Source: Oscillospiraceae bacterium (GTDB lineage: Bacteria; Bacillota; Clostridia; Oscillospirales; Oscillospiraceae). Taken from it: 64,000 bases of DNA. Made by a program: the position numbers and the translations under genes. Numbering within the stretch: position 1 is the first letter of the stretch; every line of letters starts with the position of its first letter. The notes under the pieces are model-generated. The model made no database searches. It saw nothing but the letters and a program-made list of their open reading frames with translations, and was not told where the DNA came from. This document shows positions 1-64,000 of the stretch, piece after piece. The DNA lies in contig WQXS01000006.1 in NCBI GenBank assembly GCA_009784725.1, positions 1 through 64,000 on the forward strand, read 5' to 3'.

Positions 1-7
1 GTTTATT

Positions 8-553
8 ATGGGTTTTTTCAAGTTTTCTATTAAGCAGCTCGTTGCAACAGCTATTGGTGCGGCTATTTTCTTTTTGCTTGCACGATTTCTGTCGTTCCCC
101 GTTTTCGCGAATACATATTTAACACTACAGTATGCGGTTCTCGGATTTTTCGCTGTTGTCTTCGGTCCGATTTGCGGAATTCTTATCGGTCTTATAGGAC
201 ACTTCTTTGTTGACCTCAGCTTTGGCTGGGGAATTTGGTGGAGCTGGGTCATTGCAAGTGCAATGGTCGGACTTCTTTCGGGCTTCATCCTCAAAGCAGG
301 TAAAGTTGAAGAAGGCGAGTTCGGAAAAGTTGATATTATCCGTTTCATTATCGGCAGCCTGGTTGTACACGCTGTATCATGGGGTCTTGTCGCACCGCTC
401 GGCGATATTCTCATCTATGCAGAGCCTGCAGATAAAGTTTTCACACAAGGTTTAATTGCAGGTGCAGGCAACTTTGTTATTACAGCTATCGTAGGCACAC
501 TGCTTGTCTTCGGTTATTCAAAGACCCGCACAAAGTCAGGAAGCCTTGACTAA
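8..553 (+). CDS. ECF transporter S component, UPF0397-like membrane protein
   Basis: 181 aa hydrophobic protein with the 'FGPICGILIGLIGHFFVDLSFGWGIWWSWVIAS' pattern typical of UPF0397; followed by ECF ATPase and T component genes. Confidence 0.88.
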   Translation: MGFFKFSIKQLVATAIGAAIFFLLARFLSFPVFANTYLTLQYAVLGFFAVVFGPICGILIGLIGHFFVDLSFGWGIWWSWVIASAMVGLLSGFILKAGKVEEGEFGKVDIIRFIIGSLVVHAVSWGLVAPLGDILIYAEPADKVFTQGLIAGAGNFVITAIVGTLLVFGYSKTRTKSGSLD

Positions 554-562
554 TCTGCCGTC

Positions 563-2341
563 TTGACAAACGAAAGTAAAAGCGCTTTGCCGCAAAGCAA
601 CAAAATAAACTCTATGAGCAAAACATCACCGCTCATAGAGTTTGTTGATTTTACTTTTCAGTACAGAGCGCAAAAAAGACCTACTCTTTATGATATTAAC
701 CTAAAAATATACCCGGGCGAAAAAATACTTATCGCAGGACCGTCAGGCAGCGGAAAAAGTACTCTCGGCAGCTGCTTAAACGGTCTTATTCCGTTTAACT
801 ACACAGGAAAAATAAACGGAAAATCCACTATTTGCAATCAAGCTCCGGTCAGTATCTTTCAATTATCCGAGTTTGTCGGCTCTGTGCTTCAAGATACCGA
901 TGCCCAGTTTGTCGGTCTGTCAAGCGGTGAAGATATCGCATTTTCTCTTGAAAACAAAGCAAGACCAACGGTTGAAATGAAAGAACGTGTGCTCGAAGTC
1001 GCCAAGCTTGTCGGTGCAAGCGAGTATTTGTCGCATTCACCGCAAAGATTATCCGGCGGACAAAAGCAACGTGTCAGCATGGCGGGAGTTCTTATTGAAA
1101 ACTCTCCGATTCTGCTTCTTGACGAACCTTTGGCGGCTCTCGACCCCAGCACCGGTAAATATGCAATTGAACTTATTGACGATATTGCAAATAAAACCGG
1201 CTGTACCGTAATAATTATCGAGCACAGGCTCGAAGATGTTTTATGGAGGCACATCGACAGAGTTGTTTTATTTAACAATGGAAGAATAGTCGCCGACTCC
1301 TCACCCGATGAAATTGTAGCATCCGACAAGCTTATATCTATCGGAATCCGCAGGCCTCTGTATGTATCGGCACTCGACCGTGCGGGTATAGAAATTACCG
1401 CCGAGAAAAAACCCGGCAGAATCGATACAATAAAGCTTACGGATAATGAAAAAGTTAAAGTACAAGAGTGGGTACATACAGCCCTCCCTGACTCCGGAGC
1501 CGAAGACAGCATTTCCGGTAAAAACACACCCCTCCTTGAGGCAAAAAATGTCAGCTTCGTATATAATGAAAACAATAAGGAAGCATTAAAGAACATTAGC
1601 TTTAAGCTTTACTCCGGTGAAATGACAGCAATAGTCGGAGCTAACGGCGCAGGTAAAAGTACACTTGCAAAGATGATAGTCGGTTTTGAAGAACCTGCCG
1701 GCGGAGATATACTTTATAACGGCGAAAGTATGAAGGAGCTGACAATTCCCGAACGTGCCGAACGAATCGGATATGTTATGCAAAATCCGAACCAGATGAT
1801 ATGTAAGCCGATGATTTTCGACGAAGTCGCTCTTGGTTTACGTGCAAGAGGTGTTGCGGAAAATGAAATCGCCGAGCGTGTGGAGAAGGTCCTTGACATA
1901 TGCGGACTGACACGGTTTATAAAATGGCCGATTTCTGCGCTCAGCTACGGTCAAAAAAAGCGCGTAACAATAGCTGATGCACTTGTGCTTGAGCCGCAAA
2001 TAATCATTCTTGACGAACCGACAGCCGGTCAGGATTGGCGGCATTATACCGATATAATGGAATTTCTGGCAAGCCTGAACAGGCAAGGTGTTACTGTCTT
2101 AATGATAACCCATGATATGCATTTATGCCTTGAATACGCAAGACGTGCTTTAATATTTTCCGACGGCGAATTATTGGCAGATAAACCTGTATATGAGATT
2201 TTATCCGATCCGGCTCTTGCTGCACGTGCAAATCTTCGTGAAACAAGCTTATATGAGCTTTCAAACATCTGCGGTATAGAAGACTCTGCATCATTGGTCC
2301 GGGCATATATCAACAATGAATCCTCCGGAGGGAAAAAATGA
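563..2341 (+). CDS. ECF transporter dual ATP-binding protein (two fused ABC ATPase domains)
   Basis: Two Walker A motifs (GPSGSGKST, GANGAGKST) and two signature/Walker B sets (LSGGQKQR..LLLDEP; LSYGQKKR..IILDEP) in one 592 aa ORF. Confidence 0.93.
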   Translation: MTNESKSALPQSNKINSMSKTSPLIEFVDFTFQYRAQKRPTLYDINLKIYPGEKILIAGPSGSGKSTLGSCLNGLIPFNYTGKINGKSTICNQAPVSIFQLSEFVGSVLQDTDAQFVGLSSGEDIAFSLENKARPTVEMKERVLEVAKLVGASEYLSHSPQRLSGGQKQRVSMAGVLIENSPILLLDEPLAALDPSTGKYAIELIDDIANKTGCTVIIIEHRLEDVLWRHIDRVVLFNNGRIVADSSPDEIVASDKLISIGIRRPLYVSALDRAGIEITAEKKPGRIDTIKLTDNEKVKVQEWVHTALPDSGAEDSISGKNTPLLEAKNVSFVYNENNKEALKNISFKLYSGEMTAIVGANGAGKSTLAKMIVGFEEPAGGDILYNGESMKELTIPERAERIGYVMQNPNQMICKPMIFDEVALGLRARGVAENEIAERVEKVLDICGLTRFIKWPISALSYGQKKRVTIADALVLEPQIIILDEPTAGQDWRHYTDIMEFLASLNRQGVTVLMITHDMHLCLEYARRALIFSDGELLADKPVYEILSDPALAARANLRETSLYELSNICGIEDSASLVRAYINNESSGGKK

Positions 2342-3162
2342 AGGTTTTTGGATACATACCAAAAGATACACCGGTACACAAACTGACGGGCGCATCAAAG
2401 CTAATCCTGACGTTTGCCCTTAGTATTGCTGCAATGATAACCTTTGACACAAGGTTTATGCTTTTTGTCATAGTTATATCATTTGTTTTATTTTCAATAT
2501 CGGGTATCAGATTTTCAGATTTTAAAGCAATTCTTGCTTTACTAATATTATTTATGATCGTAAATAACATAGCAATTTTTCTGTTTGCACCTGAGCAGGG
2601 TGTTTTGATTTACGGAACACGCCACGAGATTATGCACATAACGGGCAGATACTCAGTAACATCCGAACAATTGTTTTACCAATTAAATGTCACATTAAAA
2701 TACTTTGCAATCGTTCCTGTTGCTCTTGTTTTCTTTTTAACAACCGAACCCGGTGAGTTTGCATCATCACTCAACACAATAAAAGCCCATTATAAAGTTG
2801 CGTATGCCGTGTCTCTGTCACTCAGGTATATCCCCGATATTCAAAGATCTTACAGAGAAATAAGTCAGGCTCAGCAGGCACGCGGAATAAATATTTCAAA
2901 AAAAGCGTCAATCAGAGCACGCATTGCAGGAATATTAACTATTTTGTTCCCGCTTGTATTTTCGAGCCTTGACAAGGTTGAACTTATCAGTAACGCAATG
3001 GAGCTTCGCGGATTCGGGCGGCTCAATAAACGCACATGGTATTCGACACGCCCGTTTACAGTGTGGGATTACATAATTACCGGCTTTAGTATTCTATGTA
3101 TTCTTTTGTCGGTTTTTACAATAATAATCAACGGCGGAAGATTCTATAATCCTTTTGTATAA
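2338..3162 (+). CDS. ECF transporter T component (EcfT-like)
   Basis: Polytopic membrane protein with 'QAQQARGI' and 'AMELRGFG' coupling motifs; start overlaps the stop of the ATPase gene. Confidence 0.9.
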   Translation: MKVFGYIPKDTPVHKLTGASKLILTFALSIAAMITFDTRFMLFVIVISFVLFSISGIRFSDFKAILALLILFMIVNNIAIFLFAPEQGVLIYGTRHEIMHITGRYSVTSEQLFYQLNVTLKYFAIVPVALVFFLTTEPGEFASSLNTIKAHYKVAYAVSLSLRYIPDIQRSYREISQAQQARGINISKKASIRARIAGILTILFPLVFSSLDKVELISNAMELRGFGRLNKRTWYSTRPFTVWDYIITGFSILCILLSVFTIIINGGRFYNPFV

Positions 3163-3233
3163 ATCAGATGAGACATAATTGCAGTTTTATGCAGTTTTAT
3201 CCTGTTTTATGCTCCTTTTTGTCATCCTTTGTC

Positions 3234-3263
3234 TTGACATTTTGTTGATAATTGTATTATTAT
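3234..3263 (+). promoter_or_regulatory. sigma-A type promoter upstream of the oligopeptide ABC operon
   Basis: TTGACA, 18 nt, TATTAT. Confidence 0.55.
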
Positions 3264-3376
3264 ACAGATTGCTGTCTTTATATTAATTGTTTTATACATT
3301 AAATAAAAGAAAAAATACGTTAAATCGTAAGTATTTAAACAAATGCAAACATAATGGAAAGGATAATTATTCAAAA

Positions 3377-4888
3377 ATGAAACGTTTACTCTCGATTCTG
3401 CTCGCAGTTGCGTTATCTGCGATTCTGCTCTCAGCATGCGGTGGTAATACCGCTTCTCACGACGGTGGTGACATCACCATTGTTCAAGCTCTCGACATGG
3501 TATCCTGGGACCCGAACGCCACCTCGGACCTTTCAAACGGCTATGTCATAAATAATGTTTACAGCAAACTGTTTACATTCGACGAAAACATCAACGGTAT
3601 CCCCGAGCTTACAAAAGAATATACTCTTGTCAGCGACACCGAATGGCATTTTACCATTTATGATAATGTTAAAACCCATGACGGCAACATCCTGACAGCA
3701 GACGACGTTGTTTACTCGTTGAACAGAACAAAAAACGGTACCATTATAGGTGCGCTGTTTGCTCCTGTTAATGAGATAACAAAAGTCGATGAATTTACAA
3801 TTTCCATCACAACAAACGGTCCTTACCCGTCGCTTCCGACAGCACTTACCCATCAATCGACCTGTATCGTTCCAAGAAGCTACATCGACCATGCAGAAGC
3901 AAATGACGACTGGTCACATCCGATCGGCACAGGACGCTACACATTCGGAAGCCGTATGATCGGTGATAATATCGTACTAAACCGCTTTGAAGATTATTAT
4001 GATCAAAGTGATAAAGCAATGAACAACAGCCTTACATTTAAAATCATCCCCGAAGGTTCTGCAAGAACAATCGCTGTTGAAACAGGCGAAGCCGATCTTA
4101 ATGTCGATTTCAGCACAATGGATTATGACATGGTTCAAGGCAACCCCGACCTGACTCTCCATTCACACCAGTCACAGTCGGTGTGGCATCTTGGTATGGA
4201 CTGTACAAATCCGAACTTCCAAAATATCCTTGTACGTCAGGCAATCAGCTTTGCTATCGACCGCGCGGCAGCTCTTGAAGTAGGCCATAACGGACACGGA
4301 ACAGTTATGTACAACAGCTCAACAATAGCACCGACATGTCTCGGCGCAGTCGTTAACCCGCTCGATATGTATGAATATAATCCGGATAAAGCAAAGGAGC
4401 TTATGGCACAGGCAGGTGTTGACGGGTTTTCTACGGAAATCATTGTTTTCCGCGATGAAGCTCAGCGTATTGCAACTCTTGTGCAAGCAAACCTTGCGGA
4501 AATAGGCATAGATGCAACCATTAACCGCATTGAAAACGCTGTATTCGCCGACATGCTTGCAGCCAATGAGGTTCCGATGTTCATCACAAGCTGGGGAGCA
4601 TACTGGGATCCCGACATGTTCCTTACACGCAGATTCATTAACGAAGGCGGCGTCAACCGCAGCCACTATTTCAACGAAGGTCTTGAACCGCTGGTCCTTG
4701 CCGGACGCGCAAGCTTTGACAACAATGTACGTGCCGAGGCTTATGTAAAAGTGCAGGAATTTATGGCACCCGAAGCTCCCGAGGTAGACATGTATGTCAG
4801 CATTATGTTTGCACTTGCAAGAGCCGACCTTAACGGCGTCGAAATAAACGTGGAACGTCCTCACAACTACTACAAACTGCATTATTAA
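3377..4888 (+). CDS. oligopeptide/dipeptide ABC transporter substrate-binding lipoprotein
   Basis: Lipoprotein signal LLSAC; SBP family 5 pattern (SWDPNATSDLSNGYV.., PIGTGRYTF). ATG at 3377 preferred over the ORF-track start at 3287. Confidence 0.92.
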   Translation: MKRLLSILLAVALSAILLSACGGNTASHDGGDITIVQALDMVSWDPNATSDLSNGYVINNVYSKLFTFDENINGIPELTKEYTLVSDTEWHFTIYDNVKTHDGNILTADDVVYSLNRTKNGTIIGALFAPVNEITKVDEFTISITTNGPYPSLPTALTHQSTCIVPRSYIDHAEANDDWSHPIGTGRYTFGSRMIGDNIVLNRFEDYYDQSDKAMNNSLTFKIIPEGSARTIAVETGEADLNVDFSTMDYDMVQGNPDLTLHSHQSQSVWHLGMDCTNPNFQNILVRQAISFAIDRAAALEVGHNGHGTVMYNSSTIAPTCLGAVVNPLDMYEYNPDKAKELMAQAGVDGFSTEIIVFRDEAQRIATLVQANLAEIGIDATINRIENAVFADMLAANEVPMFITSWGAYWDPDMFLTRRFINEGGVNRSHYFNEGLEPLVLAGRASFDNNVRAEAYVKVQEFMAPEAPEVDMYVSIMFALARADLNGVEINVERPHNYYKLHY

Positions 4889-4906
4889 ACCACTATAAAC
4901 AGTGCG

Positions 4907-4947
4907 GTGCGGACACTCCCGTCACGGCGAATGTCCGCACTATTCCT
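4907..4947 (+). terminator. intercistronic hairpin with T-rich tail between SBP and permease genes
   Basis: GTGCGGACA / TGTCCGCAC arms followed by TATTCCTTTTTTT. Confidence 0.6.
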
Positions 4948-4980
4948 TTTTTTGAGGTAATATAACGGGAGAGTAATTAA

Positions 4981-5922
4981 ATGATCAGATACATTTTAAA
5001 AAGATTACTGGCGATGATACCCGTCATTTTGGCGCTTACTTTTGTGGTTTTTACTATTATGTATCTTACACCGGGCGACCCGACTGCCCGAATTCTCGGA
5101 AATGAGTACACTGCAGAAGCGAGTGCTATTCTTAAAACGGAGTTGGGTATTGACAGGCCTTTTATTGTGCAATATTTCAGTTATCTGGGAGGATTATTGC
5201 AAGGCGATTTCGGCAGATCATATATAACAATGGCTCCGGTCAGTGACGAGCTTTTTGCACGTTTTCCGAATACATTTACAATAGTAATATGGGCAATGGT
5301 ATTTTGCGTTGGTGTGGGACTCCCGATTGGAGTACTCTCGGCAACAAAACCAAACTCGGTGTTTTCAAATATAACAATGGTCATAAGCCTTCTTGGTGTT
5401 TCGCTTCCGATATTCTGGCTCGGGCTTCTGCTTATTCTTTTATTTTCGGTTAATCTCGGCTGGCTTCCCGCAGGCAGCATGAACCACGGTTTCAGAAGTA
5501 TTATATTACCCGCAATCACACTCGGCGCAAACTACATGGCAAATGTCATGAGAACAACAAGATCGTCCATGCTTGAAGCAATCCGTCAGGATTATATACG
5601 CACGGCAAGGGCAAAAGGTGTTGATAAAGGCAGCGTTATAAGAAAACACGCTCTGCCGAACGCACTTATGCCGACAATAACTGTTGTAGGTATGAATATC
5701 GGCGCATTACTCGGCGGTGCGGTTCTTACCGAAACGGTTTTTTCAATTCCCGGCACAGGACGCCTGCTTGTTGACTCGATCGGCAGCAGAGATACCCCCA
5801 TGGTTCTCGGCTGTCTTGTCATAATGGCTGTGTGCGTTGCGATATCCAACTTAATAGTTGACCTTATCTACGCTTATATAGACCCGCGCATAAAAGCGGA
5901 GTACGCGGGAGGTGAGGCATAA
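4981..5922 (+). CDS. oligopeptide ABC transporter permease, DppB/OppB type
   Basis: 313 aa; 'YLTPGDPTARILG' N-terminus and 'DYIRTARAKGV' EAA loop. Confidence 0.93.
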   Translation: MIRYILKRLLAMIPVILALTFVVFTIMYLTPGDPTARILGNEYTAEASAILKTELGIDRPFIVQYFSYLGGLLQGDFGRSYITMAPVSDELFARFPNTFTIVIWAMVFCVGVGLPIGVLSATKPNSVFSNITMVISLLGVSLPIFWLGLLLILLFSVNLGWLPAGSMNHGFRSIILPAITLGANYMANVMRTTRSSMLEAIRQDYIRTARAKGVDKGSVIRKHALPNALMPTITVVGMNIGALLGGAVLTETVFSIPGTGRLLVDSIGSRDTPMVLGCLVIMAVCVAISNLIVDLIYAYIDPRIKAEYAGGEA

Positions 5923-6833
5923 TGGCAGAAACTCCCGAAGTAAAGACATACAGTACAAAAAAAGATTTCATGAAAAAGTTCAAGAAAAAAAGCCGCTTTA
6001 TGGAGCTTTGGTACCGTTTTCTTAAAAACAAACCTGCTGTAATAGGTCTTATCCTTTTTATTACTATTGTACTGCTTGCAATATGTGCTCCTCTGATTGC
6101 CGATTATAACGAAGTTGCAATTAAAATCGACATGGGCAACCGCTTTAATCCGCCGTTTACCGATAATCTGCTTGGTACCGATGAGTTTGGCAGGGATATA
6201 TTTGCACGGATAGTTCACGGTGCCCGTATATCACTGACTATCGGGATATCTGCAATTACTGTTTCTTTTCTCCTTGGCGGAGCTCTGGGTTCCATCGCCG
6301 GCTTTTTCGGCGGAAGGTTCGACGGCTGGATAATGAGAGCAATGGATGTTTTTCTTTGCTTGCCCGATATGCTGCTCGCAATAGCAATCGTCGCCGCTTT
6401 CGGAGTAAGTACACTTAATATTACACTTGCAATAGGGCTTGCATTTACACCAAGAATGTCACGTGTCGTACGTGCGGCAGTCATGAGTGTACGCGGCAAC
6501 GAGTATGTTGAAGCGGCAAGATGCATAGGAGCAAGAAACGGCAGAATAATAACAAGGCACGTTCTTATAAACTGTGTCGGGCCTATTATTGTGCAGATAA
6601 CACTTTATGTGGCAAATGCAATTCTTACGATTTCCGCACTCAGCTTCATCGGTCTCGGAATCGAAATCCCGACACCCGAATGGGGAAATATGCTTGCAGA
6701 AGGCAGAGCGGCAATGCGCCAATACCCTCATTTAGTCATTGCACCCGGACTTGCCATATTCTTTACAATACTTTCGCTCAATCTGCTTGGTGACGGGCTT
6801 AGAGATACACTCGATCCGAGACTTAAACAATAG
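5922..6833 (+). CDS. oligopeptide ABC transporter permease, DppC/OppC type
   Basis: 303 aa; '[23 protein letters not shown]' motif. Confidence 0.94.
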
Positions 6834-6844
6834 GAGATGAGATT

Positions 6845-7849
6845 ATGAGTGACTCGTTAAATATTTTAGACATAAAAAATCTTACTATTGAATATTCAAG
6901 TGATGATGATGTTGTTAAGGCTGTAAACAACGTCAATATAGTCATCTCAAAAGGCAAAACACTTGGGCTTGTCGGTGAAACAGGTGCGGGAAAAACTACA
7001 ACTGCTTTGTCGATACTCAACTTAGTACCGGAACCGCAGGGGAAAATAATATCCGGCGAGGTTTTCCTTGCAGGCGAAGATGTTCTGTCAATGAAGGAAA
7101 AACGGCTTCTCGAAGTCCGGGGCGATAAGGTCGCAATGATTTTCCAGGACCCGATGACATCACTCAACCCGATAAAAACCGTTGGCGAGCAAATCGCCGA
7201 AGGCATTAGAATACACAGTAAATTAAACAAAAAAGACGCAGCGGTCAAAGCAAGAGAAATGCTGGAGCTTGTGGGTATCCCGGGAGACAGAATACTCGAG
7301 TACCCCCATCAGTTTTCAGGCGGTATGAAACAGCGTGTCGTTATTGCAATCGCTCTTGCATGCAAACCCGATTTACTGATAGCAGACGAACCGACAACAG
7401 CACTTGACGTAACGATTCAGGCACAGGTGCTTAAACTCATTAATGAACTAAAGCAAAGCTATGACATGTCAATGCTGATGATAACCCACGATTTGGGAAT
7501 CGTTGCCGAGGTCTGTGATGAAGTATCCATAATGTATGCAGGACGGATAATAGAACACGGAAGCCTTGAAGATATTTTTGATAATAAGATGCACCCATAT
7601 ACAAAGGGGCTTTTCGACTCGCTTCCAAATATCGAGGACAGACGCTCGGAGCTTAAACCTATTAAAGGATTAATGCCCGACCCGACAAATCTACCCTCCG
7701 GCTGCGCATTCCACCCGAGATGCGACTATGCGAGGCCCGAATGTTCGGTTGAGCAGCCAAAGGGTAAGAAAATCAGCGATTCTCACTATATTGAATGTCA
7801 TTTATACAATGAAACAACAGAAAACAAGCTTGGAGGTACGAATGAATGA
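6845..7849 (+). CDS. oligopeptide ABC transporter ATP-binding protein, DppD/OppD type
   Basis: Walker [18 protein letters not shown] signature, C-terminal oligopeptide-type '[11 protein letters not shown]' cysteine motif. Confidence 0.94.
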
Positions 7850-8796
7850 GCACTCCGTTGCTTGATGTAAAAAACCTCAAAAAATATTTCAAAACGCCAA
7901 AGGGACTGCTCCATGCAGTCGATGATGTCACTTTTACTATAGATGCGGGCAAAACTCTCGGTATCGTAGGTGAATCCGGCTGCGGCAAAACAACGGCAGG
8001 GCGTGCGATTTTAAGGCTTATCGAACCGACAGGCGGAGAAATCAACTTTGACGGTGTTGACATTGCTCGACTCAAAAAGAAAGAGCTGCTCCAAATGCGC
8101 CGCCACATGCAGCTTATTTTCCAGGACCCCTTTTCGTCCTTAAATCCGAGAAAAACTATCTTGCAAACAATTGAAGAGCCGATAATTTTAGCAAAGCTGA
8201 TTCCCGACAAGGACAAACGTTTTATGCGTGTTCTCGAACTAATGGAAACAGTCGGGCTTGCAGAGCGTCTTATCAACGCCTATCCGCATGAGCTTGACGG
8301 CGGACGCAGACAACGCATCGGCATAGCCCGTGCTCTTGCGGTCGAGCCGAAATTTATAGTTTGCGATGAGCCTGTTTCCGCACTTGATGTATCCATCCAA
8401 GCACAGATACTCAATTTAATGAAGCAGATCCAACGAAACTCAAATCTCACATATATTTTCATCACGCATGACCTGTCTGTTGTCAATCACTTTTCAGATG
8501 ATATAATCGTTATGTACCTCGGACGGCTTGTGGAAAAAGCCCCTGCCGAGGAGCTTTTCTCCAAACCCTTGCATCCATATACTAAAGCGTTGCTTTCGGC
8601 AATTCCGGTCCCCCGCATCCGCAACCGTCCGGAACGTATCCTGCTAAAAGGTGAAATAACATCACCCATTGCGCCGGAACCAATTTGCAGATTCGCAGGC
8701 CGCTGCGATTCATGCGAGCAGATATGTAACGAAAGCGAACCCCCACTGGTGGAAATCTCACCAAACCACTTCGTCGCATGCCACCTGGTAAAATAA
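7846..8796 (+). CDS. oligopeptide ABC transporter ATP-binding protein, DppF/OppF type
   Basis: Walker [10 protein letters not shown], '[11 protein letters not shown]', C-terminal '[14 protein letters not shown]'. The signature reads LDGGRRQR. Confidence 0.93.
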
Positions 8797-8862
8797 TTTT
8801 ATTGTATATATCCGTAATAATATTGTATAATTATTCTCCAACTAAAAGTAGAAGAGGGATTA

Positions 8863-11841
8863 ATGAGACGGCTAATTTGCACAGGGTTGGTTATACTGAT
8901 GTTATTTGCGATGTCGCCTTCGGCTGCAGCGTATACTGACTTGTCCTGGGATGATTTTACGGACATCATCGGTACTCATTCTGTTAATCCCGAGATACCT
9001 GCATACCGTGAATATTTAGCAAGTGCTTTAAACATCACGCCGCAGAATAATATAATTATTGAAGCATCCTCGTTTACACGTTATGAAGAGGGTGGTTTTC
9101 TCATTGAGCCCGAGATTTTCACAGATTTCGAAGAAATGCCCGGAGTCTCTGTACTTACGGGTGAAACCGCCATTATCGAGTTTGATGTGACAATACCGGA
9201 AACGGGAATGTATGAAATTAACCTCGAATATTACCCGATAGAGGGGAAAAGCTCTGCAATTCAACGAAGTCTCTTTATTGACGGAAATCTGCCATACCGT
9301 GAAATGGCACTTATCGAGCTTCCGAGAATATGGCAAAGCAAGGAAGCAATTGCAGCAGCAGAAACCGGGCATTTTGTATGGGAACGGGATAACAGGGGTA
9401 ACGACCTCAAACCGGTTATGCTCGAATCACCCCGGTGGGTATCTAAAACAATCAGAGACTCGGGCGGATATATATCAAGTCCGTTATTAATAAACCTTGA
9501 AGCGGGCAAACGCACAATATCACTCTACTCTCTTCGCGAACCGATGCTGCTCAGACGTATTACTCTGACAAGCAGTGAAATAACACCCGATTACACAAAT
9601 GCACTTGCAGCATGGACCTCTACAGGAGCAGCAATCACCTCCGGGCACAATATTATAATAGGTGCACAAGATGCAGTACGCACAAGCTCGCAGATGCTCT
9701 ATCCCATTCAGGATCAGTCATCACCCTCGGTAACACCATACAGCCCGAAGTATTTTCTGAATAATACCATCGGGGGAAATTCATGGCGTATGGCGGGGCA
9801 ATGGATTGAGTGGGATTTTTCTGTTCCCGAAACAGGTTTTTACGAGCTTACAATGCACAGCAGACAAAACTTCAGGCGAGGCACCTATGTATCACGGAGA
9901 ATCAGTATAAACGGCGAAGTCCCCTTCACCGAGCTTGAAGATTACGGTTTCCGCTTTAACAGGCACTGGCGTATGGATAGCCTAAGCGATGACGAAGGGA
10001 CTCCGTTTAAGTTTTTCTTTGAAGCGGGAAAAGTACACACAATTCGTATGGAAGCAGTTCTCGGAGAGCTTGGGGAAATAATTTCGACTGTTCGCGACTC
10101 TGTTTATGAGCTGAATAATATCTACCGCAGGGTTATTTCAAGAACAGGTGTTCAGCCCGACCGGTTTGCCGATTACCAGATTGCAAGAGCACTGCCCGAG
10201 CTGCGCTCACAAATGACTGTAATTAGAGACGACCTTGACAATGTACTCGATGAGCTTCGCAGAATAGGCGGTCAAAGCAGCGAAAGAGAACGTGTACTTG
10301 TCACAATGCGCGACCAGCTGAGTACTCTTGTCAACAATATTGAACTTTTCCCGAGGCATGTTTCATCCTTCAGGGTAAATATAAGGGCCTGCGGTGCTTG
10401 GCTCAACGAAGCGATAGAGCAGCCTTTGCAGCTTGATTTCATCAGTATCCATTCACCCGATGTAAAGGTTGAAAGCCCGAGAAACAATATTTTCCACAGG
10501 ATATGGCATGAGATAAGCCGCCTTTGGTATTCCTTCATAATAGACTATAATCAGGTCGGAAACGTTACGGAGGACGGTGATGTAATTACACTCTGGATTG
10601 GCTCGGGACGTGACCAGGCAAATGTCATCAAGGCACTTATTGATGAAAATTTTACCCGCAGTCACGGAATCAATGTAAACGTCATGCTGGTTGATATGAA
10701 TACACTTCTGCAGGCATCGCTTGCAGGGCAGGGTCCCGATGTTGCAATACAGGTGGCAAGCGAGCTGCCGATGAACTTCGGGCTTCGCGGCTCTGTTATG
10801 GACTTGAGCGGTTTTGACGGCTTTGATGAGGTCAGTGCAAGATTCGCCGAAAGCGCAATGGTACCGTACGAATTTGAAGGCAGGACATTTGCACTTCCCG
10901 AGACCCAGATATTCCCGATGATGTTCTACCGCAGGGATATCCTTGCCGAGCTTGAAATGGAGCTTCCGCAAACATGGGATGATGTTTCCGTATTAATGTC
11001 CGAGCTTGCGTTTAACCATATGGAGTTCGGAATGCTGCCGAGCGAGCAGATATTCACTATGCTGCTTTATCAGCATGGCGGGCAGTATTATAATGAAAAC
11101 AAAACACGCTCCGCTCTTTACAGAGAAGAAGCCATCAACGCATTTAGAATGTATACCGAGTTTTATACCGATTATAAACTCGACCGCGCAACAAGTGTTG
11201 AGGAAAGATTCAGAACCGGTGAAACTCCGATTATAATCACCGATTATACATTCTATAACAATCTGCAGATATCAGCTCCCGAGCTTCGGGGAATCTGGGG
11301 TTTTGCACCTGTCCCCGGCATACGTATGGAGGATGGGAACATCAACCGTGCAGTCAGCAGTAACGGAGGCGGAGCGGCAGCGGCAACAGCTATGATTGGT
11401 GTCATGGGGGGAAGCGGCAGCGCAGCTGTAATGATGGAGTCCACACAGTACCCACAGCAGGTTTGGCAATTTTTATCATGGTGGACATCGGCAGATACTC
11501 AGGTCCGTTTCGGGCGTGAAATGGAAAGCCTTATGGGACCCGCCGCCCGTGTACCGACCGCAAATCAGGAAGCATTTTCTAAAATGCCCTGGCCTGCACA
11601 GGATTACAGAGCGCTTCGCTATCAATTTAACTTTGTTCAAGGCATTCCTCAGGTACCCGGCGGGTATCTGACATGGCGTAATATAAACAATGCATTCTAT
11701 GCAGTTACAACACCCGCAACCGACCGCCCGTTTGCCAACCAACGCCTCCCGATGCCGCGAGAAGAACTCATGGACAGAGTAATACTCATAAACGATGAAA
11801 TAAGATATAAACGAATAGAATTCGGACTGCCATTGGAGTAG
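8863..11841 (+). CDS. large extracellular solute-binding protein with N-terminal carbohydrate-binding-like region
   Basis: 992 aa; N-terminal half has two beta-rich 'VPETGFYEL'/'IPETGMYEI' repeats; C-terminal half is SBP family 1-like (ITLWIGSGRDQANVIKALIDENFTRSHGINVNVMLV). Confidence 0.82.
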   Translation: MRRLICTGLVILMLFAMSPSAAAYTDLSWDDFTDIIGTHSVNPEIPAYREYLASALNITPQNNIIIEASSFTRYEEGGFLIEPEIFTDFEEMPGVSVLTGETAIIEFDVTIPETGMYEINLEYYPIEGKSSAIQRSLFIDGNLPYREMALIELPRIWQSKEAIAAAETGHFVWERDNRGNDLKPVMLESPRWVSKTIRDSGGYISSPLLINLEAGKRTISLYSLREPMLLRRITLTSSEITPDYTNALAAWTSTGAAITSGHNIIIGAQDAVRTSSQMLYPIQDQSSPSVTPYSPKYFLNNTIGGNSWRMAGQWIEWDFSVPETGFYELTMHSRQNFRRGTYVSRRISINGEVPFTELEDYGFRFNRHWRMDSLSDDEGTPFKFFFEAGKVHTIRMEAVLGELGEIISTVRDSVYELNNIYRRVISRTGVQPDRFADYQIARALPELRSQMTVIRDDLDNVLDELRRIGGQSSERERVLVTMRDQLSTLVNNIELFPRHVSSFRVNIRACGAWLNEAIEQPLQLDFISIHSPDVKVESPRNNIFHRIWHEISRLWYSFIIDYNQVGNVTEDGDVITLWIGSGRDQANVIKALIDENFTRSHGINVNVMLVDMNTLLQASLAGQGPDVAIQVASELPMNFGLRGSVMDLSGFDGFDEVSARFAESAMVPYEFEGRTFALPETQIFPMMFYRRDILAELEMELPQTWDDVSVLMSELAFNHMEFGMLPSEQIFTMLLYQHGGQYYNENKTRSALYREEAINAFRMYTEFYTDYKLDRATSVEERFRTGETPIIITDYTFYNNLQISAPELRGIWGFAPVPGIRMEDGNINRAVSSNGGGAAAATAMIGVMGGSGSAAVMMESTQYPQQVWQFLSWWTSADTQVRFGREMESLMGPAARVPTANQEAFSKMPWPAQDYRALRYQFNFVQGIPQVPGGYLTWRNINNAFYAVTTPATDRPFANQRLPMPREELMDRVILINDEIRYKRIEFGLPLE

Positions 11842-11868
11842 GTGTCAGGAGGACGGTTCTGATACCGG
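11841..11868 (+). repeat. REP-like short palindrome with GGACGGTTCT motif
   Basis: GGTGTCAGGAGGACGGTTCTGATACC, imperfect hairpin; same GGACGGTTCT motif as at 56.86, 57.61 and 58.93 kb. Confidence 0.5.
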
Positions 11869-11880
11869 TTAAGGAATGTT

Positions 11881-12795
11881 ATGGAAAGATTGCCGGCAAA
11901 CCCTAATAGTTTAAGAGCAAGAATCGGGCGCGAGAAGGTCAGCTATCTCATGCTTGCGCCTTATTTCGTTTTGTTCTTTATGTTTACGGTTCTTCCGGTT
12001 GTTATTTCCATATTTTTCAGCTTTACATATTTCGATATGCACTCATTGCCGCAGTTTATCGGCTGGGGTAACTATTCGAAGCTTCTGCTCGAAGATGACC
12101 TTTTTATCATCGCACTGCGTAACACCTTGATTCTTGCAGTTGTAACGGGACCTGTCAGTTATATCCTATGTGTGCTTTTTGCATGGATAATCAATGAATT
12201 TCGGGGATTTGTCAGAGCACTGCTGACACTGGTTTTTTACGCCCCGTCCATCAGCGGGCAGGCATTTCTTATCTGGAGCATAATCCTCACAGGCGACCGT
12301 TATGGATTTTTAAACGGCACACTCATGCAGTTCGGGTTTATCCAGGAAGCAATTCTCTGGATGCAGACCGAAAAATATGTTCTTCCTTTTCTGATTGTGG
12401 TGCAATTATGGTTATCACTCGGAACGGGATTTCTTGCGTTTATAGCAGGGCTTCAAACCGTGGATAAAACACTGTACGAAGCCGCAGCAATCGACGGTGT
12501 TTCAAACCGCTGGCAGGAGCTTTGGTTCATTACCCTGCCGTCAATCAGACCGCAGCTTATGTTCGGAGCAATAATGCAAATCACGGGAAGCTTTGCTATT
12601 GCAGATGTTTCTCTGTTTCTCGCAGGCAACCCCTCGGTCAACAACTCGGGCGCAACAATTGTCACTACCCTGCTCGACTACGGCGGTATCCGCTTCGAAA
12701 TGGGATACGCATCGGCAATTGCAACCGTCCTCTTTATCATGATGGTCGGTACAAACAAAGCCGTCCAGAAATTACTGAAACGAATCGGCGAATAG
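11881..12795 (+). CDS. carbohydrate ABC transporter permease (MalF/UgpA type)
   Basis: 304 aa with 'YEAAAIDGVSNRWQELWFITLPSIRP' EAA loop. Confidence 0.92.
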   Translation: MERLPANPNSLRARIGREKVSYLMLAPYFVLFFMFTVLPVVISIFFSFTYFDMHSLPQFIGWGNYSKLLLEDDLFIIALRNTLILAVVTGPVSYILCVLFAWIINEFRGFVRALLTLVFYAPSISGQAFLIWSIILTGDRYGFLNGTLMQFGFIQEAILWMQTEKYVLPFLIVVQLWLSLGTGFLAFIAGLQTVDKTLYEAAAIDGVSNRWQELWFITLPSIRPQLMFGAIMQITGSFAIADVSLFLAGNPSVNNSGATIVTTLLDYGGIRFEMGYASAIATVLFIMMVGTNKAVQKLLKRIGE

Positions 12796-12861
12796 TCAGA
12801 AGCTAAAACATAGACCGGACACTCAATTACAGGAGAAAACCTCAAACATAGGAGAAAACAA

Positions 12862-13785
12862 ATGTCATCAGGAACAAATCTTTCAAATAAACATTATGTC
12901 CTTGACCCTAAGGGACGGCCTGTCCGTATCCGTGCGTCAAAGCATAATAAGGTTAACCGCAGCCCTGCAGGAAACATGCTGCTGTTTATACTTATGGCAT
13001 TTTGCGGCCTGTTTATGATTTTGCCGATTGTAATGATTGTAAACAACTCACTTAAGCCGCCCGATGAATTATTCCAGTTCCCGCCGAGGTTATTTGTAAG
13101 AAACCCGACACTTGACAATTTCGCCGACCTGTTTGTGCTTATGGGTGAAACATGGGTGCCGTTTTCAAGATATATACTTAACACCCTGATAATCACAGGC
13201 GGCGGTGTCGTCGGGCATGTACTGTGTGCATCTCTTGCGGCATATCCGCTTGCAAAACGCAAATTCCCCGGCTCAAAGCTTCTCTTTTCAATCGTTGTCC
13301 TCTCTATGATGTTCTCCTGGACAGTCACACAGATACCGAACTACATGATAATTTCAACCCTCGGGATCAACAACACATATCTTGCATTAATACTGCCCGC
13401 ATGGTCATTCGGAATAGGTCTGTATTTAATGAAACAGTTCATGGAACAGATACCCGACTCGATAATCGAATCCGCACGAATCGATGGAGCAAGTGAGATA
13501 AAAGTCTTCTGGCAGATAATCATGCCGAATGTCAAACCCGCCTGGCTGACACTTGCAATATTCCAGTTCCAGATTCTCTGGGGTAATACAGGCGGAATGT
13601 TCCTGCGAAGCGAGGAGCTTAAGCCGATGCAGTTTGCAATGCAGCAAATAATGGCAGGTGGCGCAGCCCGTGCCGGAGCATCCGCAGCAGTAGCCTTTAT
13701 AATAGCAGCAATTCCAATTACTTTCTTCTTAGTCTGCCAGTCAAGCATATTTGAAACAATGACAACCTCGGGTATAAAGGAATAA
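12862..13785 (+). CDS. carbohydrate ABC transporter permease (MalG/UgpE type)
   Basis: 307 aa with 'ESARIDGASEIKVFWQIIMPNVKPA' EAA loop. Confidence 0.93.
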   Translation: MSSGTNLSNKHYVLDPKGRPVRIRASKHNKVNRSPAGNMLLFILMAFCGLFMILPIVMIVNNSLKPPDELFQFPPRLFVRNPTLDNFADLFVLMGETWVPFSRYILNTLIITGGGVVGHVLCASLAAYPLAKRKFPGSKLLFSIVVLSMMFSWTVTQIPNYMIISTLGINNTYLALILPAWSFGIGLYLMKQFMEQIPDSIIESARIDGASEIKVFWQIIMPNVKPAWLTLAIFQFQILWGNTGGMFLRSEELKPMQFAMQQIMAGGAARAGASAAVAFIIAAIPITFFLVCQSSIFETMTTSGIKE

Positions 13786-13799
13786 GCAAAGGAATAAAC

Positions 13800-15290
13800 A
13801 TGAAGTTAAGACAAAGCATTTCCATCTTAATAATCGTAATAGTTATTGCAACTATGGTACCGCTTTTTGCACTCGCCGATGATTCCGTGCCGTATGATAC
13901 CTATGTGTACGATTATTGGGAGTATATAGTATTCACTCCCGCACCGTATGTGCCGGGTGAAACAATATCGGGAATAGCTTTGGGAATCGGAGCACTGAAC
14001 GACCCGCAGGGAATATATATCGCACATGACAATGCGGTATATATTACAGACACCGGGAATAACAGAATTGTTATACTCGAGCCGGATTTGCATACAGTCA
14101 GAGATGTAATCACAACATTTGAAAACGAAGGGAAAACCGACAGCTTCGACAGGCCAAGAGGAGTTGCAGTTACAACGGATAACATAATTTACGTGGCAGA
14201 TACCGAAAACAGACGGGTTGTTGCACTTGACGGAAACGAAGCAATCAAAACCGTTTCAAACCCGCAGTCCGAAATGCTCGGGGATGATTTCGATTTTGTA
14301 CCGCTCAAAGTAACAGTAGACTTTGCAGGACGTGTATTTGTGATAGCACGAAACATGTTTCAGGGAATAATGACATTTAACAGCGACGGCGAGTTTATCG
14401 GATTTTACGGTACTATTAACGTTAATATCACATTATGGCAAAGATTCTGGCGGGCACTGTCAACACAGGAGCAAAGAGCACGTCAGCAGCTCTTTATCCC
14501 GACGGAATTTACAGGACTCGATGTTGACCCCGCAGGATTTGTATACGCCTCAAACATTGACAGAGACGGAGAGCAAGCCGTGCGAAGACTTAACCCGAAC
14601 GGTGAGGATGTGCTGCGAAAAGGCATAAATGATAATGTCGGCGGCGACCTTTTAACATGGCCCGCATCACCGAGCCCGTTTTCCGGGCCGAGCAACATTA
14701 TCGATGTAACCTACAGAGGAGACGGAATGTATTCTCTTCTCGATTCAAGGCGGGGCCGTATTTTCACATATGATTATGAAGGAAACCTCCTTTATATCTT
14801 CGGCGGAATGGGACAGCAGGCAGGAACATTCAGACAGCCTACGGCAATAGCCGCACAGGAAAACAGAGTGCTTGCGCTCGACGCAATAAGAAACGAAATC
14901 ATCACCTTCGAGCAAACCCTTTACGGCGAGCTTATCAACAAAGCGGTTTCGCTCCGCTACAGCGGTGACGAGGCAAAAGCAGTAGAAACATGGCGTGAGG
15001 TACTCAAGTTAAATGAAAACTTCGAGCTTGCAAATGCAGGTATCGGCAAAGCATATTTAACAGCCGGAAATAACAGTACCGCAATGTATTATCTCAGGCT
15101 CGGCATGGACAGGGAAAATTACTCAATTGCATTTCGTCGCTGGCGCAATGATTTACTGAAGGATAATATCGGATGGATTCTAAGCGTTGCAGTCGGCGGT
15201 ATATTCGGTTATGTAATTATCAGGACGGTAATCCGCCGCCGCCGTAAACACATCGAAATTGACGACGGAGGAGGTGCATTTGATGCGTAA
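13800..15290 (+). CDS. secreted/anchored NHL-repeat beta-propeller protein with TPR-like region and C-terminal TM helix
   Basis: Signal peptide; repeated 'GIYIAHDNAVYITDTGNNRI', 'GVAVTTDNIIYVADTENRRV' NHL-like units; 'GDEAKAVETWREVLKLNENFELANAGIGKAYL' TPR-like. Confidence 0.8.
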   Translation: MKLRQSISILIIVIVIATMVPLFALADDSVPYDTYVYDYWEYIVFTPAPYVPGETISGIALGIGALNDPQGIYIAHDNAVYITDTGNNRIVILEPDLHTVRDVITTFENEGKTDSFDRPRGVAVTTDNIIYVADTENRRVVALDGNEAIKTVSNPQSEMLGDDFDFVPLKVTVDFAGRVFVIARNMFQGIMTFNSDGEFIGFYGTINVNITLWQRFWRALSTQEQRARQQLFIPTEFTGLDVDPAGFVYASNIDRDGEQAVRRLNPNGEDVLRKGINDNVGGDLLTWPASPSPFSGPSNIIDVTYRGDGMYSLLDSRRGRIFTYDYEGNLLYIFGGMGQQAGTFRQPTAIAAQENRVLALDAIRNEIITFEQTLYGELINKAVSLRYSGDEAKAVETWREVLKLNENFELANAGIGKAYLTAGNNSTAMYYLRLGMDRENYSIAFRRWRNDLLKDNIGWILSVAVGGIFGYVIIRTVIRRRRKHIEIDDGGGAFDA

Positions 15291-15915
15291 ATATTTCTCC
15301 CGTGAAAAATTCGGATATATGTTCGGAATTCTCGGCAAACCAATTGATTCCTTTTACGAAATACGTTACAGGGATCAGGGAAGTGTTCCGCTTGCCGTTA
15401 TCTGTGTATTTGTTTTATCGGCACTTTTTACCGTAAACCGTGTATTTGCCGGTTTTGTTGTCAATGAAATTAATCCGCGGACAATTGACGGAATCACCGA
15501 AATGGGAGCATTTTTCCTGCTGCTCGGGCTTTTTTGTGTCGGAAACTGGGCCGTCACCTGCCTTATGGAGGGTGAGGGGCGGATGCGGGATATCGTAACT
15601 GTTGCCGGATATGCAATGCTTCCTATAATGCTCGCTCTCGGTCCCGCAACGATATTAAGCAACGTAATCTCCTTTGAGGAAGCGGCTTTTTATCACATTA
15701 TCATCGGTGTAAGCATAGCCTGGACAGGCGTACTGTTGCTGCTCGGTATTATGACAGTTCATAATTACACACTCCTCAAAACTATAATAACCCTTGTGCT
15801 TACCTTTATAACAATTCTGATTCTTATTTTTATCGGTCTTCTTATAATGGACTTGTTAAATCAGATTTACGGATTCCTTTTTTCGATATATACAGAGCTT
15901 GTCTTTAGATTTTAG
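15283..15915 (+). CDS. Yip1-family integral membrane protein
   Basis: ATG at 15283 overlaps the upstream stop; 5-TM pattern with 'FVLSALFTVNRVFAGFVV' and 'YAMLPIMLALGP'. Confidence 0.65.
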   Translation: MRKYFSREKFGYMFGILGKPIDSFYEIRYRDQGSVPLAVICVFVLSALFTVNRVFAGFVVNEINPRTIDGITEMGAFFLLLGLFCVGNWAVTCLMEGEGRMRDIVTVAGYAMLPIMLALGPATILSNVISFEEAAFYHIIIGVSIAWTGVLLLLGIMTVHNYTLLKTIITLVLTFITILILIFIGLLIMDLLNQIYGFLFSIYTELVFRF

Positions 15916-15945
15916 TAATTAAATTAACAGTTAAGGTATTAAAGT

Positions 15946-18570
15946 ATGGCAAAGAAACGCAGAGAAAAAAAACCATATAAAATGAAATTCACAACAAAGC
16001 TGCTGCTTGTAATAATTGCAGTTGCCGCATTGATTGTGCTTTCTTATCAAGGTTATCTGACGCTGCGTTACAGGCTGCATAACGGGCACCTTGCCATCCT
16101 TGAAGAATATAAGCATTCCTCCGAGAAAGGGTTTGCTTTTCATGTCCCCGATGGTGCCCCGCCGGCGGATATTCCGGATTACACACTTGCTGCGGAAAGT
16201 AACGAGCTTCGATTATATGTCGATGAAAGCACGGGCAATGCGGCAATCTATGATAAGCGCAGCAGCAGTATTATTTATTCTGTCCACCCCGATATGCCGG
16301 GTGACCCGGTGGCATCCGATTTAAACAAAAGCCTTCTTCAATCGCAGTTAACGCTGAGCTATTTTACCCCGATGCGGATTCCGGGGAACTTTAACAGCTA
16401 CGACCATGCAGTTTCACTCGGGCAATTCAGAATCGAATCCATATCGGACGGATTTCGCGTTATATACACGATCGGCGATATATCGAGCCCGACAGGGATT
16501 GTCCCCGTTTATATCACTCCCGAAAGACTCCTGTCGATACTCGCTCCCCTTGAAGGAACCCGTGCATATAACCGGAACTTAATGAGGTATGTCGAATCAA
16601 CCGTTGCCCCCGGTCATATGGAGCTTATAGCCGCTGCACGTACCGGAACCGCAACACTTCGTGAAATGAACGAGGTTTTTGAGTCACTTGGATATACTGC
16701 AGAGGACTTTGCATCGGACATGGCGGGTTCGGGCATTGAAGAAGCAGTCCCGCTCCATTTTACGGTCCCTGTTGAGTTCCGTCTTGACAGAGACAGCCTT
16801 ATTGTAAATGTAAATGCGGACGACATCCGTGAGTATGCGGGCGGGCGGATTGATGAAATACAGCTTATGCGGGGCTTCGGTGCCGGCAGCATAAACGAGG
16901 AAGGGTATCTTGTCGTCCCAAATGGTTCGGGTTCGCTCATATATTTTAACAATAAAAAAACCTATGCAGATGAATATATGCAGTTCATTTACGGGCAGGA
17001 CCCGATGCTCAGGGAGTATGCAACACTTGGGAACACCGAGGATGCACGCTTTCCGTTTTTTGGAATCGAAGCGGGCAGCCGTACCATACTTGCAATGATA
17101 GAGAGCGGCGAATCACAGGCATATCTCACAGCCGGTATATCCGAAATGTTTAACTCTTATAACTATATTTACCCCGGTTTCATTCTCAGAGGAAGCTTGT
17201 CTCTTGCAATGTTCGGAATGACGGGAAATGAAGCAACACTCCCCGTTGTCGAGCGTGATATGCCGAAAATTGACCTCACGATCAGGTATATGATTTTGGA
17301 AAACAGCGGTTATTCGGGTATGGCAGCACGTGCCCGTGAGCTTCTGATTGAAAACGGCTCACTTAATGCAGAGTTATTGCCGCAAAACGACATACCGTTT
17401 TATATGGACCTCGTAGGCAGCGTAATGGGTCAGAAATTCCTCGCAGGCATCCGCTACATGGGTCAGATTCCGATGACAACATTTTCCGGCGCCGGTGAAA
17501 TTGTCGATTATTTTAATAAAAATGATGTCACAAGACAGGTAATAAACTATCAGGGCTGGTTCAACCGCGGATATTATCACGATGTTTCCGACAAAATCAG
17601 GCCTGTAAGGCAGCTTGGAAATGTAAGGGAGCTTGAGCAGCTAGCAAGGCATGTTGAAGGAAAAGACGGAAAGCTGTATTCCGACACAACCATGCTGACA
17701 GTCCCCTGGAGCTCAAGACGGTACCGCTGGGACCTTGAATCAACAAGATATTACGGCGGCGGTATGGTTGGCGGCTTCGGGCTTGTAAACCCGGTAACCC
17801 TGTTTAATACATTTTCACTCGGTTATCTTGAAGTCATGTACAATGCGCTGAGTCCGAGATTTTTAACCCGTTATATGGATGATTATATTAAAGCTTTTTC
17901 AAAATATGACGTTACGGGAACCTCGCTTCGTGACATGGGTGATTTTCTTGCTTCCGACCGGAGGCGCACGGGAGTCATTCACCGTGAAGATGCAAAGGAC
18001 ATAATAATGTACAATATGGAAAAACTGCAAAACCAAGGGCAGCCGCTCATGATAACGGGCGGGAACATTTACGCTCTGCGTTTTGCAGATGATATTATCA
18101 ATATGTCGCTTAATCATAATTCCTTTTATATTGTTGATGAAGAAATCCCGTTTTATCAAATGATATTACACGGAAGAATAAATTATGCCGGTTTCCCGAT
18201 TAACCTTTCCTCCAATTTTAATATGGATGAAATTATTCTCCGTCTCGTGGAATACGGAGCTTCTCCGCACTTCGCTTTCACTCATGTAAGCGCAAATGAA
18301 ATGAAATATACCGGAGCAAACTGGATGTACAGCACAGATTATCACAATTGGAGAAGCACCGCCGCTGATATATATCATGAGGTAAACGGCGCACTTAGCA
18401 TAGTATCGGGAGCAGAAATAGCGTCTCATGAAATACTCCCGGACGGATTACGCATCATTACCTACAGTAACGGTGTTAAAATTATCATTAACCGCTCACG
18501 GCAGGCACTTGTATATGACGGAATAACAATACCTGCAACCGGATTTACAGTAAAGGAGGCGGCAAGTTGA
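15946..18570 (+). CDS. DUF5696-like large membrane-anchored protein
   Basis: 874 aa with N-terminal TM helix; long extracellular region; position between two sugar permease sets matches DUF5696 genes of Firmicutes sugar clusters. Confidence 0.62.
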   Translation: MAKKRREKKPYKMKFTTKLLLVIIAVAALIVLSYQGYLTLRYRLHNGHLAILEEYKHSSEKGFAFHVPDGAPPADIPDYTLAAESNELRLYVDESTGNAAIYDKRSSSIIYSVHPDMPGDPVASDLNKSLLQSQLTLSYFTPMRIPGNFNSYDHAVSLGQFRIESISDGFRVIYTIGDISSPTGIVPVYITPERLLSILAPLEGTRAYNRNLMRYVESTVAPGHMELIAAARTGTATLREMNEVFESLGYTAEDFASDMAGSGIEEAVPLHFTVPVEFRLDRDSLIVNVNADDIREYAGGRIDEIQLMRGFGAGSINEEGYLVVPNGSGSLIYFNNKKTYADEYMQFIYGQDPMLREYATLGNTEDARFPFFGIEAGSRTILAMIESGESQAYLTAGISEMFNSYNYIYPGFILRGSLSLAMFGMTGNEATLPVVERDMPKIDLTIRYMILENSGYSGMAARARELLIENGSLNAELLPQNDIPFYMDLVGSVMGQKFLAGIRYMGQIPMTTFSGAGEIVDYFNKNDVTRQVINYQGWFNRGYYHDVSDKIRPVRQLGNVRELEQLARHVEGKDGKLYSDTTMLTVPWSSRRYRWDLESTRYYGGGMVGGFGLVNPVTLFNTFSLGYLEVMYNALSPRFLTRYMDDYIKAFSKYDVTGTSLRDMGDFLASDRRRTGVIHREDAKDIIMYNMEKLQNQGQPLMITGGNIYALRFADDIINMSLNHNSFYIVDEEIPFYQMILHGRINYAGFPINLSSNFNMDEIILRLVEYGASPHFAFTHVSANEMKYTGANWMYSTDYHNWRSTAADIYHEVNGALSIVSGAEIASHEILPDGLRIITYSNGVKIIINRSRQALVYDGITIPATGFTVKEAAS

Positions 18571-19478
18571 AGCTGACGCTTGCAAGAAAAAAATCCATTG
18601 TCGGATTAATCTTTGTAATGCCCTTCCTGATTGGTTTTACGTTTTTTATTGCGTACGGGATAATAACCACCGTCCGTATGAGCTTCTCCGATGTAATAGT
18701 TGCAGGGGCAACCTCCGGTGTTGAAATGTCCTGGAACAATTTCGTAAACTATATTAATGCATTTACTGTCCATCCGACATTCCCCGAGGTGCTCGGCACA
18801 TCAATTCTCAACATGATTATTGACGTTCCGCTTATAATCTTCTTCTCGCTCTTTATGGCGCTTTTGATTAATCAGAAATTCCGCGGACGTACAATCGTAC
18901 GTGCAATATTTTTCATGCCTGTTATTTTAGGTGCACCGGCAATTGCAAATGCATTGCTCGCTGCCCGTGCCATGATGGTCGGCGGTGTAAGCCCCGCTTC
19001 ACCCGAGGTTATGGCATCGCTTGGTTCAAACTTGAATGTTGATGTAAACTATTATCTGTATATGCTCAGCGACCTTGCTATTCCGGAAACTCTTATAGGA
19101 TATATTGTTGATGCCGTTCATAGGATTAATAACATTATTATTGCCTCGGGTGTTCAAATAGTGATTTTCCTTGCCGCACTGCAGTCAATTCCGCCGACGG
19201 TTTATGAAGCGGCAAAAATCGAAGGGGCAACCCCATATGAAACCTTCTGGCTTATCACCTTCCCGATGGTTTCACCGCTTATACTTACAAATGTTGTATA
19301 TACAATCATCGACTCATTTACAACAAGCCCCGTTGTTACGCTCTCTTACAGTACAATTTTCTCAGATTACAACTACGGTCTCGGCTCTGTATTCAGCCTT
19401 ATAAGCTCACTTGCCGTATGCCTGATACTTGTAATTGTAGCTCTTATTCTCGGAAAACGGACGTTTTATCAAACGTGA
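18567..19478 (+). CDS. carbohydrate ABC transporter permease (MalF type)
   Basis: 303 aa with 'YEAAKIEGATPYETFWLITFPMVSPL'. Confidence 0.92.
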   Translation: MKLTLARKKSIVGLIFVMPFLIGFTFFIAYGIITTVRMSFSDVIVAGATSGVEMSWNNFVNYINAFTVHPTFPEVLGTSILNMIIDVPLIIFFSLFMALLINQKFRGRTIVRAIFFMPVILGAPAIANALLAARAMMVGGVSPASPEVMASLGSNLNVDVNYYLYMLSDLAIPETLIGYIVDAVHRINNIIIASGVQIVIFLAALQSIPPTVYEAAKIEGATPYETFWLITFPMVSPLILTNVVYTIIDSFTTSPVVTLSYSTIFSDYNYGLGSVFSLISSLAVCLILVIVALILGKRTFYQT

Positions 19479-19510
19479 TACCACATTCAAATCAAACGGA
19501 GACATCATAT

Positions 19511-20497
19511 ATGCAATCATTATCAAAAAAATTCAACCAATTAAAAAATGACCCGACCATTTCAAGCAAGCGAGGCAGAGCCGAACGGAAGCTTAAGGAG
19601 TGGGTATTTGCGCTGTTCCGCACTGCTTTGGTACTTGGGATTTCCTATGTCATTTTAAGCCCTCTTATCGGCATTATCGCAAGCTCATTCTTTTCAAATG
19701 AAGATAACTACAACCCGATTGTTTATTTGATTCCGCAGTCCCCTACGCTTGAGCGGTATATTACGTCGATTATGCGGATGGATTATTTTACCGTTCTCGG
19801 CAATATGATGCTTTATGTTGTAGGGCTTACAGTTTTGCAGGTAATTGTATGCTCGATGGCGGGATACGGCTTTGCAAGATTTAACATTCCGTTCAAACGG
19901 GTCCTCTTTGCATGCGTTATAATAACGATAGTTTTACCGTCGCACACTATAATGTATCCCTTGTACACAACGTTTCAGACCTTTAACCCGCTCGGAATCG
20001 TCGGTCTTTTTAACGAAGGCAGCAGCGTAAATCTGCTCGGAACACCATGGCCCGTAATAATCATGACCGCATTAGGTGTTGGACTCCGCTCGGGGCTTTA
20101 TATATTCATTTTCAATCAGTTTTTCAGAGGACTCCCGAAAGAAATCGAAGAAGCCGCACTCATCGACGGAGCAGGCAATATCCGCACATACCTGCAGGTA
20201 ATGATGCCGAATGCAACAGCGGCAATAGTAACCGTAACAATCTTCTCCGTTGTCTGGCAATATAACGACAACTTTCTCGGCAGGCTTTTTAACGTAAGCG
20301 ATGACATCCTGCTCAGCCGCAGAATCGGCTCACTCCAGGCAACAATCGCAAATCTCGACCAAATCCGCGACCCCTCAATCACAACCCTCTACGTCTATGC
20401 AGGCGTTGTACTGATGATACTGCCGCTGCTGCTGATATACATCTTTATGCAAAAACATTTAATCGAAGGAATCGAACGAAGCGGCATTGTTGGATAA
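19511..20497 (+). CDS. carbohydrate ABC transporter permease (MalG type)
   Basis: 'EEAALIDGAGNIRTYLQVMMPNATAA'; ATG at 19511 preferred over the ORF-track start at 19418. Confidence 0.91.
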   Translation: MQSLSKKFNQLKNDPTISSKRGRAERKLKEWVFALFRTALVLGISYVILSPLIGIIASSFFSNEDNYNPIVYLIPQSPTLERYITSIMRMDYFTVLGNMMLYVVGLTVLQVIVCSMAGYGFARFNIPFKRVLFACVIITIVLPSHTIMYPLYTTFQTFNPLGIVGLFNEGSSVNLLGTPWPVIIMTALGVGLRSGLYIFIFNQFFRGLPKEIEEAALIDGAGNIRTYLQVMMPNATAAIVTVTIFSVVWQYNDNFLGRLFNVSDDILLSRRIGSLQATIANLDQIRDPSITTLYVYAGVVLMILPLLLIYIFMQKHLIEGIERSGIVG

Positions 20498-20547
20498 TAA
20501 AAAACATGATATAATTTTATAAATATGTAAACATGAAAGGATGAATA

Positions 20548-21681
20548 ATGAAGATGAAAAAATGGCTTAGCGTAATTGTTTGTTGTTGTATGATGCTGAC
20601 TGTTCTTGCAGCATGCGGTGACGGCAATGGACAAACCGAAACGACTCCGGCCCCTGAACCGACGCCTGAGGTTGCTCCTAATCCTGCGCCTGCACCTTCG
20701 GCAATTTATGTGCTTGACTTCGCAGACGGGAAAACCGATTTTCTTGCGATAAATACCGGAACCCCCGGGACCGACAGAAATTCCGGTATGGTCATCTCAG
20801 ACCTTGACGGCGGGAAAGCATTAAAGCTTACGACTGAGGGTGGACATATACGCCTTGGAATCAATGTGGCTGGATTGCTTGGTGACCGTATACCCGATGT
20901 CAGAAATGTAGTTTTTGATATTTATGCAGATTACCCCGACGGCAACTTCAGCGCTGTATCGGGCAGAATTACCGCAATGAATGACGAGCCTGATACACCC
21001 TTTGCCGAAGAAAAATGGCAAATATATCTTGCATCCGGAAATCCGAAGGAAGCAGTTTTCAAAATAGAAACTGTCGATGGTTTTCTTACTGCAGGACCGA
21101 CCTTTATTGAGTTTTCATGTCTTGTAAACGGACCGGCTGACAGGGGTGAAACACCTGCCGATATTTATATCAAGTCCATCACTTTCTTTGATAATAACAA
21201 CGAGGCAATTGCGCTCAATACAGGAGCCGGATGGGCACATCCCGAGGGTTGGGGTGATTCTGTTGCTCTGAGCAATTGGGAACTTCCGTATCCGCCGCCC
21301 GACGGCAACCCCGGCGGCTGGCAAACATGGTTTACACCGGGAACAGACGACATCTTTGATGATCTTCATATGCCCTGGGAAATTCTTGCCGCTTCATACG
21401 GAATCGTGTTCGAAATGGAGCAGCCTGATAGTTTTGGACTGGTTCTTTTCGGAGAAAATATTAACGGTTGGAGCTCACCCAACTGGAGCAGAGATTATTC
21501 AAGTTACTGGAGTAACGGCAAGCTTACAGTTATGTGGGATGATTACGGTGAAGACCCGTCTTTGATGAACGATACAGACGAGGACGGAACTCTTGGTAAA
21601 ATCGCCATGGGTAACTGGAACGGCGATAATATCAGTTCAGTCTATCTTTTATACGATGCAGAATCCGTAGATATAGAATAG
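20548..21681 (+). CDS. secreted lipoprotein, possible carbohydrate-binding module, function unknown
   Basis: Lipobox LAAC, Pro-rich linker, beta-rich domain; within the sugar cluster. Confidence 0.6.
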   Translation: MKMKKWLSVIVCCCMMLTVLAACGDGNGQTETTPAPEPTPEVAPNPAPAPSAIYVLDFADGKTDFLAINTGTPGTDRNSGMVISDLDGGKALKLTTEGGHIRLGINVAGLLGDRIPDVRNVVFDIYADYPDGNFSAVSGRITAMNDEPDTPFAEEKWQIYLASGNPKEAVFKIETVDGFLTAGPTFIEFSCLVNGPADRGETPADIYIKSITFFDNNNEAIALNTGAGWAHPEGWGDSVALSNWELPYPPPDGNPGGWQTWFTPGTDDIFDDLHMPWEILAASYGIVFEMEQPDSFGLVLFGENINGWSSPNWSRDYSSYWSNGKLTVMWDDYGEDPSLMNDTDEDGTLGKIAMGNWNGDNISSVYLLYDAESVDIE

Positions 21682-21695
21682 GGAGGAAAGAATAA

Positions 21696-23174
21696 ATGAA
21701 ACGTTTTATTGCATTATTAATCAGCATTACATTTCTGTTTGTTATGGTCGCTGCCTGCGGTGATAATAATCAAACCGGCGGCGGAGACCCGACCGTGACG
21801 GGACCCGGACCTGCCTTAAGCTTCGGTGACGGTGAAGACGGCGTGGAAGGCGGCCCGCCGACCTTTGTACCTCCCGACTACAGCATGCCCGACAAGGATG
21901 CGGATGTTTACCGCACAACAGCAGACGGAAGAAGACATATTATTATCGGTACATTTTATGATATGTATTACGACTCGACTCATAACGATATTTTTGATAA
22001 CCCGACTGTCACAAATCCGGAGACGGCACAAATGGAGCTTGATACAGTCCGTTATGTCGAGGATAAATACAATGTCTATATAGAGTTTGTAAATATGACA
22101 TGGGACGGAATTATCGAAAATATCCCGATTTCAATTATGAGCGGATTTCCCGATGCCGATGTATATCTCGGTGACACACAATTTATAATACCTGCGATTC
22201 TCAACGGAATGGGAACCTCTCTTGAGGATATGGGAATCCCGTCGAACCACGATGTTTTCGCTCCCCCGGGAGAAAGTATCGTAATGGAAAGCTTTAAAAT
22301 CCCCGGACAGGATAAAACATATATGTTCCGGAGCGCAGGGGTTAACACAGGCATGTATATGCTTGGGTACAACCGTGAAATACTGCAAAGACACGGCCTT
22401 GAAGACCCTCAGGATTTATGGGGCAAGGGTGAATGGACATGGGATGTATTTAAAGATTACTGCCGCACCATAACCGATGTGTCTCAGGATATCTATGGAT
22501 ACAGCGGATACTGGACAAATTTCCTGCAAAGCATGCTGTTTACAAATGACACTGCATTTGCAGGCGGACCCGTCCAAACCCTTGATTCGCCAAAAACTCT
22601 TGAGGTTCTGAATTTCATCCATGAGCTTTATAATGTTGATAAAACAGCCCGTCCCTGGAATCCCGACGACTGGTCAATAAACAACAGCCTTTTTGCCGAA
22701 GGTAAATCGGGCTTTTGGATTTCAGCTTTCTGGATAAACGATGAATTCGGCGGGTTAAATACAACCTTTGATATCGGAATGGTTCCGTTCCCCGTCGGCC
22801 CGCAGGGAAATGCCGAGACCATGGCAACAACAAACATATCCGGAAACTATTATTTCATCCCCCGCTACATAAAGGATGCCGATGAGGTCTTTAATGTTAT
22901 GTATGACCTGGCAAACTGGTTTGACGGCGACCTTGAATACCGCGATGACCTCGGTTGGTTCTTCGACAGTATGATTTCTCAGGCGAATATTGATTATTAC
23001 ATGAAAGTAGCAGGACGCATGGGCTTTGACCTGTTTGACAGCCTGGGCTTCGGACCGTCGTTTGACATGATGATTGAAAATACAACAGGTCCTGCCACAT
23101 ATACACCTGCTCAGTATGTTGAAACATTTAAGCAGGTATATCAGGATGCACTCGACAACTATTTTGGTAATTAG
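21696..23174 (+). CDS. extracellular solute-binding lipoprotein (sugar SBP family 1-like)
   Basis: Lipobox VAAC; 'YMLGYNREILQRHGLEDPQDLWGKGEWTWDVFKDYCRTI' typical of sugar SBPs. Confidence 0.87.
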   Translation: MKRFIALLISITFLFVMVAACGDNNQTGGGDPTVTGPGPALSFGDGEDGVEGGPPTFVPPDYSMPDKDADVYRTTADGRRHIIIGTFYDMYYDSTHNDIFDNPTVTNPETAQMELDTVRYVEDKYNVYIEFVNMTWDGIIENIPISIMSGFPDADVYLGDTQFIIPAILNGMGTSLEDMGIPSNHDVFAPPGESIVMESFKIPGQDKTYMFRSAGVNTGMYMLGYNREILQRHGLEDPQDLWGKGEWTWDVFKDYCRTITDVSQDIYGYSGYWTNFLQSMLFTNDTAFAGGPVQTLDSPKTLEVLNFIHELYNVDKTARPWNPDDWSINNSLFAEGKSGFWISAFWINDEFGGLNTTFDIGMVPFPVGPQGNAETMATTNISGNYYFIPRYIKDADEVFNVMYDLANWFDGDLEYRDDLGWFFDSMISQANIDYYMKVAGRMGFDLFDSLGFGPSFDMMIENTTGPATYTPAQYVETFKQVYQDALDNYFGN

Positions 23175-23189
23175 GAGCTAAATTAATTA

Positions 23190-24497
23190 ATGATTAAATT
23201 AGTAGTATTGGTTGTTATAATTACAACTGCAGTAATTGTGCTTATGGCTTGTTCACCTGCGTCAAAAGACGCAGGTGACGAGTCTGATTTTGACCCGGAC
23301 AGCGACCCGGTCCCGGATATAATTATAGACCCGGAACCTGATTCGCCGCCCGACCTTACGCAGCAACAGCCCGAACTGCCGCCTCCACCCGAGGAGTATC
23401 CCGAGCCAACGCTTGCTCCGGTGCAAACTCCAAGTCTTATCATGCCGATGAATGAAGATATAACGGCACTTGAGTTTGCAAAGGATATGGGAGCAGGCTG
23501 GAATCTCGGCAACACCCTCGATGCCGTTCTCGGTGCAAATACTGCAGTATCAGTTGCCATCCAGGAAACTGCATGGGGAAATCCGATAACATCAAGAGAA
23601 ATGGTGGAGCTGCTGAGTGACTCGGGTTTTAATACCCTTCGCATACCGATTACATGGCAGCGCTTTATCGGTCCTCCCCCCGATTATATTATCGACACGG
23701 CAATCATAAACCGTGTGCAGGAGATCGTCGATTGGGCTTTTGAGTTTGATATGTATGTAATTATCAATACTCACCATGAGTCCTGGAATTTCCCGTCGGC
23801 AGACAATAAAGCGGCTGTTCACATCATGACGGCACTTTGGCATCAGGTCGCTTCACATTTTGCCGGATATTCGGAAAAGCTTATATTTGAAAACATGAAT
23901 GAGCCGAGACTTTGGGGAACAGGCTACGAATGGACAGGCGGAACTCCGGAAGCCCGAAGCGTAATAAACGGCTGGAACTTTATATTCATGAATACAGTAA
24001 GAGCAACGGGTTATAACAACGAAAAACGTTTCCTGCTCATACCGACACATGCGGCAAGCGCAGACCCAGCACCAATTGAGGATATGTGGACACCCCGTAA
24101 TGACGAGCGTGTCATGGTTTCCGTACACGCTTACACTCCTTACGAGCTTGTTCTTAACACAAGCAGCAGCCGTAATACCTTCGACCCGAATAACACTGCC
24201 GACACACGAGATATTGACGCACTATTCGAGCGTCTTGACAAACGTTTTATTTCACGCGGAATTGCGGTAGTTATGGGTGAAACCGGAATGCTCAACAAAG
24301 ACGAAAACCACGCAGACCGTGCAAGATGGGCAGACTACTACACTTCAGTCGCCGCAAACCTCGGCATCCCATGCATCTGGTGGGATAACGGCATCCGCTC
24401 CACAACCACCAACGAAGCTTTCGGCCTCATGCACCGTCAAATCCCAATGTGGTACAACCCCGAAATAGTTGATGCTTTTGTGAAAAATCAAGGCTAG
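23190..24497 (+). CDS. glycoside hydrolase family 5 (cellulase-type) lipoprotein
   Basis: 'MGAGWNLGNTLDA', 'GFNTLRIPITWQRFI', 'LIFENMNEPRLWGTGYEW' (acid/base Glu) and 'AVVMGETGML' (nucleophile Glu). Confidence 0.93.
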   Translation: MIKLVVLVVIITTAVIVLMACSPASKDAGDESDFDPDSDPVPDIIIDPEPDSPPDLTQQQPELPPPPEEYPEPTLAPVQTPSLIMPMNEDITALEFAKDMGAGWNLGNTLDAVLGANTAVSVAIQETAWGNPITSREMVELLSDSGFNTLRIPITWQRFIGPPPDYIIDTAIINRVQEIVDWAFEFDMYVIINTHHESWNFPSADNKAAVHIMTALWHQVASHFAGYSEKLIFENMNEPRLWGTGYEWTGGTPEARSVINGWNFIFMNTVRATGYNNEKRFLLIPTHAASADPAPIEDMWTPRNDERVMVSVHAYTPYELVLNTSSSRNTFDPNNTADTRDIDALFERLDKRFISRGIAVVMGETGMLNKDENHADRARWADYYTSVAANLGIPCIWWDNGIRSTTTNEAFGLMHRQIPMWYNPEIVDAFVKNQG

Positions 24498-24500
24498 ATG

Positions 24501-24605
24501 AAGCAGCAGGGATGCTATTCTATACTTTTAGTATCTCAGTCAGTTCCGTGTCGGTTGCCGGAATTCCCTCGATACTAAAAGTATAGAATAGCATCCCTGC
24601 TGCTT
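24501..24605. repeat. 105-bp palindrome: 35-nt perfect arms around a 35-nt loop
   Basis: AAGCAGCAGGGATGCTATTCTATACTTTTAGTATC (24501-24535) is exactly the reverse complement of 24571-24605; 28 nt (24547-24574) recurs in reverse orientation inside mtaB at 56821-56848. Confidence 0.9.
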
Positions 24606-24720
24606 TAATAAAAAATATTTTCATAAAAACGCTAAAGTTTTGTAAAATTGTTCCGATAACAGATACAAGGCGTACTATGCAAGGACGCAAAATAATAAAA
24701 TTAATTGGAGGGATCCTAGT

Positions 24721-25314
24721 ATGAAAACCGGAAACGTTGGAGGCACAAATCCGTACGCAAGTTACCAAAAGACTCAAAACACACAAAACGCAGCAAAGAA
24801 AACCCAGGCACCTGCAAACGATTTATTCAAAGCACCTGTAGACACATTCACACCATCGAAGCATGTTAAAGGTGCTGCAGACCCCGGTAAGCTTGACCAG
24901 CTCTGGAGAGATACAGACCATGCAATAGATGCAGTAAGAAAGCTTTTATCTTCTGCTCTTGGCAGAGATGATGCATCCGGACAAGGCTTCTGGGCTCTAA
25001 GATCGGGAAATATTAAACTCAGTGAAGCCGACAGAGCACAAGCACAGCAGCTTATAAGCGAAGACGGTTTCTTTGGCGTAAAGCAAACAACCGACAGACT
25101 CGTCGGATTTGCAAAAGCAATGGTTGGTGAAGGCGCAAGCGAAGCACAAATCGAAAAAATGCGTGCTGCAGTTCAAAAAGGTTTCGATGAAGTCGCAAGA
25201 ATGTTCGGCGGATTCGACAAGCTCCCGCAAGTCACAAAAGACACACATAAAGCAGTAATGCAAGCATTTGACGACTGGAAAGCCGGAGGCTCCGCTGCTG
25301 CCGCAAAAGATTAA
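24721..25314 (+). CDS. conserved hypothetical cytoplasmic protein
   Basis: 197 aa ORF; RBS GGAGGGATCC; 'ISEDGFFGVKQTTDRLVGFAKAMVG' pattern. Confidence 0.7.
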   Translation: MKTGNVGGTNPYASYQKTQNTQNAAKKTQAPANDLFKAPVDTFTPSKHVKGAADPGKLDQLWRDTDHAIDAVRKLLSSALGRDDASGQGFWALRSGNIKLSEADRAQAQQLISEDGFFGVKQTTDRLVGFAKAMVGEGASEAQIEKMRAAVQKGFDEVARMFGGFDKLPQVTKDTHKAVMQAFDDWKAGGSAAAAKD

Positions 25315-25337
25315 TAAATCTAAAACAATAAAAATAA

Positions 25338-25366
25338 AAAAAGAGCCTCAAGGGGTTCTTTTTTTT
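25338..25366 (+). terminator. Rho-independent terminator
   Basis: AAGAGCCTCAAGGGGTTCTTTTTTTT after the 197-aa ORF. Confidence 0.65.
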
Positions 25367-25434
25367 GTTCATTTGTTGTATTATACTAAAAGTGCAAATT
25401 TTCAATGAATATGGTAAGGATGAGGGAATAATAA

Positions 25435-26547
25435 ATGGGTAGTTCAATAGACTTCAATAAAATCGGTAAACTCGGCTTCGGTTATATGCGTCTTCCGAAA
25501 AAAGGCGACGGCTTTGATTATGACCAAATTAACAAAATGGCAGATACATTTCTTGAAAACGGAGGCACTTACTTTGATGCAGCTTATGTCTATACAGGCG
25601 CAGAGGAAGCACTTCGTGAAACAGTTGTAAAGCGTCACCCGAGAAACAGCTTCCAAATAGCGACAAAAATACCAATCGGTATGATTAATAAGGACAGACC
25701 GAAAGAACATTTCATTGAAGAATCTTTAAAAAGACTCGGCACCGATTATATAGACTTTTATTTGCTTCACGGGATTAATAAGGGTGCAAGCAAAGAAGCC
25801 GAAGAAAAAGGTGTATGGGATTATCTTAAAGAGCTTAAATCAAAAGGTATAATCCGTCATATCGCCTTTTCATTCCACGGTCACCCCGAAGACCTTAACG
25901 AAATACTCTCAAGGCATCCCGAAACGGAAATGGTTATGCCTCAACTGAATTATGACGATTGGGATAAACCAAAAGTTCAGGCAAAACGTATTTATGAAAT
26001 TTTAAGAGAATACAATACTCCGATAGTCGCAATGGAGCCTCTGCTCGGCGGTAAGCTCGCAAGCACCGATTCTCCGATTGCAGATATATTTAAGGCTGTA
26101 AACCCTGATGCATCCGTTGCATCCTGGGCACTTCGTTTTATCGCAGAGCTTGAGGGAATATTTGTAACCCTCAGTGGTATGAGCACCTATGAGCAGGTAA
26201 CCGACAACATCAAGACATTCTCTGATTTAAAACCGCTCTCAAATGATGAAAAGTCCAAAATACAAGAAGCAGTCAAAGCACTTCGTGCAATGCCCCGCAT
26301 TGAATGCACATCATGCGATTATTGCAAGGACTGCCCCGAAAATATCCCGATTCCGAATTTAATCCATCTTTATAACGACCACCTGATTCACAAAACCACA
26401 ACAAACTTTGAAGGCTCCTACGGCTGGATGACAGGCGGCAGAGGCAAAGCAAAAGACTGCACCTCCTGCGCAGCCTGCGAAAAAATCTGCCCCCAAAACC
26501 TCGAAATTATTGATACCATGAAAAAAGTATCTAAACTATTTGATTAA
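25435..26547 (+). CDS. aldo/keto reductase with C-terminal 4Fe-4S domain
   Basis: 'FGYMRLPKKG', 'FDAAYVYTGAEEAL' and C-terminal 'CTSCDYCKDCPENIPIP' / 'CTSCAACEKICPQNLEI'. Confidence 0.93.
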   Translation: MGSSIDFNKIGKLGFGYMRLPKKGDGFDYDQINKMADTFLENGGTYFDAAYVYTGAEEALRETVVKRHPRNSFQIATKIPIGMINKDRPKEHFIEESLKRLGTDYIDFYLLHGINKGASKEAEEKGVWDYLKELKSKGIIRHIAFSFHGHPEDLNEILSRHPETEMVMPQLNYDDWDKPKVQAKRIYEILREYNTPIVAMEPLLGGKLASTDSPIADIFKAVNPDASVASWALRFIAELEGIFVTLSGMSTYEQVTDNIKTFSDLKPLSNDEKSKIQEAVKALRAMPRIECTSCDYCKDCPENIPIPNLIHLYNDHLIHKTTTNFEGSYGWMTGGRGKAKDCTSCAACEKICPQNLEIIDTMKKVSKLFD

Positions 26548-26583
26548 AATAGTAAGTCAACGGAAAATTTACGAGGTTCTTAA

Positions 26584-27492
26584 ATGAAAGAGAAAAAACT
26601 CAAAATCCTTGTTGTGGAGGATTCAAAACTCAATCAGGAAGTTCTGCGCAGAATTCTGGCTAAGGACTATAATATAGTTCTCGCACAAGACGGTACAGAA
26701 GCTTTGGAAAAAGTAAAAGTCGAGATTCCGGACCTTATTTTACTCGATATCATCCTTCCGGGAATTGATGGTTTCGATGTTCTTACTGAACTAAAAAAAT
26801 GTGATGAATCACATTTGATACCCGTTATAATTATTTCAGGCAGATCAAACCCTGATGATGAAGTAAAAGGATTAAAACTGGGTGCGGTAGATTATATAAC
26901 AAAACCGTTTCATGAAATTGTAGTTAAAGCAAGAGTAGAAACACAAGTCAGAATCTTAAAGCAAATGCGTATTATCGAAGAGTTTGGTTTTATTGATACA
27001 CTCACGAATATTCCCAACAGACGTCAGTTTGATCAGTACCTTATAAGAGAATGGAATCGTGCAAAGCGTGAAAATATACCCATTAGTATTGTAATGATTG
27101 ATGTTGATCACTTTAAGATGTATAACGACACACATGGACATCAGCAGGGTGACCTTGCGCTTCAAACAGTTGCAGGCACAATAGCCTCATCATTAAAGAG
27201 AAAAACAGACATTGCCGCACGTTGGGGAGGAGAAGAATTCTCCGTATTATTACCAAACACAACACTTGACGGAGCAGTACAGGTTGCCGAGGATATAAGG
27301 AAAAACGTAGAGACTGCGTCAATTCCGTTTCCCGGTGCGGACCTATACCATAACGTCACCATCAGTACGGGTGTTTCGGAAATGTTACCCGACGACAACG
27401 TCAGCATCTCAAACCTCGTACTGCAAGCCGACAAGGCCTTATATAAAGCAAAAGAATTAGGAAGAAACCGAGTTTGCACCCCCGCCGATTAA
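26584..27492 (+). CDS. response regulator with GGDEF diguanylate cyclase domain
   Basis: REC domain (VVEDSKLNQE, LLDIILPGIDG, ITKPF) then 'RWGGEEFSVLLP' active site. Confidence 0.94.
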   Translation: MKEKKLKILVVEDSKLNQEVLRRILAKDYNIVLAQDGTEALEKVKVEIPDLILLDIILPGIDGFDVLTELKKCDESHLIPVIIISGRSNPDDEVKGLKLGAVDYITKPFHEIVVKARVETQVRILKQMRIIEEFGFIDTLTNIPNRRQFDQYLIREWNRAKRENIPISIVMIDVDHFKMYNDTHGHQQGDLALQTVAGTIASSLKRKTDIAARWGGEEFSVLLPNTTLDGAVQVAEDIRKNVETASIPFPGADLYHNVTISTGVSEMLPDDNVSISNLVLQADKALYKAKELGRNRVCTPAD

Positions 27493-27509
27493 CCGAAGGA
27501 GATATTTTC

Positions 27510-27662
27510 GTGACAAAGTATGAATATAAATGCATTTGCATTTTGGGCGCAGGCGAAAGAACAACAAGAATCCTAAACGAATACGGCCGTGACGGCTGGG
27601 AACTCATCTGCACATGCTGGATATGGCACTACTTAAAAAGAGAGTTGGTAGACCGTAGCTGA
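27510..27662 (+). CDS. small DUF4177-like protein
   Basis: 50 aa from GTG 27510 with RBS GAAGGAGAT; 'YEYKCI..ILNEYGRDGWELICTC..YLKREL'. Confidence 0.6.
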   Translation: MTKYEYKCICILGAGERTTRILNEYGRDGWELICTCWIWHYLKRELVDRS

Positions 27663-27741
27663 TAAGCATTTGTACACTCTGCTATATATCTGGTTATTTT
27701 CCATAATCACTCGATTATTAGAATCGTTTTTATATTGCAAT

Positions 27742-27784
27742 AAAAGTCAAGTTGTGATACAATATGTATCACAACTTGACTTTT
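27742..27784. promoter_or_regulatory. palindromic operator upstream of the TA operon
   Basis: AAAAGTCAAGTTGTGATAC-AATAT-GTATCACAACTTGACTTTT, 19-nt perfect arms, 15 nt upstream of the antitoxin ATG. Confidence 0.72.
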
Positions 27785-27799
27785 AGGGAGGTATTTGCA

Positions 27800-28084
27800 A
27801 TGTTTTCAACCCATGTTAAAGCAGTACGCGATTTGAGGAACAATTATCCTGAGGTTGCGCAAATTGTCAAAAATCGCGATCATGTCATTATTACAAATAA
27901 CGGAAAGAGCGAAACTGTATTAATTTCATTTGAAGAGTTTGAAAAGTATCAAGAATTTCTGCATATTCGTTATGTTAAAGAAAAGCTTGCCGAAGCGGAA
28001 GCTATAGCTGATAAACCGGATGAATGGTTAGATGTTGACGACTTATTTAAAGAATGGGATGCTTGGGATGCGGTGACAATATGA
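27800..28084 (+). CDS. type II antitoxin, Phd/YefM-like
   Basis: 'FSTHVKAVRDLRNNYPEVAQIVKNRDHVIITNNGKSETVLISFEEFEKYQEF'; overlaps the toxin gene. Confidence 0.87.
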   Translation: MFSTHVKAVRDLRNNYPEVAQIVKNRDHVIITNNGKSETVLISFEEFEKYQEFLHIRYVKEKLAEAEAIADKPDEWLDVDDLFKEWDAWDAVTI

Positions 28085-28392
28085 AGCCTGTCATCCTGAA
28101 ACTCGCAAGAGATGATTTAAAAGAAATACATAGCAAGTTAATTGAATACGGAAATATACCACCCAAAAAGTTTAAAGATATATTTAAGACATTTTGTGAC
28201 AATATTACAACAATGCCATACATGTACCCTGAGTACGATCAAAACCCAAAGTACCGTAAGGCAGTTGTTGAATATGATTATCTTGTTTTTTATCAAATAG
28301 AAAAAGTAGATACAAAAGAAAGAGCAAGAGTTTATCGCGTTTTACATGGCAAACGTGATATTTTACCCATGCTTGATTCAACTGATGAATAA
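28081..28392 (+). CDS. type II toxin, RelE/ParE superfamily
   Basis: 103 aa; 'ILKLARDDLKEIHSKLIEYG..KYRKAVVEYDYLVFYQIEKVD..ARVYRVLHGKRDI'; ATG overlaps the antitoxin stop. Confidence 0.88.
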   Translation: MKPVILKLARDDLKEIHSKLIEYGNIPPKKFKDIFKTFCDNITTMPYMYPEYDQNPKYRKAVVEYDYLVFYQIEKVDTKERARVYRVLHGKRDILPMLDSTDE

Positions 28393-28422
28393 GTCAATAA
28401 GTATTTCACATTATCAACCCTG

Positions 28423-29658
28423 TTAAATGTGATTAAAACTATATAGCTCTTCGGTTGCGAGGCTTATTTTTGTTACGGAATATGGACCTTCTTCCGGGAA
28501 TAGATATAGTGTGTCCTCGGGGGTGTTCAGGTCTATGCAGTCTCCGCGTTTCATGTAGTTATATTCAATGTGGCATGAATAGAGTGAGGGTACAGGCCAG
28601 CTGATGTCGTATGGTTCGTTTTTGTATGAGCCTGTGAGTCTGAAGCCGTCCATGTTATGGGTCAGTTCGCCGCGTTCTTCAAAGACGATGAATTTTTTAT
28701 CGTTCGGAAGTGATTCGACACGTACTTTTGACTTAAAGGAATATGTTCCTGCTTCGATTTCTCTGCGAACATTGGAACGTTCCCATTCATACCAGTCGGG
28801 TATATGTGAAAATTCCGTTTCACCCGAAAGCGCACTAAGCTCACCAAGTTCACTCATTTCCCATTTTTTACCGCAGGCATCGCAGCTGAGTACCGTTCCT
28901 GCCGACGACATTTTGTACTCAACCTTACATTCCGGGCATTGATAAAGAACCTTGTGCAAACCTTCTGCACGGGTTTTTGTTTTTACCCTTATACCCCGCT
29001 CTTTTTGCCATGCATAGTCATCATATTGATATGCTTCAACAATTTTTTCATTAAGCTCATCAACAGACAGGCTTTGTGTCTCCTCCTGCGTAAATAGCAG
29101 TTTCATTTCGGACTCAACGGGTTTTACTTTTCGGTTGTCTGTATTCCAGTATGGCGAGTTTATATGATGCCCGTGCATAATAAGTGTAACAACAGGCACA
29201 TTCATCATCCGTACCATCTTGCCAAGCGATTTCGGTAGTACTGCCGTTGTTCCGCAAAGCGAATAACGGGCTTCGGGAAACAGTACAACAATGTCTCCGT
29301 TGTTTTTTGCATAAATCATGTTTTTTACAAGGTTTACACTCTTGACAAACTTGCGGTTGCATATACATCCGACAGCCCTAAGTAGCCAACCTCTTGCAAT
29401 AAACCCGTCAATAGCAACAACATAGTTGGCACGCTTCGGAAATATCGCTTTTGTCATGACCTTAAAATCAATAAACGCATTATGATTACAAAGCAAGAAG
29501 TAAGGCGGCTTCAAATCCGCAGGGACATTATCCTTGTTAATCTGCGCCTTATGCGTGATACAATCAGGAAAACTTGCAAGCCAAGTAATAGGCCTTAGAA
29601 CATTCCACTGCCTATTAGGCTTCCTCATCATATCATACCTTTTAAAATCACCTATCAT
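28423..29658 (-). CDS. 1-acyl-sn-glycerol-3-phosphate acyltransferase family protein (PlsC-like)
   Basis: NHNAFIDF (NHX4D-type) and FPEARYS motifs; C-terminal zinc-ribbon CPEC..CDAC. Confidence 0.85.
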   Translation of the reverse strand: MIGDFKRYDMMRKPNRQWNVLRPITWLASFPDCITHKAQINKDNVPADLKPPYFLLCNHNAFIDFKVMTKAIFPKRANYVVAIDGFIARGWLLRAVGCICNRKFVKSVNLVKNMIYAKNNGDIVVLFPEARYSLCGTTAVLPKSLGKMVRMMNVPVVTLIMHGHHINSPYWNTDNRKVKPVESEMKLLFTQEETQSLSVDELNEKIVEAYQYDDYAWQKERGIRVKTKTRAEGLHKVLYQCPECKVEYKMSSAGTVLSCDACGKKWEMSELGELSALSGETEFSHIPDWYEWERSNVRREIEAGTYSFKSKVRVESLPNDKKFIVFEERGELTHNMDGFRLTGSYKNEPYDISWPVPSLYSCHIEYNYMKRGDCIDLNTPEDTLYLFPEEGPYSVTKISLATEELYSFNHI

Positions 29659-29678
29659 TAACTATACCTCTTTTATCC

Positions 29679-29800
29679 GTGCGGGATGGAGGTATTAGTT
29701 TTATTTATTCTTCACTCGGAGAAACGTCCTGTTTATACTCGTGCGCTCCCCGTCCATGGGTCCGCTTGTCATAAATAAAAATAATACCTCCATCCCGCAC
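29679..29800. repeat. family A palindromic element, copy 4 (divergent arms)
   Basis: GTGCGGGATGGAGGTATTAGTTTTATTTA ... TAAATAAAAATAATACCTCCATCCCGCAC arms around the core GAGAAACGTCCTGTTTATACTCGTGCGCTCCCCGTCCATG shared with copies 1-3. Confidence 0.85.
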
Positions 29801-29809
29801 TTAAATCAT

Positions 29810-31327
29810 CTATACCTCAAATTCCAGTAAATCTCTTATTTGAGTTTTTTCGTCTATGCCCGGGAAGACTTCCTTCAGTTTCAGGCCTGATGCGGTTAGT
29901 TCGAAGACGCAGCGTTCTGTGATGTAGAGGACTCTTTGGCCTCTTTTGATTGCGTGTTTGCCGGAGAAGCTTATTGCGGTGATTTCGTTTTTGAATTTTT
30001 TGATTGCGCCTTCGTTTTCGATTATGACGTTTTCGTTATCTTTTATAACTTTTAGGCCTTTTGTGGAGAAGCTCAGGCAAAAGACGATATTTTTTGTGGC
30101 ATAGGTAATGTTGGCAAAGCCGCCGATTCCGGCAAAGTAGCCGTCCATTCTGTGGGCGTTGACGTTGCCGTGTTTGTCGACTTCAAGGCCGCCGAGGAAG
30201 CAGATATCAAGCCCGCCGCCGTCGTAGAAGTCAAACTGGGTTGCCATTTCGCAAATCATATCTGCGCCGATTGTTGCGCCGAACGCAAGGCCGGGAGCGG
30301 GCAGGCCGCCGATTCCGCCGGCTTCGACGGTTATGTATATGTCTTTTAGAATGCCAAGGTTTGAAGCATGCTTTCCGACTGTTTCGGGTATGCCTATACC
30401 GATGTTTACAATCTGCTCCGGCTTTAACTCTCTTGCTGCACGTTCACCGATTATATCGGCTGCCATGTCTCTGTATTTTCCGTCGGAGCCTGTTTTCCTT
30501 GTTTTTTCCGAGATTTTATTGATGTAATAATCCATATGCGTTGTCGGTACATGGACATCTCCCGAGAGTGCCGGGTTATACTCCCCTGCTTCTGCGGCTT
30601 CTTCACAGACTACTACAGCATCGACCAATAACCCGGGGATAATAACATTTCTGGGGCGTGAAAACTGATGACTCACCCGCTCGACTTCAACGATTACTTT
30701 CCCGCCGTTGCGTTTTGTAGCCTGAGCGGTAGCAAGTGCATCAACCATAAGATATTCTTTTTCAAACGAAATATTCCCGTTCGGGTCAACGGTTGTCCCT
30801 TTGATAAATGCAATATCTATACTCGGTGTGTCATATAACAGAAATTCTTTTCCGTTAATTTCGTGAAGCCTGACAAGTTCTTTTTGCGATTTGTCATTAA
30901 GTGCGTATTTATCGACTCTCGGGTCGCAGTAGATTCCGACTCCGACCTCGCTTAAATGCCACTCACGCCCTGCGGCAGCAGCCCGTATTGTATGCGACAA
31001 TACGCCAAGCGGCAGACAGTATGCTTCGATTTCACCCGCAAGTGCCATCTTTGTCGCAACCGGCATACTTCCGAAATGACCTGCGACAACTTCTCTGACC
31101 GCTCCGAGCTTTATGTAACGGTCGGCAAGACGGTTTTCATCCCAAATCCCAAATCCTGCAGCACAAAACAACCGTAAGTTATTCGGCGAACCTGTTTCAA
31201 GAAAACGTTCATATACAGCATTATGCAAGGCCTCGGGATTCGACCATGCCAAAAAGGAATTTATCGCAATACAATCCCCGTCCTTGATAAGCTCAACCGC
31301 ATCACGTGCCGAAATAATCCTAAACAC
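29810..31327 (-). CDS. acyl-CoA:acetate/3-ketoacid CoA transferase (propionate CoA-transferase-like)
   Basis: 505 aa fused alpha/beta; 'EAGGIGGLPAPG' catalytic Glu region; 'VNIGIGIPETV'. Confidence 0.9.
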   Translation of the reverse strand: MFRIISARDAVELIKDGDCIAINSFLAWSNPEALHNAVYERFLETGSPNNLRLFCAAGFGIWDENRLADRYIKLGAVREVVAGHFGSMPVATKMALAGEIEAYCLPLGVLSHTIRAAAAGREWHLSEVGVGIYCDPRVDKYALNDKSQKELVRLHEINGKEFLLYDTPSIDIAFIKGTTVDPNGNISFEKEYLMVDALATAQATKRNGGKVIVEVERVSHQFSRPRNVIIPGLLVDAVVVCEEAAEAGEYNPALSGDVHVPTTHMDYYINKISEKTRKTGSDGKYRDMAADIIGERAARELKPEQIVNIGIGIPETVGKHASNLGILKDIYITVEAGGIGGLPAPGLAFGATIGADMICEMATQFDFYDGGGLDICFLGGLEVDKHGNVNAHRMDGYFAGIGGFANITYATKNIVFCLSFSTKGLKVIKDNENVIIENEGAIKKFKNEITAISFSGKHAIKRGQRVLYITERCVFELTASGLKLKEVFPGIDEKTQIRDLLEFEV

Positions 31328-31445
31328 TTAATCAACTCCTTATAAACAGCGGAATTTCTCACTCTCGCCATTCTATCATATAATATTGTAACTTGTATAT
31401 AAATATAGTATACTTACGTGAAGTTTACACTTAAGGGGAAAGATA

Positions 31446-33173
31446 ATGCACAGAACGCATCTTGCTGCACAGCCGACAGGAGATAATATCGGACAGGAGC
31501 TGACACTCTGCGGGTGGGTCGAATCCATTCGTGACCACGGTGGTGTCAAGTTTATTGATTTACGGGATTTCAGCGGAAAAATGCAAATAGTTTTGCATGA
31601 TGATTCATTGCTTGACGGTGTTAACCGTGAGGCAGTTATAGCTGTCACAGGCAAACTGCGTGAGCGCAGCAAAGAAACAATTAACCCAAAGCACTCTACG
31701 GGATATATTGAAGTTTTCGCCGATAAGCTTGAAATACTCGGAACATGCAAAAATATGCTGCCGTTTGAAATAGATGAATCCAAAACAATCCGTGAGGATT
31801 TACGCATGATGTTCCGTTATCTTGACCTGCGCAATCCTCTGATGCGCGATAATATTGTTCTGCGTTCAAATATAATCAGTTTTATACGTGAGAAAATGAC
31901 AGAGCTTGGGTTTCTTGAAATTCAAACACCTATTCTTACAGCTTCATCACCCGAAGGGGCTCGCGATTATCTTGTTCCGAGCCGTAAGCACAAGGGTAAA
32001 TTTTATGCACTTCCGCAGGCACCGCAGATGTTTAAGCAGCTTTTGATGGTATCGGGCTTTGACAAGTATTTCCAAATTGCTCCGTGCTTCCGTGATGAGG
32101 ATGCCCGTGTCGACCGCACTCCCGGCGAGTTTTACCAGCTTGACTTTGAAATGGCATTTGCCGAGCAGGAGGATGTTTTTGCCATCGGCGAAAAGGTAAT
32201 GTATGAAACCTTTACAAAATTTTCCGATAAAAAAGTATCACCTACACCGTTTAGAAGAATGACCTACGATGAATGTATGCTTAAATACGGCACCGATAAA
32301 CCCGACCTGCGAAACCCGCTGATTATCCATGATTTGACAGATTTCTTTAAAAATGTGGAGTTTGCTTTGTTTAAAGGCAAACCCGTAAGAGGAATAGTCG
32401 CCGGTTGTTCTGACAAACCCCGCAGCTTTTTTGACAATTCCTTAAAATATGCTGTGAGCATCGGTATGAAAGGCCTTGGTTACCTGACTCTTGCAGGTGA
32501 TGATTTCAAAGGGCCGATTGAAAAATTCTTAAGCCCCGAACAGAAAAAGGGGCTTATTAGCTCACTTGCGATGAAAGACGGCGACACCTTGTTTTTTATC
32601 TGCGATGCAGCGGCAGCTGTTAACGGTTTTGCAGGTGATATAAGAACCTGGCTCGGCACAAACCTTGATATTACGGATAAGGATTCCTTTGAATTTTGCT
32701 ATATAACCGATTATCCGATGTATGAATTTAATCCCGAAACAAAAAAAATCGACTTTACTCACAACCCGTTTTCAATGCCGATTGGCGGTCTCGAAGCACT
32801 CGAAACAAAAGACCCGCTCGATATATATGCATATCAGTATGATATTGTCTGCAACGGTATTGAACTCTCCTCGGGAGCAGTACGCAACCACTCCCCCGAG
32901 ATAATGAAAAAAGCCTTTGAAATTGCAGGCTATACCGAAAAAGAACTCGAAAAACGCTTCGGCGCATTATACACCGCATTCCAATACGGAGCACCTCCCC
33001 ACGCAGGAATGGCCCCCGGCATCGACAGAATAATCATGCTTATTGCCGAAGAGGAAACACTGAGAGAGGTAATCGCCTTCCCCCTGAACAGCAACGCCCA
33101 GGACTACCTCCTCGGCGCCCCGAGCGAAGTCTCAGAAATGCAGCTCAGAGAAGCACATATTAAGATAAGATAA
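31446..33173 (+). CDS. aspS: aspartyl-tRNA synthetase
   Basis: 'MHRTHLAAQPTGDNIGQELTLCGWVESIRDHGGVKFIDLRD' N-terminus; class II motifs incl. 'GMAPGIDRIIMLI'. Confidence 0.97.
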   Translation: MHRTHLAAQPTGDNIGQELTLCGWVESIRDHGGVKFIDLRDFSGKMQIVLHDDSLLDGVNREAVIAVTGKLRERSKETINPKHSTGYIEVFADKLEILGTCKNMLPFEIDESKTIREDLRMMFRYLDLRNPLMRDNIVLRSNIISFIREKMTELGFLEIQTPILTASSPEGARDYLVPSRKHKGKFYALPQAPQMFKQLLMVSGFDKYFQIAPCFRDEDARVDRTPGEFYQLDFEMAFAEQEDVFAIGEKVMYETFTKFSDKKVSPTPFRRMTYDECMLKYGTDKPDLRNPLIIHDLTDFFKNVEFALFKGKPVRGIVAGCSDKPRSFFDNSLKYAVSIGMKGLGYLTLAGDDFKGPIEKFLSPEQKKGLISSLAMKDGDTLFFICDAAAAVNGFAGDIRTWLGTNLDITDKDSFEFCYITDYPMYEFNPETKKIDFTHNPFSMPIGGLEALETKDPLDIYAYQYDIVCNGIELSSGAVRNHSPEIMKKAFEIAGYTEKELEKRFGALYTAFQYGAPPHAGMAPGIDRIIMLIAEEETLREVIAFPLNSNAQDYLLGAPSEVSEMQLREAHIKIR

Positions 33174-33176
33174 AAT

Positions 33177-33339
33177 GGTGTTGTGATTTGTTCAGGGTGG
33201 CTTAGGGTTAATTAAATTAATTTCCTTTCGCTCAGATGAAACGTCCTATTTCAACAGAGCGCCCCTCAGCGTCCATGCTTCGGTGTGCGAAAACTAATTT
33301 AACTAACCCTAAACCACCCTCAAAACAAATCACAACACC
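33177..33339. repeat. family A palindromic element, copy 1
   Basis: GGTGTTGTGATTTGTTCAGGGTGGCTTAGGGTTAATTAAATTAATTTCC pairs with the right arm ..AACTAATTTAACTAACCCTAAACCACCCTCAAAACAAATCACAACACC; core CTTTCGCTCAGATGAAACGTCC..GAGCGCCCCTCAGCGTCCATGCTTCGGTGTGCG. Confidence 0.9.
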
Positions 33340-33354
33340 GCTCCAAAAAAATGT

Positions 33355-33377
33355 CCCGCCCTCAATGTGAGGGCGGG
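33355..33377. terminator. bidirectional Rho-independent terminator between aspS and the convergent gene
   Basis: AAAAAAATGT-CCCGCCCTC-AATGT-GAGGGCGGG-AGTTTTT. Confidence 0.8.
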
Positions 33378-33391
33378 AGTTTTTAATCCTG

Positions 33392-35245
33392 TTATTGTGT
33401 TAGTCTCTCTGCTTTTTCTTCGACGTCTTGAAGGAGTTCGGGGAGAGTGCCGAGTGAGGAGATGATGTTTTCGGAGTTTGTTGTTATTTCGCTTGCCTGC
33501 TCCATTATTTTGCTCTTTACATCTGCGAGGGTTTCGATGAGCGGCTCCATGTTTTCGTTGTTGCTCAGTGATTCAGTTGCGGCATTTGTGCTTTGCTCAC
33601 TGAGTTGTTTGATTCTTTGGGCGACAACAGCAAAGCCTTTACCGTGCTGACCTGCGCGTGCGGCTTCTGTTGATGCGTTGATTGCAAGCAGGTTTGTCTG
33701 TCTTGAAACATTGATAACACTCTCGCCTGTCATTGCGTATTTTCTCATCAAAGTTTGGAGCTCCGGAACGATTTCGCTGAGTTCATCTGCAGCGGTAACA
33801 AGAGCTTCAACCTCATCGTGAATTTCATTAACGGTTTTGATTGTTTCTTCGGTTTTCTCGCCTGCTTCACCGAGGGCTTCAATCATTGTCCGGATTGCAT
33901 CACGAAGTTCCACGGAGCGTTGTTCGGTTTCCTGATTCATCTTCTCGATTGAATCGCTTTTTTCCTGCATGACGCTGCGGTGGTAATCAGAGCAGTTATC
34001 GGCAATATTGATATCCTTTGCAATTGCTCTTGCCATTTTTTCGCATGTCGGGAATCCGCAGCCGCGGCAATCCAGATGACGTGATTTTTCAGTAGTCTTA
34101 AGAAGATCGCCGTATGCTTTTTCAAGCTGGGCTTTTGAAACGGTTTTGCGGTTTATCGGTTTTGCAGTATATCTGCGGATATAATCATCGAGATTCAGAT
34201 CCTTGTCGAATTTTGCGAAATTCGGGCCGGGAGGAAGCTTTTTCCTCGATTTATTTTTCATTGTGTCGTTGACAACCTTGTACATTGCTTCGCTTATTTC
34301 ATACTCGTCATGCTCGGTACGGATAGCACCTGTTCCTGCGTTACAACCTCTTGCACAGTTGAGAACGTCAACAATAAAGGGAAGATTGTTCTTTTTCGCC
34401 AGGTATTCTTCGAGGAAATGACTTGTGTGCGGCTGACCTTCAACCTGGAATATCCATTTGCCCTGGACATACTGCTCAATATTTACGCGAAGACCGCCGG
34501 GTGATGAATAAATCGAACCAAGCCCGTGAGCTTCATTATCATACATTGCTTCATTGCTTCCGCGCCAGCTCGTTTTGTTCTCATCAAGATATTCAACAAG
34601 CCTTTTGTATGTAACATTATAACCGACAATTGAACCGCCGCCGCAATTGGGATCACTGAATTCGTCAAATTTGGCAATACAGGGTGACAAAAAGCAGTAC
34701 GGTCCCTGAAGATGTTTAACATTCTTCATGTATATTGCCGTACACATTGCGGGACTATGAATCGGTGATAGGCGTGAAAGTAAGCCGGGAACATATTTTT
34801 CAATATAGTTTACGATTGCCGGACAGGGTTGAGTAACAACACCTTCTACAGGGTTTTTTGTCAGGAAACGCAGATGCGCCCATGTACAAATATCGGCTCC
34901 GTATGATGTGTCATATATTGCGTTTGCGCCAAGTGATTTCAGGTATCCGAGTAATCTCGGCCATTCGGGAACATTACTGCGAAGTGCGGGGGCAACGAGA
35001 ATGGGAATTTTTCTGCCGGACCTTAAATCCGATAAAAAACGCTCTGTATCATCGAAGAAATACCTGGCATTATGTGTACAGCTGCGTATACATTCACCGC
35101 AGCAGATACATTTATCCGGGTCTACCTCCAGAATGTTTATACCGCCTTTATTAACGGCTACGTTGGCTTCATCGCACGGGCACTTGGATATACATTGGTT
35201 ACATCCTACACAGTTTTCATTTGTAAAAATTTTACTTGTTGCCAT
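33392..35245 (-). CDS. [FeFe]-hydrogenase-like iron-sulfur protein fused to a methyl-accepting chemotaxis signalling domain
   Basis: N-terminal 2x4Fe-4S (CVGCNQCISKCPC, CICCGECIRSC); hydrogenase large-subunit-like domain (TQPCPAI, FLSPCIAKFDEF, VLNCARGCNAGTG); CRGCGFPTCEKMA cluster; C-terminal 'NLLAINASTEAARAGQHGKGFAVVA' MCP hairpin; no TM segment seen. Confidence 0.88.
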   Translation of the reverse strand: MATSKIFTNENCVGCNQCISKCPCDEANVAVNKGGINILEVDPDKCICCGECIRSCTHNARYFFDDTERFLSDLRSGRKIPILVAPALRSNVPEWPRLLGYLKSLGANAIYDTSYGADICTWAHLRFLTKNPVEGVVTQPCPAIVNYIEKYVPGLLSRLSPIHSPAMCTAIYMKNVKHLQGPYCFLSPCIAKFDEFSDPNCGGGSIVGYNVTYKRLVEYLDENKTSWRGSNEAMYDNEAHGLGSIYSSPGGLRVNIEQYVQGKWIFQVEGQPHTSHFLEEYLAKKNNLPFIVDVLNCARGCNAGTGAIRTEHDEYEISEAMYKVVNDTMKNKSRKKLPPGPNFAKFDKDLNLDDYIRRYTAKPINRKTVSKAQLEKAYGDLLKTTEKSRHLDCRGCGFPTCEKMARAIAKDINIADNCSDYHRSVMQEKSDSIEKMNQETEQRSVELRDAIRTMIEALGEAGEKTEETIKTVNEIHDEVEALVTAADELSEIVPELQTLMRKYAMTGESVINVSRQTNLLAINASTEAARAGQHGKGFAVVAQRIKQLSEQSTNAATESLSNNENMEPLIETLADVKSKIMEQASEITTNSENIISSLGTLPELLQDVEEKAERLTQ

Positions 35246-35461
35246 TCGCTTTCAACCCCTTCTCTGATTTGAGAATATTCATCCCCTAATATTATTAACG
35301 GTATTATTTTACGGATATTTCGTATCCGTGATGTTAGCACATTTTCAGTACACTTGCAAGTATATTTCATAAAAAGTATCATTAATAGTGCAAGATGTTG
35401 CATTTATTGTGTGAAATGCAAAAGAGCGAACCTGTACGATCCGCCCGCCTGCTATGTTGTA

Positions 35462-35719
35462 TTAATCTGTTACATAAGGAAGTAATGCAATTTGACGTGC
35501 ACGTTTGATTGCAATCATTAAGCGTCTTTGATGCTTCGCACAGACTCCGGTTGTTCTGCGCGGAAGGATTTTACTGCGTTCGGATATGCATTTACGCAGT
35601 CTTGCTACGTCTTTATAATCGATATCCTGTACTTTATCTACGCAAAACTGGCATACTTTCTTTTTGCGTTTATGACCGTGAGGTCTTGAATCTCTGTCTC
35701 TATCTCTATCATGTGACAA
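35462..35719 (-). CDS. rpsR: 30S ribosomal protein S18
   Basis: '[63 protein letters not shown]'. Confidence 0.97.
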
Positions 35720-35760
35720 TGTTTACTCATTCCTTTCAATATTGTTTGCTCACAAACTTC

Positions 35761-36213
35761 CTAGAACGGCAAGTCGCCGTCATCCATATCAAGCTCGGCG
35801 AAGTCGGAGCTTTCAACCGGAGCCATATAACCTGCTCCGAAATCTTCTTTAGGGTCTGCCGGGCCTACGGAGGAATCCCTGCTTTTTTTGCTCTCCGTAA
35901 AGTAAACATGGTCGGCTATGACTTCGGCTTTTTTACGTTTGTTATTATCCTTATCGGTCCAGTCACTTATTTGCAAGCGTCCCGAAACCGCTGCCATTTG
36001 CCCTTTTGTAAAGTATCTTGCTACAAAATCTGCTGTTCCCCGCCATGCAACGACATCAATAAAATCCGTTTGCCTTTCTCCGCCGTCCTTTGAAGCATAA
36101 CCTCTGTCAACAGCAAGTGAAAACGATGTAACGGGTACTCCGGATTGTGTTTCGCGGCGTTCGGGGTCACGTGTGAGCCTTCCCATGATTACTATGTGAT
36201 TCATTTTGTTCAT
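35761..36213 (-). CDS. ssb: single-stranded DNA-binding protein
   Basis: 'NHIVIMGRLTRDPERRETQSGVPVTSFSLAVDRGY', acidic C-terminus DMDDGDLPF; start chosen near 36213 rather than 36228. Confidence 0.96.
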   Translation of the reverse strand: MNKMNHIVIMGRLTRDPERRETQSGVPVTSFSLAVDRGYASKDGGERQTDFIDVVAWRGTADFVARYFTKGQMAAVSGRLQISDWTDKDNNKRKKAEVIADHVYFTESKKSRDSSVGPADPKEDFGAGYMAPVESSDFAELDMDDGDLPF

Positions 36214-36267
36214 TCCTTTCGTCAGCAATGATTTTATTATTCTTGTAAAGGAATGGACTTTTTTCCT

Positions 36268-36564
36268 TTACTCTTCTATTACGGTTATAAGAGAACGCAT
36301 GATACCGTCTGTAATTTTAAGAACCCGGTCAAGCTCTGCCGGAAAATCCGGTGCCGATGAAAACTTGATAAGTACATAGTATCCGTCGGGTTTGTCATTT
36401 ATCAGATATGCGAGTCTCTTTTTCCCGATTTCATCAAGTTCGTTGACCGTTCCGTTAGCTTCGATGAGAGATTTAAACTTCTCTACCGTTGCTGCGACCT
36501 GTTCCTCGCCGATGTCCAAATCTATAATATACATCAGCTCATAATTTGCGGTAATTTTTGCCAT
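36268..36564 (-). CDS. rpsF: 30S ribosomal protein S6
   Basis: 'NYELMYIIDLDIGEEQVAATVEKFKSLIEANGTVNELDEIGKKRLAYLIN'; first gene of the rpsF-ssb-rpsR operon. Confidence 0.96.
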   Translation of the reverse strand: MAKITANYELMYIIDLDIGEEQVAATVEKFKSLIEANGTVNELDEIGKKRLAYLINDKPDGYYVLIKFSSAPDFPAELDRVLKITDGIMRSLITVIEE

Positions 36565-36843
36565 GCCGTTTCCACCTCCTTCTGGTCATTTCTCCGGTAG
36601 TCCCGGAGAGATTTTGGCCCCCTGTCCTGCAAGGAGCAAGGATTAGCTTCCGTTTCGGAAGTTTTGCATCTTTGTGATGCGAAGTTAATTATACATGTAT
36701 AGCAGGCTTTGTCAACAAAAATAATCCGGTGAAAGAAGCTCACCGGATGTATTAATTGTAACAAAAATGTAGAAATATAACGTATAAATTTGAAATTTTC
36801 TCAATTTGTATATCAAAACAGGTAAATCAATGATGAATATTAT

Positions 36844-37296
36844 TTAGAACAATACCGGTGCAAACTGGATAATAAAGAAGATAAATGCAATTAATGTTAT
36901 TCCGCTGATAATGAAAATAGAGATTTTGTAATTTTTATATTTCGGTTTGATATACATGATATTCAAAGTGGACGAAATCATGCATAGGCCCAATGAAATA
37001 AGCTGCAGCACATAAGCTGTATAAACAAGCGGGTAGTTCCACGTTGCCCTTATAACGGACTCGGCACCGAAATGCACATTAAAAAACGTCGTTATGAACC
37101 GCATTTCCCTTTCGGGAGCCGCCATTTCCAAAACCACCCATACGGCAGCCATAACACAAAAAGCGATAAGGCACATTACCGATGCCGTGATGCTTTTCCA
37201 GTCCTTTTTCTTTCTTTCCCGCTCTCTTTTTTCCTCTTCATCTCTTTTATTGAGAAGCTCGGTTATTTTATCATAATCCAACTCGTCAAAATCCAT
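36844..37296 (-). CDS. hypothetical membrane protein
   Basis: 150 aa with charged N-terminus and four predicted TM stretches. Confidence 0.65.
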   Translation of the reverse strand: MDFDELDYDKITELLNKRDEEEKRERERKKKDWKSITASVMCLIAFCVMAAVWVVLEMAAPEREMRFITTFFNVHFGAESVIRATWNYPLVYTAYVLQLISLGLCMISSTLNIMYIKPKYKNYKISIFIISGITLIAFIFFIIQFAPVLF

Positions 37297-37300
37297 AATG

Positions 37301-38047
37301 TCACACCTGCCTTTTATTTAGGATTTCTTCAACCATTTTTAGCTGCTCTTGTGTGTTTACCCCGATAATATCATCACCGAGATTACGTTTTACTATCCCG
37401 GTTTTTTCACCGTCTGCACGCATCAGCCCCGGCACGTCCGTAATATAGTATTCACCCTGTGAGTTGTCGTTTTTGAGTTTTCCGAGTGTTTCAAGCAGTT
37501 TTGGTGTGTTAAATACATAAACTCCCGTATTTAGCTCTGTTATCTTTAGCTGCTCCGGTGTACAGTCTTTTTCTTCGACAACTTCAAGAAATCTGTTATC
37601 CGCATCCCGTACAATTCTGCCGAATGACATCGGTAAATCGGATTCGCCCGTTAAAATCGTACAATCGTTTTTTTCCTCGAAATGAGTCTGCAGCAGCTCC
37701 TTGTATACCTCGCTTTTTATTGCGGGCATATCACCGTAGCATATAAGCACTGCTCCCGTAAACCCGGTAAGATTTTCTTTTGCAGATGCAACCGCATGAC
37801 CTGTTCCAAGCTGCTCGGCTTGTACGGCATACGGGTACTCGCTGAAATAACCGGTCACGCTTTCTTTTTTATATCCGACTACAAGGATGATATCATTTTT
37901 ATCAATAAACGAAAGTGCACCGAGAACGTGCCACAGAAGCGGTTTTCCGCATGCTTCTCTCATAACCTTTGGTGCGTCTGTCTCATCACTGTGCAGTCTT
38001 GTCCCTTTTCCTGCCGCAAGGACAACAGCCTTTACCCGCTCTGTCAT
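37301..38047 (-). CDS. GlmU N-terminal-like sugar nucleotidyltransferase (no acyltransferase domain)
   Basis: 'VVLAAGKGTRLHSDETDAPKVMREACGKPLLWHVL', 'QLGTGHAV', 'ICYGDMPAI'; ends at 248 aa without hexapeptide repeats. Confidence 0.88.
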   Translation of the reverse strand: MTERVKAVVLAAGKGTRLHSDETDAPKVMREACGKPLLWHVLGALSFIDKNDIILVVGYKKESVTGYFSEYPYAVQAEQLGTGHAVASAKENLTGFTGAVLICYGDMPAIKSEVYKELLQTHFEEKNDCTILTGESDLPMSFGRIVRDADNRFLEVVEEKDCTPEQLKITELNTGVYVFNTPKLLETLGKLKNDNSQGEYYITDVPGLMRADGEKTGIVKRNLGDDIIGVNTQEQLKMVEEILNKRQV

Positions 38048-38206
38048 ACTAATTCCTTTATACTTTCTTCAAATAATTCTTCTTGTATTGTACAACAGTT
38101 AGTGTATTATTGCAATATACGCATACAGTAATCGGCTGTTTACAAAAGAGTTGCAAAAAGCTGTATAAAAGCTACACAAAACTGCACATAAGGTGATGAC
38201 AAAGTA

Positions 38207-39055
38207 ATGAAGTTTAATAAATATAATGATGTTAATGAATTTCAAAATGACGTTCTCGATGTTTTGCTTAAAAATGAAGTTGAAAACAATCTTATTATAA
38301 GTCTTTTAACAGATTGCAGCAGAATTAACTGTGCAGACTGGTTTATGGCAACCGTAACAGGCAGCGGTGATGAAATGCTGCTTATTTCAATATGCACAAA
38401 ACCGTTTAACCTTCTTCTTTGCAAACCTATGGGAGAGCTCACCGACGGCTCTGTTGTGTTTTTTGCAGAAAAACTGAGGGAGCTGGATATCAAAATACCC
38501 GGGATTACATCAACCGGGGAGCTTGCGGGAGTTTTTGCACGGGTTTATTGCGGAGATAATCAAAAAAGCAAGCTTCATATGACAATGACGATAATGAAGC
38601 TTGAAAGGCTTTCCGAATATGAAAAGGCCCCGGGATTTTGCAGGGTTCTCAAAGAGGATGACCTGTCGTATACACCCGAGTGGGAAAGGGCTTTTTCAAT
38701 CGACTGCCGTATCCCCGTATTCCCTGTCTCAGAGTATGAAGAACGCATAAAAACAAGACTCGGCAGAAACATTCATTATATATGGGAAGATGGCTTGCCT
38801 GTCGCTCAGGCAGTCTGGGGACGTAATACACCAAACGCCGCAGCAATAAGTTGGGTCTATACACCACCCGAGCATCGAGGCAAGGGTTATGCAACATCGG
38901 TTGTAGCCGAGCTTTCCAAAGCAATCCTCGGCAGCGGGAAAAGCTTTTGCTGCCTTTATGCCGATGCGGCAAATCCCGTTTCACAGGGAGTCTATCGCAA
39001 GCTTGGTTACTTTGAGGTCTGCAGCGTCGATGAAATTAAGTTTGACATAATATAA
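38207..39055 (+). CDS. GNAT-family N-acetyltransferase
   Basis: C-terminal 'AAISWVYTPPEHRGKGYATSVVAELSKAIL..CCLYADAANPVSQGVYRKLGY'. Confidence 0.88.
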   Translation: MKFNKYNDVNEFQNDVLDVLLKNEVENNLIISLLTDCSRINCADWFMATVTGSGDEMLLISICTKPFNLLLCKPMGELTDGSVVFFAEKLRELDIKIPGITSTGELAGVFARVYCGDNQKSKLHMTMTIMKLERLSEYEKAPGFCRVLKEDDLSYTPEWERAFSIDCRIPVFPVSEYEERIKTRLGRNIHYIWEDGLPVAQAVWGRNTPNAAAISWVYTPPEHRGKGYATSVVAELSKAILGSGKSFCCLYADAANPVSQGVYRKLGYFEVCSVDEIKFDII

Positions 39056-39194
39056 GCAATGACATAGAATGCACATGGATAATTATTAATAAACTATGAA
39101 TAATTATCAAAGTAAACACAGAATCGGGTTTTACATTGAACGGGCTTTTAACGCTGAAGGGACTGAACTGTAATAGATAATTCAAATACATTAA

Positions 39195-40642
39195 ATGAAC
39201 ATTACCGTACCGACGAAAAAATAAAAACGTCAACAAAATGGTATTTTTCTCTCGGCGATATTTTTTCGGGCGGGTTTTTTAATATCGTAAATTTTTTCTA
39301 CGGTATATTTCTGACCGATGTGGTCGGCATCAGCCCATACTGGGCAGGTACTGTCTTCCTTATCGGAAACTTCATGGACGCACTTACCGACCCTGCAATG
39401 GGTGTTATATCGGATAATACAAGAACAAAATTCGGGCGCCGCAGACCTTATATCATTCTGGGTGCGCCATTGGTATTTCTTGCATTTGTAATGATGTGGT
39501 TCCCGCTTGCAAGCGGTACCGAGATATCAAAAATCGTCTTCTATATATTTGCATTTGTACTGATGAATACAGTCACAACCATTGTACAGGTGCCGTTTCT
39601 TGCAATGGCAGCGGAGCTTTCGACCGATTACAATGAACGTACATCTCTGACAAATGTACGGATGATTGTATCTCTCGGGTCATCACTTCTGTGCGCTGTC
39701 CTGCCGATGATTATCGTCGGTGCATATCAGGAGGTCCGCACCGGATATATTGTCATGAGTGTAATTTTCGGCTTGTTCTTCACACTGCCGCTCATTTTGG
39801 TATTTCTTAAAGTTAAAGAACGAAAACAATTTTCAGAGCAGAGAAAAAGTTCATTTCGTGAAATGTTCGCTCCTGTTAAAATGCGTCTTTTCAGAAGGTA
39901 TATGTACATTTATCTCGGAATAATTATTGCAATGGATGTAATTGCAATGATTTTTGCATATTATATGACCTACAGCCTTGAGCGTCCGCTTGAAATAAGC
40001 TTTGTCCTTGGTTCATTGCTTGGAACACAGATAGCCTGTATTCCGCTTGCTGCATGGTTTGCCAAAAGGACAAGCAAGATCCGTTCAATAATTCTCGGAA
40101 ACATCGGCTGGGCGGTATGTGCAGCGGCCAGTTTTTTACTCACCCCGCAAAGCCCCGGATATCATATTTATATTCTTGCTTGCTGCCTTGGCGGTTTTAT
40201 GGCGTTTTCACTTGTCGGTTATAATTCGCTATTCGGGGATGTTACAGAGGTGGGAGAATATCACCTCGGCTACAGAGCTGAAGGTAATTTCTACGGTATC
40301 CAGCAGTTTATCCGTAAGTGCTGTGCTGCAATCGCAAACTGGTTTGCATTATCACTGCTCGGTATTGCCGGTTTTATCACACCGATCGAAGTCATCGAAG
40401 ACGGTATTACCAAACTCGTTACTCAGCCGCAGACACCGGTTGTCCTGTTTACGATTAATGCGATTTTAGGCATCGTATCCGTTATATTCCTGATACCTTC
40501 AACAATATTTGCCTTTTACTGGAAGCTTACAAAAGAAAGACACGCAAAACTTATCTCATACCTCGACCGAAAACGCGCAGGATTCGAAATAAACAAGGAT
40601 GATGAGAATGAAGTGAAAAACATATGCGAAAACATATTATAA
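39195..40642 (+). CDS. MFS / GPH-family glycoside-cation symporter, 5' end unresolved (possible frameshift)
   Basis: 'GDIFSGGFFNIVNFFYGIFLTDVVGISPYWAGTVFLIGNFMDALTDPAMGVISDNTRTKFGRRRPYIILGAP'. ORF-track start at 39320 (GTG) cuts TM1; see finding. Confidence 0.8.
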
Positions 40643-40650
40643 ACAGCAAA

Positions 40651-40676
40651 ACAAGGGAGCACATCCCTTGTTTTTT
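40651..40676. terminator. Rho-independent terminator between the MFS gene and RNase P RNA, possibly bidirectional
   Basis: AAAACAAGGGAGCACATCCCTTGTTTTTT. Confidence 0.78.
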
Positions 40677-40682
40677 ATAACT

Positions 40683-41113
40683 AAGTGAGTAAGCTTGTAA
40701 GCCGGGTTCTGTAAGGGTCTTAATATTCCTTTGCGAAGCAAATCATGTTGAGACCTTGCAGCCATCTATCTAGGCTCACCGTTGCCGGTGAGCTCAAGCC
40801 ACCTCCGGGGAACGGTCGGGCAAACCATATGCTCCCCTGTATCATAAGATACATCCCGCGGTGTTGCTCCGGATAGAGTTTACAGCGGAAATACGTCTCC
40901 GTTTTCCGGGTGAGCTCTTACCTCACCTTTCCACCCTTACCGCCTGCTGAAACAGCAAACGGCGGTATATCTCTGTTGCACTTGTCCTGAAGTCGCCTTC
41001 GGCGGGCGTTACCCGTTATCCTCGCCCTGTGGAGCCCGGACTTTCCTCGTAAGAGGGCTTTCGCCATGTCCCGCTTGGGACTCATCTCACGCGGCTGCAT
41101 CGCTTACTCACTT
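40683..41113 (-). ncRNA. rnpB: RNase P RNA, bacterial
   Basis: Minus strand reads GAGGAAAGTCCGGGCTCCACAGGGCGAGGATAACGGGTAACGCCCGCC ... CGGAGACG.. AGATAGATGGCTGC ... ACAGAACCCGGCTTAC; P1 ends AAGTGAGTAAGC / GCTTACTCACTT pair. Confidence 0.96.
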
Positions 41114-41115
41114 AT

Positions 41116-41919
41116 TTATATATGCTTACCAACTTTCTCCCGCAGCATATCTGCTTTAATAGGTTTGTTAATATAATCCTTTACCCCGAGGCGTGCCGCT
41201 TCTTGTAAAATTTCCTCTGATTTTTCGATAGTAAGAAAAATTATCGGAGTTTCTTTGTGTTTTTCAAATGACCGAATCACGGGTATAAGGTCAAGTCCGG
41301 TCAGCTCGGGCATGTGATAATCGAGCATGAATAAATCCGGTTTTATAGTTTCAAGCAGGGATTCAAGCTTTTCGGGCTCCAAAAGCGTATGCACTTTATA
41401 ATCATTACGAAGCAGTAAATAAAGCATACGGAGAAGTTCGGGAGAATCATCAATTGCAAGAATCACTTTTTTCCCGTCCGAATCGTCTTCATTTTCGTCA
41501 GCTGCAACCGGTTCGGAGCGCACAGGTTTTGCTTTATCCGGAAAATAATCATTTAAGCAATTTTCAACACGTTCTGTAAGCTCCTCTGCAGAAAACGGTT
41601 TTGTCAAATTGGAATAAGCGCCGAGCTTCAAGTGCTCAAAAACACTTTTATCATCACCGACAGAGGTTACGAATATTACGGGAATCGATGCAAAACGGGA
41701 GTCAGCCTTTAACCGTTTAAGTGCCTCTACACCGTCAACCTCGGGCATAACTATATCAAGCAAAATGAGATCGGGTATAACCTTTTCGAGTGTCTCGAAC
41801 AGTTTTGCGGCAGACGGAAGAGGATAAACCTCATATGTATCCATGAGAAAATGCCTGCCTATTTTAAGAATTACAGGGTCATCATCGACCATCATAATTT
41901 TTTTACGGTTGCTGCTCAT
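41116..41919 (-). CDS. tandem receiver-domain response regulator (REC-REC)
   Basis: Two REC domains: 'MMVDDDPVILKIG..LLDIVMPEVDG..LTKPF' and 'LAIDDSPELLRML..MLDYHMPELTG..INKPI'; no output domain. Confidence 0.9.
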   Translation of the reverse strand: MSSNRKKIMMVDDDPVILKIGRHFLMDTYEVYPLPSAAKLFETLEKVIPDLILLDIVMPEVDGVEALKRLKADSRFASIPVIFVTSVGDDKSVFEHLKLGAYSNLTKPFSAEELTERVENCLNDYFPDKAKPVRSEPVAADENEDDSDGKKVILAIDDSPELLRMLYLLLRNDYKVHTLLEPEKLESLLETIKPDLFMLDYHMPELTGLDLIPVIRSFEKHKETPIIFLTIEKSEEILQEAARLGVKDYINKPIKADMLREKVGKHI

Positions 41920-41992
41920 GTAAAACTCTCCTCACATTGTGTTAGTCCGGATTTACTTAAATCATTTGTGGTTTGTGCCTTAACACAATACC

Positions 41993-43471
41993 TTAACCCA
42001 ATGAAAGTCTTTCAACAATCTCCGAGAAATTCATCTGTTCAATATTAACCGAGAGCCAGGAAACAAGCCCGTCGTCGGCACGGTAATTATATTTCGCTAT
42101 CTCATCCATGACAGTATCAACCCCATCCATATCGTAAGCAACACAGGCATTTTTGAGCCTTAAAAGTAAAGCATCATCCGGTCTGTCCATCTCCGGCTTC
42201 GGGTTTTTTGAATCTATTTCACTAAATAAGCTGTCAAGCTCCGTTATTAATTTCTCTGTGGTTTTAACAAGAAACTGATTATTGTCTTTAATGAACTTAA
42301 TGTCATTTTCCTTAGCCGCTATTTCCAGTGTTTTTGCCAATGCGGATATATCATCGGCACATATGCTTGAGCTGGAGCCCTTAACCCCGTGAACCGTTAT
42401 TTCATAGTCACGGACCATATCCTCTTTGAAGCTGCCGAGTGAGGCAAGAACGGTACGGGTATTAACTGCGAATGAGCGCAGCACCTTCAGATATGATTCG
42501 ACATCACCGCCGAACTGTTTAACGCCTTTGACAGTATTAAGCCCGCCGATGACTTTTCCGAGCAAGGGTGTGAGAAACTCCGGATTTTTTATTTCCGAGC
42601 CACCCATTCCGTTATAAAAAGCCTCTTTATCGATATTTCTGATCCATTTCATTATTGCATCGTCAAGCTTTTTTATATCAATCGGTTTGGTTATAAAAGC
42701 CTGAAAACCCCGGTCGAGGAACATTTTTTCATTTCCTGCAACAGCGTTGGCTGTGAGAGCTATTACCGGGATGTTTTTGGAATAATCCGAGCCAAGCGCT
42801 CTGATTTTTTCCGCAGCCTCGATACCGTCCATCCCCGGCATCATTTGATCCATAAAAATCGCATCATATTTATTAAGCCCGAACCGCATTGCATCAATTG
42901 CTTTTTCTCCGCTGTCAACACAGTCTATCTTCATTTTATACGGCTTGAGCAGACCTCTTGCGACATCCAGATTTGTCAGGTTATCATCGACAACAAGCAC
43001 TCTTGCATACGGGAGACTTATGCGCTGCGGTTTTACATACTCGCTGTTTCTTGCATCAAAGGATTTATATGAATCCAAATCCTCGATTTGTGCGATATCC
43101 AGAATATCATTTACCATTTCAAGCAGAGTTGCTCCTGCTTTATAGACATTTTCAAGGTTATTTTTCAACTCATCATCCGGGGTGTTAACCTCAAGGCAGA
43201 GCCCGGTCAAGCCGAGAATCGCATTAAGAGGTGTCCGCATTTCATGGCTCATATTCGCAAGAAATTCACTTTTTGCATCACTTGCGGATTTTGTTTCTTC
43301 AAGCGATTTTCTGTAGTTATCAAGAGCGGTATTTATGGTTTCAATGGTTTTTGCATCCCCGGGTGATAAATCGTCCGCATTAAGAGAAATATCGTAATCC
43401 CCTGCCTGACTTGCCTTGAGCAGGCATTCAAGCTGGTAAAGCAGCGTATTTTGGTTGTTATTGCTTTCCAT
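41993..43471 (-). CDS. kinase-like protein HisKA-REC-Hpt lacking an HATPase_c domain
   Basis: 'EFLANMSHEMRTPLNAILGLTG' H-box, then ~20 aa after 'ILDIAQIEDLD' straight into REC '[23 protein letters not shown]', then Hpt 'HGVKGSSSSICADDIS'. No N/G1/G2 boxes. Confidence 0.88.
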   Translation of the reverse strand: MESNNNQNTLLYQLECLLKASQAGDYDISLNADDLSPGDAKTIETINTALDNYRKSLEETKSASDAKSEFLANMSHEMRTPLNAILGLTGLCLEVNTPDDELKNNLENVYKAGATLLEMVNDILDIAQIEDLDSYKSFDARNSEYVKPQRISLPYARVLVVDDNLTNLDVARGLLKPYKMKIDCVDSGEKAIDAMRFGLNKYDAIFMDQMMPGMDGIEAAEKIRALGSDYSKNIPVIALTANAVAGNEKMFLDRGFQAFITKPIDIKKLDDAIMKWIRNIDKEAFYNGMGGSEIKNPEFLTPLLGKVIGGLNTVKGVKQFGGDVESYLKVLRSFAVNTRTVLASLGSFKEDMVRDYEITVHGVKGSSSSICADDISALAKTLEIAAKENDIKFIKDNNQFLVKTTEKLITELDSLFSEIDSKNPKPEMDRPDDALLLRLKNACVAYDMDGVDTVMDEIAKYNYRADDGLVSWLSVNIEQMNFSEIVERLSLG

Positions 43472-43536
43472 TTAATTACATCCCCTTAAATAAAATGACG
43501 GTAAATTATGTATACACTCTGGAAACTCTGCAATTA

Positions 43537-46149
43537 CTACGGTGAGTTACCGGACAGCTCCGGTAAACTTGACAGTCTTTCAATTATTTCTTCAAAATTC
43601 ATTTGCTCTGCATTGTCGCGCAGCCATTCTACAAGCCCGCCGTCAGAATCATACTCATATATCTCAAGCTCATCAAGTGTCGTATCAACGGCATTCATTT
43701 CGTATTTTTCACATGCATGCCGCAGTTTAATAAGTAATGCCGTATCGGGCTTGTCCTTTTGCTGCTTTTTATTATCCGAATCATAATTATCCAGCATTAC
43801 ATTAATATTTTTCACAAGCGAGGAAATTTTAGTTTCCAGTTTAATATTATTTTCATTAATAAAGTCATAGTCTCTATTGATTGCCGCATGCTCAAGCGAT
43901 TCGGCAATATCTCCGATTTCATCGGCAAGAACACTGCGGCTTGACCCTTTGATTCCATGGACTATTGTTTCATAATCGGTTATGTTCTTTTCATTTAAAT
44001 CAGCAGCAGAAGAAATTTGAAGCGGAGTATTTTTTGCAAATGAACGTAAAATCTGTATGAAAGCATTCTTATCACCGTCAAACCGCTGCAACCCTCTTTG
44101 AATATCGATTCCCTGTATCCCATTATTTAGCGCACGCCAGTTTTTGAGGGAGCTTGCAGGTATTTCGTTACTGCCCGACGGTCTTACTATGCCATATTTT
44201 TTTTCTTGTTCCTCATCTCTTATCCATTTATTGATTATAACATCGAGCCTTGTTATTTCTATCGGCTTTGAAATGAAATCCTGAAAACCGTTTTTCAAAA
44301 ACAATTCTTCATTTCCGACAATGGCATTTGCAGTCAGTGCAATAATAGGAACGGTTTTTGCATAGTCGCTGTCGAGTCTTCTAATCTGTGAGGCTGCTTC
44401 TATTCCGTCCATAACGGGCATCATGTGGTCCATAAAAATTGCGTTATACCTGACTTTTTCGGCAATAACCGTTTTTACGGCTTCCCTGCCGCTGCCGACA
44501 CAGTCCACTTTTATATTATAAGGTTTAAGCAGGCCTTTGGCAACGTCAAGATTTGTTGCGACATCATCAACAACCAAAACACGTGCATAGGGCAGGCTTA
44601 TGCGTTCTTTTATTTTATGTCTGCGGTTTTTCCTGATTGAATAGTTAAATCCCTTTAAGCTCTCGGCAACCACAGGACCGATCACCTCGTCCGAAATGTA
44701 CTTTTGAATGATTCGAACCGTAAATGTGCTTCCCTTGGTGATTTCACTTTCAACGGAAATATCACCGCCCATCATGTCAACCAGCTTTTTTGCGATATGC
44801 ATTCCAAGCCCTGTTCCCATGATTTTTCTGTTCGCAGCCATATCCATCTGTGTATAATCATCAAATAAGCTGTTGATTTTATCCTTGCGAATACCGATTC
44901 CCGTATCACGGATAATGAAATTAAGAATTATATCATCCTGCTCCCTGACACTGTTGACGGTCAGCTCGACAACACCCTCAAGTGTATATTTGAAGGCATT
45001 GGAAAGGAAATTATTGAGAATCTGCCTTGTTCTGAGCTCATCACCGTATACAAAAGCAGGAAGGCTCTCGCTGATATTCATGACAAAGTCAATAGGCTTA
45101 TCTTTTCTGTGAAGAATGCTTTGAGTGACAGAGTCATTGATTAAGCTCGGAGTATCGTATCTTGAGCCGACAAGTTCAAATTTACCCGATTCGATTTTGG
45201 AAATATCGAGAATATCATTAACCGTACTGAGCAGTGTTGCTCCGGCACTGTTAATCTGCTCAAGCCTGTAGAAATTTTCTTCGCCGAGGTCGTCCGTATC
45301 AAGCATCAGGTCCGAAAGCCCTATTACCGCATTTAACGGAGTGCGGATTTCATGGCTCATTGTTGCCAGAAACGCTGATTTCGCCTGACTTTCTGCTTCT
45401 GCCTTTTGCCTTGCAAGTGTTTCAATCTCTCTTTGCTGCCGTTCAATTTCAAGCTTTGACGCGGCGAGCTCATTGCTGTCCTTGAGTTCAAATACCCTGA
45501 GCTGATATGAATACAAGGCAAATCCGCTGAACATAACAATAAAGGTCAGCGGTGTAAAATCAAAATTCAAATCGAATATTCCGAAAGTAAACAGTATGTT
45601 TGATGCGACCATCAGCAGTACACCGCTTCCGACATAAATGAGAGCAGGTGTAGTTTTTATTTTTACAATAAAATACCTTATCATCAGAATAATTCCGATT
45701 AAAAGCGGCGTATATCCTAAAATTGCATGAAGTGCAAACAAATCCCCGCCTTGCGGATGCATTCCCTCATATCCCGTTATCAGCCTTCCATGTATCGGGT
45801 TTGTCCATAAAAGAATAAAATCGGCCACCGGAAAGATTGCAATTACATACTTAACCCATCGTTTTTTTACAATTTTAAGATTAGTAAAATACATTATATA
45901 CCACAAGAATATGGATGGTAAAAAACATGCAATAGTGAAGTAAAACGGATAGATTGCTTCAAAAAGTTCCTGGCTCAGCAATACACCGATGCCGTTAAAC
46001 AGTGTCCAACATGACAGCATCAGGCCGAATGTAAAGAATAGTTTTAATGTAGCGGTATGCTTATGCCTGAACCATATACCGCATACAATATAGACCATAA
46101 AAAAGAACAGTATTATCGACAGAAAGAACATCGATAAATTAAACGCCAT
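43537..46149 (-). CDS. hybrid sensor histidine kinase: 7TM N-terminus-HisKA-HATPase-REC-Hpt
   Basis: N-terminal multi-TM region; '[18 protein letters not shown]'; '[18 protein letters not shown]', 'RDTGIGI', '[13 protein letters not shown]'; REC; Hpt '[13 protein letters not shown]'. Confidence 0.93.
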
Positions 46150-46266
46150 AACATCCCCCTGCCAAAAATTACATATTTAGTAGCCATTATAACACAGAAC
46201 CGCCTTTATACAAGCTATTTAAAGGCGGTTTACTGAGAATATTGGTATTTGGTTTTCTTTTTACTT

Positions 46267-47247
46267 TTAGCTAATTACGTAAATGTTCGTACTCCCGCTG
46301 ACCGACGAAAAGCTGTATGATGCGTTGCTTTGCATTATTACCGGGATATCACTTGAGAATCTTCCCGATACTGCAGAGTGGCTGACCGTTATTTCTCCGG
46401 TGTTTGGGATGTAGACACTTACGCTGCCCGAAATTGAGCTTGAATCGATCCGCCCGGGAACCGTGCTGCTGCTGATGTCGACACTGCCGGATATTGTGCT
46501 TGAGTCAACTCTGTCAAGCTCACCGCTTACCGTCATCGCTCCGGATATTGTGCTTATGTTCAAATTCGGCACATTTGCTTCGGTAATGTTTATTGAACCG
46601 GAAACTGTGTTGGCATTAAATCTGCCTGCTCTGATGGTTGAACTGTTTATTCTACCCGAGGTTGTGCTCGCTTCGATGTCGCCCGATACAATGTTTGAAA
46701 GTGTTACTGCTCCGGATACCGAGCTTGCTTCAAGGTTTGTTGTATCGAAGCCCGATATATCAATGCTGCCCGATGTAGAGTTTACAATAAGATTGGTCAG
46801 GCCGCTGCTGAGCTCATGCGGTACCAGAACTTCAAGATGCTTTCTTGGTACACTCCCTCTGAATCTGCCCCGCTCGCGAAAATCAATCCGTAAGGTTCCG
46901 CTCGCTGTACTGATGCTCATTTGTTCATTGCTTCGAAGCTCACGCTGTGCATACTCTGTAATTTTAATTTCATTGCCGTCATACGGTGTCACAGTAACCT
47001 CTCCGGCTACCCAGTTGACATTTATTGAATGTACACCTGCGGTGCTTTCTGTCCTGACACCTCTTGCTTCAAAGGACCCTGAGAGATTTTCAATTCCCCC
47101 GCCTATATTTATGCCGAATATGTTGATGTCACTAAAGAATCCCCATCCGCCGAAGATTACGCTTGTCAGAAGCCATATTAAAAGGCCTGTTAATACCAAT
47201 GCCGATACTATCCAGCATATTATTGTTACTATTCTTGTTCCGGTCAT
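46267..47247 (-). CDS. DUF4097-type beta-helical (adhesin-like) membrane protein
   Basis: N-terminal TM then repeated 'SVSGAVTLSNIVSGDIEASTTSGRINSSTI..' units. Confidence 0.85.
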   Translation of the reverse strand: MTGTRIVTIICWIVSALVLTGLLIWLLTSVIFGGWGFFSDINIFGINIGGGIENLSGSFEARGVRTESTAGVHSINVNWVAGEVTVTPYDGNEIKITEYAQRELRSNEQMSISTASGTLRIDFRERGRFRGSVPRKHLEVLVPHELSSGLTNLIVNSTSGSIDISGFDTTNLEASSVSGAVTLSNIVSGDIEASTTSGRINSSTIRAGRFNANTVSGSINITEANVPNLNISTISGAMTVSGELDRVDSSTISGSVDISSSTVPGRIDSSSISGSVSVYIPNTGEITVSHSAVSGRFSSDIPVIMQSNASYSFSSVSGSTNIYVIS

Positions 47248-47251
47248 ATTA

Positions 47252-47926
47252 TCATCTCCTTTTTTTCACTGTAAACAGAACATTTATAAGTGACTCGATA
47301 ACCGCACCGATAATAAATATTATCCAGGTAATATGCCACGCAAATGTAGTAAAGCTGATAATAAAGTACAGTGCGAGGATTATTGACCAAAGTGCAGATG
47401 ATACTGCCTTACGCAGGGCTTTGCGGTCTCTGTCGTCGGATTGCCACTCGCGAAACTCCTCAACCATTGTGTCGGAGTTATTTGCCGAGTTCGATTTTGT
47501 CATGCTGTTGTAAACAAGCAGTCCCGTTGCCCCTGCTATCATTATGAACATAAGCGGTACTCCTATTTGTGATGCGAATGAGAACCCTATAAAATTGAGC
47601 ACTATCAGCGGAAGTACGCAAAGAATGTACATCATTACAGCAAGTGCTGTCAGCATTGCCGACTTTTGACGCGATGCGTCCGTGTCCTGTCTTGTTTGTC
47701 TGTTGTTTTCCATATCTTTCTCCAGTTCTGCAAGCAGTGAGCTTATATCACCGATGCCTGCTATTGTAATGTTATATGCTGCTTCGTTAGTTTTCCCGCC
47801 GGAAACAAGGTCGCGGTATTTATCGTTAAGATTCTGTATCATTTCCTCTTTCAGCTCAACGGCCTTTCTTGTAGGTGTTGCTTCGGAAAAGAGGTCATCA
47901 ACATACCTGCGAATATTATCTTCCAT
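47252..47926 (-). CDS. DUF1700/permease-prefix-like membrane protein
   Basis: 'MEDNIRRYVDDLFSEATPTRKAVELKEEMIQNLNDKYRDLVSGGKTNEAAYN' then TM helices; between PadR and DUF4097 genes. Confidence 0.8.
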   Translation of the reverse strand: MEDNIRRYVDDLFSEATPTRKAVELKEEMIQNLNDKYRDLVSGGKTNEAAYNITIAGIGDISSLLAELEKDMENNRQTRQDTDASRQKSAMLTALAVMMYILCVLPLIVLNFIGFSFASQIGVPLMFIMIAGATGLLVYNSMTKSNSANNSDTMVEEFREWQSDDRDRKALRKAVSSALWSIILALYFIISFTTFAWHITWIIFIIGAVIESLINVLFTVKKRR

Positions 47927-47928
47927 TA

Positions 47929-48264
47929 TTATCTATCCTCCGTTTCGATTAATTTATCAATCATTTCCTTGGCTGCTTTCCAGTCAGTCAGAAGTGTGCT
48001 GTAGGTGCTTCGCCCCGTATCCGTGATTTTATAGTAGCGGCGCCTTGCTCCCGTTTGCTCGTCACCCCAGTATGATGATATGCAGCCTGCCTGCTCAAGG
48101 CGGCGAAATGCGGTATAAAGAGTCGCTTCCTTTAATTCGTATCTTCCGTCAGTCCGCTGCTGTATGGACTTGTTGATTTCATACCCGTAATTGTCGCTGT
48201 CAATGAGCCGCGCAAGAATTATAGTATCCGTATGACCCCGTATAAGGTCAGAAGCAATTGACAT
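47929..48264 (-). CDS. PadR-family transcriptional regulator
   Basis: 'IILARLIDSDNYGYEINKSIQQRTDGRYELKEATLYTAFRRLEQAGCISSYWGDEQTGARRRYYKITDTG'. Confidence 0.94.
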   Translation of the reverse strand: MSIASDLIRGHTDTIILARLIDSDNYGYEINKSIQQRTDGRYELKEATLYTAFRRLEQAGCISSYWGDEQTGARRRYYKITDTGRSTYSTLLTDWKAAKEMIDKLIETEDR

Positions 48265-48300
48265 ATCATTATCTTTCCTTTCTGTTAGTTTTTGTTTTAT

Positions 48301-48370
48301 GCGTGTTGTGTGTTGTGTGTTGTGTGTTGTGTGTTGCGTGTTGCGTGTTGCGTTGCGTTGTGCGTTGCGG
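48301..48370. repeat. heptanucleotide tandem repeat (GYGTGTT)7 plus degenerate tail
   Basis: GCGTGTT-(GTGTGTT)x4-GCGTGTT-GCGTGTT-GCGTTGCGTTGTGCGTTGCGG, 37-106 bp upstream of the padR start. Confidence 0.92.
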
Positions 48371-48486
48371 TTTGTACGTTTTTGTTGCTAGCAGGTATAT
48401 ATTATCACAACATACCTCGCCTGTCAAGGTATATCTTACATTAAATTATCATTAAAATAAATGTATATTGGATTAAAAGAGAAAGG

Positions 48487-48662
48487 GTAGTATTTTATTA
48501 ATTTATTCAGGGTGATTTAGGGTATATAAAATTAATTTCCTTTCGCTCAGAAGAAACGTCCTGTTTATACTGAGCGCCCCTCAGCGTCCATGCTTCGGTG
48601 TGCGAAAACTAATTTTATATACCCTAAACCACCCTCAAAAATAAATTACAACTAAACACTAC
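48487..48662. repeat. family A palindromic element, copy 2
   Basis: TTCAGGGTGATTTAGGGTATATAAAATTAATTTCC pairs with AACTAATTTTATATACCCTAAACCACCCTCAA; core CTTTCGCTCAGAAGAAACGTCCTGTTTATACTGAGCGCCCCTCAGCGTCCATGCTTCGGTGTGCG. Confidence 0.9.
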
Positions 48663-48774
48663 TTTGATAAACCATGAAGCACCCTGAATAAAACAGTAAG
48701 ACACTGCCCTGCCTCTTGTCATATTCGCTTGTTTCTGATAATCTGTTCTCAATAAAAACAGAAAGAGGGAAAAC

Positions 48775-50022
48775 ATGAGTAAACAATTATATAATGAGGC
48801 TAAGCTTGATGAGTATGTTGAGCTTATTGTGAGGCAGGGTGTTAATATTCAAAAGGGGCAGCAGCTTTTTATCGGGTGCAGTGTTGATCTTGCTTTTTTT
48901 GCACGCAAAGCAATGGAAGCAGCCTTTAAGGCGGGAGCTTCCAATGTGCATTTAAACTGGACTGATGAAATCAGCAGCAGAACAAGATTCTTAAATGCAG
49001 ATAACAGCGTTTTTGATGTTTTTCCGCCTTGGAGCAAGGTAATGTATGATACGCTTGCCGAAGAAGGTGCAGCGTTTTTGAACATTGTCGCCTCCGACCC
49101 CGAGATATTCAAAGGCGTTGACCCGGACAAGCTGAGCCGTTTTAATATTGCATCATCCAAATCACTTAAGGATTATTATCAAAAACTGATGTCAAGCCAA
49201 ATACGATGGTGTATTGCATCTATACCGTCAGCTTCCTGGGCAAATAAAGTATTCCCCGATGCGGCAAATACCGATGACGCTATTTCAAAATTATGGGAGC
49301 ACATCTTCACCGCTGCAAGAGTTGGCGACGGGAAAGCGGTAAAAAAATGGCAAACCCATATAGAGTCGCTAAAAAAGCGTGTCGATGTATTAAACAGCTA
49401 TAAATTTAAATCAATCCATCTGAAGAACAGTGCAGGAACGGATTTGCAAATGGAGCTTCCGAAAACACATCTGTGGCTCGGCGGCGGAGACAAAGCAAAG
49501 GACGGGCATTTATTCTTACCGAATATTCCGACAGAGGAACTATTCACCGCACCACAGGCGGACAGCGTAAACGGAACTGTCGTCGGCACAATGCCGAATG
49601 TATATAACGGCAATCTAATTGACGGTTTTTCAATTACATTTAAAGACGGCAAGGTCGTATCATATGATGCAAAAACAGGCAAGGAGCATCTTAAAAACAT
49701 GATTAACGACATCCCGGGCATGGACTATCTTGGCGAAATCGCTCTGGTAGAGCATGATTCACCAATCTCCAACATGGGTACTCTTTTCTACAATACACTG
49801 TATGACGAAAATGCAAGCTGCCACCTCGCTCTCGGCAGCGCATACCCCGACAGCATCGAAAACGGCGGAAGCATGTCCGAGGAACAAAGAAAAGCTGCCG
49901 GCATAAACATCAGCGACAACCACCACGATTTCATGTTCGGCTCCTCCGACATGTCAATCACCGGCACAACCCCCTCCGGCGAAAAAGTCACAATATTCGA
50001 AAATGGGAATTTTGCGATATAA
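48775..50022 (+). CDS. M29-family aminopeptidase (thermophilic aminopeptidase type)
   Basis: 'VELIVRQGVNIQKGQQLFIGCSVDLAFFARKAMEAAFKAGASNVHLNW'; 'GDKAKDGHLFLPNIPTEELFTAP'; 'ALGSAYPDSIENG'; 'DNHHDFMFGSSDMSI'. Confidence 0.93.
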   Translation: MSKQLYNEAKLDEYVELIVRQGVNIQKGQQLFIGCSVDLAFFARKAMEAAFKAGASNVHLNWTDEISSRTRFLNADNSVFDVFPPWSKVMYDTLAEEGAAFLNIVASDPEIFKGVDPDKLSRFNIASSKSLKDYYQKLMSSQIRWCIASIPSASWANKVFPDAANTDDAISKLWEHIFTAARVGDGKAVKKWQTHIESLKKRVDVLNSYKFKSIHLKNSAGTDLQMELPKTHLWLGGGDKAKDGHLFLPNIPTEELFTAPQADSVNGTVVGTMPNVYNGNLIDGFSITFKDGKVVSYDAKTGKEHLKNMINDIPGMDYLGEIALVEHDSPISNMGTLFYNTLYDENASCHLALGSAYPDSIENGGSMSEEQRKAAGINISDNHHDFMFGSSDMSITGTTPSGEKVTIFENGNFAI

Positions 50023-50029
50023 AAGACTA

Positions 50030-50222
50030 GGGACAAGTAGTTTATTTGTTTTTGAGGGTGGTTCAGGGGTTGTTAAATTGATTTTCGCACACTCAAGTCA
50101 ATGTCTCGCAAGCGAGCCATAAGACGCCGAGGGGCGCTCTGTTGAAACACGACGTTTCTTCTGAGCGAAAGGAAATTAATTTAACAACCCCTGAATCACC
50201 CTGAACAAATAATACTTGTCCC
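50030..50222. repeat. family A palindromic element, copy 3 (inverted relative to copies 1 and 2)
   Basis: GGGACAAGTAGTTTATTTGTTTTTGAGGGTGGTTCAGGGGTTGTTAAATTGATTTTCGC pairs with GAAAGGAAATTAATTTAACAACCCCTGAATCACCCTGAACAAATAATACTTGTCCC. Confidence 0.9.
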
Positions 50223-50230
50223 ATTGTTTA

Positions 50231-50398
50231 TCATCTGCCGGTTTTTCGGCGGTTGTAGGCTTTGGGGTTTGGGGGTTTTCTTGTGATGGGGTTTATTTCG
50301 CCCCATGTGCCTCTTTTCGAGTCATGAAATTTCTTTTGCTGCAGTTTTGACTGTTTCTTCAAAGGAACAAAATTTTTTTCTTTTTTATCTTCAATCAT
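50231..50398 (-). CDS. small conserved-looking protein (55 aa), not in the ORF track
   Basis: MIEDKKEKNFVPLKKQSKLQQKKFHDSKRGTWGEINPITRKPPNPKAYNRRKTGR; resembles a small Arg/Lys-rich Clostridia protein pattern ('RGTW..NPVTR..P..KAYNR'). Confidence 0.65.
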   Translation of the reverse strand: MIEDKKEKNFVPLKKQSKLQQKKFHDSKRGTWGEINPITRKPPNPKAYNRRKTGR

Positions 50399-50729
50399 AA
50401 TAAATTATATTATATCATAATTTATAGATATAGATACTTTTCATAAAAGCATATGCCTTTTTTCAAAATAAACAAATCCATTTAGTCATTATGCCAAAAA
50501 TATTAAAATGCGAACTTTCTTTAATCTGCTCTTTTTATGTAGAAACAAATGTAGAAAATGCGGATTTTACTTTTAGTTTTCTTCATTTAATAGCTTCTAA
50601 ATGTGAATTTATTAATCATCACCCTGTTTGCAAGCAGTTACAAGGTATGTTAGGGTGCTTAACAAACATACGTTATTGCAGAAAACTATTGCAATTATAA
50701 TCTATAGGTTATATAATACAGGGAGTAAG

Positions 50730-51116
50730 GTGATACTTTTGGAAATTCAAAAACTTTCGGGCTTTAAAAGAATCTACCAGGCAGAATGCTTTCCAAGTGA
50801 AGTCGGTAAAATGCTTGGTAAAAGCACAGGTGATAAAACCCGTTATATGAAATGGTTGTATACATGGTTATCCGTATTAGACAGCGAAGGTATGAAAGCT
50901 TTAAATCTTCAGCAGTTTGAGCACCTCAAGGGAACAAGCAATCCTCGTTTGTACGCTATTCGTCATTCACGCAGCAGAATTAATGAACGGTATATTTTTG
51001 TTTTTTCTTATGAAGAGAGTATTATTCTTTTAACTTCATTTAAAGAAAAAAACTCTAATGATTATCAATCAGCAATTATTCACGCAAAGAACATCTATGC
51101 TGATTTGGAGGGTTAA
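50730..51116 (+). CDS. type II toxin, HigB/Gp49 (RelE superfamily)-like
   Basis: 'ALNLQQFEHLKGTSNPRLYAIRHSRSRINERYIFVFSYEESIILLTSFKEKNSNDYQSAI'; start GTG 50730 or TTG 50739, RBS GGGAG. Confidence 0.78.
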   Translation: MILLEIQKLSGFKRIYQAECFPSEVGKMLGKSTGDKTRYMKWLYTWLSVLDSEGMKALNLQQFEHLKGTSNPRLYAIRHSRSRINERYIFVFSYEESIILLTSFKEKNSNDYQSAIIHAKNIYADLEG

Positions 51117-51413
51117 ATGAGCATAAAAGAAAAATTATTAAACGCAACAGAGAGTACCTGGTTGTCTGAGCATCTGACTCCTGAGGAGATAGATACAGCC
51201 GGATATATTGCTCAAATAGCTTCTTCTATCCAAAAACAACGCAAAGCCAGGGGGTATACGCAAAAGGAATTAGCAAGCATGCTTGGAGTTTCGCAGGTTA
51301 TGGTTTCCCGCTGGGAAAATGGTGAGGAAAATTTCACTATTGCAACCTTGGCAAAAATCTCATCAGCACTTGGTATGAAATTAAATAATCCGTTAGAAAG
51401 ACAGGTTGTTTAA
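51117..51413 (+). CDS. XRE-family HTH antitoxin (HigA-like)
   Basis: 'SIQKQRKARGYTQKELASMLGVSQVMVSRWENGEENFTIATLAKISSALGM'; follows the toxin gene directly. Confidence 0.86.
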   Translation: MSIKEKLLNATESTWLSEHLTPEEIDTAGYIAQIASSIQKQRKARGYTQKELASMLGVSQVMVSRWENGEENFTIATLAKISSALGMKLNNPLERQVV

Positions 51414-51450
51414 ATTTCAATCAAAATGTATAAGATTTTTCATCTTATCA

Positions 51451-52782
51451 TCAATCATTTGAATGTTCCTTTTTCCATTGTTCGATTTGGGTCATGCGTT
51501 CTTTTACGCGGGTTTCCTGGCCTTGGTCGGTTGGTTTGTAATATTTTCGGTCAAGTAAAGAATCGGGCAGGCATTGCATTGAGCTCAGCTTGTCTTCCGT
51601 ATCGTGAGCGTATATATAGTTCTTGCCATAACCCAGTTCTTTCATCAGTTTTGTAGGAGCGTTTCTTATATGCATCGGAACGGGTTCGGCAAGCATGGTC
51701 TGTGCGTCAACCGCTGCGGCACTGTATGCAAGGTCTAAGGCATTCGACTTTGGTGCAAGTGCCATGTATGTTACGGCATGTGTAAGGTGGACGCTGCATT
51801 CGGGCATTCCGATAAAATGGCATGCCTGATAGGCTGTTACGGCAATCTGCAATGCACGGCTGTCCGCCATGCCGATGTCCTCGCTTGCAAAACGAACAAT
51901 ACGCCTTGCGACATAAAGCGGTGTTTCCCCTGCTTCAAGCATTCTTGCAAGCCAGTAAATCGAAGCGTCAACATCACTGTTCCGCATAGATTTATGCAGT
52001 GCGGAAATTATATTAAAATGTTCCTCACCGTTTTTATCATATATGAGAGATTTTTTGCTGATGCACTGCTCGAGCATTTCCATCGTAACGGTTATTCCGG
52101 TTTTAGTAACATTACCATTCAGTACAACCATTTCAAGCGTGCTTAGTGCGACACGTGCATCGCCGTTTGCGAATGCGGCGATAATGTTCAGCATTTCATC
52201 GGTTATTTTTATTTTTGCACCGTCAAATGCACGGGGGTCTTTCACGGCACGTTTTATAAGCCCGAACAAATCATCCTGCGTTAGTGCATTGAGTACAAAT
52301 ACACGGCACCGTGACAAAAGTGCGGAGTTGACTTCAAATGACGGATTTTCGGTCGTTGCACCTATCAGAACAATGCTTCCTTTTTCAACAAAAGGCAAAA
52401 ACGCATCCTGCTGAGCCTTGTTAAAACGGTGAATCTCATCTACGAACAGAATCGTTTTATCACCCATGACACTCATGCGGTCGGCCTGATTCATTACGTC
52501 CCGTATTTCTTTAATCCCGCTTGTAACCGCACTGAAATTGACAAATTCAGCCTTGGTTCTGCCCGCAATGATACGGGCAAGTGTGGTTTTTCCGACACCG
52601 GGCGGACCCCAGAAAATCATCGAAGAAACCATATCCTTGTCTATCATTTGCCGAAGCACCTTACCCTCACCGAGAAGGTGTGTCTGTCCAGCAAATTCAT
52701 CTAAATCACGGGGCCGAAGCTTACTTGCAAGCGGCCCCATCGGTTCATTGCTTTCATACATTGATGTCTGTCTGCTGTTCAT
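51451..52782 (-). CDS. rarA: replication-associated recombination protein A (AAA ATPase)
   Basis: 'PLASKLRPRDLDEFAGQTHLLGEGKVLRQMI', 'FWGPPGVGKTTLARIIA', 'LFVDEIHRFNKAQQDAFLP'. Confidence 0.96.
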   Translation of the reverse strand: MNSRQTSMYESNEPMGPLASKLRPRDLDEFAGQTHLLGEGKVLRQMIDKDMVSSMIFWGPPGVGKTTLARIIAGRTKAEFVNFSAVTSGIKEIRDVMNQADRMSVMGDKTILFVDEIHRFNKAQQDAFLPFVEKGSIVLIGATTENPSFEVNSALLSRCRVFVLNALTQDDLFGLIKRAVKDPRAFDGAKIKITDEMLNIIAAFANGDARVALSTLEMVVLNGNVTKTGITVTMEMLEQCISKKSLIYDKNGEEHFNIISALHKSMRNSDVDASIYWLARMLEAGETPLYVARRIVRFASEDIGMADSRALQIAVTAYQACHFIGMPECSVHLTHAVTYMALAPKSNALDLAYSAAAVDAQTMLAEPVPMHIRNAPTKLMKELGYGKNYIYAHDTEDKLSSMQCLPDSLLDRKYYKPTDQGQETRVKERMTQIEQWKKEHSND

Positions 52783-52810
52783 TTTTTACCCCGGTCCCTG
52801 ACCCCTAAAC

Positions 52811-53692
52811 TCATGTTACTATCTTAACCGCTTTATGGCAGTTTATAATTTCTACTTTTTTATGCTTGCCGCCGTCCTCGCCATCGACTGTCCAGGGTAC
52901 TTCTTCTTCGAAAATGAACCTGACATTTGAAGCATGCAGCATGTTTACATTATCGCCGTCATATGTATGTACGGTGACGCTTGACATTATATCCAGAAAA
53001 TCTGCAAGCACAACAGGCTGCTTAACAAGAATAATCTCGAACTCACCGTCGGAGAGGTCGACACGCTCCGGGTTCAGCTTAATAAAACCCGCTATTGATG
53101 TAGAATTTGTAACTCCGCCGAAAATGAAGTCGCCTTCAATAGTTTTGCCGTCATATTCCACGATTGTACGCCTTGGTTTAATCGTCGCAACATCTGCTAT
53201 CCCTCCGAATATATATGCAAGAGGACCGAGCGCACGTTTTGCACTTTGGGGTGTAGAATATGAAACACCCGTAAAGGCTCCGAATGCGGCAATATATGTA
53301 AAGTATCTTTCATAAAACCTGCCTATGTCAATTGCAACAGGCTTACCTTCAAGTATTTTTTTTGCAGCAATCGATGGGTCTCTTGACAAAGCAAGCGTAT
53401 GTGCAACATCGTTTGCAGTTCCTGCCGGAATGTATCCGAGAGGAATTGCCGTACCGGCTCTCAGCAGACCCGAGATAACACCGCTTAGTGTCCCGTCCCC
53501 GCCGACACATACAACCAGATCATGCTTTTCCGCATGCGTATAAACAAGCTCCTCGGGTGTTTCATCATGCGAAAAATAAACCGTGACACTGTAATCGGCA
53601 TCACAAAGCTTTGAAACAATCGTGCCGAGGGCCGTTTTTGAAAGCCCCCGGCCCGAATGAGGATTAATTATAAGCATCATCCTGCGAGTCAT
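52811..53692 (-). CDS. diacylglycerol kinase/YegS-family lipid kinase
   Basis: 'LIINPHSGRG', 'VVCVGGDGTLSGVISGLL', 'IPLGYIPAGTANDVAHTL'. Confidence 0.93.
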   Translation of the reverse strand: MTRRMMLIINPHSGRGLSKTALGTIVSKLCDADYSVTVYFSHDETPEELVYTHAEKHDLVVCVGGDGTLSGVISGLLRAGTAIPLGYIPAGTANDVAHTLALSRDPSIAAKKILEGKPVAIDIGRFYERYFTYIAAFGAFTGVSYSTPQSAKRALGPLAYIFGGIADVATIKPRRTIVEYDGKTIEGDFIFGGVTNSTSIAGFIKLNPERVDLSDGEFEIILVKQPVVLADFLDIMSSVTVHTYDGDNVNMLHASNVRFIFEEEVPWTVDGEDGGKHKKVEIINCHKAVKIVT

Positions 53693-53720
53693 GTAAATTC
53701 TCCGTATATGATGAAACCCA

Positions 53721-54893
53721 TCATTTGATTATTCTGACTTTTGTTACTCCTTCGATGCCTTTTATTGCATCTTCGATGCCGTCTGCGATTTTGTCGACAT
53801 CCAGAATTGTATATGCTGCGGGTTTGCCTTTTGTGCCTGCGTTTATCATGTTTTCAATGTTGACGCCGAATTTTGAAAGCGAACTTGTGATAGTTGCAAT
53901 CATATCGGGGACGTTTTTGTGGATAATGCAGATACGGGGGTCGCCGGCCATTCTTGGCAAAACTGCTCCGGGAATGTTGACGGAGTTTATAATGTTGCCG
54001 TTTTCGAGATATTCAATGATTTGGTCGGCTGCCATGCTCACGCAGTTATCTTCACTTTCGGGTGTAGATGCACCGAGATGCGGGATTGCGATAACGCCTT
54101 TTGCTCCCGCTGTTTTTGCGTTCGGGAAGTCCGTTACATAACATGCAACATGCCCCGAATCGAGGGCTGCAAGCATATCGTCATCGTTTACAAGCTCGGC
54201 GCGCGCAGCATTAATTATGCGCACTCCCGGCTTCATTTTTGCAATTGTTTCCTTATTGATAAAATGTTTTGTCGCCTCCATGTACGGAACATTTACGGAA
54301 ATAAAGTCGGATTCTTTATAAATCGAATCAAGGTCGTCGGCACGTTTGATGTCGGAGGATAAATTCCATGCGCCTTCAACCGAGAGATAAGGGTCAAAGC
54401 CGTATACTTTCATTCCGAGTCCCAGAGCGGTATTTGCGATTTTTGCACCTATTGCTCCAAGCCCTATTACACCAAGTGTTTTGCCTAGAACCTCGGGCCC
54501 GACATATGCTGCTTTTTGCTTTTCGACGAGTGCGGGTATTTCGTCACCTTCCGAAACAACGCTTTTTACCCACTCGACACCGCCGATAATATCCCGTGAT
54601 GATAAAAAGAGTGCACAAAGAACAAGCTCTTTAACGGCTCCGGCATTTGCTCCGGGTGTGTTGAAAACGACAATCCCCTCATCTGCACAGCGGTCAACGG
54701 GAATATTATTTACCCCCGCTCCTGCACGGGCGATGCAAAGAAGCTCATTGCCGAATACCATGTCATGGATTTTTGCGCTGCGGAGCATGAGCGCCTCATG
54801 GTTTTCCATTTCGACACCAACCTCATATTTATCGTCGCTGAAGGTTTCAAGCATTTTAGATTTTATATTATTTAGTAATTTAACCTTGAACAT
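53721..54893 (-). CDS. serA: D-3-phosphoglycerate dehydrogenase with C-terminal ACT domain
   Basis: 'LGVIGLGAIGAKIANTALGLGMKVYGFDPYL'; 'GVRIINAARAELVND'; adjacent to serC. Confidence 0.93.
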   Translation of the reverse strand: MFKVKLLNNIKSKMLETFSDDKYEVGVEMENHEALMLRSAKIHDMVFGNELLCIARAGAGVNNIPVDRCADEGIVVFNTPGANAGAVKELVLCALFLSSRDIIGGVEWVKSVVSEGDEIPALVEKQKAAYVGPEVLGKTLGVIGLGAIGAKIANTALGLGMKVYGFDPYLSVEGAWNLSSDIKRADDLDSIYKESDFISVNVPYMEATKHFINKETIAKMKPGVRIINAARAELVNDDDMLAALDSGHVACYVTDFPNAKTAGAKGVIAIPHLGASTPESEDNCVSMAADQIIEYLENGNIINSVNIPGAVLPRMAGDPRICIIHKNVPDMIATITSSLSKFGVNIENMINAGTKGKPAAYTILDVDKIADGIEDAIKGIEGVTKVRIIK

Positions 54894-54915
54894 TGTTATA
54901 TAACCCTTTCTGCAG

Positions 54916-56004
54916 TTATTTGTTTTTCACTTCAAAATCACGCATGAATGCCGCAAGCTTTTGTGTTCCTTCAATCGGCATTGCGTTATAAATTGACGCT
55001 CTCATTCCGCCGACTGCACGGTGTCCCTTGAGTGTATCAAAGCCGGCTGCTTTTGCTTCTTTAATAAACTTATCGTCAAGCTCTTCGCTTGCTGTTCTAA
55101 AAGTTACATTCATATCGGAGCGTGAATCCTTTTCCGCACAGCCGATGAACATTTTGCTGTCGTCAAGTACATCATAGATGAATTTTGAGCGCTCTGCTTT
55201 AAGCTTTGCCATTGCAGCAACGCCGCCTTGTTTTTCGAGCCATTTAAGAACAAGACCCAGCATGTAAATTGTATATGTAGGAGGTGTGTTCTGCATTGAA
55301 TCGGAATCAATCATCACCTTGTAGCTGAGCAGCTTGGGTGTAAGCGGAAGCTCATTTCCTGCAAGGTCTTTGTTAATGATAACTACTGCTGCGCCTGCAG
55401 GTGCCATGTTCTTTTGGACACCGCCGTAAATAATGCCGAATTTTGATACATCGAGCGGAGCCGAAAGGATGTTCGAGGACATATCGCAGACAAGCGGGAT
55501 ATTTCCTGTTTCGGGAACATACTGCCACTCTGTGCCGTAAATGGTGTTATTTGAACAATAATGGAAATAGGATGCGTCATTTGATACTTTTATATCGTTT
55601 TGCGGTGGTATATATGTGTGGTTTTTATCTTCAGATGAGCAGGCTATGTTGATTTCACCGTATTTTTTTGCTTCTTTCATTGCAACTGTCGAGAAGTTGC
55701 CTGTTACGGCATAATCGGCTTTTCCTGTTTTGCCGATAAGGTTCATGGGAATTGCCGAAAACTGCATTGTTGCACCGCCGCCCATAAACAGAATTTCATG
55801 TGTATCGGGAATATTCATTGCTTTTTTCAAGGCTGCTTTGGTTTCATCGAAAATTGCAATGTAGGCTTTTCCCCTGTGGCTCATTTCCATTACCGACATT
55901 CCGGTACCCTTGTAGTTTGTCATTTCTGCAGCTGCTTCTTCAAGCACCGGTAACGGCAACATTGACGGGCCGGCTGAAAAGTTAAAAATTCTCTCTGCGC
56001 TCAT
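54916..56004 (-). CDS. serC: phosphoserine aminotransferase
   Basis: 'RIFNFSAGPSMLPLPVLEEAAAEM'; 'VCDMSSNILSAPLDVSKFGIIYGGVQKNMAPAG' PLP site. Confidence 0.96.
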   Translation of the reverse strand: MSAERIFNFSAGPSMLPLPVLEEAAAEMTNYKGTGMSVMEMSHRGKAYIAIFDETKAALKKAMNIPDTHEILFMGGGATMQFSAIPMNLIGKTGKADYAVTGNFSTVAMKEAKKYGEINIACSSEDKNHTYIPPQNDIKVSNDASYFHYCSNNTIYGTEWQYVPETGNIPLVCDMSSNILSAPLDVSKFGIIYGGVQKNMAPAGAAVVIINKDLAGNELPLTPKLLSYKVMIDSDSMQNTPPTYTIYMLGLVLKWLEKQGGVAAMAKLKAERSKFIYDVLDDSKMFIGCAEKDSRSDMNVTFRTASEELDDKFIKEAKAAGFDTLKGHRAVGGMRASIYNAMPIEGTQKLAAFMRDFEVKNK

Positions 56005-56079
56005 AAATCACCCTCCATTTTTGATAAATAAATTACTCTTTATTAATTAAACAAAGTATATAGTAAACGTTTTTTTGTG

Positions 56080-57546
56080 TCAAACAATTTCTCCCGTTAT
56101 TTCTCCCGTTAAAATGTCATTTTTTGTACCGGTAATTTTTGTGTTTTTGATGGTGTTTCTTTCGAATTTTCCTTTAATGGATATTTCAAGGTAATTGCTT
56201 GAATGACCTGTTGAAAAGCCGTTTTTTTCCTGTTCGGTTAAAACTTCTGCGGTCTTTCCTATTTGGGATTTTCTAAATTTGCTCGCCATTTCATTTGCAA
56301 CTTGAGCGGCTTTTTTTGCACGTTCTTTTTTTATGTCTTTACTTATATGCCCGGGCATTTTTGCGGCTTTTGTTCCGGGTCTGACCGAATAGGGAAAGAT
56401 ATGCATGTCGGAAAATGCTGCTTTTTGAATAAATTCCAGCGTTTGATTAAACTCGTCTTCCGTTTCACCGGGAAATCCCGTTATCAGGTCTGCCGTGATT
56501 CCGCAGTCCTCGTTTTGAATGTCTTCGTTTTTGTTGTCTTCGTTTTTATTGTTAAAATGCTTTCTGATTGATGTTATGGATTTAAGAACATCCTTTGTTG
56601 TATATTTGCGCCCCATTCGTTTTAGCGTCTCATCACATCCGCTTTGAAGCGAAAGATGAATGTGCTTGCAAAGATTGGGTATTTTCGATAACTCTTTGCA
56701 AAACCCGTCTGTCAAAACCGAAGGGTCAAGTGACCCAAGCCTTAGTCTTGCATCGGGCGCTGCGTTTGCGATTGTATGTAGTGCTTCTATTACGCAAGGA
56801 GGCAGTTCTTCTGCTTTTTGTATCGAGGGAATTCCGGCAACCGACACGTGACACGGGGACGGTTCTACTGTCTCATTATATTTTAATAAATCCCTTCCAT
56901 ACGAAGATATTTCAATCCCCGTAACAACAATTTCCTTATACCCCTGCTCATTTAACTGCTTTGCATACTCTGCAATACGCTCGAGCGGTAAGGACCGTGA
57001 ACGCCTGCGGATATACGGCACTATACAGTATGTGCAGAAATTGTCACACCCGTCTTGTATTTTAAGTAATGCTCTCGTACGGTTGGATGTACTGCCGGGC
57101 GGGAGTTCCTCGAATGCGGGGGTGGAAACAGGGGGACAGGTACACGAAACAGGGGGACAGGTACACTGCTTCCTATCACCGTAAATAGGAAGCAGTGTAC
57201 CTGTCCCCCTGTTTCCACCCTCTTCAACCATTTCAATAAACCCAAGCCTGTCGGAAGTGCCGTTTACTAAATCAGCACCAAGTTCAGTAACAAAATCAGG
57301 TTCCAGCTCGGAATAACAGCCAAGAACAGCAATTAGTGCATCCGGCTCCAACTTTTTCATACGCCTTATAAGCTGACGGGATTTTCTTTCGCTTTCGGCG
57401 GTTACTGCGCAGGTATTTAGAATGCAGACATCCAAGCCCGCTCCGAGAGAGCCGGACTCATGCCCCCGCTCACTTAAAACCCGCTCCATTGCTTGCGATT
57501 CATATTGATTAACCTTGCACCCGAGTGTGGTGATACAAAATCTCAT
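56080..57546 (-). CDS. mtaB: MiaB-like tRNA threonylcarbamoyladenosine methylthiotransferase (radical SAM), with repeat-encoded insertions
   Basis: 'TTLGCKVNQYESQAM', 'CILNTCAVTAESERKSRQLIRR', 'KIQDGCDNFCTYCIVPYIRRRSRSLP' (CxxxCxxC). Confidence 0.92.
   Translation of the reverse strand: MRFCITTLGCKVNQYESQAMERVLSERGHESGSLGAGLDVCILNTCAVTAESERKSRQLIRRMKKLEPDALIAVLGCYSELEPDFVTELGADLVNGTSDRLGFIEMVEEGGNRGTGTLLPIYGDRKQCTCPPVSCTCPPVSTPAFEELPPGSTSNRTRALLKIQDGCDNFCTYCIVPYIRRRSRSLPLERIAEYAKQLNEQGYKEIVVTGIEISSYGRDLLKYNETVEPSPCHVSVAGIPSIQKAEELPPCVIEALHTIANAAPDARLRLGSLDPSVLTDGFCKELSKIPNLCKHIHLSLQSGCDETLKRMGRKYTTKDVLKSITSIRKHFNNKNEDNKNEDIQNEDCGITADLITGFPGETEDEFNQTLEFIQKAAFSDMHIFPYSVRPGTKAAKMPGHISKDIKKERAKKAAQVANEMASKFRKSQIGKTAEVLTEQEKNGFSTGHSSNYLEISIKGKFERNTIKNTKITGTKNDILTGEITGEIV
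56821..56870. repeat. composite repeat inside mtaB: 28-nt core shared with 24547-24574 plus GGGGACGGTTCT motif
   Basis: TATCGAGGGAATTCCGGCAACCGACACG identical to the reverse complement of 24547-24574; adjacent GACACGGGGACGGTTCTACTGTC. Confidence 0.85.
57125..57215. repeat. palindromic element in frame inside mtaB, with duplicated 21-bp segment
   Basis: GAAACAGGGGGACAGGTACAC twice in tandem (57125-57145, 57146-57166); 31-nt perfect inverted arms 57146-57176 / 57185-57215 with 8-nt loop. Confidence 0.95.
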
Positions 57547-57576
57547 TTTACTCCCCCGGTTATCGAACCTGTCAGT

Positions 57577-57620
57577 AGAACCGTCCCCGTGACATTCAAA
57601 CTTGACAGACGGACGGTTCT
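57577..57620. repeat. REP-like palindrome in the mtaB / cysteine desulfurase intergenic region
   Basis: AGAACCGTCC (57577-57586) / GGACGGTTCT (57611-57620). Confidence 0.75.
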
Positions 57621-57674
57621 CCCGTCAAGTTTTGCCTTGATGTTTTAAATAATATCATATATTATCATAAACAT

Positions 57675-58868
57675 ATGAACGTTTATTTTGACAATGCCGC
57701 ATCAACAAGAGTGCGTGATGAAGCCATTGAAATTATGCAAAGTGTCATGAGGGAAAACTACGGTAATCCTTCTTCAATGCATGCATTCGGTCGTAGTGCA
57801 AAGAATTATCTTGAGACCGCACGCAAAAATCTTTCGGACTCAATTAAAACAAAACCGGAAAACATATATTTTACATCAGGCGGGACCGAAGCCAACAACT
57901 GGGCTATTCAAGGTGCCGCTTCAAAGCTTGATAGAAAAGGCAGGCATATAATCACATCTGCCATTGAACATTCGGCTGTGCTTGACCCGATAAAAAAACT
58001 TGAAAGTCAAGGCTGGGAAGTAACATATCTTTCACCCGGTCCCTCCGGCAGTGTACCTGTAAAGGCATTCACCGATGCCTTGAGGGATGATACGGTTTTT
58101 GCATCTGTAATGCTTGTAAATAATGAAACCGGCGCAATCAATCCGGTCAATGAATATTCAAATACAATAAAGCAAAAAGGTTTGAAAACAATTCTGCATA
58201 CCGATGCAATCCAGGCACTTTGTAAAATCCCGTTTACAGTCAATTCTCTTGGTGCCGACCTCATAACGCTTAGCTCTCACAAGCTGCACGGTCCGAAAGG
58301 AGCAGGCGCACTCTTTATCGGTAATAGTATAAAACTTACACCTCTCATTTTAGGCGGAAATCACGAAAAAGGCAATAGAGGCGGCACTGAAGCATTTCCC
58401 GCCATCGTCGGATTCGGTGAGGCTGTAAAGCTCGGAGTGTCGGAGTTTGATAGTACTTTTGCATATATTGAGGATTTACATAAATATACAATTAACCTGC
58501 TTGAAAAAGAAATCCCGGAAGCAATTATTCTTTTAGCAAATGAATCTTCAGAAAATATTACCCCGGAAAGCAAAGAGCAGACTTTATTTAAGACCCATTA
58601 TTCTCCTTTTATTCTCCCGATTTCACTCCCCGGGTATAAAAGCGAGGTTTTGATGAACTATCTCGACGGTGAAGGCATCTGCGTTTCAAGAAGTGCAGCA
58701 TGTAAAAAAGGAGCCCGAAGCCGCACTCTCGAAGCAATGAAGCTCAGCAATAATATTATCGACGGAGCTTTACGGGTTAGTTTTTCACGATATAGTACGA
58801 AAGAAGAAGCAGATTATTTTGTGAAAATATTAAAAGCAGCTTCCAAATCCCTGCAAAAAACACGGTGA
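57675..58868 (+). CDS. cysteine desulfurase (NifS/IscS family)
   Basis: 'VYFDNAASTRVRDEAIEIM', 'TSGGTEANNWAIQGA', 'LSSHKLHGPKGAGALFI', 'SRSAACKKG'. Confidence 0.94.
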   Translation: MNVYFDNAASTRVRDEAIEIMQSVMRENYGNPSSMHAFGRSAKNYLETARKNLSDSIKTKPENIYFTSGGTEANNWAIQGAASKLDRKGRHIITSAIEHSAVLDPIKKLESQGWEVTYLSPGPSGSVPVKAFTDALRDDTVFASVMLVNNETGAINPVNEYSNTIKQKGLKTILHTDAIQALCKIPFTVNSLGADLITLSSHKLHGPKGAGALFIGNSIKLTPLILGGNHEKGNRGGTEAFPAIVGFGEAVKLGVSEFDSTFAYIEDLHKYTINLLEKEIPEAIILLANESSENITPESKEQTLFKTHYSPFILPISLPGYKSEVLMNYLDGEGICVSRSAACKKGARSRTLEAMKLSNNIIDGALRVSFSRYSTKEEADYFVKILKAASKSLQKTR

Positions 58869-58874
58869 CTTACA

Positions 58875-59972
58875 ATGAACGATAACTTAAACCCTGTAAA
58901 AATAACCCTCCCTGAAACTGCACAAGAGAACCGTCCCCCTGTGCTCCCTGTGCTTATTGCTATGAGTGGGGGTGTTGACAGTACTGTTGCTGCTTTGCTT
59001 ATGCGGCAGGCGGGTTATGATTGCAGCGGTGCGACAATGAAGGTGTTTGATGGCGGTGATAAAACCGTTGCAGAGGCCGGGGCTGTTGCCGATGCGCTGG
59101 GGATAGAGTTTTATGAGTTTGATTTGACGAAGCAGTTTGCGGAGCTTGTCATCAACCCGTTTATAGCTGATTACCGAAGCGGCTGCACACCGAATCCCTG
59201 TGTAACCTGTAACAGGTATCTTAAGTTCGGTCTTTTCGCGGAAAAAGCCTCAGAGCTTGGAATGAACGCAATTGTAACGGGTCATTATGTTCAAACGGAA
59301 GTTGATGCAAACGGACGTTACCTGCTGAAAAAAGGCTCGGACTTAACTAAAGACCAGAGCTATGTTTTGTATTCATTAACACAAAAGCAACTCGCTTTTT
59401 CAAAGTTTCCGCTCGGTTGCCTCACAAAAGCACAGGTGCGTGAAATTGCAGCCGGGTCGGGTATAATAAATGCCGGCAAAAGCGAGAGCCAGGATATATG
59501 TTTTATCCCCGATGGCGACTATAACAAATTTATAAATGATTATACAGGTGAATTGCCAAAAACCGGTAGATTTGTCGATATAAACGGCAATGATTTAGGT
59601 CAAAGCAAAGGGATATCCTCATATACAATCGGACAGCGCAGAGGTCTCGGACTTTCAATGCCGCATCCCCCTTATGTAATCGAACTTCGCCCCGGGGACA
59701 ATACAGTTGTCATCGGAAAGGAAGATATGTTATATTCAAAATCACTTACCGCAGGTGATATTAACCTGATTACTTCCGATAAAATTAACGCACCCTTTAA
59801 GGCTCAGGTCAAAATACGTTACTCTGACCCCGGACATCCTGCCACAGTCGAACAAACCGGTGACGATTCATTGAGAATCGAGTTTGATAAGCCGCAAAGA
59901 GCAATCACTAAAGGGCAGGCAGCCGTAATTTATGACGGCAACACAGTAGTGGGCGGCGGCACAATAACATAG
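58875..59972 (+). CDS. mnmA: tRNA-specific 2-thiouridylase
   Basis: 'VLIAMSGGVDSTVAALLMRQAGYDCSGATMKVF', 'GCTPNPCVTCNRYLKFG', 'FSKFPLG'; N-terminal extension of ~27 aa. Confidence 0.95.
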   Translation: MNDNLNPVKITLPETAQENRPPVLPVLIAMSGGVDSTVAALLMRQAGYDCSGATMKVFDGGDKTVAEAGAVADALGIEFYEFDLTKQFAELVINPFIADYRSGCTPNPCVTCNRYLKFGLFAEKASELGMNAIVTGHYVQTEVDANGRYLLKKGSDLTKDQSYVLYSLTQKQLAFSKFPLGCLTKAQVREIAAGSGIINAGKSESQDICFIPDGDYNKFINDYTGELPKTGRFVDINGNDLGQSKGISSYTIGQRRGLGLSMPHPPYVIELRPGDNTVVIGKEDMLYSKSLTAGDINLITSDKINAPFKAQVKIRYSDPGHPATVEQTGDDSLRIEFDKPQRAITKGQAAVIYDGNTVVGGGTIT

Positions 59973-60078
59973 AAAACCCAGCATCTCGCATATGACTGTA
60001 GCCTCGCAAGCGAGGCATTGGAACTGTACCCATGTCACATGTCACATGACAAGCGAACAGCGAAAGGATTGAAATAAA

Positions 60079-60981
60079 TTGAACGAACTGCAACAAAAAA
60101 TAATTAATCTTAAAAAAGAAAAGAATGCGCTGATTCTTGCGCATTATTATCAAACCATGGATGTGCAGGAGGTTGCGGACCATGTCTGTGATTCATTTGA
60201 AATGGCGAAACGTGCCTTTGATGCAAAGCAGGAGCTGCTGATAATCTGCGGTGTGCATTTTATGGCAGAATCGGCAAAGCTTCTCAACCCCGGAAAAACG
60301 GTACTGATACCAAAGCCGGACGCAGGTTGCCCGATGGCAGATATGATTACACCGCAGGATGTTACCGCACTTAAAAACTTCTATCCGGATGCCGCGGTTG
60401 TCTGCTATGTTAACTCATCGGCTGCAGTAAAAGCTGTCAGTGACATCTGCTGTACATCCTCGTCTGCCGAGAGAATTGTGAAGGCACTTCCCGAACGCCA
60501 AATAATCTTTATTCCCGACAGGAACCTTGGAGCATATATTTCGTCTAAAGTAACAGATAAGGAATTTATCTTCCACAAAGGCTGGTGTCCCGTTCACGAT
60601 TACATCGTTCCTTATGATGTTGAAAACGCAAGGCTTAAACACCCGAATGCCAAGGTTCTGACTCACCCCGAATGCAGACCCGAAGTTCTGGAGCTTTGTG
60701 ACTTCATAGGCAGCACCTCAGAAATTATAAGCTTTGCACTTGAATCTGATAATGATGAGTTCATCATAGGCACAGAATCAGGAGTAACAGAACACCTTGC
60801 AGCCCTCGCACCGGACAAAATTTTCTATCCGCTGACAAAAAACTTCATCTGTGAAGACATGAAAAAAACCACCCTTAAAGATATTTTAAGCACACTAGAG
60901 ACCGGCAAATATGAAATCACCGTATCGGGTGATGATTTTACAAAAGCAAAACAAAGCCTTGAACGCATGGTTAAGATATAG
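60079..60981 (+). CDS. nadA: quinolinate synthase A
   Basis: 'ALILAHYYQTMDVQEVADHVCDSFEMAKRA', 'NPGKTVLIPKPDAGCPMADMI', 'CPVHDYI', 'HPECRPEV'. Confidence 0.96.
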   Translation: MNELQQKIINLKKEKNALILAHYYQTMDVQEVADHVCDSFEMAKRAFDAKQELLIICGVHFMAESAKLLNPGKTVLIPKPDAGCPMADMITPQDVTALKNFYPDAAVVCYVNSSAAVKAVSDICCTSSSAERIVKALPERQIIFIPDRNLGAYISSKVTDKEFIFHKGWCPVHDYIVPYDVENARLKHPNAKVLTHPECRPEVLELCDFIGSTSEIISFALESDNDEFIIGTESGVTEHLAALAPDKIFYPLTKNFICEDMKKTTLKDILSTLETGKYEITVSGDDFTKAKQSLERMVKI

Positions 60982-61067
60982 TTTACACTTTTGTGACCTT
61001 TTTCGGAGCTATAAATGGTATAATTATTTATCATAACTCACCACTCACCGAAGGTATAAGAGAAGAT

Positions 61068-62114
61068 ATGAAGAAATTAATCAAATTATTTTTACTTATA
61101 TTTATTATCGCATTAACAGCAATGCTTGTTTCGGCATGCCCTTTAACGGGTTCGGACAACCCCGGTAATACAAACCCGAACGGCAGTTCAGGCAGTAATG
61201 ACAACAAAACCAATAATAACAATGACCAAGGTGCCACCGAAGTTGTAAATATACCCGATAATTCAATTCAGGCAGTTCACGAACCTGCAGTGCCTATTGT
61301 GCTTATCCCGGAGGCTCCGGGGCTTTCGGTCGAAGAAAATGACAAAGCAATCATTGATTACTCAAATGCCGCCGATGGATACATTATGATTAAATGGCTG
61401 GCAGATACGGATAAGCAGCTGCGTGTTCTGATTGACGGGCCGAGTGCCGTTCAATATACATATACAATTTGGAATAATAACACTTTTAATGTCTTTCCGC
61501 TCTCTGACGGCAACGGCTCATATGAAATAAATGTAGTCGAGCAAACCGACGGCGACCGATACGCTCTTGCACTCAACCATAAAATTAACGTAACATTAAA
61601 TGACGAGTTTGCACCCTTTCTGCGCCCGAATCAATTTGTCAACTTTACCGAAAACAGTGCAGCTGTCGCTAAAGCCGCAGAGCTTGTGACGGGAAATGCT
61701 ACATTCCCCGATAAAATTGCTGCTGTATATAATTTTGTTGTTAATAATATCACCTACGATGTGGATTTTGCCAACGAGGTCGTTGCAGGGCATCATAAAG
61801 GGTATCTTCCCGATTTGGATAATGTACTTGCGAGACGCAAAGGTATTTGCTTTGATTACGCAGCTTTGATGACCGCTATGCTTCGAAGCCAGGGCATTCC
61901 GACAAAGCTTGTAATCGGATACGCAGGCGAGGTCAGGCACGCATGGATAAGTGTATTTTCCGAGGAAACAGGCTGGGTGGATCAAGCAGTTTTCTTCGAC
62001 GGCGAAAACTGGATTCTAATGGATCCCACCTTCGCCTCAACAGCAAACAACCAAGCCGCCCTCCAACAATTCATAGGCGACGGCAGTAACTACACAGTAT
62101 TATATTTGCATTGA
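61068..62114 (+). CDS. transglutaminase-like domain lipoprotein
   Basis: Lipobox VSAC; 'RRKGICFDYAALMTAMLRSQGIPTKLVIGY', 'HAWISVF', 'WILMDPTF' (Cys-His-Asp triad). Confidence 0.92.
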   Translation: MKKLIKLFLLIFIIALTAMLVSACPLTGSDNPGNTNPNGSSGSNDNKTNNNNDQGATEVVNIPDNSIQAVHEPAVPIVLIPEAPGLSVEENDKAIIDYSNAADGYIMIKWLADTDKQLRVLIDGPSAVQYTYTIWNNNTFNVFPLSDGNGSYEINVVEQTDGDRYALALNHKINVTLNDEFAPFLRPNQFVNFTENSAAVAKAAELVTGNATFPDKIAAVYNFVVNNITYDVDFANEVVAGHHKGYLPDLDNVLARRKGICFDYAALMTAMLRSQGIPTKLVIGYAGEVRHAWISVFSEETGWVDQAVFFDGENWILMDPTFASTANNQAALQQFIGDGSNYTVLYLH

Positions 62115-62139
62115 CATTTTATATATTTATCGGTATAAT
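62111..62139 (+). promoter_or_regulatory. consensus sigma-A promoter for a predicted antisense antitoxin RNA
   Basis: TTGACA (62111-62116), 17 nt, TATAAT (62134-62139). Confidence 0.75.
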
Positions 62140-62145
62140 ATATCT

Positions 62146-62236
62146 ATAAAAAGGCGTTGCCGATAAACGGTTAGCCTAAAGTGTTACGAAAATAACCGTA
62201 CTTTGGGCTAGAGGGGCGGTTATTTTCGTTTGTCTT
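62146..62236 (+). ncRNA. predicted type I antitoxin RNA, antisense to the 3' part of the toxin mRNA
   Basis: Follows the TATAAT by ~7 nt; ends near the hairpin ACGAAAATAACCG..CGGTTATTTTCGT with T-rich tail. Confidence 0.6.
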
Positions 62237-62300
62237 GACGAATCGCCAGAATCAACATCAAAATGCAGATGATCATCATAAACAACTCATACAGTGTCAT
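62220..62300 (-). CDS. small hydrophobic type I toxin / 'putative holin-like toxin' (26 aa), not in the ORF track
   Basis: MTLYELFMMIICILMLILAIRQDKRK with strong SD (AAAGGTGGTGG) upstream of the ATG at 62300. Confidence 0.78.
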   Translation of the reverse strand: MTLYELFMMIICILMLILAIRQDKRK

Positions 62301-62356
62301 ACGCACCACCACCTTTCGGGGTGGCTAACCGCCTACCGTTGGCAACGCCTGATAGT

Positions 62357-62386
62357 ATTCTAAACCCTTGCAATCACTGCTGTCAA
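62357..62386 (-). promoter_or_regulatory. promoter for the small toxin mRNA
   Basis: Minus strand TTGACA (62386-62381), 18 nt, TAGAAT (62362-62357). Confidence 0.7.
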
Positions 62387-62484
62387 TATGAATTTGTTTA
62401 CACATTTACGCTTGTAAATGTGTAATTTTTCATCATATTTTGCTCAAATTCACCATTTATATCATCACAATTCATTGATTTAAC

Positions 62485-62512
62485 TTGACAAACACAATAT
62501 ATATGGTATACA
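62485..62512 (+). promoter_or_regulatory. promoter upstream of the vWA protein gene
   Basis: TTGACA, 16 nt, TATACA. Confidence 0.5.
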
Positions 62513-62565
62513 ATTGCCACGTGTGCGCATATATTGTAATTCTGTTATTTATAGGGGGAAAATAC

Positions 62566-64000
62566 ATGAAATCGAGTACGAAAATCGGAAAGACTTTTAT
62601 TAAAGCAATATGCCTGCTCCTGGTACTGACACTTTTTATCTCAATGTTTGCGCTCGATACAGGTGGTATCATAAGTATGCCTGAAGCAGAAGCGTTATCA
62701 ATCGGAACGGGTACTGACGGTGTTACAATGGAGGATAAGGTTTCCGATATTGATACATCGAACTTTATGTTTGTTAATGAAAACGATGTCGGGTCTATGC
62801 CCGGAAACTATCAGTTCGTTAACAAGTCGGCAAATGACGGCAGGATTTGGACCGATAAATCTGTAAACGCAAGTCAGGCTTTTATTTATGATTCTCTGGG
62901 TGGTGTTGCGGGAGTTGAAGCCGTTACACGAAACAGTACAGAATTTCTTGTCACTTATTCGGCTCTAAGTCAAACAATTAATACAACAAATATTATTATC
63001 GAACCTTCGGATACTGTATTTGTAATAGATGTTTCCGGAAGCATGGCGTCAAATAATGTTCCGGGTGACGGGCGTTCCAGAGCTGCTGTTATCGTGGAAG
63101 CCTTGAATAATGCAATTAAAATGCTTATGGATGCAAATCCCGATAACAGAATTTCTGTTGTTATATACGGCGGACAGTCCGTAAGCGGACAAAATTATGC
63201 AAGAGCTCAACCGGTTCTTGCTCTCGGGCGCTACGATGCTTCTACAGCAATTTTCTCTATGAGCGGCACTTCGACCGTTACAGTGCGCTCAAATGTTTCT
63301 GCTGTACACAGTTCATTCACTGTTGAAGGCGGTACTCCGACTCAGCTTGGAATGAGAAGAGGTGCGCAGGTATTGCTCGGTGTACCCAGAGGAAATGTCC
63401 CCGGTGGTACACAATTTGACACAGGAATAGCAGCACCGGGTGGTGGTTCAGGAAATATAATAGTCACCCGTCAGCCGAATATTATCTTAATGACTGATGG
63501 TGAGCCGACTTACGCATGGACGGATTACAGACTGGACGGACTTGCAAATATAGACGGAACTGATTTTTCATACAATGTCGGTAACGGCTCGGCAGGCGAT
63601 ATGGGTTTAACAGCTCTAACAGTTATGACTGCATCCTATGTTAAAAAACTCGTACAGGACTGGTATTATCCGACAACCTCGGGAACTCCCGGATACAGTC
63701 CTGATAATGCCACAAAAAACGTCGGTTTTTACACAATCGGGCTTGGTGTTAACTCTGCAATTGCAAACGGGATGCTCGACCCTTACGGGAACTCTGCAAG
63801 CGGTGTCCCAAATGCCCAGCTTGTTGTTCAAGGTACAAAGAATATGCTTACGGTGCTTGATGATTTCGCTCCCGGCTCAGCACCCGTTACATTCCCTGCT
63901 CTTTCCAAAGGCTCAAGCACAAACCGCCCGGATGTAACCGTATCAAACACAGGCGGAGTGGTATCATGTAATTATGACACGCTTTCATTCTCGGCAATGG
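62566..64000 (+). CDS. secreted von Willebrand factor A domain surface protein, truncated by window end
   Basis: ATG 62566 with RBS AGGGGGAA; signal peptide 'FIKAICLLLVLTLFISMFALDTGG'; MIDAS 'TVFVIDVSGSMASNN'; 'ILMTDGEPTYAWTDY'. Frame is open to the last base, so absent from the ORF track. Confidence 0.85.
   Translation, partial: MKSSTKIGKTFIKAICLLLVLTLFISMFALDTGGIISMPEAEALSIGTGTDGVTMEDKVSDIDTSNFMFVNENDVGSMPGNYQFVNKSANDGRIWTDKSVNASQAFIYDSLGGVAGVEAVTRNSTEFLVTYSALSQTINTTNIIIEPSDTVFVIDVSGSMASNNVPGDGRSRAAVIVEALNNAIKMLMDANPDNRISVVIYGGQSVSGQNYARAQPVLALGRYDASTAIFSMSGTSTVTVRSNVSAVHSSFTVEGGTPTQLGMRRGAQVLLGVPRGNVPGGTQFDTGIAAPGGGSGNIIVTRQPNIILMTDGEPTYAWTDYRLDGLANIDGTDFSYNVGNGSAGDMGLTALTVMTASYVKKLVQDWYYPTTSGTPGYSPDNATKNVGFYTIGLGVNSAIANGMLDPYGNSASGVPNAQLVVQGTKNMLTVLDDFAPGSAPVTFPALSKGSSTNRPDVTVSNTGGVVSCNYDTLSFSAM

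Follow-up and report, generated by a model that had tools for sequence, protein, structure and literature searches.

The palindrome and its copies in the window

The window analysed here comprises 64,000 nucleotides of contig WQXS01000006.1 (assembly GCA_009784725.1) from an Oscillospiraceae bacterium and holds four copies of a palindromic element. The element folds into a three-way junction, in which a fast-evolving closing stem of approximately 25-45 bp (P1) encloses a short hairpin, P3, which sits on an internal loop, and a longer one, P2. In the RNA sense the order is P1, P3 with an ANGGAN hexaloop closed by a C-G pair, P2 with the same loop motif, and P1'. Copy 1 (33177-33339) has its RNA sense on the minus strand, where it was matched at 33199-33317 (E = 9.9e-17) by R3, a covariance model built from other species only, without any copy of the window's genome. 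On this strand, the RNA 5' arm of P1 lies at 33291-33339 and the RNA 3' arm at 33177-33224. Sequence, pair counts and loop invariance place P3 at 33268-33279 (RNA AGC-AUGGAC-GCU, with a loop of the ANGGAN type), and sequence and pair counts place P2 at 33229-33261, with a 5-nt loop, AGGAC, at 33243-33247. As a whole, copy 1 forms a long hairpin with imperfect pairing (-70.6 kcal/mol; z = -10.5 relative to 200 dinucleotide shuffles), which confirms the arm-pair palindrome described in a first-pass annotation made from the sequence alone. A separate, ordinary bidirectional terminator follows at 33354-33378, and no promoter-like site was found at copy 1.

The recurrences that the same annotation had seen at 48.5, 50.1 and, in part, 29.7 kb are real. 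Copy 2 (48501-48652, minus strand; R3, E = 2.9e-17) has both GGA loops intact and is flanked by divergent genes, a PadR-type gene on the minus strand and an aminopeptidase gene on the plus strand. Copy 3 (50044-50210, plus strand; R3, E = 5.1e-11) lies 21 nt past the stop codon of the aminopeptidase gene and is inverted relative to copy 1. It is devoid of any GGA, an inserted hairpin module replacing the P3 loop and the P2 loop reading ACGAC. Copy 4 (29679-29800, minus strand; R3, E = 5.2e-13) has a diverged core with both GGA loops present; its arms (GTGCGGGATGGAGGTATTAG...) are entirely unlike those of the other copies, yet 97% complementary. All inspected copies have their core enclosed by an inverted repeat, the sequence of which is partly or wholly locus-specific. 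The core that had been quoted for copy 1 actually belongs to copy 2 (48540-48576) and has more than three differences from copy 1. The core does recur as annotated, but the number of copies, the two covarying hairpins and the most conserved part, the loops, had been missed: a core model search gave approximately 36 copies in the own genome, and BLAST of the own assembly (2.77 Mb, 99 contigs) 22 recognisable copies plus a few fragments.

The window also contains other palindromes. A second type (24501-24605 and 56814-56848) has 35-bp perfect arms (AAGCAGCAGGGATGCTATTCTATACTTTTAGTATC) and the core CCGTGTCGGTTGCCGGAATTCCCTCGATAC, which recurs at 56.8 kb beside a GACACGGGGACGGTTCT motif. Positions 57129-57220 hold a 31-bp perfect palindrome, GAAACAGGGGGACAGGTACACTGCTTCCTAT, with a loop of 8 nt and, in tandem, a partial copy; its GGGGACAGG-type ends are also found at the outer arms of several copies of the element studied here (family A). 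A two-gene cassette at 27764-28392 resembles, as read from its translations only, a type II toxin-antitoxin system, with a Phd/YefM-like gene followed by a RelE/ParE-like one.

Secondary structure and conserved loops

The structure of the element is well supported. In a plain MAFFT alignment of 34 copies, 90.4% of the cells are paired, compared to 33-47% in slid controls. Two-sided changes occur at 28 of the 36 pairs, a number reached by none of 500 shuffles, and 204 cells are double-changed, where shuffles give 61 and slid controls 29-50. The shuffles ignore relatedness; the slid controls and the recovery of copies across species do not lean on an assumption about relatedness in the same way. 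In this recovery, model R3 retrieved all four window copies with E-values of the 1e-11 to 1e-17 class (3e-17, 1e-16, 5e-13, and 5e-11). The 116 copies of other species show 93.9% pairing and 1436 double-changed cells in an alignment that was fitted to the structure and so leans towards it.

The first-pass annotation had reported that changes in one arm are matched in the other. The opposite arm mostly follows, but not exactly, and the remaining mismatches are mainly G-U on the complementary strand. An initial count in 39 copies gave 83 G-U versus 14 A-C mismatches, and in 151 copies from nine genomes 180 distinct G-U contexts were found on the RNA strand versus 57 A-C contexts (p = 5e-16). This excess of G-U over A-C on one strand implies that the fold of that strand is constrained. 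The constrained strand (minus for copy 1) is the reverse of the one that had been read in the annotation, which is the non-functional one. One of the two origins proposed there, a structured RNA with covariation, is thus supported by the pairing, the two-sided changes, the strand-specific G-U bias and the invariant loops. In its functional state the element is one folded strand, most likely RNA; folded single-stranded DNA would also fit the G-U bias.

Positions of zero or near-zero entropy are chiefly those of the two apical loops, both CANGGANG, and the stems turn over freely; an exception outside the loops is the G immediately 3' of the P3 stem, which is invariant. Among the 116 foreign copies, the entropy of the P3 loop, C-A-N-G-G-A-N-G, is approximately zero, and the variants GGC/GCC, AGC/GCU, GCC/GGC, ACC/GGU, and CCC/GGG of the P3 stem surround this fixed loop. 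In the same copies the P2 loop reads C A (N) G/C G A N G, where C-A-GA-G is near-invariant and the first G of GGA is kept in 84%. Both GGA motifs are present in 118 of 151 copies (shuffled expectation 0.18), and the gap between them in these copies is 23-47 nt, with a median of 26. About a fifth of the copies overall have lost one GGA, and in the window's genome one or both GGA loops are missing from about a third of the copies.

Distribution

A search of the genome and its relatives with structure models, as the first-pass annotation had proposed, revealed 10-42 copies each in eight congeners (G002, G006, G007, G008, G009, G012, G013, and G014) besides those of the own genome, and a single marginal match (E = 0.003) in G001. 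Model R3, whose matching ability in this family search is demonstrated by its recovery of the window copies, found no element in nine other congeners and 30 genomes of the family's other genera. An order-wide sample, searched with stricter filters, also contained no element, which is weak evidence of absence. Structure models were needed because plain BLAST, which gave no match in the congeners, would have wrongly made the element species-specific. Judged by AspRS, the close relatives are MAGs of uncultured Oscillospiraceae or Clostridiales. No Rfam family scored above its gathering threshold, and Rfam matches at relaxed thresholds were rejected as chance matches to long-hairpin models. Phage collections, plasmid collections and viral contigs contained no match to the element. 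None of the outcomes that the annotation had held against its own proposal of an undescribed element was observed: no match to Rfam, a MITE or an insertion sequence was found, many more copies exist and the covariation is strong. The element is real and is neither an Rfam family nor a recognised MITE or insertion-sequence end, and we regard it as a previously undescribed repeat restricted to one uncultured Clostridia genus.

Gene context and mobility

Genes were called on both sides of 143 copies by a simple longest-ORF rule. The copies lie near gene 3' ends, at a median distance of 20-40 nt. They are found at 36 convergent versus 14 divergent sites, divergent promoters being avoided, and between co-directional genes they show no orientation preference (48 sense versus 45 antisense). 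Consequently, many copies may seldom be transcribed in the RNA sense, and it is unlikely that the element acts mainly within the host mRNA in a strand-specific manner; a role in trans or in spreading fits better.

Several observations point to mobility. G007 and G008 show a recent burst of near-identical dispersed copies with the common ends AGTAATAATATTC...GAATATTATTACT, and one copy (L150, 2919-3038) is present in G008 and absent from the corresponding site in G007 (L123). At six orthologous sites of two related species, the orientation is flipped in three pairs (L124/L140, L125/L154, L131/L149) and the same in three (the first copy of L123/L150, L143/L327, L153/L317). Outer arms are common to different loci (L120/L145; L126/L128/L132/L137/L153), which means that the element moves together with its arms. 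We therefore reject the idea that locus-specific arms arise when the element inserts into palindromes already present. Among the arm changes, some affect several bases in a concerted way (L134, L147). Inverted repeats are known to undergo template switching, which homogenises their arms and inverts the spacers (PMC8604942). This process would explain why the element is flipped and, in part, why the arms match, and it probably contributes to the matching; in this respect the palindrome-making process around a fixed core that had been suggested as the second origin probably plays a part as well. The strand-specific G-U bias and the invariant loops are not explained by template switching.

Other rearrangements were seen in the same genomes. 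Gene-order differences between G007 and G008 break at copies of the element (L141 G008:C101 versus L316 G007:C93; L156/L157 versus L319) and look like inversions between inverted copies, and several contig ends of both assemblies fall within copies. Locus L077 (G000:C44 17878-17943) is a palindrome with family A arms and no core, as expected if a deletion between the two flanking TAATTT direct repeats had removed it. Several copies contain a small hairpin module, TTATGGCTCGCTTGCGAGACATTGACTT or a relative of it, within their P3 or P2 loop (50106-50126 of the window; L053, L054, and L055 in G000; L319 and L350 in G007/G008). The repeat GTCATTGCGGGCTTGACCCGCAATCCCC lies inside P2 in G007 (L317, L327, L353). 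Repeats of other families thus seem to invade the element's hairpins.

Alternative explanations

The proximity to gene 3' ends and the excess of convergent over divergent sites would suit a cis-acting element, either a terminator or an RNA-stability hairpin at gene ends. We consider this improbable, because the sense strand is not preferred, the element was inverted in place at three of six orthologous sites, and an ordinary bidirectional terminator exists separately after copy 1. Moreover, no T run, as expected of an intrinsic terminator, follows the stem of the element, and a terminator has no need of invariant loops. A pure DNA-level effect, in which template switching keeps the arms of a selfish or inert palindrome complementary and the folded strand is without function, could draw on an established mechanism (PMC8604942), on the concerted arm changes at L134 and L147 and on the inversion of spacers. 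It predicts equal numbers of G-U and A-C residues, however, whereas 180 and 57 were observed, and it does not predict loops of near-zero entropy amid stem turnover. This explanation is already disfavoured, and we regard it as very improbable.

The main rival is a MITE-like element, a single strand of which (DNA or RNA) would have to fold for recognition by a recombinase, transposase or reverse transcriptase. In that case, the sites recognised by the enzyme would be the ANGGAN loops, and CsrA would be irrelevant. The element is indeed multi-copy, short and non-coding and has terminal inverted repeats, and the near-identical copies with common ends in G007 and G008, the presence/absence difference at L150 and the random orientation of copies would all be accounted for. 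Since G-T pairs are tolerated in single-stranded DNA hairpins too, the mismatch bias would also be compatible with it. Nevertheless, neither a target-site duplication nor a clean junction was found at the inspected sites, including L150 2919-3038, and no larger or autonomous element with the ends of the burst was found in G007 or G008, so that a conserved terminal inverted repeat common to an autonomous partner is missing. Terminal sequences and arms are not conserved between subfamilies, unlike inverted repeats bound by a transposase, and the loop motif coincides with the consensus of a known RNA-binding protein. A link to Y1 (RAYT) transposases was rejected, as no match to PF01797 was found in the window's genome. 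Taken together, we judge a MITE-like element to be unlikely.

A putative CsrA-binding repeat

The core had not been recognised in the first-pass annotation, but its loops are of the CsrA type. RsmE contacts A/U-CANGGANG-U/A (PMC5864733), and the SELEX consensus of CsrA is RUACARGGAUGU, mostly in hexaloops (PMC7652899). A CsrA dimer bridges sites that are 10-63 nt apart, with an optimum above 18 (PMC7652899), and in Campylobacter two adjacent GGA hexaloops of the flaA mRNA titrate CsrA (PMC4894983). The element carries CANGGANG, i.e., an ANGGAN hexaloop with C-G closure as in RNAs bound by CsrA/RsmE, and the spacing of its two loops falls within the range of one dimer. In the window's genome csrA adjoins fliW. 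The CsrA encoded there aligns with solved CsrA/RsmE chains, and the RNA-binding region is conserved, including the Arg of the REE motif. The gene is present in 13 of 19 genomes of the genus, and five of the nine element-free congeners also have it; csrA was not found in two element-bearing genomes, G012 (64% complete) and G014 (86% complete). Comparing the occurrence of the element with that of csrA or fliW across the genus gave a correlation of no informative value.

From these sequence features we infer that the element may bind CsrA, and we likewise infer its transcription and the effect that any binding would have. A transcript through the element in the RNA sense would expose a high-affinity dual CsrA site, the two near-identical loops, approximately 26 nt apart, allowing one CsrA dimer to bridge both. 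Dozens of copies could titrate CsrA in trans in the manner of CsrB/RsmZ, and the element may also recruit CsrA to its own carrier transcript. As the fold and the two loops alone are constrained, P1 drifts fast via G-U intermediates, probably aided by template switching on the DNA, which would copy one arm onto the other and at times flip the element in place. The GGA losses, the lack of both motifs in copy 3, the absence of an orientation bias and the two incomplete element-bearing genomes in which csrA was not found weigh against a role of CsrA.

On balance, the best reading, to which we attach moderate confidence, is that of a dispersed, mobile-looking, genus-restricted structured non-coding RNA that is a putative CsrA binder. 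More tentatively, a self-spreading repeat might itself be a CsrA-binding RNA and thus a mobile regulator sponge with 10-42 copies per genome in a FliW-CsrA Bacillota genus. We know of no RNA antagonist of CsrA in FliW-CsrA Bacillota. Should the loops indeed bind CsrA, a global regulator of these bacteria would face dozens of scattered decoys. As these would number from zero to approximately 40 in different species of the genus, they would offer a natural series of copy numbers in which to follow CsrA titration, and the repeat family would have been domesticated by an RNA-binding protein or would be its parasite. Regardless of CsrA, the element is a clear case of a fold that is conserved while the greater part of its sequence changes. 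It also allows selection on the folded strand, visible in the G-U bias, to be told apart from homogenisation of the arms on the DNA, visible in the flips.

Comparison with known systems

Like the REPINs with their RAYT (Y1) transposases, the element forms dispersed palindromes amplified within genomes (PMC3116915), but the window's genome has no Y1 transposase and the element does not consist of two inverted REP units. With ERIC, Correia/NEMIS, BOX, and RUP it shares a length of 100-170 nt, an intergenic location, foldability, multiple copies and a non-coding nature (PMC2229807, PMC3049150). In contrast to these repeats, no terminal sequence or target-site duplication was found for the element, its arm sequence turns over with the pairing kept, and two protein-type loops are conserved. 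The leader of Campylobacter flaA likewise has two adjacent GGA hexaloops, which at approximately 21 nt fit one CsrA dimer (PMC4894983), but the element is not attached to flagellin and is repeated, dispersed and changing in orientation. Antagonist RNAs of the CsrB/RsmZ kind have not been reported in Bacillota of the FliW type (PMC4894983, PMC7652899). The element resembles the CsrB/CsrC and RsmX/Y/Z sRNAs of Gammaproteobacteria in its ANGGA-loop hairpins, which by analogy would be expected to bind CsrA dimers, and in contributing several GGA sites to the RNA pool of the cell. In these sRNAs, however, many sites are concentrated in one to few genes, whereas the element has two sites per unit in 10-42 dispersed copies, each unit being closed by a long and variable stem.
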